Origin: Rothia koreensis
Lineage (GTDB): Bacteria > Actinomycetota > Actinomycetes > Actinomycetales > Micrococcaceae
Assembly: GCF_004136575.1 (NCBI RefSeq)
Contig: NZ_NOIQ01000011.1
Coordinates: 1-64,000, forward strand
DNA: 64,000 nt
Reading direction: 5' to 3'
Below, piece after piece: positions 1 to 64,000 of the stretch. The position numbers and the translations under genes are program-made. The stretch's first letter is position 1, and the number at the start of each line of letters is the position of its first letter. The notes under the pieces were generated by a model. That model was given only the letters and a program-made list of their open reading frames with translations. It was not told the origin of the DNA and searched no databases.

Positions 1-4
1 TCCG

Positions 5-37
5 TCGTCGGCAGCGTCAGATGTGTATAAGAGATAG
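5..37. other. Sequencing-adapter remnant (Nextera-type) at contig end
   Basis: These 33 bases match the Illumina Nextera read-1 transposase adapter, including the 19-bp mosaic end, except for one base: T at 35 where the adapter has C. This is library-construction sequence, not genomic DNA. It means the left end is an assembly contig edge and the gene entering from it is truncated. Bases 1-4 are probably artefactual as well. Confidence 0.95.
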
Positions 38-395
38 CCGCGACTCTGTCCTCCTCCGCTTGTGGCCTGTGGAAGTTGTCCCTGTAGTCGGCGGTCGTCC
101 CACCGTTGTACGGCGGGTCGATGCAGACGACGTCGAAGGAGGCCAGGTGCGTTCTTTTCAGGATCTTGAGGGCATCCAGGCTGTCCCCTTCGATCACGAG
201 ATTCTGGCGGAGCGACACCGGCTCGATCTCCTCGCCGTCCATGGACACGAAACGACACCGCGTCGGGGCCTGCGCGAGACGACGCGCCGCCCGCTTCCCC
301 GGCCAGGTCAGCCCGTAGGTCTCGGAGGTCTCCGCCCACTGCCCCGGCCGAGCGGAATACCCCTCATGCCCCGAAGATTCTGCGCTCGGATCCAT
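38..395 (-). CDS. Site-specific DNA-methyltransferase, adenine type (N-terminal fragment, truncated by contig end)
   Basis: This is the N-terminal ~119 codons of a DNA amino-methyltransferase, which transfers a methyl group from SAM to an exocyclic amino group in DNA. NLVIEGDSLDALKILK at about residue 65 resembles the region before the catalytic motif in type III Mod and related beta-class enzymes. DPPYNGG at about residue 93 is the catalytic motif IV, and an aromatic/Asp-rich stretch (YRDNFH) follows. The start is the ATG at 393-395, after a G-rich stretch; the N-terminus before residue 60 is poorly conserved in character, so other starts are possible. The rest of the gene, and any restriction partner, lie beyond the contig end. 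It faces the HTH gene at 501 across a shared control region. I am confident of the methyltransferase call but not of the R-M type. Confidence 0.85.
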
Positions 396-413
396 TGCAT
401 CCCCCACCCCGTG

Positions 414-465
414 CCGAGTACACTTTGCATCATCGAGGATATCGGAGTTTGCCAAGTGTACTTGG
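414..465. promoter_or_regulatory. Pair of operator-like boxes between methyltransferase and HTH gene
   Basis: Two 14-bp boxes lie in the divergent region. The box at 452-465 reads CCAAGTGTACTTGG: perfect 6-bp arms around a 2-bp centre. The box at 414-427 reads CCGAGTACACTTTG, which on the other strand matches the first at 12 of 14 positions. Their centres are 38 bp apart. Paired dyads ahead of a small HTH gene in a restriction-modification locus resemble the C-boxes of controller proteins. That regulatory role is an inference. Confidence 0.55.
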
Positions 466-500
466 TAGACCGGAATCCGGTGCGCCCGGATTCTGGTTCA

Positions 501-788
501 ATGACTTCAGACTCCCTTGATCGCCAGACGGCACAGCGCCTCGGGAGCCTCCTGCAATCGCATCGTGCGGACCTCGGTATCACCCAGGAGAAGGTCGCAC
601 TCGCTGCGGGCATATCCCGCCAGCACTATCAGCAGATGGAGTACGGTTACAGCGATCGCGCAACCCGGAATCCGTCCAATCCGAAATTGCGTTCCCTGAT
701 GAGCGTCGTCGCGATCCTCGAGATCCCGCGCGAAGAGGTGCTCAAGGCCCTGTGGCCCGACGAAAAGGATGACGGCGTCGACGAGTGA
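501..788 (+). CDS. XRE/Cro-C1 family helix-turn-helix regulator (controller-protein-like)
   Basis: A 95-residue protein with one helix-turn-helix covering roughly residues 12-75. ITQEKVALAAGISRQHYQQM (about 27-46) gives the scaffold and recognition helices. The size suits a restriction-modification controller (C) protein or a phage-type repressor. The ATG at 501 was chosen because the reading frame upstream, which runs back into the adapter, has no HTH homology and crosses the operator region. It is divergent from the methyltransferase, with two dyad boxes in between, so it probably controls that gene and itself. An insertion, RATRNPSNPK, sits between the recognition helix and the last helices. 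The family call is firm; the C-protein role is inferred from context. Confidence 0.75.
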   Translation: MTSDSLDRQTAQRLGSLLQSHRADLGITQEKVALAAGISRQHYQQMEYGYSDRATRNPSNPKLRSLMSVVAILEIPREEVLKALWPDEKDDGVDE

Positions 789-837
789 GCCGCGGGCGAC
801 CCTGACTTAACGTGCACATGTGCGCAACAATTGATGC

Positions 838-1296
838 ATGCAGAAGATGAACGTCGAATCCTTCAACCTGGACCACACCAAGGTCGCGGCACCGTACGTG
901 CGCATCGCCGACCGGAAAGAACTTCCCGGCGGTGACACCCTCATCAAATACGATGTCCGCTTCGCCCAGCCGAATCAGGGGCATCTCGATATGCCGGTCG
1001 TCCACTCGATCGAACACCTGACCGCCGAGCACATGCGCAATCACACCGATGCGCTCATCGATTTCTCCCCCATGGGGTGCCAGACGGGCTTCTACGCCCT
1101 GACACTCGGGCTCGAACCGGAGGAGTTCCTGGCCGTGCTCGAGAAGACCTTCCGCGACATTCTGGGGGCGAGCGAGGTCCCCGCGGCCAACGAGACCCAG
1201 TGCGGCTGGGGCAGCAACCACACCCTGTCCGGGGCACAGGGCGCCGTTTCCGATTTCCTCGATCAGCGTGATGCCTGGGGCGAGGTGTACGCGTGA
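838..1296 (+). CDS. luxS: S-ribosylhomocysteine lyase (autoinducer-2 synthase)
   Basis: LuxS cleaves S-ribosylhomocysteine to homocysteine and DPD, the precursor of autoinducer-2. The metal site is complete: H56-x-x-E59-H60 in VVHSIEH and C122 in TQCGWGSNH. The catalytic cysteine is C81 in [10 protein letters not shown]. Length (152 aa) is normal. The ATG at 838 and one at 847 are both possible starts, and neither has a clear ribosome-binding site. The stop codon overlaps the start of mtnN by 4 nt (GTGA), so the two consecutive enzymes of SAH detoxification look translationally coupled. A 10-bp palindrome GCACATGTGC lies at 814-823 upstream. LuxS is patchy in actinobacteria, so its presence is informative about the lineage. 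Confidence 0.95.
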
Positions 1297-2048
1297 ACCC
1301 CCAGCCGGTGGGGCCGCTCTCCCCCGAAGTCCGCGACACGGTGGGCGGCGGCGTGGTTGTGCAGGTGGCCATGGACGAAGAGGCCGCCCCCTTCCTCGAC
1401 TCCTGTCGGCGCATCGGACCCGACGTCGAGTTCGGCCGCGCGCGGTACTACCCGCTCAGCCATGAAGGGCGATCAATCCTTCTGGTCCGGTCCGGCATCG
1501 GGCTGGTCAATGCGGCCAGTGCCGCGACCACGGCGATTGCGGCGTCGGAGCCCCGCGCGGTCCTCTCGGCCGGCAGCGCGGGTGGTCTCCGGCAGGACGT
1601 CGAGGTCGGCGACCTCGCGGTCGGCGATTCCTACACGTTCACGGACGCGGACGCGACGGCCTTCGGGTACGAACGCGGTCAGGTCCCCGGGATGCCGGTC
1701 GATTACGCACCCCACGGCGGGCTCCTCGACGCCGCCCGGAGACTCGTGCCGGAAGACGGAACCCACCACGTCGGCCAGATGCTCGCGGGCGGATCGTTCG
1801 TGACGCAGAGTAACGTCAAGGACACCCGCGAAGCCTTCCCGCACGCCGTCACGACCGACATGGAGACCACGGCGATCGCACAGGTCTGCACGAGCCACCA
1901 CGTCCCGTTCCTGTCCGTGCGAGGCGTGTCCGACCTGTGCGGGCCGGCCGCCGACCAGGACTTCCACATGTCCGTGGAGATCGTCGCACGCAGGTCGGCC
2001 GACGCCGTCCTCGCCGTGATCAGGGCCACCGACGGCGTCCCCGCGTAA
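1293..2048 (+). CDS. mtnN: 5'-methylthioadenosine/S-adenosylhomocysteine nucleosidase
   Basis: It hydrolyses SAH to adenine and S-ribosylhomocysteine (the LuxS substrate), and also MTA and 5'-deoxyadenosine. Family features are visible: [10 protein letters not shown] near residue 26 with the catalytic-base glutamate, SAGSAGG at 92-98, the nucleoside-site TDMETTA at 188-194, and the general acid D214 in VRGVSDLCG. It is 251 aa long, with an N-terminal extension of about 20 residues relative to the E. coli enzyme. It starts at a GTG that overlaps the luxS stop (GTGA), so product and substrate enzymes are made together. A 40-bp gap separates it from the aldo/keto reductase, which may be co-transcribed. 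Confidence 0.92.
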
Positions 2049-2088
2049 ACTCGCCACAGCAGACGACCACAGAATTCAGGAGACCACG

Positions 2089-2916
2089 ATGCACACCCAC
2101 ACGCTGCGCGACGGCCGCGAGATCCCGGCCGTCGGATTCGGAACCTACCCGATGTCCGACGCCGAGGCCGAGGCGAACGTTGCCGAGGCCATCATGCGCG
2201 GGCACCGGTTGATCGACACCGCGGCCCAGTACGGCAACGAGAAGGGTGTCGGTCGCGGCGTCCGCAATTCCGGCGTCGATCGCGAGGAGATCTTCGTGAC
2301 GACCAAGCTCGCCGGAAAGGATCACGGATACGAGCCCACCATCGCCGCGGCCAAGGAGTCCTTGCGGACCATGGGCCTGGATTACCTGGACCTGTACCTC
2401 ATTCACTGGCCGAACCCGTCGGTGGACCTGTACGTCGAGTCCTGGAAGGCCATGATCGCGCTGAAGGAGGAAGGCCTGGTGCGCTCGATCGGCACGTCCA
2501 ACTTCCTGCCCGAACATATTGACCGGCTCGGAGAAGAGACCAGCGAGATCCCGGTGGTCAACCAGATCGAGCTCCAGGTCCGCGAGCAGCAGGAGAAGTG
2601 GCGGGCGTACCACGAGAAGAAAAGGATCGTGACCCAGGCCTGGTCTCCCCTCGGGCGCATGCAGGGGCTGGATGAGACCCCCGAACTCGGAGACATCGCC
2701 GACACCCTTGGGGTCACTCCCGCGCAGGTGGTTCTGCGGTGGATGGTCCAGAACAAGATTGTGCCGATCCCCAAGACGTCGACGCCGGAGCGCATGGAGC
2801 AGAACCTGAACGTCTTCGACTGGGAGCTCAGTCCTGAGCAGATGGAGGTCATCAAGCGCCTCCACACGGGCATTGCCTACAAGGGTTTCGACCCCCGCAA
2901 GCACGAGGAATTCTAG
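2089..2916 (+). CDS. Aldo/keto reductase (AKR, 2,5-diketo-gluconate reductase-like)
   Basis: An NADPH-dependent carbonyl reductase of 275 aa with a TIM-barrel fold. The AKR catalytic tetrad is present: D43 and Y48 in LIDTAAQYGNE, K73 in VTTKL, and H106 in LIHWPNP. The C-terminal cofactor site is seen in VPIPKTSTPERMEQN. An AGGAG about 7 nt before the ATG supports the start. It most resembles the AKR5 group (2,5-diketo-D-gluconate/methylglyoxal reductases), but the substrate cannot be read from sequence. A strong hairpin follows the stop. Confidence 0.9.
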   Translation: MHTHTLRDGREIPAVGFGTYPMSDAEAEANVAEAIMRGHRLIDTAAQYGNEKGVGRGVRNSGVDREEIFVTTKLAGKDHGYEPTIAAAKESLRTMGLDYLDLYLIHWPNPSVDLYVESWKAMIALKEEGLVRSIGTSNFLPEHIDRLGEETSEIPVVNQIELQVREQQEKWRAYHEKKRIVTQAWSPLGRMQGLDETPELGDIADTLGVTPAQVVLRWMVQNKIVPIPKTSTPERMEQNLNVFDWELSPEQMEVIKRLHTGIAYKGFDPRKHEEF

Positions 2917-2928
2917 GCTCGTGAGAGA

Positions 2929-2969
2929 GCATGGGCCCCGGAGAGCTGCGGTCTCTCCGGGGCCCATGC
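2929..2969. terminator. Bidirectional terminator hairpin between AKR and ribF
   Basis: Perfect 17-bp arms (2929-2945 and 2953-2969) enclose a 7-nt loop. There is no clear U-run on either side. Placed between convergent genes, it probably stops transcription from both directions. Confidence 0.7.
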
Positions 2970-3061
2970 CGTCGTCCGCCGGGGCTGGCGCGAGTGGGTC
3001 GGTGCCGACCCGGTCGGCGCGACCGGTTCGCTCCACCAGGTCGGCGACCGGCCGGTTCAGG

Positions 3062-4051
3062 TCATTCGGGTTCGTACCCCAGGGCGCGCCAGGCGTCGTC
3101 GACGTCCTTGGTCATTTGGCGGATGAGAGCGTCCATGCCTTCGTAAGCAACCATGGACCTCAGGTGCGCCACGAACTCCAGGATGACGTTCTGCCCATAG
3201 AGGTCGAAGTCCTCGACTTCCTCGTGAGGACGGCCCATGACGTGTGCCTCGACCTGCCGCGACACCCCTTCGAACGTGGGGTTGGAACCCACCGAGATCG
3301 CCACGGGCCACCGTTGCCCGGCCTCGTCGTGCAGCCATCCCGCGTAGACGCCGTCGGCAGGAATCAAGCCGTCCGAATCCGAGGCCATGTTGGCGGTGGG
3401 AAATCCGAGCTCGCGTCCGCGGGCCGCACCGTGAACCACTTTCCCCCGCATGCGGTGGTACCTGCCCAGCAAGTGCGCGGCCGAATCGACGTCTCCGGAG
3501 GCGAGCAGCTCCCGGATCCAGGTCGATGAGCACCGGCGGTGTTCGTCCTTGGCGTCCAGCTCGGTCAGATCGTTGTCGGTCGAGAGGTCCTCAACCACGG
3601 CGACCTCGAAGCCGTGCTCTTCCCCGAGCTGCTTCATCGTGTCGAGATCCCCCGAATTGTTCCGGCCGAAACGGACGTCGGCCCCGATCACGACCTTCTT
3701 GGCGCCGAGGCCTTCCACGAACGTGGTGCGCACGAAGTCCTCGGGGGTCTCCTGCGCGAAGTCGAGGGAATAGGGCAACAGGACGAGCGCGTCCAGTCCC
3801 AACTCGTCGAGGAGATCCAGGCTGTCCCGCAAACCCATGATGGGGAAGTGAGGAACGTCCGGCCGGTGCACCAGGGCAGGATGCGGGTCGAAGGAAATCG
3901 CGACGGCCTTGAGCCCGTCGGAGTGCGCTTCAGCCACGACGGTCCTGATGACCCGAGCATGACCCCGGTGGACGCCGTCGAAATTCCCGATCGTCACCGC
4001 TGTGGGGCCGTATCCCTGCGGGATCTCGTCCAGGCTCCTGAAACAGTCCAC
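3062..4051 (-). CDS. ribF: Bifunctional riboflavin kinase / FAD synthetase
   Basis: RibF phosphorylates riboflavin to FMN and adenylylates FMN to FAD. The N-terminal FAD-synthetase nucleotidyltransferase domain shows GNFDGVHRGH (about residue 23) and the ISSTxxR-like CSSTWIRELL. The C-terminal riboflavin-kinase barrel shows GKVVHGAARGRELGFPTAN. I place the start at the GTG at 4051: a GAGGAG lies 4 nt upstream, and the resulting VDCFRSLDEIP start fits the family's short N-terminus. An ATG at 4063 is the alternative but has no ribosome-binding site. It is the last gene of the translation cluster, as is common in actinobacteria (truB near ribF). Confidence 0.93.
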   Translation of the reverse strand: MDCFRSLDEIPQGYGPTAVTIGNFDGVHRGHARVIRTVVAEAHSDGLKAVAISFDPHPALVHRPDVPHFPIMGLRDSLDLLDELGLDALVLLPYSLDFAQETPEDFVRTTFVEGLGAKKVVIGADVRFGRNNSGDLDTMKQLGEEHGFEVAVVEDLSTDNDLTELDAKDEHRRCSSTWIRELLASGDVDSAAHLLGRYHRMRGKVVHGAARGRELGFPTANMASDSDGLIPADGVYAGWLHDEAGQRWPVAISVGSNPTFEGVSRQVEAHVMGRPHEEVEDFDLYGQNVILEFVAHLRSMVAYEGMDALIRQMTKDVDDAWRALGYEPE

Positions 4052-4067
4052 GAATCTCCTCATACCA

Positions 4068-4096
4068 GGCCGCGGCTCGGTTCTCGAGCCGCGGCC
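4068..4096 (-). terminator. Hairpin between DUF4345-like gene and ribF
   Basis: Perfect 12-bp arms (4068-4079, 4085-4096) with a 5-nt loop lie between the membrane-protein gene and ribF, ending about 16 nt before the GTG start chosen for ribF. It could be a terminator for the upstream gene or a partial attenuator. No U-run follows. Confidence 0.5.
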
Positions 4097-4142
4097 ATCA
4101 GTCTAGTCCTTGTGCCAGTGGGCCGCCGTCCGGCGACCCCTG

Positions 4143-4901
4143 TTATGAACGCTTCTTACCCGCTTTCTTCGAAGCGGCGGGCTGCGTGCCGCCCTGGGTC
4201 ATCTCGCTGCGGATTCGGTTGGCCTTGCGGATCCATGCGTGCCAGACCAGCAGGCACGGAGGGATCACGAGGTCCAGCACCATGAGCACGATCATGAGCG
4301 GATGCGGCAGACCGAAGATGGCCCAGGAGAAGATACGACCGATTCCGCCCAGGAAGATCATGAGGCACACGAACCACAGGACATTGGCCCACTTGAATTT
4401 CACGGCGATCGCGACGAACGCGGCGCCGACTCCGCACAGGACTGCGGCGAGAGCTCCGTAGGAGGCGGCCACCGTGGCGCTGGAGCCCGTCGACTCACCG
4501 GGGAGGGACGCCGTCCCGGCGAAAATCTGCCAGATGCCGTAGGCGATGATGACGAGCCCATAGAGGGCGACGACGGCGCGGAACAGTCCCCAATCCTGTT
4601 GCTTGCCCGGCTTGCCGCTCGACGTGGTCGCGGTCTTTCCCTGCGCTGCCTTGGCTTTGCCTCGGGCTTTCCCGGCAGACTCGGTGGACGGCGGCGCACC
4701 GCGGGAGCCTTCCTGCGGGGCTCCGGGGCGCTTCGGGCGGTCGGTCGACGGACGCTCGGATCCGGATGGTTGGGGTTGCCGCGGCTGTTCTGGCTGCTCG
4801 GGTTGCCGTGGCTGGCCTGAGGGGTGGGGCGCTTCCCACGGACTCGTCGAACGGCCTTCGGGGCCCTTCGCGCTGTTTTCGGACGACGAGGGGTCGGTCA
4901 T
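4143..4901 (-). CDS. Integral membrane protein, DUF4345-like, with disordered N-terminus
   Basis: A 252-aa protein of unknown function. Residues 1-105 are low-complexity and rich in Pro, Gln, Ser, Lys and Gly (repeats such as QPEQPEQPRQPQP), so probably a disordered cytoplasmic tail. Residues 108-235 hold four hydrophobic segments (beginning FRAVVALYGLVIIAYGIW, then GALAAVLCGVGAAFVAIAV, VLWFVCLMIFLGGIGRI and PLMIVLMVLDLVIPPCLL). The GGIGRIFSWAIFGLPHPLM stretch resembles the DUF4345 signature. The C-terminus is Lys-rich. GGAGCCGATC before the ATG supports the start. It lies between truB and ribF with two other small membrane-protein genes. Confidence 0.7.
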   Translation of the reverse strand: MTDPSSSENSAKGPEGRSTSPWEAPHPSGQPRQPEQPEQPRQPQPSGSERPSTDRPKRPGAPQEGSRGAPPSTESAGKARGKAKAAQGKTATTSSGKPGKQQDWGLFRAVVALYGLVIIAYGIWQIFAGTASLPGESTGSSATVAASYGALAAVLCGVGAAFVAIAVKFKWANVLWFVCLMIFLGGIGRIFSWAIFGLPHPLMIVLMVLDLVIPPCLLVWHAWIRKANRIRSEMTQGGTQPAASKKAGKKRS

Positions 4902-4970
4902 GATCGGCTCCGTTCGGGTAGATCGTCTCTTCCTGATACCACTCTAGGACCGCACACCTCGGGGAGCACT

Positions 4971-5423
4971 TCAGCTCGCCGACGGCGCGCGACGTCCCGG
5001 CCTGTTCCGGTACAGCCACAACAGCCCGATGATCGGCAGAACCAGGGGAACGTAGCCGTACCCGGACCCGAAGTGGGACCAGACCGATGCCAACGGGAAC
5101 ATGTCGGGCCGCACGTAGGAGAAGATGCCCACCGCAACCACCCCGACCAATTCGATCAGGATGGCCCATACGGCGGACCAGTAGGCACCGATGCCCTTCC
5201 GCGCCAGCGAGATCGTGGCGTAGACGTAAATCGCGGCCGCGACGCCGGAGAGCACGAAGGAGACCGGGGCCTCATCGAATTTGGCAAGGATCTGGTACAG
5301 GGCCCGCGCCCCGGCGGACAGGGAGAACAGGGCATACACGGCAACCAGGATCATCCCGGGGCCCTTCGACTTGGCCGAAGGACCAGGGGTCTGCCGCGCG
5401 TCGTTCGCCTCGACGTCGTTCAT
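4971..5423 (-). CDS. Small integral membrane protein, unknown function
   Basis: A 150-aa protein with a hydrophilic first 24 residues and four predicted transmembrane segments: GMILVAVYALFSLSAGAR, PVSFVLSGVAAAIYVYATI, AYWSAVWAILIELVGVVAVG and YGYVPLVLPIIGLLWLY. I recognise the general type, conserved actinobacterial membrane proteins beside truB, but no function. The C-terminal YRNRPGRRAPSAS is basic, which suggests a cytoplasmic end. Confidence 0.7.
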   Translation of the reverse strand: MNDVEANDARQTPGPSAKSKGPGMILVAVYALFSLSAGARALYQILAKFDEAPVSFVLSGVAAAIYVYATISLARKGIGAYWSAVWAILIELVGVVAVGIFSYVRPDMFPLASVWSHFGSGYGYVPLVLPIIGLLWLYRNRPGRRAPSAS

Positions 5424-5462
5424 GTCAGTCTTGACCTCTCTGGTGGGTCGGATGGTGGAGAC

Positions 5463-5834
5463 TCAGTAGTAGTACCACAGCACGTTCATGCGTTGGACCA
5501 TCACGATGATGATGGGGCCGGCAACGGCCAGGACCAACGTGGACCAGCGGGTCCGTTCCGTCATGGACCAGACGAAGGTTCCGGCCGGAATCAGCATCGC
5601 GGTCAGGAGATAACCGTAGTACTCCCAGGCGTCGCCCGAAGGGCCGTCGGTGATGGTCTGCATGACGATCGAGCCAATGAGGTAGACCACCAGGAAGGCC
5701 TCGAGAATCAGCACCGAGCCCTGGGAGAGATCGTCCGTGGCCCGTCCGCGCAGAAATTGCACGAGGCACACGAGCGCGGATGCCGCTCCGAGCACCAAGG
5801 CAATCCAGAACCACAGGTCGTAGCCTGCAATCAC
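5463..5834 (-). CDS. Small integral membrane protein, unknown function
   Basis: A 123-aa protein with four hydrophobic segments: LWFWIALVLGAASALVCLV, GSVLILEAFLVVYLIGSIV, YGYLLTAMLIPAGTFVW and STLVLAVAGPIIIVMV. It ends in an aromatic NVLWYYY tail. Its ATG overlaps the truB stop by 4 nt, so it is translationally coupled to truB. No catalytic motif is visible. Similar four-helix proteins encoded next to truB occur in related actinobacteria, but no role is known to me. Confidence 0.72.
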   Translation of the reverse strand: MIAGYDLWFWIALVLGAASALVCLVQFLRGRATDDLSQGSVLILEAFLVVYLIGSIVMQTITDGPSGDAWEYYGYLLTAMLIPAGTFVWSMTERTRWSTLVLAVAGPIIIVMVQRMNVLWYYY

Positions 5835-6898
5835 GCCTCTCCCCCATTTTCTCGATCGATCGGAAACCGGCAGCCCGAAGCGAAAACGAGATGCGGGACC
5901 CCGACCTGCTTGCCTTTGCGCCGTTGGTTCTGCACCAGGGCCACCAGCGTCCCGTCCGGAGCGAAGCCCGCGGTCAGTTCACCGGCAGGCACGATGTCGT
6001 CCGCGCGCCCGGCCCCGGAGTCCTCGCTCCGATTCCCAGGGGCATCCGCATGGTCGGAGTTCGGAGGGATCCAGCGGCCGTTCGAGACGGCGGTGGCTTC
6101 TTCGTCATCCAGGTCGCGGCGCGCGAAGAGCCGTTCCGCGGCGCGTTCGAGTGCCAGAATCGGCAGGGCCTCGCCCCGCTCGCCGGCCGTTGCGAGGTCT
6201 TCGAGCGTGGCCGCGTCGTCGATCCCGACCTCCCCCACGCTCAGTCGTCGCAGGCGGATCAGGTGTCCACCGACGCCGAGTTGCTTGCCGATGTCTCGGG
6301 CCAGGGCCCGCACGTAGGTGCCCGAGCTGCAGGTGACCTCGACGTCCACGTCGATGACGGGTTGCATGGTGTCGTCCTCGGAGACGTGAGTTCGTCGTAT
6401 ACCGAGAACATCGAAGGCATGGACCGTGACTGGCCTCGCCTGGAGCTCGACCTCCTGGCCGGAACGCACCTTCGCATAGGACCTCACGCCGTTGACCTTG
6501 ATCGCTGACACCGCCGAGGGGACCTGCATGATCTCGCCCCTCAGCTCACCGACCGCGGCGTGCACCGCCGAGTCCGCAATCTCGGAGAGATCCGAATCCG
6601 ACGCGTGGTTCGTCACCTCGCCCTCGGCATCATCGGTCAGCGTGGACTGTCCGAGCCGGATGGTCGCAGAGTACGTCTTGGACTCGCCGCTGACCCAGGT
6701 CAACAACTTGGTCGCCTTGTTGATGCCCAGGATCAGCACTCCCGTGGCCATCGGGTCCAGGGTTCCGGCGTGCCCGACGCGACGGGTACCGGCGATTCTT
6801 CGCATGCGGCCGACGACGTCGTGACTCGTCATCCCCGCAGGCTTGTCCACCACGACGAGCCCCGAGGGCCCGCCCTGGCGCGAACGATCACGTGCCAC
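5831..6898 (-). CDS. truB: tRNA pseudouridine(55) synthase
   Basis: TruB converts U55 of tRNAs to pseudouridine. The catalytic aspartate is D48 in GHAGTLDPMATG, with the KPAGMTSHDVV motif at 19-29 and CSSGTYVRALARD in the second half. At 355 aa it is long for the family: the C-terminal region carries an insertion of about 35 residues rich in Asp, Gly, Ala and Arg (PPNSDHADAPGNRSEDSGAG) before the final PUA-like strands. The ATG follows the rbfA stop immediately and the stop overlaps the next gene, so it is inside an operon. Confidence 0.93.
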   Translation of the reverse strand: MARDRSRQGGPSGLVVVDKPAGMTSHDVVGRMRRIAGTRRVGHAGTLDPMATGVLILGINKATKLLTWVSGESKTYSATIRLGQSTLTDDAEGEVTNHASDSDLSEIADSAVHAAVGELRGEIMQVPSAVSAIKVNGVRSYAKVRSGQEVELQARPVTVHAFDVLGIRRTHVSEDDTMQPVIDVDVEVTCSSGTYVRALARDIGKQLGVGGHLIRLRRLSVGEVGIDDAATLEDLATAGERGEALPILALERAAERLFARRDLDDEEATAVSNGRWIPPNSDHADAPGNRSEDSGAGRADDIVPAGELTAGFAPDGTLVALVQNQRRKGKQVGVPHLVFASGCRFPIDRENGGEA

Positions 6899-7504
6899 TT
6901 ACTCGGTGCCCTCCTGGGCCTCACGCATCTGGGTCGTGCCCGAGTCGGGGTCGCAGTGGGCGCCCTTCCCGAAGTCCTCGTCAACGGGGTCGTAGCCGTC
7001 CCGCATACCCGCGACGTCCGCGCGAGCGGCGTCCGTGTGGGGCGTGGACTCCTGCTGCTCCGTCGCAGCGGGAGTCGCGTCATCGTCGTCATCGCGACGG
7101 TACGGGTCGGCGTCGCCCGCGAAGGTCTTGTCTTCCGCCGCCTCGGCCAGTTCCGCGTCACGGGCCCGGGCCTGTCGAAGGATGTCCTCGAGGTGGTTGG
7201 CGTTGACCGGGACCTCGTCCGGGACGAACGTCAGTGTGGGTGTCAGGCGGGCCGTGATGTTCTTGCCCACCTCGGACCGGAGGATTCCCTTGGCGGATTC
7301 GAGAGCCGCACGGGTTCCGGCCTGTTCCTCCTCGGTTCCATAGACCGTGTAGTAGACGGTCGCGTGCTGAAGGTCGTTGGTGACCCTGGCGTCCGTGACC
7401 GTCACGAAACCGAGACGCGGGTCCTTGACCCGGCGCTCGAGAGCCTGGGCCACGATGACCTTGATCCGGTCCGCCAAGCGAGCCGCACGAGCTGCGTCAG
7501 CCAT
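6899..7504 (-). CDS. rbfA: 30S ribosome-binding factor A with acidic C-terminal tail
   Basis: RbfA binds the 16S rRNA 5' region and helps mature the 30S subunit, mainly in the cold. The KH-like domain covers about residues 1-120 (RIKVIVAQALERRVKDPRLG, VTVTDARVTNDLQHATVYYT, LTFVPDEVPVNANHLEDIL). The protein continues for about 80 residues as an acidic, low-complexity tail (YRRDDDDDATPAATEQQES and so on) that most homologues lack. GAGGAGAGATC before the ATG gives a strong ribosome-binding site. truB follows directly, with no gap. Confidence 0.92.
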   Translation of the reverse strand: MADAARAARLADRIKVIVAQALERRVKDPRLGFVTVTDARVTNDLQHATVYYTVYGTEEEQAGTRAALESAKGILRSEVGKNITARLTPTLTFVPDEVPVNANHLEDILRQARARDAELAEAAEDKTFAGDADPYRRDDDDDATPAATEQQESTPHTDAARADVAGMRDGYDPVDEDFGKGAHCDPDSGTTQMREAQEGTE

Positions 7505-7568
7505 GATCTCTCCTCAAGTCAGTGCGCCCCGAGAGGGGACGCTCGAAAAAGTGTGCTCCGTGAAGTAC

Positions 7569-7603
7569 GGGCCGGTGTCCAGGTTACCCCTGGGCACCGG
7601 CCC
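7569..7603 (-). terminator. Hairpin between infB and rbfA
   Basis: 15-bp arms (7569-7583, 7589-7603; one G-U pair) with a 5-nt TTACC loop (as read on the plus strand). On the minus strand a run of five T (7546-7550) follows about 18 nt later. It lies inside the infB-rbfA-truB run, so it may be a partial terminator, attenuator or processing site. Confidence 0.6.
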
Positions 7604-7650
7604 GTGCTCGTCAGATCATCAATTGTGGATGACCGGATGCTCGCGCGAGA

Positions 7651-10626
7651 TCAGTCGCGGGGCTTCTCCTGCATCTCCCACGTCTCGATCATGTCGCCTT
7701 CACGGATGTCGTTGAAGGATCCGAGCCCGATACCGCACTCGTAGCCGTCGCGGACCTCGGTCGCGTCGTCCTTGAACCGGCGGAGCGACTCGATGGTCAG
7801 CGAGTCCGAGACCACCGTGCCGTCGCGCACCAGGCGGGCCTTCGCGTTGCGGCGGATGAGCCCGCTGCGCACGATCGAACCGGCAATGTTGCCCCACTTC
7901 GACGAACGGAAGACCTCGCGGACCTCCGCCGAGCCGAGGTCGACTTCCTCGTACTCGGGCTTGAGCATTCCCTTGAGGGCCTGCTCGACCTCGTCGATGG
8001 CCTGGTAGATGACGCTGTAGAACTTCATCTCCACGCCCTCGCGGTCGGCGAGTTCCGTGACTCGCTCGGCCGGACGGACGTTGAAGCCGATGATGATCGC
8101 GTTGTCGACCGTGGCAAGGTTGACGTCGTTCTGGGTGATGGCGCCGACGCCGCGGTGGATCACGCGCAACTGCACCTCGTCGCCGTCGCCCACCTCGATC
8201 TTGAGCAACGAGTCCTCCAGAGCCTCGACGGCACCGGAGACGTCACCCTTGATGATGAGGTTGAGCGTGTCCATCTTGCCCTGGGCCACGGCTTCGTCGA
8301 AGGACTCGAGCGTGACGCGCTTGCGACGCTTGGCCAGCTGAGCATTGCGGTCCGCCGCCTCGCGCTTCTCGGCGATCTGGCGTGCCGTCCGTTCCTCCTG
8401 GGTCGAGAGGAAGGTATCGCCCGCACGGGGAACCGTGGACAGGCCAAGGACCTGGACGGGCCGGGACGGACCGGCTTCACTGACGCTCTGACCGTTCTCG
8501 TCGAACATCGCACGAACCCTGCCGTGGGCCACGCCCGCGACGATGCTGTCGCCGACGTGCAACGTACCCGACTGGACGAGCACGGTGCATACCGCGCCGC
8601 GTCCCTTGTCCAGGTTCGCTTCGATGGCGACGCCGCGAGCTTCCTTGTCCGGGTTGGCCTGGAGCTCGAGTGCCCCGTCCGCGGTCAGGCAGATGGCATC
8701 GAGCAGTTCCTCGATGTTCTGGTGCTGACGTGCCGAGACGTCGACGAACATCGTGTCGCCGCCGTATTCCTCGGGGACCAGGCCGTATTCGGCCAGCTGA
8801 CCACGGATCTTGTCCGCGTTCGCGCCCTCTTTGTCGATCTTGTTGACCGCGACGACGATCGGCACGTCGGCCGCCTGGGCGTGGTTCAACGCCTCGACGG
8901 TCTGGGGCATGACGCCGTCGTCCGCGGCAACCACGAGCACGGCGATGTCGGTCACCTTGGCACCACGGGCACGCATGGCGGTGAATGCCTCGTGACCCGG
9001 GGTATCGATGAAGGTGATGAGCCTTTCTTCGTCGTCCACGGTGGTGGTGATCTGGTAGGCACCGATGTGCTGCGTGATGCCACCGGCCTCGCCTTCGATC
9101 ACATTGGTGTGGCGAATAGCGTCGAGCAGACGGGTCTTGCCGTGGTCGACGTGACCCATCACGGTGACTACCGGAGGACGTGCCTCGAGCTGTTCGTCCG
9201 TCTCGGCCTCACGCTCGGCGTCGAGATCGATGTCGAAGGATTCGAGCAGCTCGCGCTCCTCGTCCTCCGGCGAGACGATCTGGACCTTGTAGCCCAGCTC
9301 GGCGCCCAGGAGCTCGAAGGTGTCCTGGTCCAGCGACTGGGTCTGCGTGGCCATTTCACCGAGGTGGATGAGCACGGTCACCAACGCCGCGGGATTCGCG
9401 TTGATCTTTTCCGCGAAGTCCATGACCGAGGCGCCACGGCGCATACGAACGACCGTCTCACCGTTGCCCCGGGGGACAACGACGCCGCCGGCCGTAGGAG
9501 CCTGCATCTGCTCCATCTCGTTCCGCTTTGCCTGCTTCGACTTGCGCTGCTTGCGCCGCGAGTTTCCGCGTCCGAAGGCACCCTGGGCGTTACCGCGTCC
9601 ACGGCCTCCGCCGCGCGGGGGCCCGCCTGCGCTGGGCCCGCCTCGACGGGGACCGTTGCCGCCGCCGGGGCTTCCGCCACCGGGGCGACCGCCCACATTG
9701 GACGTCATCTTGGCCGGCATCATGTTGGGGCTCGGCCGGTTGCCCGAGGGAGCCGCGGGCCGCGGAGCGTTGCCGCGCTGCCCGCCGGCACCGGCACCGG
9801 GACGAGGACCGCCTTGGCCCTGCCCCTGCCCCGGGCGCGGGCCTCCTTGGCCCTGGCCCTGGCCGGGCCGCGGACCGCCGCGGCGGTTGCCGCCGTTGGC
9901 GCCCCTCATGCCCTGCTGGGAGCTGAAGGGGTTGTTGCCCGGACGGGGTGCACCAGGCTTCGGCGCATTGCCGCGTGCCGACGCGGGGCGGGGCCCCGGG
10001 GTCGGTGCGGAACCGGGCTTGGGCGCGGACGAGTCCGTGCGCATGCCCTGCTGCGACGTGTACGGGTTGTTTCCGGGGCGTGCACCGGGTTTGGGTGCGC
10101 CCGGCTTCGGCGCGCCGGGCTTGGGCGCCTGTGTCCTGGGGGTGCCTTCCTGAGGCGCCTGGTCACCGGCCGTCGCGGGGGTCGGCTGTTCCTGGCCGGC
10201 GTCCTTCGAGGCCTCGGGCTCGGCGTGACCCGTGGAAGCACTCTGCTTCGGTTCGGGCTTGTTCGCGGCACCGGGCTTGGGCGTCGACTTGCCCGCGGTC
10301 GCCGGCGTGGGGCCGGACGGCTTGGGTGCACCAGGCTTCGGGGCAGCCTTCTTCGGCGTCGTGGCCTCGGGCTCCGAGGGGGTCGATGCATCCGAGGTCG
10401 TCGACCCGGATTCGTTGGCGGTCGACTGCTTTTTGGTCGTCTGGCCTCCCTGGGCGGGGGCCTGAGCGCGGTCCGCGAAGGCGGCGCGCAGTTTCTTCAC
10501 CACGGGGGGTTCCACCGTGGACGATGCCCCCCGAACGAATTCGCCCAAGTCCTGAAGCTTGGCGATCGCTTCCTTCGAGGTGATGTTGAGCTCTTTCGCG
10601 AGCTCGTGAACGCGGGGCTTTGCCAC
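7651..10626 (-). CDS. infB: Translation initiation factor IF-2
   Basis: IF-2 is the GTPase that brings fMet-tRNA to the 30S subunit. The 991-aa protein starts with the IF2_N fold ([20 protein letters not shown]). Residues ~60-370 are a Pro/Lys/Gly/Ala-rich linker with repeats (PKPGAPKPG, the paired [11 protein letters not shown] and [11 protein letters not shown], and three [11 protein letters not shown]-like units). A second IF2_N copy, [20 protein letters not shown], follows. The G domain shows [10 protein letters not shown] (about 490), [16 protein letters not shown] and NKIDKEGA, then domains II-IV. The linker is longer and more repetitive than in most bacteria, as is usual in actinobacteria. 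The ATG is supported by the family N-terminus. Confidence 0.97.
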
Positions 10627-10778
10627 ATTACTCCTGTCTCGGTCTGCGCCGAAACAGGCACAAACCGCTTAATTCCGTATAAGGCTCTCGGCAACCACGC
10701 GGTTGCCTCGGGACTCGCCGTTGGCCGAGCACAGTGAAGTACTCATTGCGCGGCACTCATCGGGTTTCCATCGGCTTT

Positions 10779-11135
10779 CTACTCGCTTTCTTCAGGTGCA
10801 CTCGCACCCGTTGATTGAGCTAGGGGGCGGCCCTCACGCGGATCACAGCGTTGCGGCACGGAGTCTTCCTCCGCGGCCCATTGGCGTTCGAGAGGTTTCG
10901 GATCCACGGGACACCGGAACGACCTGGCAAAGGCCTTCGTTCCCAGAGCCCGGTCCAAACACTGACGATCGGGATGCAACCAGGCTCCCCGCCCCTTCAT
11001 GGACCGGTTCCGGTCCAGGACGATCTCGCCCGTTCGATTTCCCTGCGCCCTCTGGAGGACCACACGAACTAGTGCGGTTCGATCATCGGAGCGTCGGCAC
11101 CCTATGCACGTACGGATTCCGGGGGGAGAAGACAA
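10779..11135 (-). CDS. ylxR: YlxR-family RNA-binding protein (DUF448)
   Basis: A small protein always found between nusA and infB. The family signature is clear: GIRTCIGCR near the N-terminus, [25 protein letters not shown] and KAFARSF. I place the start at the TTG at 11135, because GGAAGGGG lies 8 nt upstream and the family starts just before the RTCIGCR motif. An in-frame start at 11276 would add about 47 residues with no resemblance to YlxR. About 35 C-terminal residues are acidic and not conserved. In other bacteria YlxR binds RNA and affects RNase P and transcription; the role here is inferred. Confidence 0.85.
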
Positions 11136-11286
11136 GATCTCATCCCCTTCCGACCATTCGTGCTCGTACCGGGCGTCGAGCGCAATCGATGACCGGAGTC
11201 CAGTGTATCCCCCGATGGCGTGTTTCCCCCAAAGATTGGCCGAAACACACCTCTGCCTGTGAGGATGCCCACACAAATGGTGAAGG

Positions 11287-12276
11287 TTATTCGGCCGTGT
11301 GGGCTGCCCGGGCCTTGGACTCCGAGACGATGTCGATGCGCCAGTTGGTCAATTTGGCGGCCAGTCGGGCATTCTGCCCTTCCTTGCCGATCGCCAGCGA
11401 CAGCTGGTCATCCGGGACGATCGCCCTGGCCTGGAACCTGCCCTGCGGATCGACCTCGACCGAGGCGACCTTCGCCGGGCTCAGGGCACCCGAAATATAG
11501 GCCGAGGGGTCCTCCGAGTAACTGACGATGTCGATCTTCTCGTTGTTCAGCTCGGAGGTGACGGCGCGGACTCGGGAACCCATTTCTCCGATGCACGAGC
11601 CCTTGGCGTTGATACCTTCTTGGGTCGCGCGCACCGCGATCTTGGTCCGGTGCCCGGCCTCGCGCGCGATCGACATGATCTCGACCGATCCGTCCTCGAT
11701 CTCCGGAACCTCGTGCTCGAAGAGGCGACGCACGAGGTCCGGGTGGGACCGGGACAGGGTGATGGACGGTCCCTTGAAACCACGCCGGGCCTCGACCACG
11801 AAGGTCCGGATGCGCGCCCCGTGGGAATAGGTTTCTCCGGGAACCTGCTCGTGCGGGGGAAGCACTCCTTCCACGGTCCCCAAGTCGATCTGGACCATGT
11901 CGTTCCGTCCGCCCTGCTGGATCTGCCCGGAGACGAGCTGCCCCTCACGGTCGCGGAAGTCACCGAGGACCTGGTTGTCCTCCGCCTCGCGGAGACGCTG
12001 GAAGATCACCTGGCGGGCGGTGGCGGCCGCAATGCGACCGAAGTTCCGAGGCGTGTCGTCGAACTCCCCGATGACCTCGCCGTTCTCGTCGATCTCCGGC
12101 GCCATGATGCGCACGTGGCCGGTGTCCTGGTCCACTACGGCGCGGGCGTTGCGGATCGCCCCGGCGTTCTTCTCGTAGGCCAGCAAGAGAGCGGACTCGA
12201 TCATCCGGATCAGCTGATCGACGGGTATGTCGCGCTCCTTCTCCAGGAGGCGGAGGTTGCTCATGTCGATGTCCAT
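11287..12276 (-). CDS. nusA: Transcription termination/antitermination factor NusA
   Basis: NusA binds RNA polymerase and controls pausing, termination and antitermination. It has 329 aa with the usual actinobacterial domain order: N-terminal RNAP-binding domain (about 1-105), S1 ([20 protein letters not shown]), then two KH domains ([39 protein letters not shown] and the final [20 protein letters not shown]). It lacks the C-terminal acidic repeats of E. coli NusA, as expected for this phylum. AAGGAAAGG before the ATG marks the ribosome-binding site. Confidence 0.95.
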
Positions 12277-12309
12277 TGCTGGCCTTTCCTTGCTCCAAGT
12301 GCCAAAGCA

Positions 12310-12331
12310 CCGGGGCGCAATCGCGCCCCGG
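12310..12331 (-). other. Intra-operon hairpin between rimP and nusA
   Basis: Perfect 9-bp GC arms (12310-12318, 12323-12331) with a 4-nt loop lie in the 122-bp gap between rimP and nusA. There is no U-run. It may be an attenuator, NusA-responsive site or RNase processing stem. Confidence 0.45.
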
Positions 12332-12398
12332 CACCCGGCTGGGCCCGGACCTCGTCCTGGTCGGCCCCTGCATTCCGACTTATTCTAGCCGGGATCCT

Positions 12399-13046
12399 TC
12401 AGTCACTGAACTCGACCTCGACCTGGGCGGAATTCACATCCGAGATCGCGAGGTCTTCGGGCTCCGAATATTTGGCAGGCACCCCCTTGGGTGTGTCCTT
12501 CTTGCGGGCGATGGTGGCGGTCGTCCCGTCGGTCTCCTCGAGGCGAGCCAGGAAGGACTGTCCGTCGGCCGTCTTGATTTTCAGCAGACGCCCGCGCGAA
12601 CGCTTCCAGTGGCGGGGTTCGGTGAGGCGTCGGGTCGCCCCGGGCGAGGTGACCTCGAGCATGTAGGTTTCCTCGGGGTCGTGCTCGGTCCGGTCCAGCG
12701 CCTCGGAGACCGCGGTGGAAACTTCCGCGATCGTGTCGAGACCAACGCTTCCTTCGTGGTCCTCCTGGAGATCGACGACGACCATCACCGTCTGGGTCCG
12801 GCCTGCCCCTCGCCCGACCAGTTCTTCGAGCACCAACCCGAATTCGGCGACGACGGGTTCGACGACGTCGCGCAGGGCGTTGAGATCCAGAGTGTCCGAC
12901 AGGGAATTGCGCGGGTGCGCCTGGTCGGAGTAGCCCGCGTCGGCCTTCGAACGTGCAATCCTGCGGCGCTCGCGGGAATTGTTCTTGCCTGTACCTGTCT
13001 TGCGGTTCGAGCCGTTGTTGGCCAAAAGAACTCCTGTGATGGTCAT
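12399..13046 (-). CDS. rimP: Ribosome maturation factor RimP
   Basis: RimP is needed for 30S assembly and heads the nusA-infB operon. The N-terminal domain shows LRDVVEPVVAEFGLVLEELV and VMVVVDLQEDHEGSVGLDTI; the Sm-like C-terminal half shows LEVTSPGATRRLTEPRHWKR, the characteristic (S)PGxxRpLxxxxhw motif. The start is the ATG at 13046 with AGGA 6 nt before it. That leaves a basic ~45-residue N-terminal extension (NNGSNRKTGTGKNNSRERRR) ahead of the domain. The frame stays open further upstream but would run through the divergent promoter of the next gene. The operon promoter is probably in 13047-13147. Confidence 0.92.
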   Translation of the reverse strand: MTITGVLLANNGSNRKTGTGKNNSRERRRIARSKADAGYSDQAHPRNSLSDTLDLNALRDVVEPVVAEFGLVLEELVGRGAGRTQTVMVVVDLQEDHEGSVGLDTIAEVSTAVSEALDRTEHDPEETYMLEVTSPGATRRLTEPRHWKRSRGRLLKIKTADGQSFLARLEETDGTTATIARKKDTPKGVPAKYSEPEDLAISDVNSAQVEVEFSD

Positions 13047-13147
13047 GTCATGTCCTGCGTCCAGGGTACCGCGCCCAGAGGACCCGGTGACGTGCCATGA
13101 TGGTGAGTTGAGCCCGGAACCCGAAGCACCAGAGGAACCACGTACGC

Positions 13148-14197
13148 ATGAAGACTGCAGCCGCCAAGACCCTGTTCGTGATCGTGTTGGTCGTTCTCCT
13201 GGTGCTCCTCGCGGCGTCGGCCTTCGTCTGGTGGCGGACCTCGCACGGACAGGGCGGCGTCGATGCCCAGCAGAAGGCGGCCGCCGAGCTGAAAACCCTC
13301 CGGGCCGGCATCGAGAGCTCAGGGGTCTCCGGGTTCCAGAAAGAGAACCTGGAATCCGACGTGGATGAACAACTGGATGCACTCAACCGCACGGCCGTCG
13401 ACAAGGCCGAAGCGGACGAGTCCCGCCGGCCCACCGATCTTCACGGGCTGACCGATGAGATCACCCGCAGTTCGAAGACCGTCTACGATCTCGCCTCGAC
13501 CGACGGCCTGAGCTCGGACGAAGCCGCCACGCTCGTTTCGATCGCTGTGAATCAGTGGGGCACGGTCCAACTGTTCAATGGTTCCCTGAGCGAGGTGAGT
13601 GACGCGTCGTCGACGGCGAGTGCCCAGCTCAAGGACATGACGGGCCTGGGGCAGAACCAGGCGTTGGACGCGAAGGGGATGTGCCCGGCAATGTCCGACG
13701 ACGCCAAGGACAAGGCATCGGCGGGATCGGCCTCCGGGGATTCGAAGCGTGGCTCGTCGAAGGACTCCAAGGAGCTGTCCGATATCCTGACCGGTCTCTA
13801 TTCCTCGTCCTGGGCGGAGTCGTACTTCCAGGCCCGGGAAGACGTCGACGGGACCGCCGAGGACACGGCCAAGCGTCTCGACGTCGCGGCCTCGGTCCAT
13901 TCCTCCCAGCTCCAGCAGTTGCGCGCCGGATTGGACCAGGCCTGCGAGTCGGTTCCCCAGCCGCACGCGGCCTACGACCTTCCCGACGACACGAAGGATC
14001 CCGGGAAGGTCATGACCGGTCAGGCGGATCACCTGGCCCACGAGTCGATGGCGCTGATCCGGACGCAGGACCCGGGCAAATCCGGCGTGCACGGAACGAA
14101 GTCGTGGACGGCGTGGGGCGCACGCTCCCTGGCCTTGAACACAGTCGTGTCCTCCCAAGTCAGCGGGGACATCCCGGCACTGCCCGGCATATCCTGA
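13148..14197 (+). CDS. Membrane-anchored exported protein with DUF4439-like (ferritin-like) domain
   Basis: A 349-aa protein. Residues 8-30 are a hydrophobic signal/anchor (TLFVIVLVVLLVLLAASAFV); no lipobox cysteine follows, so it is probably anchored rather than a lipoprotein. The middle is helical and Ser/Ala/Asp-rich. The C-terminal ~140 residues (ILTGLYSSSWAESYFQARED onward, LDVAASVHSSQLQQLRAGL) have the spacing of the DUF4439 ferritin-like helical bundle. Genes of this type sit divergent from rimP in many Micrococcales. The function is unknown; I see no complete set of metal-binding Glu/His, so ferritin-like chemistry is doubtful. Confidence 0.65.
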   Translation: MKTAAAKTLFVIVLVVLLVLLAASAFVWWRTSHGQGGVDAQQKAAAELKTLRAGIESSGVSGFQKENLESDVDEQLDALNRTAVDKAEADESRRPTDLHGLTDEITRSSKTVYDLASTDGLSSDEAATLVSIAVNQWGTVQLFNGSLSEVSDASSTASAQLKDMTGLGQNQALDAKGMCPAMSDDAKDKASAGSASGDSKRGSSKDSKELSDILTGLYSSSWAESYFQAREDVDGTAEDTAKRLDVAASVHSSQLQQLRAGLDQACESVPQPHAAYDLPDDTKDPGKVMTGQADHLAHESMALIRTQDPGKSGVHGTKSWTAWGARSLALNTVVSSQVSGDIPALPGIS

Positions 14198-14458
14198 CCC
14201 TGCGTCCGCCCCCCGTGGGGCGGCGTCGGGGTTGCGGGGCTGCTGGGCTGCGGTGCTACGGGGCTGCGGGGCCTCGGTGCTGCGGTCCTGTGGTGCCTCC
14301 TGGCTGCGGGGCTGCTGGGCTACGGTGCTGCGGGGCTTCGCTGCTGCGGGGCTTCGTAGTTGCGGGGTTGCGAGGCCTCGGTGCTGCGGTCCTGTGGTGC
14401 CTCCTGGCTGCGGGGCTGCGTGCCTGGGTGCCGCGGTACTCCGGGGCCTCGGTGCCGA
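14198..14458. repeat. GC-rich degenerate tandem repeat upstream of array A
   Basis: No gene is seen. The stretch is built of degenerate GCTGCGGGGCT-like units. A ~43-bp segment beginning GCCTCGGTGCTGCGGTCC recurs nearly exactly at 14271 and 14375, 104 bp apart. The first part contains GGGGCGGCGTCGGGG, a motif also seen at the head of the other three repeat loci. Open frames through it encode only repetitive Pro/Ala/Arg or Cys/Gly-rich strings. Confidence 0.8.
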
Positions 14459-14687
14459 CGAGGTGGCAAGTTTGAGCGCCCTGTCCCGCGAAGTGGCAAT
14501 CCCGTGCGCCGCGGCCCGCGAAGTGGCAAATTTGTGCGATTTTTGGGGCAAATAGCGCACGAAAGTGCCACCTCGCGCCCCAATCCGCACGAGATTGCCA
14601 CCTCGCGGCGCGTCCGCGCTCCACACCGCTCAAAAGTGCCACCTCGCGCCGCGTCCGGGCTCCACACCGCTCAAAAGTGCCACCTCG
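14459..14687. repeat. Bipolar repeat array A (three forward, four reverse 20-bp units)
   Basis: Forward units at 14459-14478, 14489-14508 and 14519-14538 (exactly 30 bp apart) match CGARGTGGCANTYYYGWGCG. After a 17-bp centre (14539-14555), reverse units lie at 14556-14575, 14586-14605, 14627-14646 and 14668-14687, spaced 30, 41 and 41 bp. The centre is itself partly complementary (ATTT...AAAT), so the two innermost units form a long hairpin. It sits between convergent genes (DUF4439-like and TSUP). The function is unknown: a bidirectional terminator or a protein-binding array are possibilities. From 14688 to 14795 I see only GC-rich sequence. Confidence 0.9.
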
Positions 14688-14795
14688 AACCGCACCCGCC
14701 TCGCGCCGTACCGGCGCCGCGCCGTACCCACACCCGCACCCGCCCCACGCCCGCCACAGGGCGCCACACGAGTCACCGGCCCGAACGTCGTCCGG

Positions 14796-15596
14796 CTAGT
14801 TCCTTCCGAGCACCAGGTCCTGCCACACGTCCCAACCGGTCTTGATGATCAGCACGGACACGACCGCCAGAAACACGACGCGGACGAATCCGTTTCCCTT
14901 CGCGACGGCGCTCCGGGCCCCGGTGTAGCCGCCGGCCATGTTGGCCAGGCCGAGGAGAAGGCCGAGGGCCCACAGGATCGAGCCGTGGAGACCGAAGAAG
15001 GCGAGCGCCCCGAGGTTGGTTGCCATGTTGGCGACTTTGGCCTGGGCGCTGGCCCTCAGGAAACTCTGCCCCAAGAGCGTGATCAGACCGATGATCAGGA
15101 ACGATCCGGTGCCCGGCCCGAGGACTCCGTCGTAGAAGCCGATCACCAGCCCGAGAATCGTGGAGCGCAACAAGGCCGTGCGCTCGCTGGTCGTCGGCTG
15201 GTGCAATTGACCCGCGTCCGGGCGCAGCACCGTGAATGCCGCGACGGCGACCAGAGCCAGAAGAATCACCGGTTTGAACACGGCCTGGGGCAGGGACGAG
15301 GCCACGATGGCCCCGCCGAAGCTCCCGCAGAACGCGACAACGGCCATGGGCAGCGAGGGTTTCAGGGGCGTCGTCGTGCGCCGGAAGTAGGTGATCGCGC
15401 TCGTGCTCGTCCCGAAGAGGGACCCGAGTTTGTTCGTCGCGAGGGCTTGGACGGGAGTGATGCCCGGGACCATCAGCACGACGGGCAGTTGGATCAGTCC
15501 GCCCCCGCCGACGACGGCGTCAACCCACCCCGCCAGGAAACCGCCGAGCAGCACCAGGACCAGGACCCCGGGGTCCAACGATTCGATTCCGGCCAT
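14796..15596 (-). CDS. TSUP (TauE/SafE) family sulfite/anion permease
   Basis: A 266-aa polytopic membrane protein of the TSUP family, which exports sulfite, sulfonates or related anions. It has eight hydrophobic segments and both family half-motifs: GGFLAGWVDAVVGGGGLIQL with ATNKLGSLFGT in the first half, and GFYDGVLGPGTGSFLI with AKVANMATNLGAL in the second. The ATG at 15596 is close behind proS (28 bp), so it is probably transcribed with proS. The substrate cannot be told from sequence. Confidence 0.88.
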   Translation of the reverse strand: MAGIESLDPGVLVLVLLGGFLAGWVDAVVGGGGLIQLPVVLMVPGITPVQALATNKLGSLFGTSTSAITYFRRTTTPLKPSLPMAVVAFCGSFGGAIVASSLPQAVFKPVILLALVAVAAFTVLRPDAGQLHQPTTSERTALLRSTILGLVIGFYDGVLGPGTGSFLIIGLITLLGQSFLRASAQAKVANMATNLGALAFFGLHGSILWALGLLLGLANMAGGYTGARSAVAKGNGFVRVVFLAVVSVLIIKTGWDVWQDLVLGRN

Positions 15597-15624
15597 TATG
15601 CGGCGGCGTCACGGCACCGGGCGG

Positions 15625-17424
15625 TCATGATCCCATCTCTCGGGTGAGCTCCTCGACCACCGAAGAGATCCCGACCTCGCGGGATTCACCGCTCGCGCGG
15701 TCCTTGATCTCCACGGTGCCGTCCTTGTAGCCACGACCCACGACGAGCACGGTCGGGACGCCGAGAAGCTCGGCATCACCGAATTTGACCCCGGGTGAGG
15801 TCTTGGGACGGTCGTCGAAGATCACCTCGAATCCTGCGGACTCGAGCTGGCCGACAATGCTCTCGGCGCCTTCCAGGATCTCCTCGCCCTTGCCGGCCGC
15901 CACCACGTGGACATCTGCCGGAGCGAGGTTCCTCGGCCAGATCAGGCCGCGTTCGTCGTGGTTGGACTCCGCAATCGCGGCGAGCGCCCGTGTGACGCCG
16001 ACCCCGTAGGAGCCCATCGTGACGGTCACGAGCTTTCCATTCGAGTCGAGAACTTTCAGGCCCAGGGCATCGGCATATTTGCGTCCGAGGGCGAAGATGT
16101 GGCCCATTTCGATTCCGCGGGCGGTCTTCAACGGGCCGGAGCCGTCCGGGGCCGGATCGCCCGCGCGGACCTCGCACGCCTCCACCACGCCGTCCCAGGA
16201 GAAGTCCCGCCCGGCCACGAGGTCGAAGACGTGACGGCCCTGCAGGTTCGCGCCCGTGATCCACGAGGATCCGGCGACGACGCGGGGGTCCACGAAGTAC
16301 GGGATTCCCGTGGTCGAATCGGCGCCAAGGGTCTGGGCATCCAGGCTGAGACCCGGCCCGATGTACCCCTTGACGAGCATCGGGTAGCTGCGCAGGTCGG
16401 CGTCGTCGGCCTGGTTGACCTCGATCTCACCACCGACCTCCAGCGCGTCGGCGAGGCTTACCTCGAGACGTTTGAGGTCGACCGAGCGGTCCCCCGGAAT
16501 ACCGACGGCGACCATCTGCTTCTCGCCGGTCGGCAGCACCACGGTGACCAACAGGTTCTTGAGGGTGTCGCCTGCAGTCCAGGGCGCGCTCTCCCTCGGG
16601 TGCAGGGCGTTGGCCTGTGCCACGAGGGTATCGATCGTCGGGGAATCCGGTGTCTCCTCGACGTGGGCAGTCGGCAGTCCCTCCGCGTCCATCGGGTCGG
16701 GAGCCACGGTCGTGACGGCCTCGACATTGGCCGCGTACCCACCGTCGGAGCGGACGAAAGTGTCCTCGCCGATCGGGGTCGGGTGGAGGAATTCCTCCGA
16801 GCGGGATCCGCCCATGGCTCCGGACTGGGCCTGGACGATCACGGTCTCGAGCCCCAGGCGTGAGAAGATCCGCTGGTACGCGGCACGGTGCGCCTGGTAG
16901 GCATCCTCGAGCCCGGCCTCGTCCACGGTGAAGGAGTAGGAATCCTTCATGATGAATTCGCGGCCGCGCAGGAGACCTGCACGCGGGCGGGCTTCGTCCC
17001 TGTACTTGGTCTGGATCTGGTACAAGGTGACCGGAAGATCCTTGTACGAGGAATACATGTCCTTGACCAGGAGCGTGAACATTTCCTCATGGGTCGGCGC
17101 CAGAAGGTAGTCGGCGTCCTTGCGGTCCTTGAGCCGGAAGAGGTTGTCGCCGTATTCGGTCCACCGATTCGACGTCTCGTAGGGCTCCCTCGGGAGCAGA
17201 GCCGGGAAGTGGACCTCCTGGGCGCCGATCGCGTCCATTTCCTCGCGCACGATCGTCTCGACCTTGTTCAGCACCCGGAGCCCCAGGGGAAGCCAGGAGT
17301 AGATTCCGGGTGCCGCCCTGCGAATGTACCCGGCGCGCACCAAGAGTTTGTGACTGTCCACGTCCGCGTCGACGGGATTCTCACGCAGGGTGCGAAGGAA
17401 GAGCGAGGAAAGGCGAATGGCCAA
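15625..17424 (-). CDS. proS: Prolyl-tRNA synthetase
   Basis: A class II synthetase charging tRNA-Pro. At 599 aa it is the bacterial long type with an editing insertion. The start [20 protein letters not shown] and class II motif 1 ([17 protein letters not shown]) are clear. Motif 2 is seen in [20 protein letters not shown], the editing (INS) domain lies around 230-390, and motif 3 is [16 protein letters not shown]. The anticodon-binding domain ends the protein. The ATG follows a purine-rich leader; the 17425-17517 gap to the next gene upstream is short. Confidence 0.97.
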
Positions 17425-17517
17425 CTATGGTGTCCGTTTCTCTGGAGTGCCGATTGTCTTCGACAAGTCTAAAGGAGCCGACCGCCTGGTACATACCGGA
17501 TCGGCCCTTCTCCCCCG

Positions 17518-18456
17518 TCACATCAGGATCGTGGAAAAGGTGCCGATCCGTTCGAAGCCGACGGCCCGGTAGAGGGCCCGGGCAGGGCCGTTGTAGTCAT
17601 TGACGTAGAGGCTGATGCGCGGAAATCGGGGGGCGATGAGTTCGCAGGCCTGAGCGAGGAACGCTTCGGAGAGACCTCGTCCCCGAAGACGCGGGGCCAA
17701 CCACACGCCTTGCAACTGGCACATGTCCCCCGCGGTCAGCCCCAGGTCCGTTTTGAAGATCACGTTCCCCTCCGGGTCCGTGGCCAGCACGCTGCGTCCC
17801 GTCCTGGCCGAATCGAGGACTCGTTCCGTATACCCCTGCGGATTGCGCTCCATCGGCGAGTACCCGACTTCCTCCGTGAACATCGACACGCTCGCGGGCA
17901 GAAGAGCATCCAGGTCCTCGGCCACGGCCCACCGCACGGGCGAGAGACCACGCGCGGTCTCACGCTGCGCCGCGCGACGGGCCGCCTCGGGATCGGCCAG
18001 ACTCATGAAGGGCTGGTCGGGGCGCACGTCGAAAGGCAAGGGCATGCTTCCGCGAATTCTCTCCCACAGGGGCATGACCATGTCGGCCGGCCCGAAGACG
18101 GACGCCGGCTGTTTGCGGGTCCGCAGGACATAGTCCGCGACTCGGGGAAAATGCTGCCGTTCCAGGTGAATCGGAACCAGATTCGCCCCCAGCCAGAAGG
18201 CTCCGGCCAGCACCGGGAGACCGGCCTCCGCGCCACGTTCGGCGGGTTCGAAGACGCCGACAAAAGGCGAGGCCGAATGCATCCTGGTCAGGAACGATGG
18301 TCGGGGCAGACCAATGCGTTCGTAGTGTTCCAGGGGAAACAGATTCGCCAGGGGGCTGCGACCGATCAGGGAGAGGAGGTCGGCGTCGTCATCCACGGTC
18401 AGTGGACGCACGGTGGGGCCCGAGATGCGTTCGCCTCGCTGTGCCAAGAATTTCAC
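17518..18456 (-). CDS. GNAT acetyltransferase with N-terminal DUF4081
   Basis: A 312-aa protein: the N-terminal ~150 residues are DUF4081-like (VRPLTVDDDADLLSLIGRSP, FLTRMHSASPFVGVFEP), and the C-terminal half is a GNAT domain. The acetyl-CoA loop reads LAPRLRGRGLSEAFLAQA and the final strands LYVNDYNGPARALYRAVGFE. The gene starts at a GTG 19 bp after rseP and is usually found with rseP and proS in actinobacteria. The substrate is unknown. Confidence 0.85.
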   Translation of the reverse strand: MKFLAQRGERISGPTVRPLTVDDDADLLSLIGRSPLANLFPLEHYERIGLPRPSFLTRMHSASPFVGVFEPAERGAEAGLPVLAGAFWLGANLVPIHLERQHFPRVADYVLRTRKQPASVFGPADMVMPLWERIRGSMPLPFDVRPDQPFMSLADPEAARRAAQRETARGLSPVRWAVAEDLDALLPASVSMFTEEVGYSPMERNPQGYTERVLDSARTGRSVLATDPEGNVIFKTDLGLTAGDMCQLQGVWLAPRLRGRGLSEAFLAQACELIAPRFPRISLYVNDYNGPARALYRAVGFERIGTFSTILM

Positions 18457-18475
18457 GACGTCACTGCTTCCGGGG

Positions 18476-19837
18476 TCAGAAGATTTTCACCGGGTCGAAA
18501 ATGTCCGCGGCGATCAGCAGAACCGACATTCCCATGAAGGCCACGGCCACGACGTACGTCAGGGGCAACAAGCGAATGGGGTCGAAATGTCCGGGGTCCG
18601 CTCTTCTTCTCAACCTGGCCCAGAGCCTGCGTATTCCCTCCCACAGTGCGCCCGCGGCGTGTCCGCCGTCGAGCGGAAGCAACGGGATCAGGTTGAACAC
18701 GAAGAGGCTGAAGTTCAGGGTGCCCAGGACGGACACGATGTACCCGGCTTTGGCAGAGGTCGGGATGTCCTGGGTCGATGCCACCTCGCCGGCGACTCGG
18801 CCCACGCCGACCACCGACATCGGAGAATCGGCGGGACGCTCCTTCTGCGTGAAGAGGGCGACGCCGACGTCCCACACACGCACGGGGAGCTTGATGATCA
18901 CTCCTCCGATCTGGCCGAAGGTCTGCCCGATGACCGGCGGGATGTCCCCCACCGTTCCATCCCGCAATTCCTGTTCCGGCCCGATGCCGACGAACCCGAC
19001 GTCCTCCGTTTTGGGCGTGCCGTCGGCCTTCGTCTCCGGGACGCCGGCAGCGTTGGTGACCGGACGCTGCGTGATCATCGGAGTCATGCTCAATTGCACG
19101 TGCCTGCCGTCCCGATCGACGACGACCGGCACCTCCTGGTCACCGTGCTCGCGAATCAACCGGGTCAACTGGTCCCAGGATTCGATGTCCTGGTCGGCGA
19201 AGCGGATGATCCGGTCGCCAGGCTTCACCCCTGCATCGTGGGCCGGGGCCGCGGGGTCATCGGGTCCGCAATCGGTTCGCTGGGTGTCCCGACCCGCCTG
19301 GACCTTCTGGATGCATTCGTTGACCGATTCCACCTTGGTCGTCGGCTCGTTGGTGCCGAAGGAGAGCACCACGATGCTCAGGCACACGACGCCGATCAGA
19401 AGGTTCATCAACGGCCCGCCCAGCATGATGACGATCCGCTTCCAGATCGGCAACTGGTAGAACTGCCGGTTCTCGTCACCTGGTTGCAGGCGTTCGGCCT
19501 CCATGCTGCGGGTCTCCGCCGCCATCTGCTGGACGAGTCCCGTGGAGTCGCTCGTGATCTTGCGACCGTCCTTGTCCGGCGGGTACATCCCGATCATCGA
19601 GATGTATCCACCGAGCGGTACGGCCTTGACCCCGTACTCGGTCTCCCCCTTGCGCCGGGAGAACAGGGTCTTTCCGAATCCGATCATGTACTGGGTCACG
19701 CGCACGTTGAACAGCTTGGCCGGAATCAGGTGCCCCACCTCGTGCAGCGCGATGGATACAGCAATGCCCACCGCCATGACGAGCACACCGACCACAAACA
19801 TCAGCCACGAGCCGCCCAGGACTTGAGAAAGATCCAC
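18476..19837 (-). CDS. rseP: Site-2 (intramembrane) zinc metalloprotease, RseP/M50 family
   Basis: It cuts membrane-bound anti-sigma factors and similar proteins within the membrane. It has the HExxH active site in SIALHEVGHLIPAKLF near residue 33 and the third ligand region in NLIPLLPLDGGHA near the C-terminus. The PDZ domain includes GVKPGDRIIRFADQDIESWD. Three or four transmembrane helices are visible. At 453 aa it matches M. tuberculosis Rip1-type proteins. It starts at a GTG after GGGAGACTGT. No dxr or ispG is adjacent, although these often flank it; 19838-19963 holds no gene. Confidence 0.93.
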   Translation of the reverse strand: MDLSQVLGGSWLMFVVGVLVMAVGIAVSIALHEVGHLIPAKLFNVRVTQYMIGFGKTLFSRRKGETEYGVKAVPLGGYISMIGMYPPDKDGRKITSDSTGLVQQMAAETRSMEAERLQPGDENRQFYQLPIWKRIVIMLGGPLMNLLIGVVCLSIVVLSFGTNEPTTKVESVNECIQKVQAGRDTQRTDCGPDDPAAPAHDAGVKPGDRIIRFADQDIESWDQLTRLIREHGDQEVPVVVDRDGRHVQLSMTPMITQRPVTNAAGVPETKADGTPKTEDVGFVGIGPEQELRDGTVGDIPPVIGQTFGQIGGVIIKLPVRVWDVGVALFTQKERPADSPMSVVGVGRVAGEVASTQDIPTSAKAGYIVSVLGTLNFSLFVFNLIPLLPLDGGHAAGALWEGIRRLWARLRRRADPGHFDPIRLLPLTYVVAVAFMGMSVLLIAADIFDPVKIF

Positions 19838-19963
19838 ACAGTCTCCCGTTCATTTCTTGTGCGGACCGGTCATCGCCCGCGAGCTCGATTCTACGAGCAC
19901 CCGGAACGTTCCCGGTCGCTCCGCGCCGTGCCGTGCGCGAGTCCAGGCCCGGACGGCGCGCCC

Positions 19964-21046
19964 TCAGGCCGGATGAACCACCGCATCGGCAATGATTCGT
20001 GCGGTACGAGCGATTCCGGCCGATTGCACCCGCCCCTGGAAGGCGCGCGCCGTCGTCGTCACGGTGCCCTTGGGCTGACTGATCAGCAGGTCGCCGTCCG
20101 ACGTCGGGACGGCAAATTCATCGAGCAGGGTGCCTCCGAGCGCCGATGCCCCGCCGATCGCGACGGCCGCCGTCACGGGGATGGCATGGTGAAACACCCC
20201 CAGGGACGTCGTCCGCACCCCTACCTCGTGCGACCCCTCGGCGTGGTTCAGGCAGGAGACCTTGGGTATCGCCGCGCTCGCGGGCAACCCCATCCGCCGT
20301 CCCGCTTCCTTCCGCAGGACTTCGAGGCGATCCAGAACTTCGGTCCGGGCGTTGAGCTCCTCGGGCGTGGCCCCGGCGGGCAGTCCGACGTCCTCGGCCC
20401 GAACGAGGACCAAGGGGTTCGTGATATCGACGAGGCTCGCCTCGAGTCCTGCCTCCGGAAGAAAGGACACGGGTCCGCACGGCAGGGCAGCTCCGGTCTG
20501 CTCTCCGCCGGGCGCTTCGAATCGCATATCAATACGGGGTCCGTCGGCGAGCACCCCGGGCATCGAGAAGTCGCCGGACCGGGGCAGGACTCCCCCGGAG
20601 AGCTCGTGCTCGAGCTCGTAGACCGACCGGGTATTCATGTTCCACACCCGAACCGAGCAACGTTCGCCCACGCCACGGACCAGGCCACGGGACAAGGCGT
20701 AAGCGCTCGCGGCCGCGCTCAGGTTCCCGCAGTTGCCGCTCAGATCCACGTTGGGCCTCCGGGGATCGACCTGGGCGAACAGGGTCACCAGGTCGACGTC
20801 GTCCGGGCACCCCTCCGCTCCGGGCAGGCCGATGATGCCTTCCGGCACGTCCACGGCCATGATCTTGCTGTTCGACGACGCTCCGCCGCCCAGACCGTCG
20901 ACGGCCAAAGGGTCGGGGCTGCCGATGAGCGCCACGCACAGCGCGTCCCTCGCCGAAGGTTCCCGGGGCAGATCGCGGATTCTGAGGAATACGCCGCGGC
21001 TGGTCCCACCGCGGACGCTGGATACGGGCAATGCGTCGGTCGTCAT
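19964..21046 (-). CDS. PrpF/4-oxalomesaconate tautomerase family protein
   Basis: A 360-aa protein of the PrpF fold, related to diaminopimelate epimerase. Members isomerise double bonds in tricarboxylates: 2-methyl-aconitate (PrpF) or 4-oxalomesaconate (GalD/LigU). Typical motifs are SSVRGGTSRGVF, DGLGGGASSNSKI, VDLSGNCGNLSAA and IPKVSCLNHAEGSHEV. The ATG at 21046 has GAGAG 8 nt upstream; a GTG 9 bp earlier is the alternative. It lies 13 bp after the carrier gene and opposite pobA, which favours the protocatechuate/gallate (4-oxalomesaconate) role over the propionate one. That is inference: no ring-cleavage gene is in the window. Confidence 0.82.
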   Translation of the reverse strand: MTTDALPVSSVRGGTSRGVFLRIRDLPREPSARDALCVALIGSPDPLAVDGLGGGASSNSKIMAVDVPEGIIGLPGAEGCPDDVDLVTLFAQVDPRRPNVDLSGNCGNLSAAASAYALSRGLVRGVGERCSVRVWNMNTRSVYELEHELSGGVLPRSGDFSMPGVLADGPRIDMRFEAPGGEQTGAALPCGPVSFLPEAGLEASLVDITNPLVLVRAEDVGLPAGATPEELNARTEVLDRLEVLRKEAGRRMGLPASAAIPKVSCLNHAEGSHEVGVRTTSLGVFHHAIPVTAAVAIGGASALGGTLLDEFAVPTSDGDLLISQPKGTVTTTARAFQGRVQSAGIARTARIIADAVVHPA

Positions 21047-21059
21047 GGTGACCACTCTC

Positions 21060-22325
21060 TCAGAGGCCCAGTGCCAGCGGTATGACGGCGAGGATCCCGG
21101 GCACGACGATCGTCATGCCCAGCGAGGTCGCGAGGAACATCCTGAAGACGTCGTTCTGCTTGTCCTGTTGCGCGTTGGCGACCACGAGTGTTCCGGCGAT
21201 GTGGATCGGGTTCATCACCATGAGACCGGAAGGCACCGCAACCGCCGCCACGATCCAAAAGATATGCGGGGAATCCGCGAAGAAACCGAAGACCAGGGGC
21301 ATGGTCAGGCTCAGCACGCCCAGGGCGGAGGACTCCACATTGCACAGGACCGCGGTCAGGTAGGCCAGGACCAGGAGGAGAATCGCCCCCGAGGCCACGC
21401 CGCTCATCGAGTTCTGGATCGAGTCGATGGTTCCCACGGATTCCAGGAGACCGAGATACGTCAGCAGGCCACCGATCAGCAGTGTCGCTCCCCACGGGAC
21501 GCGCCCCAGCATCTCCTTCTGCTCCGGGTGGAAAATCAGCTGCAACACGGCGGTGACCGCCATGGCGGTGAGCCCGACGTCGAACCCGAAGGCGATCACG
21601 CAGACCACGAACAGGACCAGACCGATGATCGATGCCACCGCGTAGGCAGTGTTGATCGATTCGGAGCTGGAGCCGGCGCCTTCCTCGACCTGTGAGGCGC
21701 GTGGTTCGACGAGTGCCTTGCCTCGCTTGGCCAGGTTCCGGAAGAGCACCTGGAGGGCCGCGAGCGCGACGGCGGTGACCACGACGGCCACGAGCCACAG
21801 GCCCCAGCCCGAGTAGGAGACGCCGGCCTTGCTCGCCAGGTGCTGGAGGGTGGCTCCTGTGGGGTTCAGGGGCGACATCCCCAAGCCGATGGCCCCCATG
21901 ATCACGCCCAAGGCGTTGATCAAGTACGTACCGGGGTAGGTCACGGAGACGAATGCGATGATCGGAACCAGGATTGCTACCGGCCCCGTGCTGAAGATTC
22001 CGACGGTCGAGAGGAATCCGCCGAGCAGGAAGCCGACCCATGGAATCAGGCCGTGGCGCGGCCCAACCAGTGTGAAGACTCCGTTGATGATCCATCGGAT
22101 CGCCCCGCTGAGCTCCAGATGGCTGAACATCAGGGAAACGCCGATGATCAGCACCACCAGATCGGCGGGGAAGCTCTTGTACACCTCGTCCGCGGAGGCT
22201 CCGGAGACGATGAGCAGCACGAAAGTCGCGCACAGGGAGAGAATCCCGATGTTGATCTTTTTCCACACGGCCCCGATCAGGACCAGGATGAGCAGGACCA
22301 GGGAAACGGTCTGGGGCAGAGTCAA
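21060..22325 (-). CDS. SLC13/MatC-like dicarboxylate or aromatic-acid carrier
   Basis: A 421-aa transporter with about 11-12 hydrophobic segments. It resembles the dicarboxylate carrier MatC N-terminal family and the wider ion-transporter superfamily (LGLGMSPLNPTGATLQHLAS; LTMPLVFGFFADSPHIFWIV; LMVMNPIHIAGTLVVANAQ). I place the start at the TTG at 22325: GGAGAG lies just upstream and the protein then begins LTLPQTVSLVLLILVLIGAV. A longer open frame reaches 22469 but its N-terminus is not transporter-like. It is co-directional with prpF and divergent from pobA, so it probably imports a substrate or intermediate of that pathway. Confidence 0.78.
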   Translation of the reverse strand: MTLPQTVSLVLLILVLIGAVWKKINIGILSLCATFVLLIVSGASADEVYKSFPADLVVLIIGVSLMFSHLELSGAIRWIINGVFTLVGPRHGLIPWVGFLLGGFLSTVGIFSTGPVAILVPIIAFVSVTYPGTYLINALGVIMGAIGLGMSPLNPTGATLQHLASKAGVSYSGWGLWLVAVVVTAVALAALQVLFRNLAKRGKALVEPRASQVEEGAGSSSESINTAYAVASIIGLVLFVVCVIAFGFDVGLTAMAVTAVLQLIFHPEQKEMLGRVPWGATLLIGGLLTYLGLLESVGTIDSIQNSMSGVASGAILLLVLAYLTAVLCNVESSALGVLSLTMPLVFGFFADSPHIFWIVAAVAVPSGLMVMNPIHIAGTLVVANAQQDKQNDVFRMFLATSLGMTIVVPGILAVIPLALGL

Positions 22326-22654
22326 GAATCTCTCCAAAGTCAGCGTCGAAGAAGGTGAGGGCCGTTCGGGACCGTTCGCCCGCACCAGGGAAGAGTTCAG
22401 TCGGTTCGACGCCCGAAGGCGGATGCCGGACTCCTCGTGGGGAACGATGGGTGGCGAGGCCCAAGTCACCGTATCAGCAGAGACACTTCGCCTCGGAATG
22501 CATTAAGTTGCGATCCCCGGTCCTCGGCGGGGACCGAGCATGCGGAGCATACCGCTCCCCGTCCGCCCTCGAGGCGGCTTGTTCGGCATGCGAACGAGCG
22601 TTGGGCGATCTCACCCATCAGATGTGAGCTGGAACAAACGTCGAAAGGAGAATT
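22326..22654. promoter_or_regulatory. Divergent control region between carrier and pobA
   Basis: There is no gene in these 329 bp. It must carry promoters for pobA and for the carrier-prpF pair. A dyad GTTCG-GCATG-CGAAC lies at 22581-22595, and a second, CTCAC-N9-GTGAG, at 22610-22628 just before the pobA ribosome-binding site (AAAGGAG). Either could bind a catabolic regulator such as an IclR or LysR type; no regulator gene is adjacent. I see no convincing -35/-10 pair. Confidence 0.4.
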
Positions 22655-23851
22655 ATGTCGGACCGGTCGGTGGACGTCGCCATCATAGGAGCAGGCCCTG
22701 CCGGCCTCATGCTCGCCCACCTGTTGCGCCGCGAGGGGTTGTCCACGGTCACTGTCGATTCTCGGGGCGAGGAAGAAATCCATCGGACGCACCGGGCAGG
22801 GATTCTGGAACACGCGTCCGTCGAGATGCTCGCCCACGAAGACCTCGGGTCACGGGTGCTGTCCGAAGGACACCGGCACGACGGCATCGATCTGCGTTTC
22901 GACGGAGAGTCCCATCGGGTCGACTTCCGCGAACTGGTCGGCGAATCGGTCTGGTTGTATCCGCAGAACGAGGTCTTCCACGATCTGGCCTCGGCCGCAC
23001 ACCATCACACCATGGACGTCCGGTACGAAGTCTCCGAGGCTCACCCCCTGGACATCGACTCCGAGAATCCTGGGATACGTTTCGTGGAATCGGACGGGTC
23101 CAGCCGAGTGGTCCGTGCCCGGTACGTCGTGGGCGCCGACGGGTCACGATCCGTGTGCCGCAACGCCATTCCGGAGCATCGGCGCACGCATTCGTCGACC
23201 ACCTACCCCTTTGCCTGGTTCGGGATCCTGGCCACCGCCGCCCCGAGCGCCCCTGAGCTCATCTACGCCCGGTCCCCTCGCGGCTTCGCACTCATCTCAC
23301 AGCGCAGCGCGGACGTACAGCGCATGTATTTCCAGTGCGACCCGGACACCGACCCTGATGCATGGAGCGACGAGGACATTTGGAACGAACTCCAAAAACG
23401 CATCGACGGTCCGGATCACCTGGAACTGAAAACCGGGCCCATCTTCGAGAAGACCGTGCTCAAGTTCCGGTCCTTCGTGTGCGATCCCATGAGATACGAG
23501 CGGTTGGTCCTGGCCGGTGACGCCGCGCACACGGTTCCGCCCACGGGTGCCAAGGGCCTCAACCTGGCGCTCGCGGATGTTCGGGTTCTCGCCCCGGCCC
23601 TGGCCTCGGCGGTCCGAGGCAACAGCGCTTTGCTGGACGAGTACTCCTCGACCGCCCTCTCACGGGTCTGGAAGGCGCAGAACTTCTCCTACTGGATGAC
23701 CGGGATGCTGCACCAGGACCCTGAGGAGAGCACCTTCGCCTCCGCGAGACACCGAGGAGAGCTGCGATCCGTGGTCGATTCCGTGCACGGTCAGGCTTTC
23801 CTCGCCGAGCAGTACACGGGGTGGCCGGACATCCCGACCACATCCGGCTGA
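22655..23851 (+). CDS. pobA: 4-Hydroxybenzoate 3-monooxygenase
   Basis: A flavoprotein that converts 4-hydroxybenzoate to protocatechuate using NAD(P)H and oxygen. It has 398 aa. The FAD Rossmann motif is AIIGAGPAGLMLAHLL (9-24). The PobA-specific RTHRAGILEH follows at about 48. The DG motif VVGADGSRSVCR, the YPFAWFGILA stretch and the second FAD motif LVLAGDAAHTVPPTGAKG (GDAAH 288-292) are all present, and FSYWMTGMLH near the end is typical of PobA. The ATG has AAAGGAG 6 nt upstream. It is divergent from the carrier/prpF pair. No protocatechuate dioxygenase genes are in the window. Confidence 0.92.
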   Translation: MSDRSVDVAIIGAGPAGLMLAHLLRREGLSTVTVDSRGEEEIHRTHRAGILEHASVEMLAHEDLGSRVLSEGHRHDGIDLRFDGESHRVDFRELVGESVWLYPQNEVFHDLASAAHHHTMDVRYEVSEAHPLDIDSENPGIRFVESDGSSRVVRARYVVGADGSRSVCRNAIPEHRRTHSSTTYPFAWFGILATAAPSAPELIYARSPRGFALISQRSADVQRMYFQCDPDTDPDAWSDEDIWNELQKRIDGPDHLELKTGPIFEKTVLKFRSFVCDPMRYERLVLAGDAAHTVPPTGAKGLNLALADVRVLAPALASAVRGNSALLDEYSSTALSRVWKAQNFSYWMTGMLHQDPEESTFASARHRGELRSVVDSVHGQAFLAEQYTGWPDIPTTSG

Positions 23852-23852
23852 C

Positions 23853-24776
23853 CTATCCGAGGTCGGCCAGTGTCCGGGAATAGCCGTAATCGGTCTCGGC
23901 GTCCTTGGCCAGTTGCCAATAGGACAGCTTGGACGCTCCCTGCTCGACGGCATAGCTCTGGAGCTCCCTGGCGTTCTCCTGGGTGAAGTCCTGCTGGTTG
24001 GCGCTCTCGCCCATACTGAAGGTCACTCCGAGTCCCGGACGTTGCTCGCCGTACAGCTCCGCCAGCTGCGCGTTGGTCCCGTCGATGGCGTATTTCCCGG
24101 AACGGACGGTGTCCTGCTCCTTGCCGAAGTCCATCGTCATGATGTTCACGGTGTTGACAGACACGCCCTTGGTCGCCGCATCGGACAGCACGCCCTGGGC
24201 GTCCGGGCCCAATCCTCTCGGCTCGACAGGGAAGGTGTAATCGACCGTGACTCCGGGCCGTTCCTGCTGGAGCTGGGCCAGTGCCTGGTTGCGGCGCTGG
24301 TTGGCGGCGTCGTCCTTCTGGGCACCTTGCTCGAGGTCGAAGTCGAGGTGCGTGACACCGTAGGTGTCCACGACCTGCCTGTAGGCATCGGTGATGCGGC
24401 CGACGTCGTCGCACGTGTGGGCCAAGAGGTTGTCCCGGTTGCCTGCTCCACCGAAGGAGATCGTGGCCGCGCCACCGGCCTGCTGGTACTGCGCGATCTG
24501 TTCCTGGAGATACCCCGGCCCCTGCCCGGCGGCCGCGTCCCACTGGAGCTCGCAGCTTCCGGGTCGCGCGTTGAGGAATGCCAGGGTCGCCGCGGAGACG
24601 CCGGTGGCGGCCTGGTTTTCCTGCAACGTGTGGACGTTGGACTGGCTGACGTTGAGGTACGGCGAGATCTCGTGTGAGGCCGGGGCCGCCTCCGATGCTT
24701 GGGCCGCCGGACCTGCGAGGCCCAGAACGCTGGTGCCCAGGAGCCCGGAGACGATGACCGTGCGGGAGAGCTTCAT
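23853..24776 (-). CDS. Secreted glycoside hydrolase family 18-like protein
   Basis: A 307-aa exported protein. The signal peptide is KLSRTVIVSGLLGTSVLGLA with cleavage near AAQAS. The mature part reads like a GH18 (chitinase/endo-N-acetylglucosaminidase) barrel: ATISFGGAGN is the SxGG strand, and HLDFDLEQG supplies DxxE-type acidic residues in the position of the catalytic DxxDxDxE motif, but with one Asp fewer. IMTMDFG and LSYWQLAKD match later barrel strands. The ATG at 24776 is preceded by AAGGA. It is convergent with pobA, with a 1-bp gap between the stops. Enzyme activity is likely but not certain. Confidence 0.75.
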   Translation of the reverse strand: MKLSRTVIVSGLLGTSVLGLAGPAAQASEAAPASHEISPYLNVSQSNVHTLQENQAATGVSAATLAFLNARPGSCELQWDAAAGQGPGYLQEQIAQYQQAGGAATISFGGAGNRDNLLAHTCDDVGRITDAYRQVVDTYGVTHLDFDLEQGAQKDDAANQRRNQALAQLQQERPGVTVDYTFPVEPRGLGPDAQGVLSDAATKGVSVNTVNIMTMDFGKEQDTVRSGKYAIDGTNAQLAELYGEQRPGLGVTFSMGESANQQDFTQENARELQSYAVEQGASKLSYWQLAKDAETDYGYSRTLADLG

Positions 24777-24842
24777 GGTGATCCTTTCGACAGTCGGCGA
24801 TACCGACGGTACCGGAGACACCTCGCCCAATCCTGGTGCGGC

Positions 24843-26699
24843 CTAGCCGACGATGCCGAATTTCTTGAGTCGCTGCCGATCCGCGGCCGTGGCGGACATC
24901 TGCAGTTCCAGCAACTCGGAATAGATGCCGCCCGAGGTCGCGAGCTCGCTCGGCGTGCCGACTTCCCTGATCCGCCCGTTCTCGAGCGTCACGATGCGGT
25001 CGACGGCCGAGATCGTCGACAATCGGTGCGCAATGATCAGGCTGGTTCTCCCGATCATCAACCGGTCCAGCGCCTCCTGCACCACGCGTTCGGACCGGGT
25101 GTCCAGCGCGCTGGTGGCCTCGTCGAGAATCAGGATCGGTGCGTCCTTGAGAATTGCGCGGGCGACCGCAATCCTCTGCTTCTGTCCGCCCGAGAGCTTG
25201 AGGCCGCGTTCGCCGATCAGGGAATCGTAGCCGTCGGCAAACTGCTGGACGAAGACATCGGCGTTGGCCTGCTTCGCGGCCTCCACGATCTCCTCCCGCG
25301 TGGCCTGGGGCCTCGCATAGGCGATGTTCTCGGCAATGGTTCCGGAGAACAAGGAAGCATCCTGGAACACCATGCCCATGGCCTCGCGCATTTGCCCCAG
25401 GGTCGAGGTCGAGGTGTCGAATCCCGCGACCGTCACCCGGCCTTCGGTGGGGATGTACAGGCCCTGGAGGAGGGACATCAGGGTGGATTTCCCGCCCCCG
25501 GACTCGCCCACGAAGGCCACTTTCTCGCCCCGGGAGACGGCCAGATTGATGTCCTGGAGAACGGCCTGCTCGCCGTCGTAGGCGAAGGCAACGTCTTCGA
25601 AAGTGATGACCGGGTCGGGAAGGCTCTCCGACGAATTCGACATCGGGGCCCGCTCCTCGCGGCCGTCGGGCGAGACTCGGTCGATCGTGCCGGTCACCGT
25701 CGGGGCAACCACGGAGCCCGAGCGCGGATCGTCCGGCAGGCTCATGACCTCGAAATATTCGCGGGATCCGGCGATCGCGCGCTGCGCCGAGTCGATGATC
25801 CACGAGAGCATCGCGACAGGCTGGGAAGCCATCGCCATCAGCTGGATCATCAGCACCATGTCGCCGAGGGAGAAATCGCCTTCGAGGGTCTTCCAGAAGA
25901 TCAGCAGGTACATCAGGAAGAACACGATGTTCAGCGCCGACCTGCGGAAGTTGTCCATGCGGTGCCAATGCCGCGACTGGTCCTTGGTCAGTGACACGGT
26001 GTCCGTGAAATGCCGGGTGAAGGCCGCGAGTTCCCTGGCCTGCGTACCGAAGGACTTGACCACCCTCAGCTGCGAGATCACTTCGTTGAATCGTCCGCCC
26101 GCCAGGTCGATGTGCTCGTTCTTGTCGCGTTCCCAAACCTGCCACTTCCGGCTGGTCAGGCCGGTGAGCCACAAATAGGTCGGGTAGATCACGAGCAGCA
26201 GGAGGGCCAACGGCCAGTAGTAGACGAACATGATGATGAGCACCGCGATCGTCGTGATGATGGTCGAGAAGAAGTTGTTCGACATCGACTTGATGAAGAA
26301 CGTGACTTCCGCGATCGACCTGTTGAGGCGGGAGACCACGGACCCGGTCAGCTGGGTGTCGAAGTAGCTCTGCGGCAGGCTCAACAATTTGTGGAAGTAC
26401 CGGGTCGACAGAAGGGACCGCATGCGTTGCCCCATGATGTCGCCCAGGTATCCGCCGTAATTCGAGATGAACGTGCTGAACAACTGCATGACCAGGTACA
26501 GCCCGGCGAACGTGAAAATGATGCGGACGGTCGACTCGCCGTGCCCGTTGAGAGCCGCGACGACGGCGTCGGTCGCGAACTTCAGCACGAAGGGTGTGGC
26601 GAGCGACCCGACCGCCGTGAGCACCGAACAGATCAGGATGCCGAGGTAGAAGGGCCAGAGCGAGCCGGTGGCCCTCATGATGCGAGCAATGCTGCGCAT
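24843..26699 (-). CDS. ABC transporter, fused permease and ATPase (type IV exporter half)
   Basis: A 618-aa half-transporter: an N-terminal six-helix ABC transmembrane domain (about 1-310), then a nucleotide-binding domain. It has Walker A GESGGGKST, Q-loop MVFQDASLFSGT, signature LSGGQKQR, Walker B ILILDEATSALD and switch IAHRLSTI. The linker (RSGSVVAPTVTGTIDRVSPD) is unusually long. The ATG at 26699 has AGGAG 7 nt upstream; an in-frame ATG further up lacks one. Only one half is encoded, so it should work as a homodimer. The substrate (lipid, peptide or drug) is unknown. Confidence 0.9.
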   Translation of the reverse strand: MRSIARIMRATGSLWPFYLGILICSVLTAVGSLATPFVLKFATDAVVAALNGHGESTVRIIFTFAGLYLVMQLFSTFISNYGGYLGDIMGQRMRSLLSTRYFHKLLSLPQSYFDTQLTGSVVSRLNRSIAEVTFFIKSMSNNFFSTIITTIAVLIIMFVYYWPLALLLLVIYPTYLWLTGLTSRKWQVWERDKNEHIDLAGGRFNEVISQLRVVKSFGTQARELAAFTRHFTDTVSLTKDQSRHWHRMDNFRRSALNIVFFLMYLLIFWKTLEGDFSLGDMVLMIQLMAMASQPVAMLSWIIDSAQRAIAGSREYFEVMSLPDDPRSGSVVAPTVTGTIDRVSPDGREERAPMSNSSESLPDPVITFEDVAFAYDGEQAVLQDINLAVSRGEKVAFVGESGGGKSTLMSLLQGLYIPTEGRVTVAGFDTSTSTLGQMREAMGMVFQDASLFSGTIAENIAYARPQATREEIVEAAKQANADVFVQQFADGYDSLIGERGLKLSGGQKQRIAVARAILKDAPILILDEATSALDTRSERVVQEALDRLMIGRTSLIIAHRLSTISAVDRIVTLENGRIREVGTPSELATSGGIYSELLELQMSATAADRQRLKKFGIVG

Positions 26700-26800
26700 A
26701 GACTTCTCCTTCCAGAGCACGGCGCCGCGGTGTCGGAAGGGTCACGGCGGTCGTCGGACGATGTGATCAGCGTCCGCGGTCGTCGACCGCCGGGGCGCAA

Positions 26801-27418
26801 TCAGCGCAATGCTTGAGTGAGTTGGATGGCTCGTTCCAGGAACGCGTCCACCTGGGCCTCGTCGTAGGCGTGTTTGGTGGTCGCGGGCCTGAACGAGGCG
26901 CTGCGGATTTTGGCCGGCGAGACGTCGTCTGAGTTGCGGAAGTAGTCCAGCAACTCCCTGCACAAACGGTCCACGTCGCCCACGAAGTACCCTTCGGTGC
27001 GGCGCCTGGCGGGGCGTCGGAACCGTTCACCATCGGGTCGCTTGAGCCTGCCCATCACGAGGTCCGCCAAGGCCGATGCGTGGTCGTGCCAGGCATCCTG
27101 TCCTTCGTGACGGAGGGCTTCGTTCTTCTCGACCTCGGCGAAATGGTCTTCGTAGGATTCCAGGGCCCGGTCGACATCGGCCGGCCGGTAGCCGCCCTTT
27201 TCCTGGTCGAACTCGACGCCTCGGATCTCGGCGGCGGTAATCGTCAGCTCCGGGTTGCCTGCAAGCAGGGATTCGACCTGCTGTCCGCACCGGTCGAGGA
27301 TCTGTCGAACCTGCTGAGTCGAGTATCCCTTGTGCTTGCGCGGGACCCGACCTATGCGATGGGTTTCCTGCGTCGCGGTCGCGGCGTCGTTGGGTTCTCG
27401 GACCGATGAGCCGGGCAT
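26801..27418 (-). CDS. DivIVA-domain protein downstream of cdsA
   Basis: A 205-aa soluble protein with three short DivIVA-like units: KGYSTQQVRQILDRCGQQVE, GYRPADVDRALESYEDHF with EFDQEKGGY ahead of it, and FVGDVDRLCRELLDYF, plus a last YDEAQVDAFLERAIQL. Each is an (E)F...GY...VD.FL type motif that in DivIVA/Wag31 starts a coiled coil. No long coiled coil follows, so it is not Wag31 itself. GGAGGA precedes the ATG at 27418, and it lies 28 bp after cdsA. A role in polar growth or envelope biogenesis is inferred from family and context. Confidence 0.75.
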   Translation of the reverse strand: MPGSSVREPNDAATATQETHRIGRVPRKHKGYSTQQVRQILDRCGQQVESLLAGNPELTITAAEIRGVEFDQEKGGYRPADVDRALESYEDHFAEVEKNEALRHEGQDAWHDHASALADLVMGRLKRPDGERFRRPARRRTEGYFVGDVDRLCRELLDYFRNSDDVSPAKIRSASFRPATTKHAYDEAQVDAFLERAIQLTQALR

Positions 27419-27446
27419 GGCTTCCTCCAGTGAATATCGGGTTGGG

Positions 27447-28295
27447 TCAGACCAGCAGTGCGGCGAAGATGACGTAGCCGATGGCCGCGGCGAAGACGAT
27501 CGAATCCAGCCTGTCCATGACTCCGCCATGGCCGGGAAGGATATTGCTCATGTCCTTGATGCCGATTTCGCGCTTGACCATCGATTCTGCGAGGTCCCCG
27601 ACCGTCGAGGCGATGACGAGCAGGACGGCGATCACCAGCCCGTTCCACCACGGCGCGTGCAGCAGGAGAACCGCGCACAGCACTCCCACCACCATGGAAC
27701 CGACCATCGAGCCCGCGAACCCTTCCCAAGTCTTCTTGGGGCTGATTCTCGGGGCCATGGGGTGCTTCCCGAACAGAACGCCCGCGACGTACCCCCAGGT
27801 ATCGTTGCCGATGGCCATGAGCACGATCGTGAATACCTTGGCGGCCCCATTGTCCTCACGAAAGATCAGGACCGCAAGGGCCAGCATGAACGGGACCCAG
27901 CTCATCACGAAGATCCCGCCCATGATGGACTGGAGCATTCCGTCTTTTCGCCCGAAGGCCCTCCAGAGAGTCAGCAGAACGACGGCTCCGAGGACCGACA
28001 GGATCAGGGCCTCTCCCCCGCCGTAATAGGCGGCGAAGGGAAACAGTGCGCCCGTCACCACGGCGGGCACGAGTGGGATCCGCATTCCCCTCTTGTGGTT
28101 GAGGGACCGACCGACTTCCCACGTGCCGACGGCGGCCGCGAGGGCCGCGAGGGCCACGATCACCAGCGGGACGAAGAACAGTCCGATGATGACGACCACG
28201 ACCAGGCTCGCGCCGACGCCGATGGCGGCCGGCAGGTCTCTGCCGGCCTTGGACTGTTTCCTGGGCGAGGTCGAGGGGTCTGCGGGAGACGACAT
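27447..28295 (-). CDS. cdsA: Phosphatidate cytidylyltransferase (CDP-diacylglycerol synthase)
   Basis: It makes CDP-diacylglycerol from CTP and phosphatidate, for all phospholipids. It has 282 aa with eight or so hydrophobic segments after a charged N-terminus. The C-terminal family signature is intact: ESMVKREIGIKDMSNILPGH followed by GGVMDRLDS. Its ATG overlaps the frr stop in TGATG, so translation is coupled. It is part of the rpsB-tsf-pyrH-frr-cdsA order common in actinobacteria. Confidence 0.95.
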   Translation of the reverse strand: MSSPADPSTSPRKQSKAGRDLPAAIGVGASLVVVVIIGLFFVPLVIVALAALAAAVGTWEVGRSLNHKRGMRIPLVPAVVTGALFPFAAYYGGGEALILSVLGAVVLLTLWRAFGRKDGMLQSIMGGIFVMSWVPFMLALAVLIFREDNGAAKVFTIVLMAIGNDTWGYVAGVLFGKHPMAPRISPKKTWEGFAGSMVGSMVVGVLCAVLLLHAPWWNGLVIAVLLVIASTVGDLAESMVKREIGIKDMSNILPGHGGVMDRLDSIVFAAAIGYVIFAALLV

Positions 28296-28852
28296 CAGAC
28301 CTCGAGCAGCTCGGCTTCCTTGCGCTTCAGCAGGTCGTCGATCTGCTCGATGTGCTTCTTCGTGATGGCGTCGAGCTCTTTCTCGGCCCGGTTGCCCTCG
28401 TCTTCGCCGGTCTCGCCGTCCTTGACGGCCTTTTCGATCGAGGTCTTGGCCGTGCGCCGGATATTGCGGACCGAGACGCGGGCGTCCTCGGCCTTGCCCG
28501 AGACCACGCGCACGTAATCCTTGCGGCGCTCCTCCGTGAGTTCCGGCATCACCACGCGGATCACGTTGCCGTCATTGGCAGGATTCGCGCCAAGGTCGGA
28601 ATCGCGCAGGGCCTTCTCGATGTCGTTGAGCGAGGTCTTGTCGAACGGGGTGATGAGGAGCGTGCGAGCGTCGGGGTTCTGGAAGGAAGCGAGCTGCTGC
28701 AAGGGGGTCGGGGTTCCGTAGTAGCTGACGAGCACGCCGGAGAACATCGACGGGTTGGCGCGGCCGGTGCGCACGGCGGCGAAGTCTTCCTTTGCGGCGT
28801 CGACGGCTTTGCCCATCTTGGTGCGGGCGTCGGACAGGGCTTCTTCGATCAC
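28295..28852 (-). CDS. frr: Ribosome recycling factor
   Basis: RRF splits the post-termination ribosome together with EF-G. With a GTG start at 28852 (GAGGAG 6 nt upstream) the protein has the family length of 185 aa and begins [19 protein letters not shown]. Motifs include [39 protein letters not shown] and the C-terminal helix [21 protein letters not shown]-like region. A longer open frame upstream has no family resemblance. Confidence 0.95.
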
Positions 28853-29005
28853 TTCGATCTCCTCATTCTCTGTGCACCCGGCTGTTCCGGCCGGGCCGCT
28901 GCGGCGTCGCACCGGCCCGGGCGGACCGGTCGCGACGTCGGCGAAAGTCTCCTGAATCAGTCTAGCCACCCCGCTCGGGGCGGGGCTAACCGCCGTGCCC
29001 GGGGA

Positions 29006-29740
29006 CTAGGCGGTCACCAGCGTGCCGATCTCCTCACCGAGGATCGCGCGTGCGACGTTGTTCTCACCCTGCATGCCGAATACGCGCATGGTCACGTTGT
29101 TGTCCTTGCACAGGCTGAACGCCGTCTGGTCCATCACGCGGATGTCGCGGTGAAGAGCTTCGCCGTACGTCAGGTGGGTCAGCATCTCGGCGTCGGGCTC
29201 GACCTTCGGATCCGCCGTGTAGACGCCGTCGACGCCGTTCTTGGCGACCAGGACCTCGTCGGCACCGATCTCGAGGGCTCGCTGCGCAGCCACGGTATCG
29301 GTCGAGAAGTACGGGAGCCCCGCTCCGGCGCCGAAGATGACCACGCGGTCCTTCTCCATGTGGCGGATGGCACGCCGAGGGATGTAGTTCTCGGCGACCT
29401 GGGCCATCTCGATGGCCGACTGCACGCGGGTGTCCACCCCGCTCTGTTCGAGGATGTCCTGGAGGGCCAGGGAGTTCATGACCGTGCCGAGCATGCCCAT
29501 GTAATCGGCGCGCGAGCGGTCGAGGCCTGCCGAGGAGAGTTCAGCGCCCCGGAAGAAGTTTCCGCCGCCGACCACGATCGAGGTTTCCGCCTGCCCCACG
29601 GTCGAGGCAATCTGCTCGGCGAACTTGCGCACGACCGCGGTGTCGATGCCGACGCGGCCGCCGCCGAAAACCTCTCCCGAGAGTTTGAGCAAGACGCGAC
29701 GGCGGTGAGGTGCGGCTGAGGGGGTGGTATTGACGGACAT
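29006..29740 (-). CDS. pyrH: UMP kinase
   Basis: It phosphorylates UMP to UDP and belongs to the amino-acid-kinase fold. With the ATG at 29740 (AGGAGG just upstream) it has 244 aa. Motifs: [58 protein letters not shown] and [13 protein letters not shown]. The gap to frr is 153 bp and to tsf 115 bp with a terminator, so pyrH-frr-cdsA may have its own promoter in 29741-29808. Confidence 0.96.
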
Positions 29741-29808
29741 TGATCCTCCTGGGCTCCCGGCCCTGCTGGTCGTGGTTGGTCTGCGCTGTCGCAAACAGCT
29801 TACGCAAA

Positions 29809-29841
29809 GAGGGAGCGCCCACTCGCGGTGGACGCTCCCTC
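29809..29841 (-). terminator. Terminator after tsf
   Basis: 14-bp arms (29809-29822, 29828-29841; one G-U pair) with a 5-nt loop lie 15 bp after the tsf stop. On the minus strand TCTTTG follows, a weak U-tract. It separates rpsB-tsf from pyrH-frr-cdsA. Confidence 0.75.
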
Positions 29842-29855
29842 AATCACTGGGTTTG

Positions 29856-30686
29856 TCAGTTGCCGACGCGGAAACGCACGAACCCGGTCGCCTGGGCACC
29901 CGCCTCTTCCAGAACCTGGCCGACGGACTTCTTGGAGTCCTTGGCGAAGTCCTGGTCGACGAGGGTGTTCTCCTTGAAGAAGCCCTTCAGACGTCCCTGG
30001 ACGATCTGGGGAATGATCTTCTCGGGCTTGCCCTCGGAACGGGCGGTCTCTTCGGCGATGTGACGCTCGGACTCGACCTGCTCGGCCGGGATCGCGGACT
30101 CGTCGAGGAACTTCGGTGCCATGGCGGCGATGTGGACGGCGACGTCGTGGGCGACTTCCTCCGCGTCCTTGCCATCGACGGCGAGAAGGACGCCGACCTG
30201 TGCGGGCAGGTCCTTCGAGGTCTTGTGCAGGTAGACGGCCACGTTGTCGCCCTCGAGGCGTGCGACGCGGCGAACGACGACCTTCTCGCCGAGCAGGGCG
30301 CCGGCCTCGGTGACCTGCTCCTCCACGGTCTTGCCCTTGGAGGTCGCCTTCAGGAGGTCCTCGAGGCTGCCGGCGTCCGCGCTCACGGCCGCCTCGAGAA
30401 CGTCGTTGCCGAATTCGATGAACGGAGCGGACTTCGCCACGAAGTCGGTCTCCGAGTTGACCTCGACGAGGTAGCCGACGCCGTTCTCGACGCGCGCGGC
30501 GACGAGGCCTTCAGCGGTCGCGCGGCCTTCGCGCTTGGTGACGCCCTTGAGACCCTTGACGCGGATGATCTCCATGGCCTTCTGCTGGTCGCCCTCGGCC
30601 TCGTCCAAAGCCTTCTTGACGTCGAGCATGCCGGCACCGGTGCGTTCGCGCAGCGCCTTGATATCGGCTGCAGTGTAGTTCGCCAT
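29856..30686 (-). CDS. tsf: Elongation factor Ts
   Basis: EF-Ts exchanges GDP on EF-Tu. At 276 aa it has the N-terminal UBA-like domain (ALRERTGAGMLDVKKALDEA), the TDFVAK signature (VEVNSETDFVAKS) and the C-terminal module GRLKGFFKENTLVDQDF. AAGGAG lies 5 nt before the ATG. It is second in the rpsB-tsf pair, separated by 110 bp holding a strong hairpin. Confidence 0.97.
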   Translation of the reverse strand: MANYTAADIKALRERTGAGMLDVKKALDEAEGDQQKAMEIIRVKGLKGVTKREGRATAEGLVAARVENGVGYLVEVNSETDFVAKSAPFIEFGNDVLEAAVSADAGSLEDLLKATSKGKTVEEQVTEAGALLGEKVVVRRVARLEGDNVAVYLHKTSKDLPAQVGVLLAVDGKDAEEVAHDVAVHIAAMAPKFLDESAIPAEQVESERHIAEETARSEGKPEKIIPQIVQGRLKGFFKENTLVDQDFAKDSKKSVGQVLEEAGAQATGFVRFRVGN

Positions 30687-30720
30687 CTGAACTCCTTAGG
30701 TTTTGTGATGAGCACGTCGA

Positions 30721-30753
30721 CGCAGGGCCGGGCCGGTGCGGCCCGGCCCTGCG
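30721..30753 (-). other. Hairpin in the rpsB-tsf spacer
   Basis: Perfect 14-bp GC arms (30721-30734, 30740-30753) enclose a 5-nt loop, with no U-run after it. In an operon that must express both genes it is more likely an attenuator, processing site or mRNA-stability stem than a full terminator. Confidence 0.6.
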
Positions 30754-30796
30754 GTTGCTGTGCGGTCCGATCGTGCGCGGACCGGTCAACGGGGGA

Positions 30797-31675
30797 TTAG
30801 TTGGACGAAGCCTCGGCGGATTCCTCGGCCTCGGTCTTCTCCGGTGCCTCGGACTCCGAAGCCTTCTCGGAGGTCTCGGCGTCGGCGGCCTTCTCTGCCT
30901 TCTGAGCCTCGTGCTGCTCGAGAAGTTCCTTCTCCCACTCTGCCATGGGCTCCTCGGGGGCGTCTGCCTTGCCGGCCTGCTTGTTGTTGCGCTCGAGCAG
31001 GCCTTCGGCCACGGCGTCGGCGACCACGCGGGTCAGCAGGTTGACGGAGCGGATCGCGTCGTCGTTGCCCGGGATCGGGAAGGCGACTTCGTCCGGGTCG
31101 CAGTTGGTGTCCAGGATCGCAACGACCGGGATGCCGAGCTTCTGTGCTTCGTCGACCGCGAGGTGTTCCTTCTTGGTGTCGACGACCCACAGCAGCGACG
31201 GGGTCTTGGACAGGTTGCGGATACCGCCCAGGGTCTTCTCGAGCTTCTCGAACTCGCGACGGAGCAGCAGGAGCTCCTTCTTGGTGTACTGCGAGGCGGC
31301 GACGTCGTCGAAGTCGACCTGCTCGAGTTCCTTCATGCGCTCGATGCGCTTGGAGACCGTGGCGAAGTTGGTGAGCATGCCGCCGAGCCAACGGTGGTTG
31401 ACGTACGGCATGTTGACGCGGGTTGCCTGCTCCGCGATGGCTTCCTGGGCCTGCTTCTTGGTGCCCACGAAGAGGATGGTTCCACCGTGCGCGACGGTTG
31501 CCTTGACGGCCTCGAACGCGCGGTCGATGAATTCGAGCGACTGCTGCAGATCGATGATGTAGATGCCGTTGCGCTCGGTGAAGATGAAGCGCTTCATCTT
31601 CGGGTTCCAGCGGCGGGTCTGGTGACCGAAGTGGACACCGGAATCGAGCAGCTGGCGCATAGTTACGACGGGCAT
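30797..31675 (-). CDS. rpsB: 30S ribosomal protein S2
   Basis: S2 sits on the 30S head-body junction. With the ATG at 31675 (AAAGGAG upstream) it has 292 aa. Family motifs: [42 protein letters not shown] and [15 protein letters not shown]. The last ~55 residues are a long acidic Glu/Ala/Lys tail ([19 protein letters not shown]), which is typical for actinobacterial S2. A possible promoter lies near 31938-31943 (TATAGT on the minus strand). Confidence 0.97.
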
Positions 31676-32065
31676 GTCGTCTCCTTTGGTGCGGTACGCC
31701 CCACGTGCTTCTGGGTCACGCACCGTCCTCGTAGTTATCGGTTGTCTCGGGCGGGCACGCGCCCACCACGTTCCTGGCGATCTGCGATTCACCGCCGGGA
31801 GGTCCCGGGCGGGTCCTGAACCTGCCGTCACCGCCACCGCGCGGGTGGCGGACCGTTGGCTGGCACCGTCCTTCTTCTGCCGAAGGACGCACAGGTCACG
31901 CGAAGTCAGCGGACACAGTTCGTCCACTGCTACGGCAACTATACAGCACGCGCGAATTGTCCACCGACAAAATATCCACCGACATCAATCACACTTTTCC
32001 ACTGGCCACGGCCGGACCCAGCGCACGACGCCGGCCCGACGCGCGAGCCGCGATCTACTGATGCC
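31676..32065. promoter_or_regulatory. Divergent promoter region between rpsB and M23 peptidase gene
   Basis: No gene is seen in these 390 bp. The 31920-31990 part is AT-richer. It has a TATAGT box on the minus strand (31938-31943), which could serve rpsB, and a 10-bp direct repeat TCCACCGACA at 31960-31969 and 31975-31984, 15 bp apart. Promoter assignments are tentative. Confidence 0.4.
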
Positions 32066-32629
32066 ATGCGTTCACGTCTTGCGTTGGTTCTGACCTCGCT
32101 CCTGGTTCTGTCCGCGGCTTGGGCCGTGCCTTCCGCGGCATCCCTCCGCACCCCGTCGTGGAGCTGGCCCCTCTCCCCGAGACCAGCCGTTGTTCGCGCC
32201 TTCGCGAAGCCCGCTCAGAAATGGAAGGCGGGACACCGCGGCATCGACCTGGACTGCGCCAAGGCCCAGGAGATACGGGCACCTGCGCCCGGGACCGTAT
32301 CCCACTCGGGCCGGGTCGTGGATCGCGGCGTCATCACCATCACCACGGAGGACGGATTCCGGACCAGCTTCGAGCCCGTGGTCGACCAGCTTCCGAGAGG
32401 AACACATGTCACCGCGGGCACCGTCATAGCTCGTCGTGATCCCGAGCTGAAGCACGAGGGCTGTGCGTCGTGCCTGCACTGGGGCGTCAGAGAAGGAGAG
32501 GAATACATCAACCCGCTGAGCCTGGTCGGAGCGTTGCGTCCCTCCGTCCTCCTGCCGCGGTCCCGCGACCCCGGCCCTGGCGGACGAGCGTGGTCGGGGT
32601 CCGTGGCACCGGCACGTCCCACGCTGTGA
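32066..32629 (+). CDS. Secreted M23 (LytM/peptidoglycan endopeptidase-like) protein
   Basis: A 187-aa exported protein. The signal peptide is SRLALVLTSLLVLSAAWAV with cleavage near PSAAS. The M23 fold follows: WSWPLSPRPAVVRAF, then GHRGIDLDCA (the HxGxD metal ligands), APAPGTVSHSG, RGTHVTAGTVIA and CLHWGVREGEEYINPLSLV. In classical M23 enzymes the last motif is HxH; here the first His is Cys (CLH). This variant is common in actinobacteria beside rpsB, and the paired cysteines (EGCASC) may form a disulfide. Peptidase activity is therefore uncertain. The start is the ATG at 32066; the frame is open further upstream but without a signal peptide. Confidence 0.82.
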   Translation: MRSRLALVLTSLLVLSAAWAVPSAASLRTPSWSWPLSPRPAVVRAFAKPAQKWKAGHRGIDLDCAKAQEIRAPAPGTVSHSGRVVDRGVITITTEDGFRTSFEPVVDQLPRGTHVTAGTVIARRDPELKHEGCASCLHWGVREGEEYINPLSLVGALRPSVLLPRSRDPGPGGRAWSGSVAPARPTL

Positions 32630-32719
32630 ACCACGCACTGCCGCAGAGTCCGAAATCACCTAGTCTGATGGTGCAGAGCCCGACCCAGAGCCTGTGGGCT
32701 CGGAAGGAATTCATCACTC

Positions 32720-32938
32720 GTGACCATTCACTACGTCAGCCGCCACAAGATCGCAGTGGCCCTCGGTATGACCCCAGCCGCCATCCAACAGCGCCACAAT
32801 GCAGGCACCATGCCGAAGCCCGACGCGATACTGCACGGGTCCAAGACGTCCGAGTGGTACGGCTGGAAGACCGAAACCATCGAGAAATGGGCTCCCACCA
32901 TCGGTCGCGACGTCGACTGGTCACGCACGGGAAAATGA
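32720..32938 (+). CDS. Small excisionase/MerR-like helix-turn-helix protein
   Basis: A 72-aa protein starting at a GTG (GGAAGGA 11 nt upstream, rather far). HYVSRHKIAVALGMTPAAIQ reads as a helix-turn-helix, then AGTMPKPDAILHG...WYGWKTETIEKWAPTIGRD resembles the wing and tail of AlpA/excisionase-type DNA-binding proteins (MPxPD, GWxxxxIExW). Coding character is good and a terminator follows. The partner and role are unknown. It could be a remnant of a mobile element or a small housekeeping regulator. Confidence 0.6.
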   Translation: MTIHYVSRHKIAVALGMTPAAIQQRHNAGTMPKPDAILHGSKTSEWYGWKTETIEKWAPTIGRDVDWSRTGK

Positions 32939-33003
32939 GCCCGCACTTGCGGCCTGCACATGCACGGTCCGTCGCACCGAAAAGGGTCGGGAGATGGCAA
33001 AGA

Positions 33004-33039
33004 GCCCGCCGCACCCGGATCGTTCCGGGACGGGCGGGC
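33004..33039. terminator. Hairpin between HTH gene and tRNA(CAU)
   Basis: Outer GC arms (33004-33010 with 33033-33039) and inner arms CCCGGA/TCCGGG lie between the plus-strand HTH gene and the 3' end of the minus-strand tRNA. It is probably a bidirectional terminator without a clear U-run. Confidence 0.6.
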
Positions 33040-33043
33040 CTGG

Positions 33044-33120
33044 TGGTAGGGGGTGCGGGGCTTGAACCCGCGACCAAAGGATTATGAGTCCTCTGCTCTG
33101 ACCAGCTGAGCTAACCCCCC
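33044..33120 (-). tRNA. tRNA with CAU anticodon (tRNA-Ile2 or elongator tRNA-Met)
   Basis: A 77-nt cloverleaf with encoded CCA: acceptor arm GGGGGGT/ACCCCCT (a G-U first pair), D arm GCTC/GAGC, anticodon loop CTCATAA, and T arm GCGGG TTCAAGC CCCGC. The CAU anticodon does not separate elongator Met from lysidine-modified Ile2. The loop-flanking pattern (GACTCATAATC...TTGGTCGC, TTCAAG) is closer to E. coli tRNA-Ile2 than to its elongator tRNA-Met, so Ile2 is my first guess. It is not an initiator, since the acceptor and anticodon stems lack initiator features. Confidence 0.95.
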
Positions 33121-33230
33121 GAAGGCGCGGTCTGGGTCCCGCAGAAAACGGGACAGACCGGCAATCCAGGATACCGCATCCCGGGACGACGAACGTCCAT
33201 CCCCTTGTCGGCCGGGGCGTGGCCTTCGAA

Positions 33231-34415
33231 TCACTGGCCTTCTGAGCCGCTGTACGAACCGTCGTACATGGACTCGAAAACGTCCCAGGTCTTGTCGACG
33301 TCGTGCTTCTTGACCATGGTGTGGCTGACCTCGCCCATGCGACGTCGTTCTTCGGGCGACGCAGAGAGGACGCGCGCCAATTTCTCCCCGAGGTCCTGCT
33401 CGTTGCCCGGCTCGAAGAGGTATCCGTTCTCTCCGGCCCTGACAAGATGCGGCAGGGCGAGGGCATCGGCGAGGACCACGGGCTTCGAGGCCGACATGGC
33501 CTCGAGCGTCACGAGCGACTGCAACTCGGCGGTTCCCGGCTGGCAGAAGACATCGGCCCGGAGGTATCCGGCACGAAGCTCGGCGTCGGAGACGAACCCG
33601 AGGAAGTGCACCCGGTCTTCGACCCCGGCGTCGCGGGCGACCGCCCTGAGATCGTCCTCGATCTCGCCGCTGCCGGCGAGCTCCAGATGAGCGTCGAGTT
33701 CCTCCGGCAACAGCGCCAGGGCCTTGATCAGCACGTCGATGTTCTTCTCGACCGCCAGGCGACCGGCGAAGAAGATCACCGGGTGGTCGTGCTTGTCGAC
33801 CTCCTCCCCCGGACCCAGTTCGTAGGCCGCCGAGTCGATGCCGTTGGACACGGGGATGACGGGCGTCGCAAACCCGTGATTGTGCATCGCCTTCGCGCCG
33901 ATCGGAGTCGGCGTCGTGACGTGATCGGCCCGACCGAGCACCCGCTCCATGTCCATCCAGGAGCACTTCGCGATGACGTCCAGCGCGAGCTTCGGGAACG
34001 GGAGGAAAGGGTTCAGGTTTTCCGGCATGAAGTGGTTCGTGGCTACCAACCGGATGCCCCGACGCTTGCACTCCCAGGACAGCATGCGACCGATGATGTA
34101 GTGGCACTGGATGTGCACGACGTCGGGCTTGATTTCCTCGAGCAACCGGCCGACCCTCCACTGCATCTCCCAGGGGAAGCAGAACCGGAAGTACGGGTGT
34201 GTCGGCGGGTGGTGGGAACGCAGCCGATGCTCGGTGATGCCATCGATCTCGATGTCGTACGAAGGACCGCTGGTGGTCCGTGCCGCAAGCACGTGCACGT
34301 CGTGACCGCGATCCCGCATGCCCTCCGCCAACCGATGCCCGAATTGTGCGGCACCATTGATGTCCGGCGGATAGGTGTCCGCGCCGATGAGGATCTTCAA
34401 GGGTCTGGTAGTCAT
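33231..34415 (-). CDS. GT4-family glycosyltransferase
   Basis: A 394-aa retaining glycosyltransferase with GT-B fold. The N-terminal Rossmann domain shows ILIGADTYPPDINGAAQF, the glycine-rich acceptor loop of GT4 enzymes that act on lipid or inositol acceptors. The C-terminal donor domain shows VIFFAGRLAVEKNIDVLIKA and the EX7E motif in GTAELQSLVTLEAMSASKPV. PIVSNGIDSAAYEL-like spacing fits NDP-hexose users. The ATG at 34415 was chosen over an upstream in-frame start because the family begins right before the first strand. A role in glycolipid or phosphatidylinositol mannoside-like synthesis is plausible, not proven. Confidence 0.85.
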   Translation of the reverse strand: MTTRPLKILIGADTYPPDINGAAQFGHRLAEGMRDRGHDVHVLAARTTSGPSYDIEIDGITEHRLRSHHPPTHPYFRFCFPWEMQWRVGRLLEEIKPDVVHIQCHYIIGRMLSWECKRRGIRLVATNHFMPENLNPFLPFPKLALDVIAKCSWMDMERVLGRADHVTTPTPIGAKAMHNHGFATPVIPVSNGIDSAAYELGPGEEVDKHDHPVIFFAGRLAVEKNIDVLIKALALLPEELDAHLELAGSGEIEDDLRAVARDAGVEDRVHFLGFVSDAELRAGYLRADVFCQPGTAELQSLVTLEAMSASKPVVLADALALPHLVRAGENGYLFEPGNEQDLGEKLARVLSASPEERRRMGEVSHTMVKKHDVDKTWDVFESMYDGSYSGSEGQ

Positions 34416-34558
34416 AGCTCGGTCGCGTTCCGTCGTCTGCTCGGTGGGTCGTGGCGTCCACGCGGTCCCCCACAGTCTACCGACCGAGGACGAGCTGTCC
34501 CTCGTCATCGGGTGAGGCGTATTTCATGGTTCACCCCGGTCTTCGCCGGGGAACACAC

Positions 34559-34596
34559 GAAGACGCCCGCCCACCGGATGGTGAGCGGGCGTCTTC
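34559..34596 (-). terminator. Terminator between holin-X gene and glycosyltransferase gene
   Basis: Outer 12-bp arms (GAAGACGCCCGC with its complement) continue into inner CACC/GGTG pairs around a GGAT loop. A second small hairpin (CCCCGGTCTTCGCCGGGG) lies just beyond it, at about 34536. Together they separate the holin-X gene from the glycosyltransferase. Positions may be off by a base or two. Confidence 0.75.
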
Positions 34597-34628
34597 TTCG
34601 GCCCGAGGCCGGTGACTCGTCAGCCGGG

Positions 34629-35513
34629 TCAGTTCTTCTTGAACAGGCGGCCGAGGAACACGAAGAACGCTCCGACCGAAACGGCGAATGCGGCCAACGG
34701 CTTCCACCGGGCCTTGATGTTCTCCGGGTCGGACACGTTGGCGGTGAAGTTCGAGGCCGCCGACTTCGCCCGGTCCGGAGCCGACTGGGCGTCGGACTTG
34801 GACTTGTCCACGAGCCCCGAGGCGGAGGACTGGACGGAGGAGAACTGGTTCCCGAAGTCGTCCCGGAGGGACTTCAGGTGGTCGCGGCGGGCCTTGGTCC
34901 GCTGCTCCAGCTGGTCCTGAGTGGGCTGCGCATTCTCCGGCGCCTGACCCGACTTCTCCTGGTTCTTCTTCTCTTCCTTGGCCTTCTGCTTCTCGTCGGC
35001 CTTGGCCTCCTGCTTCTCCTGCATCTCACGGCGCACGCGGCTGGAGGTGTAGGACGAGCCTTCCTTGGCAACCCCGAGGTCGTAGAGGAAGCCGAAGATC
35101 GCGGATTCCGGCTTGAGCGGAAGCTGCTTCTTGATCTTCAGCAGGCCAATGAGCGCGAAAATTGCCAGCAGGACAATGAACAAGGCGGCGAAAAGCAGGG
35201 CCGAGAGCCACAGCGGCATCACGGTCGCGAGACCGGCAATGGCCGCGCCGATCAGAGCAATGGTCGCGAAGAGCAGGAACACGAGGCCGACCACGACGAA
35301 GGCAGCGCCCACGCCGAGCTTGACGCCCTTGTCCTTCATCTCCAGCTTGGCGATCTGGATTTCGTCCTTGATCTGCTTGGGGCCCAAGCGGGAGGCCACC
35401 TTGCCGATACCCAGGACCTGGCTGGCCCCAGCCTTCAGAGAGCTGACGCCTCCCCGGTAGGAGCGGGGCTTCTGCTGGTCAGTGGTCTCTCCGTTGTCGA
35501 TGGAGTGAGACAT
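34629..35513 (-). CDS. Actinobacterial holin-X (DUF1469) membrane protein with DUF3618-like tail
   Basis: A 294-aa protein. Residues ~45-150 fit the phage holin superfamily III/DUF1469 type: an amphipathic IKDEIQIAKLEMKDKGVKLG then two transmembrane helices ([20 protein letters not shown] and LWLSALLFAALFIVLLAIFA). A charged helical stretch follows (QEKQEAKADEKQKAKEEKK), then a DUF3618-like end with a last hydrophobic helix (PLAAFAVSVGAFFVFLGRLF). These fused proteins are ordinary chromosomal genes in actinobacteria, not evidence of a prophage. The ATG is at 35513. Confidence 0.78.
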   Translation of the reverse strand: MSHSIDNGETTDQQKPRSYRGGVSSLKAGASQVLGIGKVASRLGPKQIKDEIQIAKLEMKDKGVKLGVGAAFVVVGLVFLLFATIALIGAAIAGLATVMPLWLSALLFAALFIVLLAIFALIGLLKIKKQLPLKPESAIFGFLYDLGVAKEGSSYTSSRVRREMQEKQEAKADEKQKAKEEKKNQEKSGQAPENAQPTQDQLEQRTKARRDHLKSLRDDFGNQFSSVQSSASGLVDKSKSDAQSAPDRAKSAASNFTANVSDPENIKARWKPLAAFAVSVGAFFVFLGRLFKKN

Positions 35514-36117
35514 CAAGCCTCCCTAGTCAATGTCATTGAATTTCACAGCCAAACCTATCATTTCTGGGGCGTCATAGAGAGTTGTGCCACGTGAGAACGC
35601 ACTTCTGAGTTTTTTGTTCTTCCAGGGAACCTACTGACGAATCGAATACGTCGAACTGTTTCAGATCCGTACCATGTGCCGATCCACGCCGTTGCCGTCG
35701 CGTGAGCCGCGAAACGGCGCCCTCGCCCACCCGCCGGTGCGCAAGAGCGCGGCATCGGCCGAGCTCGTCGCGCGGGGTCCGGTGTCTGCAGAATCCTTCG
35801 AGCAAGAAGAGGAAACGGTACGAATTTCGATTGCGTCACTCGCCGAAAGAATCCCCGGGTGCGACGACGGCGTCACGATCTGCGCCGTGAATCCCACTTT
35901 TTGTTGCCCATTGTTCGAGTCGAGCCCCAGGGCACCTCTCACCTCTGCTGACGTCGAGGGGTTCAGGCGGCGGAGCAGTTGGGGCATTCGTCGTCCGCGA
36001 TCACTTCCCGGTACGACGTCGAGAAGGCGGGGCTTGTTGATTATCCGGCGGCGCTGGACTGGGGTGTGTCGATTTGAATCCGTGACCAAACCGTGACTCT
36101 GGCTGTTTCTGGGCATG
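35514..36117. other. Gene-free stretch next to tRNA-Asn
   Basis: I see no convincing gene in these ~600 bp. The open frames on both strands encode basic, Ser/Arg-rich strings with no recognisable domain. The 35530-35670 part is clearly AT-richer than its surroundings. An 11-bp-phased direct repeat, CCGTGAC at 36080-36086 and 36091-36097, lies at the edge nearest the tRNA. It could be a decayed insertion beside a tRNA gene, but no integrase or att duplication is visible. Confidence 0.5.
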
Positions 36118-36159
36118 AAAAAAGCCGGGATACCTGGCCGTTTGGCCTGGTATCCCGGC
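36118..36159 (-). terminator. Intrinsic terminator after tRNA-Asn
   Basis: 11-bp arms (36124-36134, 36149-36159) with inner GGCC/GGCC pairs around GTTT, followed on the minus strand by six T (36118-36123). This is a classical factor-independent terminator 7 bp after the tRNA. Confidence 0.92.
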
Positions 36160-36166
36160 GGTTTTG

Positions 36167-36241
36167 TGGCTCCCCCGACTGGATTCGAACCAGTAACCCT
36201 TCGATTAACAGTCGAATGCTCTGCCGTTGAGCTACGGGGGA
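36167..36241 (-). tRNA. tRNA-Asn (GUU)
   Basis: A 75-nt cloverleaf with encoded CCA: acceptor TCCCCCG/CGGGGGA, D arm with AACGGCA loop, anticodon loop CTGTTAA (GUU), and T arm ACTGG TTCGAAT CCAGT. Since gatCAB is in the window, this tRNA may be charged through the Asp-tRNA(Asn) amidation route. Confidence 0.97.
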
Positions 36242-36330
36242 CCGCTACTGACGTTCTTCAACGCTCGCAACAGCACTAAACTCTACAGGCTTCGCTGACA
36301 CGACGCAAAACGGGCCCTCGGTGACGATGG

Positions 36331-38208
36331 TCACCGCACCTCCGAGAGTTGGCGCCGCTTGGACTCGAGGTCGAGAATCTCTCGCTGGATGCTCCGGAAC
36401 CGATCCGCCTCGACCACGGAGTCGACTCGTTCGAGCTCGCGCACCTTGTCGCGTTGGCGCACGCTGAGCTCCTGGGCGAGGAGCCTGTTCAAGATCGAGA
36501 CGGCGTGGTTCTCGACCTGCCGCTGCGTGGTCGCAGGCAACGGGGCCACGGTCAGCTCGGCCAGCAGTGAGTGCGCGGCCTCGTGGGTGTGGTTTCTGAT
36601 CCCGTTGACCCAGCGTCCCCCGGGGACGGCGTCGATCTCGTCATGAGCAGCGAGGACGCCTCGAAGAATCTCGTGGTGCACCCGGTATCTCACTCGGATC
36701 GACGGCAACGCCTCCCACTGCGACCGCTCGACCAGATCCGGGACCTGGACCAGGACTTCGAGTGCCTGGCGTTCTCGGCGGGCGGCGGCGTCGTTGGTGT
36801 AGTCCGGCAGCTCGACCTGGGGTTTGGGTTGGTCTTCCGGGTCGGCCGACGCCGCCTGGACTTCTTCGCGGCGTCGTTCGACCGGCTGACGGGCCGCCTC
36901 ACGCACGGCGCCGTCGAGTTCCTCCAGGTCGACGCCGATCCATCGTGCGACCTCGCGCTGGTACGCATGGCGCAGACCCGAGTCCCTGATCGAGGCCACC
37001 ATCGGAGCGACAACCCTCATGGCGCGAATGCGACCCTCGATGCTCTCCAGGTCGAAGTCCCTCAGCGTGACCCGGATCGCGAATTCGAAGAGCGGCCGCT
37101 TGGCCTTGAGGAGGTCCCGCACCGCTTTGTCGCCGCGCTTGAGACGCAGGTCGCAGGGGTCCATTCCCTCCGGTGCCACGCACACGTACGTCTGCGCGCT
37201 GAACCGTTGGTCCTCCTGGAAAGCGTGGAGGGCCGCCTTCTGCCCAGCTTCGTCACCATCGAAGGTGAAGACCACTTCCCCGCCGGAGCCGTCGTCACCG
37301 AGCAGGCGCCGAACGATTTTGATGTGCTCGGTCCCGAACGCGGTGCCGCAGGTGGCCACCGCCGTCTCGATCCCGGCCAGGTGTGCCGCCATCACGTCGG
37401 TGTACCCCTCGACGACGACGATCTGCTTGCCCTGCGCGATCTTCCTCTTCGCGAGGTCGATCCCGTAGAGCACCTGGGACTTCTTGTAGAGCTGGGTCTC
37501 AGGGGTATTCAGGTACTTCGGCCCTTTGTCATCGTCGAAGAGCTTGCGGGCGCCGAACCCGATCGTCTCGCCGGTGAGGTTCCGAATCGGCCAGATCAGC
37601 CGCCCCCTGAAACGGTCGTACAGGCCGCGCTGTCCCTCGGAGAACATCCCCGTGGCCTTGAGTTCCTCATCCGTGAACCCGCGGTCCCGCAGGTGTTTGA
37701 GCAGGGTGGACCAGCCTTGGGGCGCATACCCGACGCCGAACTTCCGGGCGGCGTCGCCGTCGAACCCGCGGCCGCCCAGAAAGTTCTGGGCCGTCGAAGC
37801 CTGCCGCGTGTACAGGGCCTTCTCGAAGAATTCTTGCGCGATCTTGTGCGCGTCGATGAGCCGCTGCCGGCGCCCCTTCTCCTCCTTGGACGGGCCGCTG
37901 CCCTGTTCGTAATGGAGTTCGTATCCGACGCGGGCCGCCAGTCGCTCCACGGTCTCCGAGAAGGACGTGTGGTCCATCTCCATGACGAAAGAGATCACGT
38001 CCCCGGATTCACCGCACCCGAAACAGTGGTACGTGCCCATTTGGGGTCGAACGTGGAAGGACGGCGTGCGTTCGTCATGGAAGGGGCAGAGACCCTTGTA
38101 GGACCCGATGCCGGCGGACTTGAGCGTGACGTAGCCTTCGACGACCTCCCGGATGTCCGTGCGGGAGCGCACCTCGTCAATGTCCTCGCGTCGAATCAAA
38201 CCAGCCAC
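36331..38208 (-). CDS. dnaG: DNA primase
   Basis: It makes RNA primers at the replication fork. At 625 aa it has the N-terminal zinc-binding domain (CPFHDERTPSFH...YHCFGCGESGD; ligands C-H-C-C), the RNA polymerase core with TOPRIM motifs (IVVVEGYTDVMA and VFTFDGDEAGQKA) and a C-terminal helicase-binding region. It starts at a GTG (VAGLIRREDIDEVRSRTDI). dgt lies 61 bp upstream in the same direction, a pairing typical of actinobacteria. Confidence 0.96.
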   Translation of the reverse strand: MAGLIRREDIDEVRSRTDIREVVEGYVTLKSAGIGSYKGLCPFHDERTPSFHVRPQMGTYHCFGCGESGDVISFVMEMDHTSFSETVERLAARVGYELHYEQGSGPSKEEKGRRQRLIDAHKIAQEFFEKALYTRQASTAQNFLGGRGFDGDAARKFGVGYAPQGWSTLLKHLRDRGFTDEELKATGMFSEGQRGLYDRFRGRLIWPIRNLTGETIGFGARKLFDDDKGPKYLNTPETQLYKKSQVLYGIDLAKRKIAQGKQIVVVEGYTDVMAAHLAGIETAVATCGTAFGTEHIKIVRRLLGDDGSGGEVVFTFDGDEAGQKAALHAFQEDQRFSAQTYVCVAPEGMDPCDLRLKRGDKAVRDLLKAKRPLFEFAIRVTLRDFDLESIEGRIRAMRVVAPMVASIRDSGLRHAYQREVARWIGVDLEELDGAVREAARQPVERRREEVQAASADPEDQPKPQVELPDYTNDAAARRERQALEVLVQVPDLVERSQWEALPSIRVRYRVHHEILRGVLAAHDEIDAVPGGRWVNGIRNHTHEAAHSLLAELTVAPLPATTQRQVENHAVSILNRLLAQELSVRQRDKVRELERVDSVVEADRFRSIQREILDLESKRRQLSEVR

Positions 38209-38269
38209 GTGGGCCAGTTTATCCGCCCTGACAAATCCGGGCCGACCCGGACTGACGAATGTGGACGAC

Positions 38270-39574
38270 TCACCACAGGGGCTTGTCCCCGACCCTCCAG
38301 TTGAGGCCCGTGATGCGGTCGTGCAGGCGCACAGCAGAGGAATCCGTGAGCGATGCGACCTGATCCACCACGAGACGCAGGCGCGCGGCGTCGTCGTGAC
38401 GATCGGTCTCCCGCCAGTCTGCGGCGAACACGGGATCGAGGAAGATCCCGTCGGTGTCGAGGAGAGCCTGGACCAGGACGGCGAGCATCTCGCGCTGATT
38501 GTCGTACAGCGGCTCCTGATCCCGCACCGCCATCACGTAGGCGGTCGCGATGCCCTTCATGACGGCGATCTCGGTGATGGTGTCCCGAGGAATCCTCAGC
38601 CTGGCCGCATAACGGGTCAGGTTCCCTTCGCCGTATTCCGCCCGCGTTGCCGCGATCGCCTCGCCGGCGAAACGGCCGATCAACCGGCTCGTCAACGCCT
38701 TCAGAGCCGCCATGGAGGCACGGGTACCGGTCATGTGAGGCAACCACTCGTCGAGTTTCTGGAGGCGCGACAGGGCGTCGTCGAGTTCCTGCGGGTCCGT
38801 GTCCGGCATGTACCAGCGCTGGGTCCACGTCAGGACCCGTTCACGATCCCCCGCGCGGTCCATCCACCCCAGCTGCACATGCCCTCCGAAGACGGCGTCC
38901 TCGACATCGTGGACCGAGTAGGAGATGTCGTCGGCGAGATCCATGACCTGTGCCTCCAGGCACTTCCGTCCTTCCGGGGCGCCCTCCCGGAACCAGTCGA
39001 AGACCGGAAGATCGTCCTCGTAGACGCCGAATTTTCGGCTCCTGGTGCCGTTGCGGACCGGGGCGTCCTCCTTGGCCCACGGATACTTGCAGGCCGCGTC
39101 GAGTGAAGCCCTCGTGAGGTTCAGCCCCGCGGATCGTCCGTCGGGCATGATGACCTTGGGTTCGAGCCGGGTCAGGAGCCTGAGCGTCTGGGCGTTGCCC
39201 TCGAACCCGCCCGCATCGGCCGCAATCGCATCGAGGGCGGCTTCGCCGTTGTGGCCGAAGGGCGGGTGACCGAGGTCGTGGGCCAGGCAGGCCGCGTCGA
39301 CGACGTCGGGGTCGCACCCGATCATCCGGCCCACCTCCCGACCGACTTGTGCGACCTCGAGCGAGTGGGTCAGGCGAGTCCGGATGAAGTCGTCCGAGCT
39401 CGGAGAGACGACCTGAGTCTTGAATCCCAGCCGGCGGAGGGCAGAGGAATGCAGAACCCGGGCCCGATCGCGCTCGAACTGGCTGCGGTAGAGATTCTTG
39501 TGATGCTCCGGAAACCAACGGTCAGCATCCCGGGGCGAATAACCGGGCTGACGGGGTTCGGTCGGAGAAGTCAT
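38270..39574 (-). CDS. dgt: Deoxyguanosinetriphosphate triphosphohydrolase-like HD protein
   Basis: A 434-aa HD-superfamily dNTPase that releases triphosphate from dGTP or other dNTPs. It has the start region SALRRLGFKTQVVSPSSDDF, then TRLTHSLEVAQVGRE with the first metal His, and HDLGHPPFGHNGE with the HD pair. Other conserved stretches are LEAQVMDLADDISYSVHDVE and the C-terminal helices. The second-strand length matches the type 2 dGTPase-like group. It is in line with dnaG, suggesting co-transcription for nucleotide-pool control around replication. Confidence 0.92.
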   Translation of the reverse strand: MTSPTEPRQPGYSPRDADRWFPEHHKNLYRSQFERDRARVLHSSALRRLGFKTQVVSPSSDDFIRTRLTHSLEVAQVGREVGRMIGCDPDVVDAACLAHDLGHPPFGHNGEAALDAIAADAGGFEGNAQTLRLLTRLEPKVIMPDGRSAGLNLTRASLDAACKYPWAKEDAPVRNGTRSRKFGVYEDDLPVFDWFREGAPEGRKCLEAQVMDLADDISYSVHDVEDAVFGGHVQLGWMDRAGDRERVLTWTQRWYMPDTDPQELDDALSRLQKLDEWLPHMTGTRASMAALKALTSRLIGRFAGEAIAATRAEYGEGNLTRYAARLRIPRDTITEIAVMKGIATAYVMAVRDQEPLYDNQREMLAVLVQALLDTDGIFLDPVFAADWRETDRHDDAARLRLVVDQVASLTDSSAVRLHDRITGLNWRVGDKPLW

Positions 39575-39679
39575 GTGGGGGTTCGCCTTTGTCGGGGAAA
39601 CGAGTCGTACCCAGGCTACCGCGCCATGGCGCGGGAGACGGCGAAAGAAGCAGGCGGCAACACATCTTGCCGCCTCGGG

Positions 39680-40849
39680 TCAGCCCCCGGACACATCGAG
39701 TTCGGCGTCCGCGAGCCCGAGCCTCTCGGCATCGCCCAGGATGCGGGAATCGAGCCACCCGTCCGGAAGATGCACCTTTTTCGGCGATCCCGCACGCCCC
39801 CTGGGCCCTTCGACATCCGCGCCGGGGTACGGCAACGACTGGTCGAGTTGGCCCAGCAAATCGCGGAATTCCGCAAGGGTGCTGACCTGCGCCATCTGCG
39901 CGCGGAGCTCGCCACCGACCGGGTACCCCTTGAAGTACCACGCAATGTGCTTGCGGATTTCGCGCATTCCTCGGCGTTCCTCCCCGAAGGTCTCCACGAG
40001 CAGTTCCGCGTGACGATAGATGATCGTGCTGACTTCGGCGACTCCGGGACGGAAACGTTCATCGCGGCCTTCGAACGCGGCCTGGAGATCGCCGAAGAGC
40101 CAAGGCCTCCCCTGGCACCCGCGACCGATCACGACGCCGTCCACTCCGGTCTGCTCGACCATGCGGGCGGCGTCTTCCGCGGACCAGATGTCGCCGTTGC
40201 CGAGGACCGGCACGTCCGGGACGGCCTCCCGGAGTTCCGCGATCGAGTCCCAGTCCGCCTGGCCCGAATAGTGCTGTGCCGCGGTCCGGCCGTGCAGCGC
40301 GATCGCGGCCACCCCGGCGTCGCGAGCCGTCTTGGCCGCGTCGAGGAAAGTGATGTGGTCATCATCGACGCCCTTGCGCATCTTGACCGTGACCGGGATG
40401 TCCGCGCGCGACGCCTCGCGCACCGCGGTACCGACGATCGCTTCGAACAGATCGGTCTTCCACGGAAGGGCCGAGCCACCACCGTTCTTGGTCACCTTGG
40501 GAACCGGGCACCCGAAGTTCAGGTCGATGTGATCGGCCCGGTCCTCCTCGGCGACCATGCGGATGGCCTTGCCGACGTTGACCGCGTCGACTCCGTAGAT
40601 CTGGATCGAGCGGATCTTCTCATCGTCATCGTGATCGATGATCCTCAGCGACTCGGGGCGCCGTTCGACGAGCGCCCGGGCCGTGACCATTTCGGTCACG
40701 TACAGTCCCCCGCCGTATTCGCGACACAGTCTGCGGAAGGCCCTGTTGGTCACACCCGCCATGGGGGCGAGGACGACCGGCACGTCCACCGTGAGGCGGC
40801 CGAGCTGGAGCGGAGGCAGGGACAGGCGAGTCGGGATGGCAGTAGTCAC
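39680..40849 (-). CDS. dusB: tRNA-dihydrouridine synthase
   Basis: An FMN enzyme reducing uridines in the tRNA D loop. It has 389 aa and a TIM-barrel N-terminus: VVLAPMAGVTNRAFRRLCRE, the catalytic cysteine in DLNFGCPVPKVTKNGGGSAL, KMRKGVDDD, LHGRTAAQHYSG, NGDIWSAEDA and GVVIGRGCQGRPW for FMN phosphate. The start is a GTG. It lies 105 bp upstream of dgt on the same strand, completing the dusB-dgt-dnaG order seen in related genomes. Confidence 0.94.
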   Translation of the reverse strand: MTTAIPTRLSLPPLQLGRLTVDVPVVLAPMAGVTNRAFRRLCREYGGGLYVTEMVTARALVERRPESLRIIDHDDDEKIRSIQIYGVDAVNVGKAIRMVAEEDRADHIDLNFGCPVPKVTKNGGGSALPWKTDLFEAIVGTAVREASRADIPVTVKMRKGVDDDHITFLDAAKTARDAGVAAIALHGRTAAQHYSGQADWDSIAELREAVPDVPVLGNGDIWSAEDAARMVEQTGVDGVVIGRGCQGRPWLFGDLQAAFEGRDERFRPGVAEVSTIIYRHAELLVETFGEERRGMREIRKHIAWYFKGYPVGGELRAQMAQVSTLAEFRDLLGQLDQSLPYPGADVEGPRGRAGSPKKVHLPDGWLDSRILGDAERLGLADAELDVSGG

Positions 40850-40950
40850 CCTGCGATTTTCTCACACGCGGCTCCGACAGCGGGCCGAGGAGGAGCGAAC
40901 TCACATCTCCCGGCCCGCCCCAGCGGTGTGCCAGCAGGCGCGGACTGGAC

Positions 40951-42324
40951 TCAGACGGCGTGGGCGTCGGCCACGGAGAGCGCCTCGTCGATGATGCGGA
41001 GCCCCTCGCGGGCCTCCTCGGTCGACATGTTCAGGGGCGGAGCCACATGGATCCGGTTGTAGTTTGCGAAGGGCAGCATGCCGCCTGCCTTCAGCGCCCC
41101 GATGAGTTCTCCCATGGCGGCAGAGGATCCGCCGTACGGCGCCAAGGGCTCCTTGGTCTGCCGATCCTTGACGAGCTCGATGGCCCAGAAACATCCGAGG
41201 CCTCGGACATCGCCGACCGACGGGTGTTTCTCCGCAATCTCCGCAAGCCCGGGACCGAAGACCTCCGTGCCGAGGCGCCGAGCGTTCTCGACCATTCCCT
41301 CGTCCTTCATCGCCTGTATCGTCGCCACGGCCGCGGCGCAGGCGAGAGGGTGGCCCGAATAGGTCAGCCCGCCGGGATAGGGTCGCTCCGCGAAGGTCTG
41401 GTAGATCTCGTCCGAGATCGCGACGCCGCCGAGCGGCACATACCCGGAGTTCACGCCCTTGGCGAAGGTCATCAGGTCAGGCCGCTGGTCCCAGTGGTCC
41501 ACGGCGAACCACTCACCGGTTCGCCCGAACCCGACCATGACTTCGTCGGCGATCCAGACGATGCCGTACTTGTCCGCGAGGTTTCTCACCCCCTGCATGT
41601 AGCCCTTCGGGGGAACGTAGATCCCCGGAGTGCCCGGAACGGATTCCAGGATCAGCGCGGCGATGCTCTCTGGTCCCTCCAGGAGAATCACGTCCTCCAG
41701 GTGGCGCAGGGCCCGGGTGGTCTCTTCCTCCTCGCTGGTCGAGTCGAAGTACGACCTGTAGGGGTATGCAGGCAGGAAGCGGGCCACACCCACACCGGCA
41801 TGATCGTTGCCGAACCGACGGGTGTCGCCCGTTACGTTGACCGCGAGGTCCGTGCCGCCGTGATAGCTGCGGTAGGCCGAGAGAACCTTGTGTCGACCGG
41901 TGTGCACCCTGGCCATCCGGATCGCGTGCTCGTTGGCGTCCGCTCCCCCGTTGGTGAAGAACACGTGGTTCAGGTCTCCGGGCGTGAGTTCGGCGATCAG
42001 CCGGGCCGCCTCGGAGCGGGCGGCGTTGACATGCGACGGGGCAATCGTGCAGATCTTTGCCGCTTGGTCCTGGATCGCCCGGACGACGGCGGGGTGCTGG
42101 TGCCCGATATTCGTGTTCACCATCTGGGAGGAGAAGTCCAGGAGCCTGCGGCCCTCGCCGTCCCAGACGTAGGAGCCTTCCGTGCGGAGAACGGTCATCG
42201 GGTCCAACCCCGCCTGCGCGGACCACGAATGGAACACGTGCTCCCGATCCTGTTGATAGGCGCGGCGACCTTCCTCGATGTCGGCGTCGGTAACACCCGC
42301 GATGAAAGTTCCTGGTGTGCTCAT
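40951..42324 (-). CDS. Class III (omega) aminotransferase
   Basis: A PLP enzyme of 457 aa that moves amino groups from non-alpha amines such as beta-alanine, taurine, GABA or putrescine to a keto acid. Motifs: WDGEGRRLLDFSSQMVNTNI, the PLP phosphate loop TNGGADANEHAIRMAR, YRSYHGGTDLAVNVTGD, IADEVMVGFGRTGEW and the Schiff-base lysine in LMTFAKGVNSGYVPLGGV. The ATG at 42324 has GGAGAGGGG upstream. It is divergent from an SDR gene, so the pair may work together (amine to aldehyde or ketone, then reduction). The substrate is unknown; taurine/omega-amino-acid:pyruvate enzymes look closest. Confidence 0.88.
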   Translation of the reverse strand: MSTPGTFIAGVTDADIEEGRRAYQQDREHVFHSWSAQAGLDPMTVLRTEGSYVWDGEGRRLLDFSSQMVNTNIGHQHPAVVRAIQDQAAKICTIAPSHVNAARSEAARLIAELTPGDLNHVFFTNGGADANEHAIRMARVHTGRHKVLSAYRSYHGGTDLAVNVTGDTRRFGNDHAGVGVARFLPAYPYRSYFDSTSEEEETTRALRHLEDVILLEGPESIAALILESVPGTPGIYVPPKGYMQGVRNLADKYGIVWIADEVMVGFGRTGEWFAVDHWDQRPDLMTFAKGVNSGYVPLGGVAISDEIYQTFAERPYPGGLTYSGHPLACAAAVATIQAMKDEGMVENARRLGTEVFGPGLAEIAEKHPSVGDVRGLGCFWAIELVKDRQTKEPLAPYGGSSAAMGELIGALKAGGMLPFANYNRIHVAPPLNMSTEEAREGLRIIDEALSVADAHAV

Positions 42325-42496
42325 GGGATCCCCTCTCCGTGACCGGCCGTGCTTCGGGCGGTCTTCCAACCCTATATATTTCCATGCCACGAATTCGTCC
42401 GAAAACCTCGACTCCGCACCCGCGGGATTTCTACCGTTGACGTACCGGGAGACATTCGACCCGGGACCGACCAGGTGTTACGGAGGACAGCACGCC
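42325..42496. promoter_or_regulatory. Divergent promoter region, aminotransferase/SDR
   Basis: These 172 bp separate the divergent genes. CTATATATTT at about 42372 is the only AT-rich patch and could hold a -10 box for either gene. I see no clear operator dyad. Confidence 0.35.
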
Positions 42497-43294
42497 ATGA
42501 AACGTTTCGAGAACCGTCGAGTCATCATCACGGGGGCGGCGACCGGCATCGGCCGTGCCACGGCCCAACGCCTTGCCTCCGAAGGAGCGATTCTGGGGCT
42601 GGTGGACGTCAACCAGAAGGATCTGGAGACCGCGGCCCAGGCCGCGCGGGACGCGGGCGCAGACGTCGAGACCTTCGTCGTCGACGTCGCCGACGAAGAA
42701 TCCGTCCGGGGTCTGGCCCAGCAGGTCAGCGATGTATGGGGTGGCATCGACGCCCTGGTCAACAACGCGGGAGTCGACAACAAGGGCGGCAAGGTCCACG
42801 AATATCCGACCGAGCTCTTCGACAAGATCATCGCGGTGGACCTGCGCGGTACATTCCTGATGACCAAGTACCTGGTGCCACTCATGTTCGACGCCGGGCA
42901 CGGAGCCATCGTCAACATGGCTTCCTTCTCAGGGCTTGCCGCGGACGCCGATCGGTCGGGCTACAACGCGGCCAAGGGCGGCGTCGTCAATTTCACGCGG
43001 GCGACGGCGACCGACTATGGGTCCCGCAACATTCGGGCCAATGCGGTCTGCCCGGGCACCATTGAGACCCCGCTCGTCGACGAGCTGGTCGGATCGGCCG
43101 ATGCGGAAGGCAAGAGCTTCCGGGAGCAGCAGGCTCGCGTCACCCCGCTCGAACGCCTCGGGAAACCCGAAGAGGTGGCCGCGGTGGTGGCCTTCCTGGC
43201 CTCCGACGATTCCTCCTTCGTCACGGGCGAGACGATCACGGTCGATGGCGGCGTCATGGCTTTCACCTGGCCCGCGAGCGCACTGACCGGGTGA
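42497..43294 (+). CDS. Short-chain dehydrogenase/reductase (SDR)
   Basis: A classical SDR of 265 aa. The cofactor motif is ITGAATGIGRATA (TGxxxGxG), VDVNQKD indicates NAD preference (Asp after strand 2), and NNAG, ASFSG (catalytic Ser), GYNAAKGG (YxxxK) and VCPGTIETPLVDEL follow. GGAGG lies about 10 nt before the ATG at 42497. It is divergent from a class III aminotransferase. The substrate is unknown; the sequence type resembles 3-oxoacyl-ACP reductase-like or polyol dehydrogenases. Confidence 0.9.
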   Translation: MKRFENRRVIITGAATGIGRATAQRLASEGAILGLVDVNQKDLETAAQAARDAGADVETFVVDVADEESVRGLAQQVSDVWGGIDALVNNAGVDNKGGKVHEYPTELFDKIIAVDLRGTFLMTKYLVPLMFDAGHGAIVNMASFSGLAADADRSGYNAAKGGVVNFTRATATDYGSRNIRANAVCPGTIETPLVDELVGSADAEGKSFREQQARVTPLERLGKPEEVAAVVAFLASDDSSFVTGETITVDGGVMAFTWPASALTG

Positions 43295-43299
43295 GCGGA

Positions 43300-43668
43300 T
43301 CAGGTCTCCGGGAGGCCCGCGACCGCTTCCGCCCACGCCCGGGCCAGCATGTCCTCGTCCGCCAGAACCTCGCTCAGGCGCACTCGGTGGCCCGAGGCCG
43401 CGGTCGATGTCGCGGGTCCGTCACCGTCGCGGTTCAGGAGCCCCTCGCGTTCCCAGTGCGGGACCGCCGTGGCCTCGTGCCCGGGAATCTCTCCCTGGGC
43501 GTTGACGATGCGCCACCACGGGACGTTGCCGCCCCAACGGGACATCGTGTACCCGACCACGCGCGGAACCTCACCGACCACGCGACCTATCAGGCCGTAC
43601 GTCGCGGCCCGGCCTTCCGGGACGCATTCCACGGCCCGCAGGATCCTCTCCACGCGTACGTCGTCCAT
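43300..43668 (-). CDS. Alkyltransferase-like (MGMT-fold) DNA base-flipping protein
   Basis: A 122-aa MGMT-domain protein. ERILRAVECVPEGRAATYGLIGRVVG and VVGYTMSRWGG match the DNA-binding half of O6-alkylguanine transferases. Where repair enzymes have PCHR, this protein reads NVPWWRIVNAQGEI: the reactive Cys is Trp and the His is also Trp. That makes it an alkyltransferase-like protein that can flip out alkylated bases but not remove the alkyl group. Known ATLs have PWHR, so PWWR is a less usual form. The start at 43668 fits the family; it follows the GNAT gene by 26 bp and is convergent with the SDR gene. Confidence 0.85.
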   Translation of the reverse strand: MDDVRVERILRAVECVPEGRAATYGLIGRVVGEVPRVVGYTMSRWGGNVPWWRIVNAQGEIPGHEATAVPHWEREGLLNRDGDGPATSTAASGHRVRLSEVLADEDMLARAWAEAVAGLPET

Positions 43669-43694
43669 CGTCTGTGTCCAGGTCCAGCGGGCGG

Positions 43695-44657
43695 CTAGCG
43701 GTCCGCGACGACCAGGGTCTCTTCCTCGAGGTGGGCCGTGCCCCGGTCCAGCAGGGCATCGACGAGTTCGGTCAGGATGCTCATCGAATCGTCCACCTCG
43801 ATGAGCACGGGGTACTGGGCGACGAGAAGAGCCAGCAGCTGCTCGACGTCCCCGCCGGAACGCACGCGGTCGACGTCGTAGCCGAGAAGGACCTCGGTCG
43901 GCTCCTCCTCCGAGAATTCCCGCCCGGGAGCATCGGCGTCCAAGGGACGGTAGCTCACGGCGAAGGCGGCGATCGGCGCGTTCTTCCCGTTCTTCCGGGC
44001 TTCGATCACGCCGTCGCGCATGACGATCGCGCCGTAGGCCTCGGCCTCGTCCGAGAGGAACAGGCGGTTGACCCGGCCGAGAGACTGCTCCGCGGGCGGG
44101 TCCCATTCGTGGACGCGGCGATAGAAGTCCCAGACGGCCTGAGTGAGTTCGAGGGATCCCGTGGCAAGATCCTCGATCGCCTGGTCGAGGTTGCCGTCCT
44201 GGTCCTCGCGCAGGGCGCGCTGGGGCAAGGCGCCGGCGTCGACCCTGATCATGCGAGTGCGCTGGATCGATCCGAGCCCCGCCCACTGGGCGAACCCGGC
44301 ACCTGCCGATCCGGGCTCGACCTTGCTTCGCAGGGAGACCACGCCGGACGGGGCGGTCTCGGCCGCATCCCGCAGGGCCTGCATCAGGCGCCCGCCGAGA
44401 CCCGCGCGACGATGGTCGGGGGCGACCTCGGCGTAGGCCCAGAGCCTGGAGGAGTGCAACGACGTCTCGTACACCGTTGCCGCGGCCACGGGCACGCCGT
44501 CGTGTTCGGCCACAACGGTCCGTTGCCACGGCTTCTCGGCGTCGGGGCCGAATTTGGCGCGAAAAACGGCCGCTTGGGTGTTCTCGGCTTCGGGCCAGAT
44601 CTGCATCAGCTGCAGATCATCGCCCTCGTGCCAGTCACGGATCGTGTAGTCCGCCAT
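43695..44657 (-). CDS. Two-domain GNAT acetyltransferase
   Basis: A 320-aa protein with an N-terminal GNAT domain (YAEVAPDHRRAGLGGRLMQA is the acetyl-CoA loop) and a degenerate second GNAT-like half (EAYGAIVMRDGVIEARKNGK, DRVRSGGDVEQLLALLVAQY). This layout resembles mycothiol synthase-like and other double-GNAT proteins, but I cannot assign a substrate. It lies 16 bp after glyS and just before the ATL gene. Confidence 0.8.
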   Translation of the reverse strand: MADYTIRDWHEGDDLQLMQIWPEAENTQAAVFRAKFGPDAEKPWQRTVVAEHDGVPVAAATVYETSLHSSRLWAYAEVAPDHRRAGLGGRLMQALRDAAETAPSGVVSLRSKVEPGSAGAGFAQWAGLGSIQRTRMIRVDAGALPQRALREDQDGNLDQAIEDLATGSLELTQAVWDFYRRVHEWDPPAEQSLGRVNRLFLSDEAEAYGAIVMRDGVIEARKNGKNAPIAAFAVSYRPLDADAPGREFSEEEPTEVLLGYDVDRVRSGGDVEQLLALLVAQYPVLIEVDDSMSILTELVDALLDRGTAHLEEETLVVADR

Positions 44658-44673
44658 ACCGCTCCCCTCTGGG

Positions 44674-46056
44674 TTATTTGATCAGGTGGCCCGCGAGGTA
44701 GGACTTGACCTGGTCGAGGCTGACGCGTTCCTGCGTCATCGTGTCACGTTCGCGGATCGTGACGGCGTTGTCCTCCAGGGTGTCGAAGTCCACCGTGATG
44801 CAGAACGGCGTACCGATCTCGTCCTGACGACGGTACCGGCGGCCGATGGCGCCGGACGTGTCGTAGTCGATGTTCCAGTTCTTCCTGAGGTCGGCGGCCA
44901 GCTTCTCCGCGGTCGGCGTCAGGGTCTCCTTCTTGGACAACGGAAGAACCGCCGCCTTGACCGGGGACAGACGCGGATCGAGCTTGAGCACCGTGCGCGT
45001 GTCGACGCCGCCCTTGGTGTTCGGCGCCTCGTCTTCCGTGTACGCGTCAACCAGGAAGGCCATCATGGAGCGGGTGAGCCCGAAGGAGGGCTCGATCACG
45101 TAGGGCACGTAACGGTCCCCGGTCCCCTGGTCGAAGTATTCGAGGCGGGTGTTCGAGTGCTCGTTGTGCACGCCCAGGTCGTAGTCGGTCCTGTTGGCCA
45201 CACCCATGAGTTCGCCCCATTCGCTGCCCTGGAAACCGAACTTGTACTCGATGTCGATGGTTCCGGCCGAGTAGTGGGCCCGCTCGTCCTCCGGGACGTC
45301 GAACTTCCGCATGTTGTCCGGGTTGATCCCCAGGTCGACGAACCAGTTCCAGCAGTCCTCGACCCACGTGTCGAAGTACTTCGGGGCATCATCCGGGTGG
45401 GTGAAGAACTCGATTTCCATCTGCTCGAACTCACGGGTCCGGAAGATGAAGTTGCCGGGCGTGATCTCGTTCCGGAAGGCCTTGCCAATCTGTCCGATCC
45501 CGAACGGGGGCCGTTTGCGGGCGGCGGTGACCACGTTGTTGAAGTTCACGAAGATGCCCTGGGCCGTCTCGGGGCGCAGGAAGTGCAGGCCTTCCTCGTT
45601 GTCGACGGCGCCCAGATAGGTCTTCATCAGACCGGAGAACTGCTGCGGTTCGGTCCACTTGCCCGGCTGCCCGGTCTCCGGGTCGTTGATGTCCGCCAGC
45701 CCATTGGCCGGAGGATGCCCGTGCTTCTTCTCGTAGGCCTCGATCAGGTGGTCCGCGCGGTAGCGGCGGTGAGTGTGCAAGGACTCGACCAACGGGTCCG
45801 TGAAGGTTTCGACGTGGCCCGACGCTTCCCACACCGGAGTGGGAAGAATGATCGAGGAGTCCAGCCCGACCATGTCCTCGCGCGACCGCACGAAATTCTG
45901 CCACCAGAGCTGGCGAATGTTTTCCTTCAGCTCGGCTCCGAGGGGGCCGTAGTCCCACGCCGACCGGGAACCGCCGTAGATCTCACCGGCCTGAAAAACG
46001 AATCCGCGGCGCTTGGCCAACGTGATGACGTTATCCAGCGTGGACTTTGGTGCCAT
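44674..46056 (-). CDS. glyS: Glycyl-tRNA synthetase (alpha2 type)
   Basis: A class II synthetase of the single-chain homodimeric kind used by actinobacteria (460 aa). Motifs: [38 protein letters not shown] (motif 1), [19 protein letters not shown] and [16 protein letters not shown] (motif 2), and the C-terminal HGAP-type anticodon domain. The usual motif 3 arginine stretch is in [15 protein letters not shown]. The ATG is at 46056. Confidence 0.96.
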
Positions 46057-46181
46057 AGGTATTGCTCACTCCATCAATCATCGCGCGCCGCCGGAGTGCG
46101 ACGCGTGCAGGGGTCGATTCGCCTACCAGACTACCGGTTTCCGGCCCAGGGCACCCATCCCATGTCGATAGGCTGGACACC

Positions 46182-46409
46182 ATGACCACTTCAGACGATC
46201 AGACCGTCGAAATCAGCCAAGACATGATCCGGCTGGGCCAACTGCTCAAGTTCGCCAGCCTCGTCGAGGACGGCGTCGAGGCCCGGGAGGTTATCGCCGA
46301 GGGCCTCGTCTCCGTGAATGGGGAGCCGGAATACCAGCGCGGCAAACAGCTGCATCCGGGCGACGTCGTCACTCTCGGTGACGCGACCCTCCGCATAGAC
46401 CGCGCCTGA
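46182..46409 (+). CDS. Small S4-domain RNA-binding protein
   Basis: A 75-aa protein made of one S4 fold: IRLGQLLKFASLVEDGVEAR then EVIAEGLVSVNGEPEYQRGK and QLHPGDVVTL. It belongs to the YbcJ/YlmH-like group of lone S4 proteins that bind structured RNA. It is divergent from glyS and is followed by the repeat-filled gap 46410-47110. Confidence 0.85.
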   Translation: MTTSDDQTVEISQDMIRLGQLLKFASLVEDGVEAREVIAEGLVSVNGEPEYQRGKQLHPGDVVTLGDATLRIDRA

Positions 46410-46634
46410 CACGACGCACGGCGGGCGGGGCTTCGGGCGCGCTGGGCGGCGTCGGGGCGGGCCGGCGTCCGTCTGGGGCGGGCCGGCGTCCGTCGGGGGC
46501 GGGCCGGCGTCGGTTGGGGGCCAGCGGGCCTGCGTCCGTGCGGGTGGCGTCGGGGTTAGCGGGCGTCCGTCGGGATCGGAGAGGTACCCTCGAGCTTCGG
46601 CGGTTGTACGACTGGGGCCCTCCGCGGCATCACG
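46410..46634. repeat. GC-rich degenerate leader of repeat locus B
   Basis: No gene is seen. GGGGCGGGCCGGCGTCCGTC-like units of about 27 bp repeat three to four times between 46455 and 46530, then decay. The same GGGCCGGCGTC core is found at the head of repeat locus C. Confidence 0.75.
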
Positions 46635-46954
46635 GCGTTGGGTGGCGGTTACCGACGGAGCCCCCACGGCATCTCCGCGTTGGGTGGCGGTTACCGACGG
46701 AGCCCCCACGGCATCTCCGCGTTGGGTGGCGGTTACCGACGGAGCCCCCACGGCATCTCCGCGTTGGGTGGCGGTTACCGACGGGGCCTCCACGGCATCT
46801 CCGCGTTGGGTGGCGGTTACCGACGGGGCCTCCACGGCATCTCCGCGTTGGGTGGCGGTTACCCGATTCGGTGGCACTGACCGCCGTTAGGTGGTGGCTG
46901 CACCCCCACCTAACGGCGGAAATCTCCTCCAAATCAGGCAACCCCCACCCAACG
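46635..46954. repeat. 42-bp tandem repeat (GGGTGGCGGTTACC family) with terminal dyad
   Basis: Six copies of a 42-bp unit start at 46635, 46677, 46719, 46761, 46803 and 46845, with exact spacing. Each begins GCGTTGGGTGGCGGTTACC. The first three complete units are nearly identical and later ones differ by a few bases. They are followed by a hairpin with perfect 14-bp arms (46881-46894, 46906-46919) built on the related CGTTAGGTGG, and by an inverted CCACCCAACG at 46945-46954. Because 42 is a multiple of three, all frames stay open; I do not read it as coding. Confidence 0.92.
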
Positions 46955-46970
46955 ACGCCGCGCTCCGCCG

Positions 46971-47089
46971 CGAAGTGGCACTCTCGTGCAGTTTTGACCG
47001 CCATAACCGCACAAAACTGCCACCTCGCGGGAGGCAGCCGCACAAAACTGCCACCTCGCGGGAGGCAGCCGCACAATACTGCCACCTCG
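46971..47089. repeat. Bipolar repeat array B (one forward, three reverse 20-bp units)
   Basis: One forward unit (46971-46990), a 17-bp centre (46991-47007), then reverse units at 47008-47027, 47039-47058 and 47070-47089, 31 bp apart with nearly identical 11-bp spacers (CGGGAGGCAGC). It lies between the convergent S4 and hydrolase genes. Same element as arrays A, C and D. Confidence 0.92.
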
Positions 47090-47110
47090 CGCCAGGAAGC
47101 GCCCCCGCCC

Positions 47111-47770
47111 CTACCGGAGCGAGTACTGAAGGAATTCGGAGACGTGTTTCATCTCCTGGTTGTTCACGCCGTGGCCCATGCCCGCGTACAGGACCTTGGT
47201 CACCTGGGTGTGGTCACGCAACCAATCGAGGTTGAAGGCGACCATGTCGGACGGGATCACCGGGTCTTCCTGGTCGCGTCCGTAGAAGAAGGGAACTTTC
47301 GGGGACATGGATGACAGGGCGGCGTCGTCGAGGAAGTCGCTCTGGGCGTCCAGAACAAATCCGGACAACCCGACGACGGCGCGCACGAGGTCCGGGCGAT
47401 GCCGCAGCACGGAGGTCGCGACGGCCATACCTTGGGAGAATCCGAAAAGGGTCACGTCCGAGTAGCCTTCGGCGTTTCTCTCGATCCAGGAGACGACGTC
47501 GGCGGCCGCCTGCTGGGCTTCTTCGACGTCGGCGGTGATGTGCTGGCCGAACGTCCCCTGGAGGGCGAACCAGCTGTAACCGGGTCCGCCGCCCGGGACC
47601 GGGTCGGGTGCTCTCATTCCCGCGTAGGTGAAGCCGTCCTGGGGAAGGGCCGGCAGGAGCCCGAGGAGGTCCTTTTCGTGGGAACCGTAGCCGTGAAGCA
47701 TCAGGACCAGGTGCGTTCCGGGACGCTCGGATTCAGGGCGCGAGAATTCGACGGTGGGATGTGGAGTCAT
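47111..47770 (-). CDS. Alpha/beta-hydrolase, phospholipase/carboxylesterase family
   Basis: A 219-aa serine hydrolase of the abhydrolase_2 type. HLVLMLHGYGSHEKDLL is the oxyanion region, VTLFGFSQGMAVATSVL carries the nucleophile (GFSQG), PVIPSDMV lies near the acid, and the catalytic His is in GMGHGVNNQEMKHV. The ATG at 47770 is supported by AGGA upstream. Members cleave short acyl esters; the substrate here is unknown. It follows repeat array B. Confidence 0.85.
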   Translation of the reverse strand: MTPHPTVEFSRPESERPGTHLVLMLHGYGSHEKDLLGLLPALPQDGFTYAGMRAPDPVPGGGPGYSWFALQGTFGQHITADVEEAQQAAADVVSWIERNAEGYSDVTLFGFSQGMAVATSVLRHRPDLVRAVVGLSGFVLDAQSDFLDDAALSSMSPKVPFFYGRDQEDPVIPSDMVAFNLDWLRDHTQVTKVLYAGMGHGVNNQEMKHVSEFLQYSLR

Positions 47771-47868
47771 GCGTCCCATCCTATTCACGACCCAGGTCGG
47801 TTCGGCTCAGCGACCGACGTCGTCGCCGGTGTCGGGGCGACGACGTCGCAGTCCGAACCGTAACCTCG

Positions 47869-49074
47869 TCAGTCCCGGCAGGGCGAGCCCAAGGGCGCGT
47901 CCCGCAGGGCATCGCCCTCACGGAGGAACTTGCTGATTTGGGAGGTCTCGATGAGGAAGGCGTCGTGGCCGCTCGGTGAGCTGATGTACCCCACCTCCAC
48001 GGGTTCGGGAAGGGAGCGCGCGAGGATCTCCGAATCCCGGGGGTAGAACAGACGGTCCGAGTCCACGGCCACGATCGTCCACCCGCACGTCGCCCGGGCG
48101 AGCGCTTCTTTCAGGGAGCCTCGGCCCCGGGCGACGTCGTGGCTCATGAGGGCGTCATTGACGCACAGGTAGGAATTCGCGTCGAACCGGCCAGCGAGCT
48201 TCGACGCCTGGTGGTCCAGGTAGCTTTCGACCCGGTAACGACCCCGCGTGTTCACGCACGGTCCCGACGGGTCCTCGTCGCCTTGCGGGTGGCGGCCGAA
48301 CCGGTAGTGCAGTTCCGTCGCGGAGCGATAGGTGATGTGAGCAATGCGGCGGGCCAGCCCCAGGCCGTCGACCGGGAAAGGCCCCGAATAGTAGTCTCCC
48401 CCGGCAAAGTTCGGGTCCTGCCGGATCGCGAGCGCCTGGGCCTGGCCCCAGGAGAGCTGCTCCGCCGTCGATTCGGCCCCGGCAGCAATCGTGGCGCAGT
48501 GGCGCACACGGTCCGGGAAGGTCACGGCCCACTCGATCGCACGGGCCCCGCCCATCGAGCCGCCGATCACCAAAGACCACTGGTCGATTCCGAGGCCATC
48601 CGCCAGCACGGCTTCGGCCCGCACGGAATCCCGGATCGTGGTCAGCGGGAACCTGGATCCCCAGGGTCGCCGCTCCGGATCGATCGTTGCCGGCGCCGGG
48701 GACGAGGGCCCGGTCGATCCGTAGCAGCCGCCGATGATGTTCGGACACACCACGAAGTACTGGTCGGTGTCGATCGCCGCACCGGGCCCGATGAGCCCTT
48801 CCCACCAGCCTTCTTCTTCGGCCGCCCTGCGCTCGAGCTCACTCGCCCCCTCCGGGGCCTCGCCGTGTGCCGCGTGCGTGTCCCCGGTGAGGGCGTGAAG
48901 AACCAGGACGGCGTTGGACGCGTCCTGGTTCAACGTCCCCCAGGTCTCGTACGCGATGGTGGCGTCGGAGATGACAGCGCCGGAGTCCACCAGAAGGTCG
49001 CCGACGTCGTAGTAATTGACTACGCCGTCTCCCCTGGTTTCGGCCTTGCGCGCACCGGTACCGACGATCGTCAC
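47869..49074 (-). CDS. metX: Homoserine O-acetyltransferase
   Basis: It activates homoserine by O-acetylation for methionine synthesis. It has 401 aa and an alpha/beta-hydrolase fold. ATIAYETWGTLNQDASNAVLV opens the domain, the nucleophile serine is in LVIGGSMGGARAIEWAV (about residue 170), AVDSDRLFYP includes the Asp, and SPSGHDAFL the His. The GTG start at 49074 has GAGGAG 5 nt upstream. It follows metY by 17 bp, so both share the SAM-IV riboswitch upstream of metY. Confidence 0.94.
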   Translation of the reverse strand: MTIVGTGARKAETRGDGVVNYYDVGDLLVDSGAVISDATIAYETWGTLNQDASNAVLVLHALTGDTHAAHGEAPEGASELERRAAEEEGWWEGLIGPGAAIDTDQYFVVCPNIIGGCYGSTGPSSPAPATIDPERRPWGSRFPLTTIRDSVRAEAVLADGLGIDQWSLVIGGSMGGARAIEWAVTFPDRVRHCATIAAGAESTAEQLSWGQAQALAIRQDPNFAGGDYYSGPFPVDGLGLARRIAHITYRSATELHYRFGRHPQGDEDPSGPCVNTRGRYRVESYLDHQASKLAGRFDANSYLCVNDALMSHDVARGRGSLKEALARATCGWTIVAVDSDRLFYPRDSEILARSLPEPVEVGYISSPSGHDAFLIETSQISKFLREGDALRDAPLGSPCRD

Positions 49075-49091
49075 TTCTGCTCCTCGTTCGT

Positions 49092-50483
49092 CTATTGCCT
49101 GTTCGCGGATACGGGTTCTGCCGATACGGTCGCGCCGTCCGCGGATGTCAGCGCGTCGAAACCGTGCTCGAGATCTGCCAGGATGTCGTCTATGTGCTCG
49201 AGCCCCACGGAGAGCCGGACGAATCCGGGAGCCACTCCAGCATCGCGAAGCTCCTTGTCCGAAAGCTGCGAGTGCGTGGTCGAGGCGGGGTGGATGACCA
49301 ACGAGTGCACGTCCCCGATGTTGGCCACGTTGGAGTGAAGCTGAAGGGAATCCACGAAGTTTCGGGCCGGCTCCGCACCTCCCTCGAGTTCGAAGCCGAC
49401 GACCGCTCCGACACCCTGGGGCGCGTATTTCCGCCCGAGGTCGTACCAGGGCGATGACTCGAGGCCCGCATAGTGCACGCGCGTCACGTCGGGACGACCT
49501 TCCAGCCACGTGGCGACCTTGCGAGCGTTCTCTACGTGCCTCTCCACGCGAAGGGAGAGGGTTTCGAGGCCGATGGAAATGTTGAACGCGTTGGTCGGAG
49601 AGATCGAGGCGCCGAGATCACGCAGCAGGGTCACGCGTGCCCGCAGTATGTAGGAGAGATTGACGCCGAAGACGCCGGTGGGTCCGAGGTCCTCGGCGAA
49701 GACCAGGCCGTGGTAGCTGGGATCCGGGGTATTGAACTGCGGGAACCGGTCCGGGTACTTCGAATAGTCGAAGTTGCCGGAATCGACGATCACGCCACCG
49801 ACGCTGTTCCCATGTCCTCCGAGGTATTTGGTCGCGGAGTGCACGACGACGTCGGCTCCCCATTCGAACGGCTTGACGAGGTACGGGGTGGGCACCGTGT
49901 TGTCCACGACCAACGGCACACCGACTTCGTGAGCGAGTTCGGCCAACGGTTCGATATCGAACACGTCGCTGCGCGGATTCGGCACGGTCTCGCCGTAGAA
50001 AACCTTGGTGTTCGGTCGGACCGCGGCGCGCCAGGCCTCGGGGTTGTCGAAGTCCTCCACGAAGGTGGTCTCGATGCCGTAGGAACTCAAGGTGTGCTTG
50101 AGCAGGTTGTACGTACCGCCGTAAAGGCTGGGGCTGGCGACCACGTGGTCCCCGGCCCTCGCGATATTGAGGATCGCGATGGTGATGGCTGCTTGGCCGG
50201 ATGCGACCAGAAGGGCACCGACGCCGCCTTCGAGCGCGGCAATGCGGTTCTCGACGACTTCCTGGGTCGGATTCGTCAAGCGCGAGTAGATGGGGCCGAG
50301 TTCCTTGAGCCCGAACCGGTTGGCCGCCTGCTCGGCGTCGTCGAACACGAAGGACGTCGACTGGTAGATCGGCAATGCCCGCGCACCGGTCGCGGAATCC
50401 GGGTCCTGTCCGGCGTGAATTTGCCGTGTCTCGAACTTCCAGCCCTGCGGCGCGGAAGGAGTGGGAAGACCTTGAGTGCTCAT
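49092..50483 (-). CDS. metY: O-acetylhomoserine sulfhydrylase/aminocarboxypropyltransferase
   Basis: A PLP enzyme joining O-acetylhomoserine with sulfide to give homocysteine. It has 463 aa. Motifs: [70 protein letters not shown], and the PLP lysine in [15 protein letters not shown] (about residue 219). AGGAG precedes the ATG at 50483. Its long 5' leader carries a SAM-IV riboswitch; metX follows. Confidence 0.95.
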
Positions 50484-50609
50484 TTTTGCTCCTGTCGATT
50501 CGAGGGGCATGGAGCGACCGGCCGTCTTCCGATCCATCAGCACCCGGGTCGACCCGGAACCCTCTGGTTCACCGGGGAATACGAGTCTCACTGATCGAGA
50601 CGACCGGGC

Positions 50610-50730
50610 ACACCGCGCCCGCGCTTGCGATCGCTGTTCGCGACCACCAGGTCCTCACCCAGGGCACCCCACCGCGGTTGGAGGGTTGCCGGCCAGCAAG
50701 CTGGGGCTTTGCGCTGGCTCTCTTGACCCG
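50610..50730 (-). promoter_or_regulatory. SAM-IV riboswitch controlling metYX
   Basis: Read on the minus strand from 50729, the leader has GGGTCAAGAGAGCCAGC, then GCTTGCTGGCCGGCAACCC, TCCAACCGCGGTGGGGTGCC, a closing GAGGACC and a downstream GCAAGCGCGGGC. These are the conserved core, pairing partners and pseudoknot region of the SAM-IV aptamer of actinobacteria. About 125 nt separate it from the metY start, including the palindrome CCGGGTCGACCCGG near 50545-50558, which may be part of the expression platform. SAM binding should lower metYX expression. Confidence 0.92.
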
Positions 50731-50770
50731 ATACAAGGTTTTCGCATGGGTGGAGCGCGCGTCAAGTGCC

Positions 50771-50814
50771 GGCGTCATACTGCACCCGCATGAAACGTCA
50801 TGACATTTATGACG
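50771..50814 (+). promoter_or_regulatory. Operator-like CGTCAT repeats upstream of permease gene
   Basis: CGTCAT-N7-ATGACG forms a dyad at 50796-50814, and another CGTCAT lies about 24 bp upstream (near 50773). The site sits between the riboswitch leader and the permease start. It could bind a regulator of the permease; no regulator gene is adjacent. Confidence 0.4.
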
Positions 50815-50899
50815 TGAGCGAGACCATTGCGTACCCTGTCTCATGGTCGTTCGGTGTCGGACCGAGCGGCATCACCATCGACCGCCCCGAAGGAATACC

Positions 50900-52342
50900 G
50901 TGAGCCAGGAGAACAACCCCTCCCCGAGATGGGGCGGAAAGGGAGCCGCGGGCGACGTCGCGGAGAACGCACGGACGTCGCTCAGGCGCGGGCTGACCCT
51001 GCGGCACATTCGTTTCATTGCCCTCGGTTCAGCCATCGGAACGGGCCTGTTCCTCGGGTCCGCGGACGCCATCCAGTTCGCCGGCCCCTCGGTGCTTCTG
51101 GCCTACATCATCGGTGGTGCGGCGGTTTTCATGGTCATGCGCGCCATGGGCGAAATGGCCCTGGTCCACCCTGTCCCCGGATCATTCGCCGACTACGCGA
51201 CCGAGTATTTGGGTCGCTGGGCGGGATTCGTCACCGGTTGGAGTTTTGCCTTCGAGATGGCGCTCGTCGCTGTCGCGGACGTCACGGCCTTTTCCCTCTA
51301 CATGAAGTTCTGGTTCCCGACGACGCCGAGCTGGATCTGGATCGTCTCGGTCGTCGCGATCATCATGGCGGTCAACCTCACCAAGGTGAAGGTCTACGGC
51401 GAGGTCGAGTTCTGGCTGACCCTGGTCAAGGTCGGCGCCATCGTGGCAATGATCGTCGGCGGCCTGGCCCTGATTGTCTTCGGTATTCAGCTGCACCAGG
51501 AGATCCAGCCGTCCGTGACGAACCTGTGGGAACAGGGTGGCTTCTTCCCCCACGGGTTCTCGGGCTTCCTGGCCTGTTTCACCGTGGTCATGTTCGCCTT
51601 CGGCGGCGTGGAAAACATCGGAATCACCGCGGGCGAGGCCGAAGACCCGGAGAAATCCATCCCCGGGGCGATCAACACCGTCCCGGTGCGCATCCTGCTC
51701 TTCTACGTCCTCACGATGGGCGTGATCATGTCCCTCTACCCCTGGAGCAGCATCGGCGACGGAGGCTCACCTTTCGTGCAGATCTTCTCCGGGTTGGGCA
51801 TCCCTGCGGCCGCCCACATCCTGAATGTGGTGGTTCTGACGGCCGCCGTGTCCGCGATCAATTCGGACATCTACGGGGCCGGGCGGATGTTGTACGGGCT
51901 CGCCCAACGCGGTCTCGCGCCGCGCTCCTTCAGCCGAGTATCGTCGCGGGGCACCCCCAGTATGACGGTGGCAGCGATGGGCATCGTCCTCGTGGCCGGG
52001 GTGCTGGTCAACCACTTCTTCGAGAACGCATTCCTGTACGTCGCAACCCTGGTGACGTTCGCGACAGTTCTGGTCTGGGTCATGATCCTGGTGACGCACC
52101 TGACCATGCGACGCCGACGCTCGCGCGAGGGCTCGGGCCCCTCCCCCTTCCCGACTCCTTGGTGGCCGGCGGCTTCCTGGCTCGCTCTTGCGTTCATGAT
52201 CGGCGTCGTCGTGCTCCTCGGATTCTTCGAGGACACTCGCATGTCCCTCATGATCGGGGCGGTGTGGGTGATCCTCCTGGCCCTCGCCTATCCCCTGACG
52301 CGTCGCACGCGTGAGGCCGTCGACCCCACGGAGATTCGGTAG
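50900..52342 (+). CDS. APC-superfamily amino-acid permease
   Basis: A 480-aa proton-coupled importer with 12 predicted transmembrane segments. The amino-acid permease signature runs from [20 protein letters not shown] through [42 protein letters not shown] and [20 protein letters not shown] are typical of the AAT family. The GTG at 50900 has AAGGA 6 nt upstream, and the earlier frame lacks membrane character. Its nearest relatives carry proline, phenylalanine, GABA or alanine/serine. It is divergent from metYX, so a methionine-related substrate is possible but unproven. Confidence 0.88.
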
Positions 52343-52395
52343 GAACGCCGGTCCGGGGCGGCGACGTCGGTGGATTCGAACGTAGGCTGGAAGGC

Positions 52396-54627
52396 ATGAC
52401 TTCACCTCGTTCTCGTGAAACCCCACGCCCCACCTGGAATACCGACGCCGTGCCCCCGGAGACCCGGAAGGCGCCGACCACGCGCTCGATGCACGGGCAC
52501 GACGTCGTGGACGACTACGAGTGGCTCCGCGCCAAGGACGACCCCCAGGTCATCGAACACCTCGAGCGGGAGAACGCGTATGCCGAGTCCGTGACCTCGG
52601 GGCTCGGGACGCTGCGGTCCTCGATCTTCGGGGAGATCAGGTCCCGAACCCAGGAGACCGACTTGTCGGTACCCAACCGGCTCGGCGACTGGTGGTACTT
52701 CCGCAGAACCGTCGAGGGAAAGAATTACGCGAGTTTCTGCCGTGTCCCCGCCCTGAACACCGGCGACCTGCGCGCGGACTGGACCCCACCCGAAGTTCCA
52801 GCGGATGCTGCCCTCGACGGCGAGGAAGTTCTCCTCGACTGCAACGAGCTGGCCGAAGGTCTCCCCTTCTTCGCTCTGGGATCCTTCCACGTCACCGAAG
52901 ACGGCCGGCTGCTGACGTACTCCGTCGACGATTCCGGCGACGAACGTTTCGACCAGTACGTCAAGGATCTGACCACGGGCTCGCTCCTGCCCGACGTCGT
53001 GGAGGGGGTCTTCGCCGGCGGTTTTCTCACGCCGAAGGGCTCGCACCTGGTCTACACCTTGGTCGACGACTCGTGGCGCCCTTATGAGCTGCGTTCGCAT
53101 CGGCTCGGCACGCCCGTGGATCAGGACCTGGTCCTTCACCACGAGGAGGACGTCGCCCTGTGGCTGGGCGCTGAGACGACGGCGGACGAGAAGCATCTGT
53201 GCATCGACGTCGGATGCTCGGAGTACAACGAGACGCGACTCCTGGCTCTCGCCGACCTCGAGGCCGCCGGGCCGGGGCGGGCCCCCGTCTCCCACGTGGT
53301 CATTCCTCGTGAGGAACGGGTTCTGTATTCCGCCGAACCGATCGAGCTCGACGGCCGGCCCTATGTTCTGCTGTGTCATGACCATCAGGCCCCGAACGGC
53401 GAGTTGACCGCCGTCGACTACGATTCCGCGCTCTCGGGTCTGTCGATGGACGAGTTGCGCTCGACGTGGACCGTGGTGGTGCCGGCGTCGTCGACGCGAC
53501 GACTCAACGGCTTCCATTTCAACCAGACCCACCTGGCTGCCAGCCTGCGCGAGGACGGGCTCGAGAAGGCCGGGTTCATCAGCCTGGACGCGATTAGGGA
53601 AACACTTGAGGGCGGCGACCTCCCCGAACCCTTCGAGCCCTTCTCCGGCGAGGAGCTCTATACCGCCAAGATCACGGCCATGGCGCTGCGTTCGCCCGTC
53701 GTGGGTCTGGGCTACATCTCGTATGTGACGCCGTGGCGGCAGTACGACTACTTCCCCGGCTTGGACGAGCTCGAGCTCCGCAAGCAGACCCCGGTTCTGG
53801 GCGGCTTCCGAAGCGAGGACTACGTCGCCCACCGCGAGTGGGCGCAGGCCCCCGACGGGACGATGGTTCCTCTTTCGGTGATCCACCGGGCCGACGCCGA
53901 CCTGCAGACTCCTCACCCGGTGATCCAGTACGGGTACGGATCCTACGAGGCCAGTTCGAATCCGGGGTTTTCGGTGTCGCGCCTGAGCCTGCTCGATCGC
54001 GGTGTGGTCTACGTGGTGGCACACGTGCGGGGTGGCGGCGAACTCGGCCGAGACTGGTACCTGCAGGGCAAGAAACTGCAGAAAATCAATACCTTCACCG
54101 ACTTCGTCGCGGTCACCGATCACGTGGCCACGCAACCGTGGGCCGACGAATCCCGCATCGCCGCCTATGGCGGTTCGGCGGGCGGACTGCTCATGGGCGC
54201 GATAGTCAATATGGCCCCCGAAAAGTATTGCGGCGTCCTGGCCGCGGTCCCCTTCGTTGACCCGGTGACCAGTATCAGCGATCCGGATCTTCCCCTGTCC
54301 GCTCTCGAGTGGGAGGAATGGGGCAACCCGATCGAGGACAAGGAAGTCTACGAGTACATGACGTCCTACGCCCCTTACGAGAACGTCCGCTCGGTGGCTT
54401 ACCCGCCCATTGCGGCCGTGACGAGCTTGAACGATACCCGGGTGCTTTACGTTGAGCCCGCCAAGTGGGTTCCCAAGCTCCGCGAACACACCACCGGCAC
54501 GGCCCCGATCCTGCTGCGTATCGAGATGGACGGCGGCCACGGCGGCGGCTCCGGACGGTATCGCCAGTGGGAGGACACGGCCTGGGAGTACGCCTTCCTG
54601 CTCAACTGCCTCGGTATCGACTCCTAG
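52396..54627 (+). CDS. ptrB: Oligopeptidase B (S9A serine peptidase)
   Basis: A 743-aa prolyl-oligopeptidase-family enzyme cleaving short peptides, usually after Lys/Arg. The seven-bladed propeller spans about 75-430; the hydrolase domain has Ser in AYGGSAGGLLMGA (about 594), Asp in VTSLNDTRVLYVEPAKW (about 680) and His in MDGGHGGGSGRYRQW (about 715). VVAHVRGGGELGRDWY is typical of PtrB. No signal peptide, so it is cytoplasmic. It is followed by repeat array C. Confidence 0.92.
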   Translation: MTSPRSRETPRPTWNTDAVPPETRKAPTTRSMHGHDVVDDYEWLRAKDDPQVIEHLERENAYAESVTSGLGTLRSSIFGEIRSRTQETDLSVPNRLGDWWYFRRTVEGKNYASFCRVPALNTGDLRADWTPPEVPADAALDGEEVLLDCNELAEGLPFFALGSFHVTEDGRLLTYSVDDSGDERFDQYVKDLTTGSLLPDVVEGVFAGGFLTPKGSHLVYTLVDDSWRPYELRSHRLGTPVDQDLVLHHEEDVALWLGAETTADEKHLCIDVGCSEYNETRLLALADLEAAGPGRAPVSHVVIPREERVLYSAEPIELDGRPYVLLCHDHQAPNGELTAVDYDSALSGLSMDELRSTWTVVVPASSTRRLNGFHFNQTHLAASLREDGLEKAGFISLDAIRETLEGGDLPEPFEPFSGEELYTAKITAMALRSPVVGLGYISYVTPWRQYDYFPGLDELELRKQTPVLGGFRSEDYVAHREWAQAPDGTMVPLSVIHRADADLQTPHPVIQYGYGSYEASSNPGFSVSRLSLLDRGVVYVVAHVRGGGELGRDWYLQGKKLQKINTFTDFVAVTDHVATQPWADESRIAAYGGSAGGLLMGAIVNMAPEKYCGVLAAVPFVDPVTSISDPDLPLSALEWEEWGNPIEDKEVYEYMTSYAPYENVRSVAYPPIAAVTSLNDTRVLYVEPAKWVPKLREHTTGTAPILLRIEMDGGHGGGSGRYRQWEDTAWEYAFLLNCLGIDS

Positions 54628-54667
54628 CGCCGGGCCGGCGTCGGGGGGCCGGGGGCGGGGCCGGCGT

Positions 54668-54814
54668 CGAGGTGGCAATCCTGAGCGATTTTCCCCGCGA
54701 GGTGGCAGTTTTGGGACCGAAACCGCCGAATTTCGTCCCAAAACTGCCACCTCGGCGGCGGAGCTGCACGAGGTTGCCACCTCGCCGGCGGGACAGCACA
54801 AAACTGCCACCTCG
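54668..54814. repeat. Bipolar repeat array C (two forward, three reverse 20-bp units)
   Basis: Forward units at 54668-54687 and 54698-54717, a 17-bp centre (54718-54734), reverse units at 54735-54754, 54765-54784 and 54795-54814: every spacing is 30 bp. At the dyad the unit ends in TTTTGGGAC and its partner begins GTCCCAAAA, where other loci have GAGCG/CGCTC: both arms changed together. The centre also pairs (GAAA with TTTC). It lies between the convergent ptrB and gatB genes; 54628-54667 and 54815-54906 hold only GC-rich filler. Confidence 0.93.
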
Positions 54815-54906
54815 GCGCTGCGGGCTCGCCGCTGTAACTTCACGGCCGGACCTCGCCGGCGAGGCCTCACGCCGGCCACCAGGGGCCTTGCCTCGATCCG
54901 GACACA

Positions 54907-54956
54907 GACCGAGGGGCGCCCGATTGACCAGCTAGGTCACCGGGCGCCCCTCGGTC
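54907..54956. terminator. Terminator after gatB
   Basis: Perfect 16-bp arms (54907-54922, 54941-54956) with an inner TGACC/GGTCA stem and an AGCTA loop lie 18 bp after the gatB stop. No U-run. It probably acts on both strands next to array C. Confidence 0.8.
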
Positions 54957-54973
54957 TCGTATACCGCGCGTTC

Positions 54974-56476
54974 TCAGCCTTCGACGCCGAGCTTTTCGAG
55001 GATCAGCTCACGCACGCGGGCGGCGTCGGCCTGGCCTCGGGTGGCCTTCATGACCTGGCCGACCACGGCACCGGCGGCCTGGACCTTGCCGCCGCGGATC
55101 TTCTCGGCGACGTCGGGCATGCTGGCCAAGGCGTCGTCGACGGCGCTCGAGAGCTCGCCTTCGTCGGAGACGACGGCGAGTCCGCGTTTCTCGACAACCT
55201 CCCCCGGGGTCCCCTCTCCATCTACCACGTGCTCGAGCACCTGGCGGGCGATCTTGTCGTTGATCTTCCCTTCCTGGATGAGCCCGTCCAGTTCGACGAC
55301 GGTCTCGGGGCTCGCGCCCAGATCACCGGGATCGATCTCACGCACCTTGGCCAGGCGCGAGATCTCTCCCATCCACCACTTCCTGGCGACCGACGCGCTG
55401 GCGCCGGCGGCAATGGTTTCCTCGATCTCGGTCATCACACCGGCGTTGACGACGTCCCGGAATTCCTCGTCCGAGTACCCCCAGTCGGCCTGGAGCCGAC
55501 GACGACGTTCGGCGGGCGGTTCCGGAAGCTCGGCCCGCAACCGCTCGATCCACTCCGCATTCGTCACGACCGGCACAAGGTCCGGTTCGGGGAAATAGCG
55601 GTAGTCGTCGGCGTCGGACTTGGGACGGCCGGAGGTCGTCTCCCTCGTGTCCTCGTGCCAGTGACGGGTTTCCTGGACGATCTGCTCCCCGGCATCGAGA
55701 ACCGCCGCATGGCGGCAGATCTCGTAGCGCACCGCGCGCTCGACGGCACGCATCGAGTTCACGTTCTTGGTCTCGGTGCGGGTGCCGAGGGTTTCGGAAC
55801 CCTTGGGGCTCAGAGACACGTTGGCATCGCAACGAACATTGCCGCGCTCCATGCGTGCGTCCGAAATACCCAGGTTCTTCACGATCTCCCGAATGGCCTT
55901 GACGTACGCCTTGGCCAGTTCCGGGGCCCTCTCCCCCGCGCCCCGGATCGGACGCGTCACGATCTCAATGAGAGGTACGCCGGAGCGGTTGTAGTCCACC
56001 AGGGAGTATTCGGCGCCCTGGATGCGGCCGGCCCCACCCTTGTGGCTCAACTTGCCCGCGTCTTCCTCCATGTGCGCCCGCTCGATCTCGACAGTGAACT
56101 GCGTACCGTCCTCGAGCTCGATATCCACCGAACCGTTTTCGGCAATCGGTTCGTCGTACTGTGAGGTCTGGAAATTCTTGGGCGTATCAGGGTAGAAGTA
56201 GTTCTTTCTGGCGAAGTGGCTCACCGGAGCGATGTCACAGCCGAGGGCCAGACCCAGCTTGATCGCCGACTCCACCGCTGTTCCGTTGACCTTGGGAAGC
56301 ACTCCCGGAAGGCCCAGCGACACCGGGGTGATGTTGGTGTTCGGTTCGTCACCGAACGCGTTCGGGGCGTCGTCGAACATCTTGGTCTTGGTGTTCAGCT
56401 CAACGTGCACCTCGAAACCCAGTACGGGATCGTACTTGGCCATGGCCTCGTCGAAGGACAAAATCTCGTCTGACAT
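54974..56476 (-). CDS. gatB: Aspartyl/glutamyl-tRNA amidotransferase subunit B
   Basis: GatB binds the misacylated Glu-tRNA(Gln) or Asp-tRNA(Asn) and phosphorylates it before amidation. At 500 aa it has VLGFEVHVELNTKTKMFDDA, the NKNYFYPDxPK-type ARKNYFYPDTPKNFQTSQYD, VDYNRSGVPLIEIVT, ERGNVRCDANVSLSPKGSE and DYRYFPEPDLVP, and a C-terminal YqeY/GatB tail domain. Its ATG lies directly behind the gatA stop. Confidence 0.96.
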   Translation of the reverse strand: MSDEILSFDEAMAKYDPVLGFEVHVELNTKTKMFDDAPNAFGDEPNTNITPVSLGLPGVLPKVNGTAVESAIKLGLALGCDIAPVSHFARKNYFYPDTPKNFQTSQYDEPIAENGSVDIELEDGTQFTVEIERAHMEEDAGKLSHKGGAGRIQGAEYSLVDYNRSGVPLIEIVTRPIRGAGERAPELAKAYVKAIREIVKNLGISDARMERGNVRCDANVSLSPKGSETLGTRTETKNVNSMRAVERAVRYEICRHAAVLDAGEQIVQETRHWHEDTRETTSGRPKSDADDYRYFPEPDLVPVVTNAEWIERLRAELPEPPAERRRRLQADWGYSDEEFRDVVNAGVMTEIEETIAAGASASVARKWWMGEISRLAKVREIDPGDLGASPETVVELDGLIQEGKINDKIARQVLEHVVDGEGTPGEVVEKRGLAVVSDEGELSSAVDDALASMPDVAEKIRGGKVQAAGAVVGQVMKATRGQADAARVRELILEKLGVEG

Positions 56477-58075
<1,599 letters not shown>

Positions 58076-58088
58076 GTTTGCGCCCTCC

Positions 58089-58385
58089 CTAGTCTTCGTC
58101 CAGGATGGCCGGGACCTTGAACTGGCCGTCCTCGGCATCGGGCGCGTTGTTCAGCGCTTCATCGTTGGTCAGGGTTTCTCCCACGACGTCCTCCCGGAAG
58201 GCGTTGGACAGCGGAAGCGGATGCGATGTGGGTGGGACGTCGTCAATCGGCGCTGCCGATACCGATTGCACCGCTCCGACGATCCCGTCGAGCTCCGAGG
58301 ACATCGATTCCAGCTCGGTCTCGTCCATCTCGATGTGAGCCAAGGCCGCTAAGTGTGCGACCTGGTCACGCGTAATGGCAGTCAT
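58089..58385 (-). CDS. gatC: Aspartyl/glutamyl-tRNA amidotransferase subunit C
   Basis: The 98-aa stabilising subunit of GatCAB. It has [20 protein letters not shown] at the N-terminus and the belt region [20 protein letters not shown], ending FKVPAIL, which docks on GatA. GGAG precedes the ATG at 58385. First gene of the operon; its promoter should lie in 58386-58483. Confidence 0.94.
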
Positions 58386-58483
58386 GAATTCTCCTGCTCC
58401 GTTGGCGCTGTCTCTTCCCTGCGCGACTCCTGGGGCGGGAACGCGCGGGTCCCGTACCAGTCTAGTCATGGCCGAGAACGGGT

Positions 58484-58526
58484 TAAAACAATCGTGCCCC
58501 GCCCTGTGGACAGGGCGGGGCACGAT
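58484..58526 (-). terminator. Intrinsic terminator after rpf
   Basis: Perfect 16-bp arms (58491-58506, 58511-58526) with a TGGA loop, followed on the minus strand by TGTTTTAACC (T4 at 58485-58489). A strong terminator 47 bp after the rpf-like gene, ahead of gatC. Confidence 0.9.
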
Positions 58527-58573
58527 CTGAAAGAAGTGTACGGACTCACCGAAGTGAGCTGTACAGGCCTCAC

Positions 58574-59329
58574 TTACGCGGCCGGGATCTCCAGGGTCTG
58601 GCCCGGGAAGATCAGGTCCGGGTTGGTCACGACGGAGCCGTTGGCCTGAACCAGGGCATCGACGGACACGCCGTACTGATCGGCGATCGACTTCAGGGTC
58701 TCGCCAACGGACACGGTGTGAGTAGCAGCGGAGGACTGAACCGGGGCAGCAACCTGCTCCTGGGCGGGAGCCTCGTAGGTCTGCTGCTCGGGAACCTGCT
58801 GAACCTCGGGCTGAGCCTGCTCAACGGGAGCCTGCTCGGGCTGAGCCTGCTCAACGGGGGCCTGCTCAACGGGAGCCTGCTCAGGCTGGGCCTGCTCGGC
58901 CGGAGCCTGGAACTCCTGGACATCCTGGGACTGAGCCTGGACGTCCTGCTGCGGCTGAGCCTGCTCCTGCTGACCGGAACCGGAATCGCCGGAACCTGCC
59001 TGCTGGGAGCAAACCGGCCATGCACCGGGGCCCTGCTCGGCCAGAACACGCTCGGCAACCTGGATCTGCTGTTCCTTGGAAGCGTTCTGCGGGTCGCCCT
59101 GGCCACCGAAGGAGGACCAGGTGCTCGGGGTGAACTGCAGGCCACCGGAGAAGCCGTTACCGGTCGAGGTCGACCAGTCTCCGCCGGACTCGCACTGTGC
59201 GACGGCGTCCCAGTCGAGGCTATCGGCATTTGCGGGAGCGGTAGCCAGCGCACCGGCGGCGGCGCCACCGATCACGAGGGCGGCTGCACCGCGGCGGGCA
59301 TTGCGTCGGAAAGTGGAAGTATTGTTCAC
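58574..59329 (-). CDS. Resuscitation-promoting factor (Rpf) with LysM domain
   Basis: A 251-aa secreted muralytic protein. The signal peptide ([19 protein letters not shown]) ends near APANA-DS. The Rpf domain follows at 37-110: [15 protein letters not shown] carries the catalytic Glu, then [18 protein letters not shown] and [17 protein letters not shown]. Residues ~115-200 are a Gln/Pro/Glu/Ala linker with near-exact repeats ([10 protein letters not shown], three or more copies). A C-terminal LysM ([20 protein letters not shown]) binds peptidoglycan. Rpf enzymes cut glycan strands and wake dormant cells. A terminator follows. The promoter region has an OmpR-type direct repeat. Confidence 0.93.
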
Positions 59330-59704
59330 GATGCTCCTCAGGCCACCTACGCTCCGTCCATCCCTGGACTTCTTCGCGCCGTCGTCTACCTATAGATGTC
59401 TTAGGTCAAGTTTCAGGTGTCTGCCCTTTAGACGACGTCCGGTGTTACGGCAGCACCCAGCATTGTTCGGAAGGGGTTCTCGCAAGTCTGCGTGAACCCA
59501 TGAGTCACCTCTCGGCGACGAACTGTTTATAACGATACAGTAACGATTTTGGAGTTTGCAACCAATTTCTTGATGGAAGCGAAACTTTTTTTGGTTGGTG
59601 CCCTACCCGGCAACCAGCCAGGTCCGTAGGCACGCGTGTCAGCCTATGAGCCGACCAGGGGCGATGCAACCCTCCGCGACATGTTCCGAGTCACAAGCAT
59701 GTGA
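59330..59704. promoter_or_regulatory. Leader and promoter region of rpf
   Basis: There is no gene in these 375 bp. The 59520-59600 part is strikingly AT-rich. On the minus strand a TTGCAA (59556-59561) and TATCGT (59532-59537) are 18 bp apart and could be the -35/-10. A direct repeat TAACGAT-ACAG-TAACGAT (59530-59547, 11-bp phase) overlaps them, the layout expected for an OmpR-family regulator such as MtrA. About 200 nt of leader RNA follow; no riboswitch could be recognised in it. Confidence 0.5.
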
Positions 59705-62217
<2,513 letters not shown>

Positions 62218-62640
62218 ACGATGGGTGGCGGTTACCCGATTCGGAGGGGCTTAGCCGGTCCGGAGGGGCTTAGGCTGCTACGCGGGACGCCATCCGGCTC
62301 GGCTTCCCCTAGTACCTCAGTACCGCCTTCCGGTTCGCCTATTTCTTCACTCGGTATTGCCTCTCCCGGTATCCCCTCTTGAATGGTGGTTACCCGATTC
62401 AGAGGCGCTTGGCCTGCTGCGCGGGCCCCTTCCCGCACCTCGGCCTCCCCTTCTTGGGTGGCGGTAACCGTATTCCGAGCCGCTTGCCGTCATGAGGTGG
62501 CGGCCAGAACCCCACCCAGGGTGGGAAAACACCACGCCATCGGGCAGCCGCCACCCAACACGGGCCCGGCGGGGGGGGGCACGACGTCGTCGGGCAACCA
62601 GCACTCGATCGACCAACCGCCACTCAACGCGACCGACGAC
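62218..62640. repeat. Second-family repeat (GGGTGGCGGTTACC) in locus D, forward then inverted
   Basis: Forward motifs start near 62221 (TGGGTGGCGGTTACCCGATT), 62384 (ATGGTGGTTACCCGATTC), 62455 (TGGGTGGCGGTAACCGTATT) and 62494 (GAGGTGGCGG). A small dyad CCCACC-CAG-GGTGGG follows at 62511-62525, then inverted forms near 62550 (GCAGCCGCCACCCAAC) and 62615 (CAACCGCCACTCAAC). The last unit of locus B shares TTACCCGATTCGG with this one, so loci B and D have the same two-family composition. A nine-G run is at 62571-62579. Confidence 0.8.
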
Positions 62641-62676
62641 GCCGACCACGCGGTCCCGGCCCCAGCCACGCGCCGA

Positions 62677-62883
62677 CGAGGTGGCAATCCCGTGCGAAAT
62701 CCAGGACGAAGTGGCAATCCCGTGCGGAGTCCAGGACGAAGTGGCAACTGTGAGCGAAACCCGGCGCGAAGTGGCAGTTTTGAGCGGTTTTAGGGGCGAA
62801 AATCGCTCAAAACTGCCACCTCGCGGGAGGAAGCGCTCAAAATTGCCACTTCGCGGGAGGAAGCGCTCAAAACCGCCACCTCG
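62677..62883. repeat. Bipolar repeat array D (four forward, three reverse 20-bp units)
   Basis: Forward units at 62677, 62707, 62737 and 62767 (each 20 bp), a 17-bp centre (62787-62803), and reverse units at 62804, 62834 and 62864. Every step within an arm is exactly 30 bp. The innermost pair is complementary over 20 bp apart from one G-T, and the centre adds TTTT/AAAA pairing around AGGGGCG, giving a 57-nt hairpin. Reverse spacers are identical (CGGGAGGAAG). Unlike the other arrays it is not between convergent genes: it lies between the 3' end of the PP2C gene and the 5' side of ligA. Confidence 0.95.
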
Positions 62884-62951
62884 GCACCCCGCCCGAGCAC
62901 GGACCCCGCGCGACCGAGAACGCCCCCGGCACCCGCGTGAGTAGGAGCGAA

Positions 62952-64000
62952 CTACCGGTCCGCGTCGTCGGCGCCGGGCAGCTTCTCGTTCGTGGCCAAG
63001 GGACCGTCCGGGCGATCGCCGGTTTTCTCGGGGTCGCTGAGGTCGTTGGCGTGCCAGTTGTCCAGGTCGATCACGCCGTCATCGCTCTCGGCGCGGTCCA
63101 CGCCGTCCGTGTCGCCGTCGCACCCGTGGTTCTGGCACGAACCGGCCTGCACGGCGTCGGCGACGATGACCGAGATGTTGTCCCGCCCGCCCGCGCGGAT
63201 CGCCGCGGCTTGGAGAACGGCCGAGGCGTCCTTGGGGTGGACGACGGTCGAGAGAACTCTGGCCATGTATTCATTGGACAGCTCTCCGGACAGGCCGTCC
63301 GAGCACATCATCAGACGGTCACCCGGTTTGGCAGGGATGACCCAGAAATCGGGCTCCCAGTAATTGCCCGTCCCCAGGGCTCGCGTAATCACGTTGCGCC
63401 TCGGGTGGGTGAGGGCCTCGAGGGCCGTGATCTGTCCCGTGTCGACCAGGTACTGGACCTCGGAGTGGTCCACCGTGATCTGTTCGAGGCTCACGCCTTC
63501 GATGGGCGTCTGCGAGACGGAGGTAGGCGTGTCGCTGATGGGTTCGTCGGTGTCCCGCCGAAGCCGGTACGTGCGCGAGTCGCCGACGTTGAAGATGATC
63601 CACATGTTCTGGCCGCCGATCTTGACCAGCCAGGCTCCCGTGAGCGTTGTGCCTGCGCGCATGGCGGCGGCCGATTTGATGCTTTCGTCCGCCTCGCCGA
63701 TCACGCCCTTGATGTCGTTGAGGATCTCCATGATCTTGGCGTTGAGGTTGGACGTGGCCCGACGACGCCGCTTGAACAGGCCCTTCGAATCCTCTGCCTG
63801 AACCTCCGCGGGTTCGACCTCGAAGGAGAGCGTGCGGAAGAGCTCTGCCTCGGCCAGGGTGTTGACGCACATGGCGCTGGCCACCTCACCGGCCTCGTGA
63901 CCGCCCATACCGTCGGCCACGGCGCACAGGTTGCCGATGGACACCAAGGAGTCCTCGTTGTTGGAACGGTGACTGCCCTTGTTGGTCGTGGCACCAACGC
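62952..64000 (-). CDS. PP2C-family serine/threonine protein phosphatase (5' end beyond window)
   Basis: A metal-dependent protein phosphatase. The frame is open to the right edge, so the first residues are missing. It reads TNKGSHRSNNEDSLVSIGNL, then AVADGMGGHEAGEVAS (metal Asp), GTTLTGAWLV, IFNVGDSRTYRLR, HPRRNVITRALG, LMMCSDGLSGELS and AAIRAGGRDNISVIVAD: all PP2C motifs in order. After the first motifs there is an insert of about 35 residues with a basic KRRRRATS stretch, and the C-terminal ~75 residues are acidic and non-catalytic. In actinobacteria such enzymes (PstP) oppose PknA/B kinases, but those genes are not in view and the predicted transmembrane helix of PstP is absent. Confidence 0.93.
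   Translation of the reverse strand, partial: VGATTNKGSHRSNNEDSLVSIGNLCAVADGMGGHEAGEVASAMCVNTLAEAELFRTLSFEVEPAEVQAEDSKGLFKRRRRATSNLNAKIMEILNDIKGVIGEADESIKSAAAMRAGTTLTGAWLVKIGGQNMWIIFNVGDSRTYRLRRDTDEPISDTPTSVSQTPIEGVSLEQITVDHSEVQYLVDTGQITALEALTHPRRNVITRALGTGNYWEPDFWVIPAKPGDRLMMCSDGLSGELSNEYMARVLSTVVHPKDASAVLQAAAIRAGGRDNISVIVADAVQAGSCQNHGCDGDTDGVDRAESDDGVIDLDNWHANDLSDPEKTGDRPDGPLATNEKLPGADDADR

Follow-up and report, generated by a model that had tools for sequence, protein, structure and literature searches.

The feature described here lies in a 64,000-nucleotide stretch of DNA (the window), which is contig C2 of a 2.91-Mb genome assembled in 44 contigs. To its left is a gene on the + strand (52450-54627) whose translation reads as an S9-type peptidase, and to its right a gene on the - strand (54974-56476) whose translation reads as gatB; both assignments come from translation only. 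Between them, positions 54668-54814 form a small convergent array, array C, consisting of a half-site, a 57-bp dyad and two further half-sites. Sequence and array anatomy place the left outer half-site, CGAGGTGGCA-N5-GAGCG, at 54668-54687 on the + strand, pointing inward. The dyad core (54698-54754, class II/II, no strand assigned) is made up of a left arm on the + strand (54698-54717), which carries the class II half-site CGAGGTGGCAGTTTTGGGAC and ends in GGGAC (54713-54717), a 17-bp centre (54718-54734, no strand assigned) with a G/C-rich middle between A/T-containing tracts, and a right arm on the - strand (54735-54754), also a class II half-site, which begins with GTCCC. The two right outer half-sites, of GTGCA type (54765-54784) and with GTGCT (54795-54814), are both on the - strand.

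The 147-nt stretch of array C folds strongly, with z-scores of -8.9 and -9.6 on its two strands. A long hairpin separate from the array adjoins the end of the gatB-like gene (54906-54957, - strand) and is terminator-like without a T-run; no intrinsic terminator, consisting of a stem-loop and T-run, was found in 54500-55100. Rfam gives no match at gathering score for array C, and ten of the sixteen weak matches below that score around it are microRNA hairpins. Elsewhere in the window there is a SAM-IV riboswitch (103.5 bits, 50616-50728, - strand), and a tandem repeat of 15/30/45 bp (58805-58909) within the called gene 58574-59329. The history of the junction was examined in 30 loci around the peptidase gene, our own and those of 29 relatives. 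The peptidase/gatB-like junction of the window holds five half-sites; the same junction has none in any of the 12 relatives in which it is readable (80 to 1278 bp), the other 17 of the 29 having no gatB-like match within the locus. By eye, several of the relatives' short junctions show a hairpin.

Three sister arrays, none assigned to a strand, lie in the same window: array A (14459-14687; core 14519-14575, class I/I), array B (46971-47089; core 46971-47027, class I/I) and array D (62677-62883; core 62767-62823, GAGC/GAGC). The window has four occurrences of the pattern GTGGCA-N25..50-TGCCAC, whereas shuffled sequence averages 0.07. Other repeats occur nearby. An 8-bp tandem repeat, CGGGGCTG, with about 24 copies, directly precedes array A (14227-14420). 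A second repeat family, GTTRGGTGG / GGGTGGCGGTTACC, is present at 46609-46963 and 62219-62580; it has GGTGGC in common with the first family, adjoins it in places, and gives 69 short matches in the fetched stretches against 8 for the reversed pattern. The segment 46847-47070, which comprises second-family repeats and array B, recurs near the end of contig C33 (L097 2953-3256) at about 94% identity, and represents either a recent copy or an effect of assembly.

Genome-wide counts establish that the arrays belong to a real, well-built repeat family. There are 551 copies of the half-site TGCCACYTCG (25 of its reversed control), and GTGGCA-N37-TGCCAC, at an exact spacing of 37, defines 107 dyads, against one for the reversed pattern. 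Of the 107 dyads, 99 lie in the fetched stretches and the window, which also include 462 of the 551 half-sites. Removal of near-duplicates, identical at 46 or more of 49 positions, reduces the 99 dyads to 77, and a stricter non-redundant set of 43 behaves in the same way. There are two main half-site classes: class I, CGARGTGGCA-N5-GTGC, and class II, CGAGGTGGCA-RTTTT-GGGAC. Beside the centre of the 77 non-redundant dyads the arm types are GTGC (109), GGGA (35), GAGC (9) and other (1), and they combine as GTGC/GTGC (43), GGGA/GTGC (15), GGGA/GGGA (10), GAGC/GTGC (7), GAGC/GAGC (1) and GTGC/other (1). Class II accounts for 42 of 172 core arms and for 2 of 206 outer half-sites; it is almost confined to the core, so the outer units have not been copied from class II cores.

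The half-sites of an array point inward (>>..<<) with regular spacing. Among 284 same-orientation steps, 187 are of 30 bp, 23 of 31 bp and 24 of 41 bp, these spacings being found in 51, 18 and 10 clusters, respectively; 15 steps are shorter than 25 bp, and not all are in phase. The dyad is 57 bp long in 89 of 100 inward pairs, and the two sides are symmetric in unit number (2.45 and 2.38 per side for 100 dyads). At 14 motif positions in 74 array regions, sites with zero, one, two and three mismatches number 441, 67, 28 and 39, against a background of 0.2, 0.6, 1.5 and 22; half-sites are therefore mostly either intact or absent, with the qualification that they were found via their box, whose conservation is partly built in. 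The 10-bp spacers between them have diverged: those of dyad partners have a likeness of 0.32, against 0.34 for random pairs and the 0.34 that column composition alone gives. A higher value, 0.54, is obtained for the spacers of tandem neighbours and suggests that arrays have grown locally in tandem. In the dyad centre, positions 17-20 are A or T in 90-99% of 154 arms, and 179 of 308 cells pair, against about 160 expected.

The arrays are placed mainly at gene ends. Of the 514 fetched half-sites 20 lie inside called genes, and of 74 clusters, counted with 25 single half-sites set aside, 24 lie between convergent genes, 22 between genes in the same direction and 8 between divergent genes, the other 20, at contig or stretch edges, being left out of the context counts (54 placed arrays remain). 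Measured against the remaining gene pairs of these stretches, the convergent enrichment is strong (p 2e-8), as obtained with a simple gene caller and with some gene pairs holding two arrays. Orientation to transcription is not visible in the 23 same-direction contexts (49 upstream against 59 downstream, p 0.24). Placement is similar in Arthrobacter and Naasia, often less than 25 bp from a stop codon, and divergent placements are few in the other genera.

The preliminary description of array C had pointed to a compensatory change in both arms of the dyad, with pairing kept, as the signature of a selected RNA or single-strand DNA structure. The sequences are correct as described: GGGAC and GTCCC stand in array C where array D has GAGCG and CGCTC. 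The self-complementarity attributed to the centres holds in part. TTTT and AAAA face each other in array D; in array C, GAAA and TTTC pair only via a one-base bulge, and in array A an internal loop separates the inner stem. Over the 77 dyads, 213 of the 385 cells at centre positions 16-20 are complementary, where shuffled halves lead one to expect 195.4 ± 10.4 (p 0.05).

Covariation was measured by pair counts against shuffles, and not by R-scape itself. An ungapped alignment of 78 pooled dyads (A1) does covary, with a score of 0.173 against 0.129 and none of 500 shuffles as high, largely because two half-site classes are mixed in it. Within class I/I (n = 43) the score is 0.125 against 0.126, with 283 of 500 shuffles as high, and the shuffled-halves test over 18 variable positions gives 470 of 774 complementary cells against 464.2 (z 0.5); for class II/II the corresponding figures are 135 of 180 and 133.0. 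The pairing excess over shuffled halves resides at positions 12, 14 and 15, equivalent to a single exchanged block, and at some positions of the centre, and positions 6-10, between the two conserved blocks, have none (196 of 385 against 190.5 expected). Of 25 non-redundant dyads with class II, 15 are mixed I/II, and three pairs are broken in all 15; their covariation score is 0.075 against 0.062 (45 of 500 shuffles), and an excess of pairing is confined to the middle positions 21-23 (32 of 45, with 26.5 expected, p 0.02). Given the lack of covariation in class I/I and the open pairs in mixed dyads, the double change in array C is best read as two class II half-sites side by side in one dyad, and for array C and this genome the idea that kept pairing marks a selected structure does not seem to hold. 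More generally, the pooling of two half-site classes imitates RNA covariation, and can mislead covariation screens applied to palindromic repeats.

One result favours the original idea. Class II/II dyads exceed the number expected from random pairing of arms (10 against 3.9, p 0.00025); this excess is real, and selection for pairing would yield it, as would either descent of a subfamily or the preference of a dimeric protein. A pairing signal is also found in relatives. The 57-bp dyads of Arthrobacter and Paenarthrobacter (n = 11) covary, with a score of 0.236 against 0.113 that is reached by none of 500 shuffles; nine pairs are changed on both sides, and 154 of 198 cells are complementary, against 123.4 ± 5.9 (the 0.236 and 154/198 figures exclude a chance match, L140, which the lineage shuffled-halves comparison includes). 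The dyads of Microbacterium (n = 9; 96 of 162 cells complementary, 99.6 expected) and Naasia (n = 27; 280 of 486, 312.9 expected) show no covariation. Pairing is thus kept in one lineage and not in the whole family, and the idea of selected structure, which looks unlikely for the window's genome, does hold for the Arthrobacter/Paenarthrobacter dyads.

These observations bear on the possibility that the arrays act as RNA or single-strand DNA hairpins, serving as bidirectional transcription terminators or mRNA 3' ends. The strong folds, which include one mixed I/II dyad (L093, z -5.3), the convergent bias of the arrays, the II/II excess and the covariation in the pooled and Arthrobacter sets all accord with it. 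We nevertheless consider it unlikely, as class I/I dyads do not covary, mixed dyads carry broken pairs and one of them folds no better than shuffles (L067, z -0.86), no T-run is found around array C, there is no significant excess of G.U over A.C on the sense strand (40 against 28, p 0.18), and array C is additional to the separate hairpin at its junction and absent from that junction in 12 relatives.

The distribution of the family is restricted. A stricter pattern, GAGGTGGCA-N20..50-TGCCACCTC, matches the window's genome at 63 places but only 5 of 148 other relatives, and 31 of 34 genomes of the same genus have no match at all; an order-wide search at spacings of 5-35 (6 of 396) excludes the family's spacing of 37 and is uninformative on it. 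Other lineages, namely Naasia, Microbacterium aurantiacum, Arthrobacter and Kocuria sp. 36, keep the 37-base spacing and the box with an inner sequence of their own, the conservation of the box being due to the construction of the search. Kocuria sp. 36 belongs to the window's genus, one of its loci being identical to a locus of a same-genus genome. Matches number 28 in Naasia (control 3) and 10 in M. aurantiacum (control 1), and nine other genomes give 1-4 each against 0-3. At the permease-arginase junction of two Arthrobacter genomes there is a dyad (L034 5642-5698, L047 2821-2877), and at position 6 the two copies differ in both arms, G-C having changed to T-A. Palindromes of 50-52 bp, GAGGTGGCAGCCCCTCGTCG... 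or similar, which combine the same box with other arms, occur in three genomes of another family of the order (G115, G131 and G212; L110, L111, L114, L115, L117, L120, L125, L126). Among the literature matches listed, the repeat family was not found in print, and those listed for the two motif strings look unrelated by title. The family is best described as lineage-specific, intergenic and REP-like.

Such a distribution might be produced by selfish REP- or MITE-like palindromes, copied by a transposase or by slippage, which serve no host function and are tolerated downstream of genes. Their patchiness among relatives, their near-exclusion from genes, the junctions without half-sites in all 12 readable relatives, and the gene-end placement shared by Arthrobacter and Naasia, which resembles that described for REPs (PMC3733652), speak for this explanation. 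Against it, the genome has no Y1 transposase: a RAYT mobiliser was rejected on finding no match to PF01797 (Y1_Tnp), to which 5 of 14 control genomes have matches. Of 27 listed BLAST rows 20 fall within one stretch, near-identical stretches thus being mostly local, and mostly intact half-sites over diverged spacers would be hard to obtain from old junk. We regard a selfish origin as possible but rather doubtful.

The half-sites might also be the ends of recombination or transposition units, that is, multi-site transposase or recombinase binding sites with the dyad formed by two abutted ends. Bipartite half-sites in direct repeats with an inverted core would suit this, as would an outer tip common across genera with a lineage-specific inner part. 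This we hold to be very improbable: a Pfam scan of 40 flanking proteins found no recombinase or transposase, and searches of phage, plasmid and viral sequences found no relative. The plasmid and phage searches covered array D alone and gave only short pieces, from 4 plasmid and 5 phage records (E 0.2-0.7), on which a plasmid or phage origin was rejected; two viral pattern scans were empty. The 40 flanking proteins share no gene throughout, and a common neighbour was likewise rejected; four have no Pfam match, MFS transporters are seen twice, the repeated finding of a permease and an arginase goes back to one orthologous site, and there is a single regulator each of the MarR, PucR, IclR and LacI kinds. 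No candidate for a binding protein was singled out among them. A DUF559 endonuclease-like gene lies amid five Naasia dyads (L045 651-1391); as a partner it was rejected, being found in 5 of 10 genomes searched and not in the window's genome.

Taken together, the mostly intact half-sites over diverged spacers, the 30/31/41-bp spacing, the A/T tracts with little pairing and the left-right symmetry lead us to propose, with about balanced confidence, that these are phased arrays for a putative DNA-binding protein on double-stranded DNA, REP-like in placement. The selected unit would be the bipartite half-site of about 20 bp, of class I or II, bound as duplex by one putative sequence-specific protein or by two related ones. 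Tandem outer half-sites, mostly 30/31 or 41 bp apart, would present the protein on about one helix face and direct it inward to the fixed 57-bp dyad, where an inverted pair of subunits may meet over A/T tracts around a G/C centre; in array C both core arms are of the variant class. Such arrays are presumably tolerated mainly at gene ends; phasing might allow cooperative binding, and the cellular role could be DNA organisation or insulation at gene ends. Several points count against phased binding arrays: no binding protein was found among the 40 flanking proteins scanned, the short steps depart from the phasing, a 30-bp tandem duplication could alone give the regular spacing, the spacers of tandem neighbours being alike, the conservation of the box is partly built in, and the II/II excess and the pairing at positions 21-23 of mixed dyads speak for pairing. 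Covariation in the Arthrobacter dyads, whose outer box and length are the same, suggests that some members of the family may function as hairpins. The family has 107 dyads and sharp core-versus-outer rules, and the binding-array proposal predicts a specific protein that footprints the half-sites.

The arrays are unevenly spread over the chromosome. The 802-kb contig C11 has both dif-like matches, with one and two mismatches, and 3 of the 107 dyads; under an even spread this has a p value of 1e-11 by dyads and 6e-7 by loci, the 62 loci being our own grouping. Repeats break assemblies, and long contigs are therefore expected to be somewhat array-poor. The dnaA gene is on contig C6, which has two dyads. 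In Naasia, with dnaA at 1.15 Mb and dif at 2.97 Mb, no terminus gap is evident by eye among the 28 matches. It is conceivable, although we think it quite unlikely, that a nearly species-specific, chromosome-wide network of phased convergent arrays, in which one class of half-site is kept for the dyad core and the terminus is poor in arrays, constitutes a nucleoid-organising or nucleoid-occlusion-like system. Actinobacteria are said to lack the known FtsZ regulators (PMC7118173, PMC7968930).

The family can be compared with several known systems. The palindromic sites bound by Noc (NBS) and SlmA (SBS) number in the dozens per chromosome and are spread unevenly (PMC4726725); the family is likewise uneven in distribution, with C11 array-poor. 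It differs from them in consisting of arrays and not single palindromes, in its restricted distribution, and in the lack of a clear terminus gap in Naasia. Noc and SlmA sites are poor at the terminus. Intrinsic terminators resemble the arrays as hairpins near stop codons on both strands; the arrays differ in their conserved half-site sequence, and array C in that no T-run is found around it and that a separate hairpin is already present at the array C junction. With REP/BIME elements the arrays share multiple copies and intergenic positions, where the 3' ends of genes and convergent gene pairs predominate, a placement reported for REPs (PMC3733652). Unlike these elements they have tandem inward half-sites, regular spacing and a fixed 57-bp core; by eye, no REP-type unpaired GTAG/CGTC tag is seen at the dyad ends, and the dyads are symmetric, with CGAG...CTCG at both ends. 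REPs of the GTAG type have a RAYT (Y1_Tnp) gene, unlike the window's genome with respect to PF01797, and those of the CGTC type are said to lack one. Plasmid iterons are bipartite direct repeats of about 20 bp, spaced by whole helical turns and accompanied by an inverted pair. The arrays share each of these traits with iterons, and differ from them in being dispersed at many places on the chromosome.
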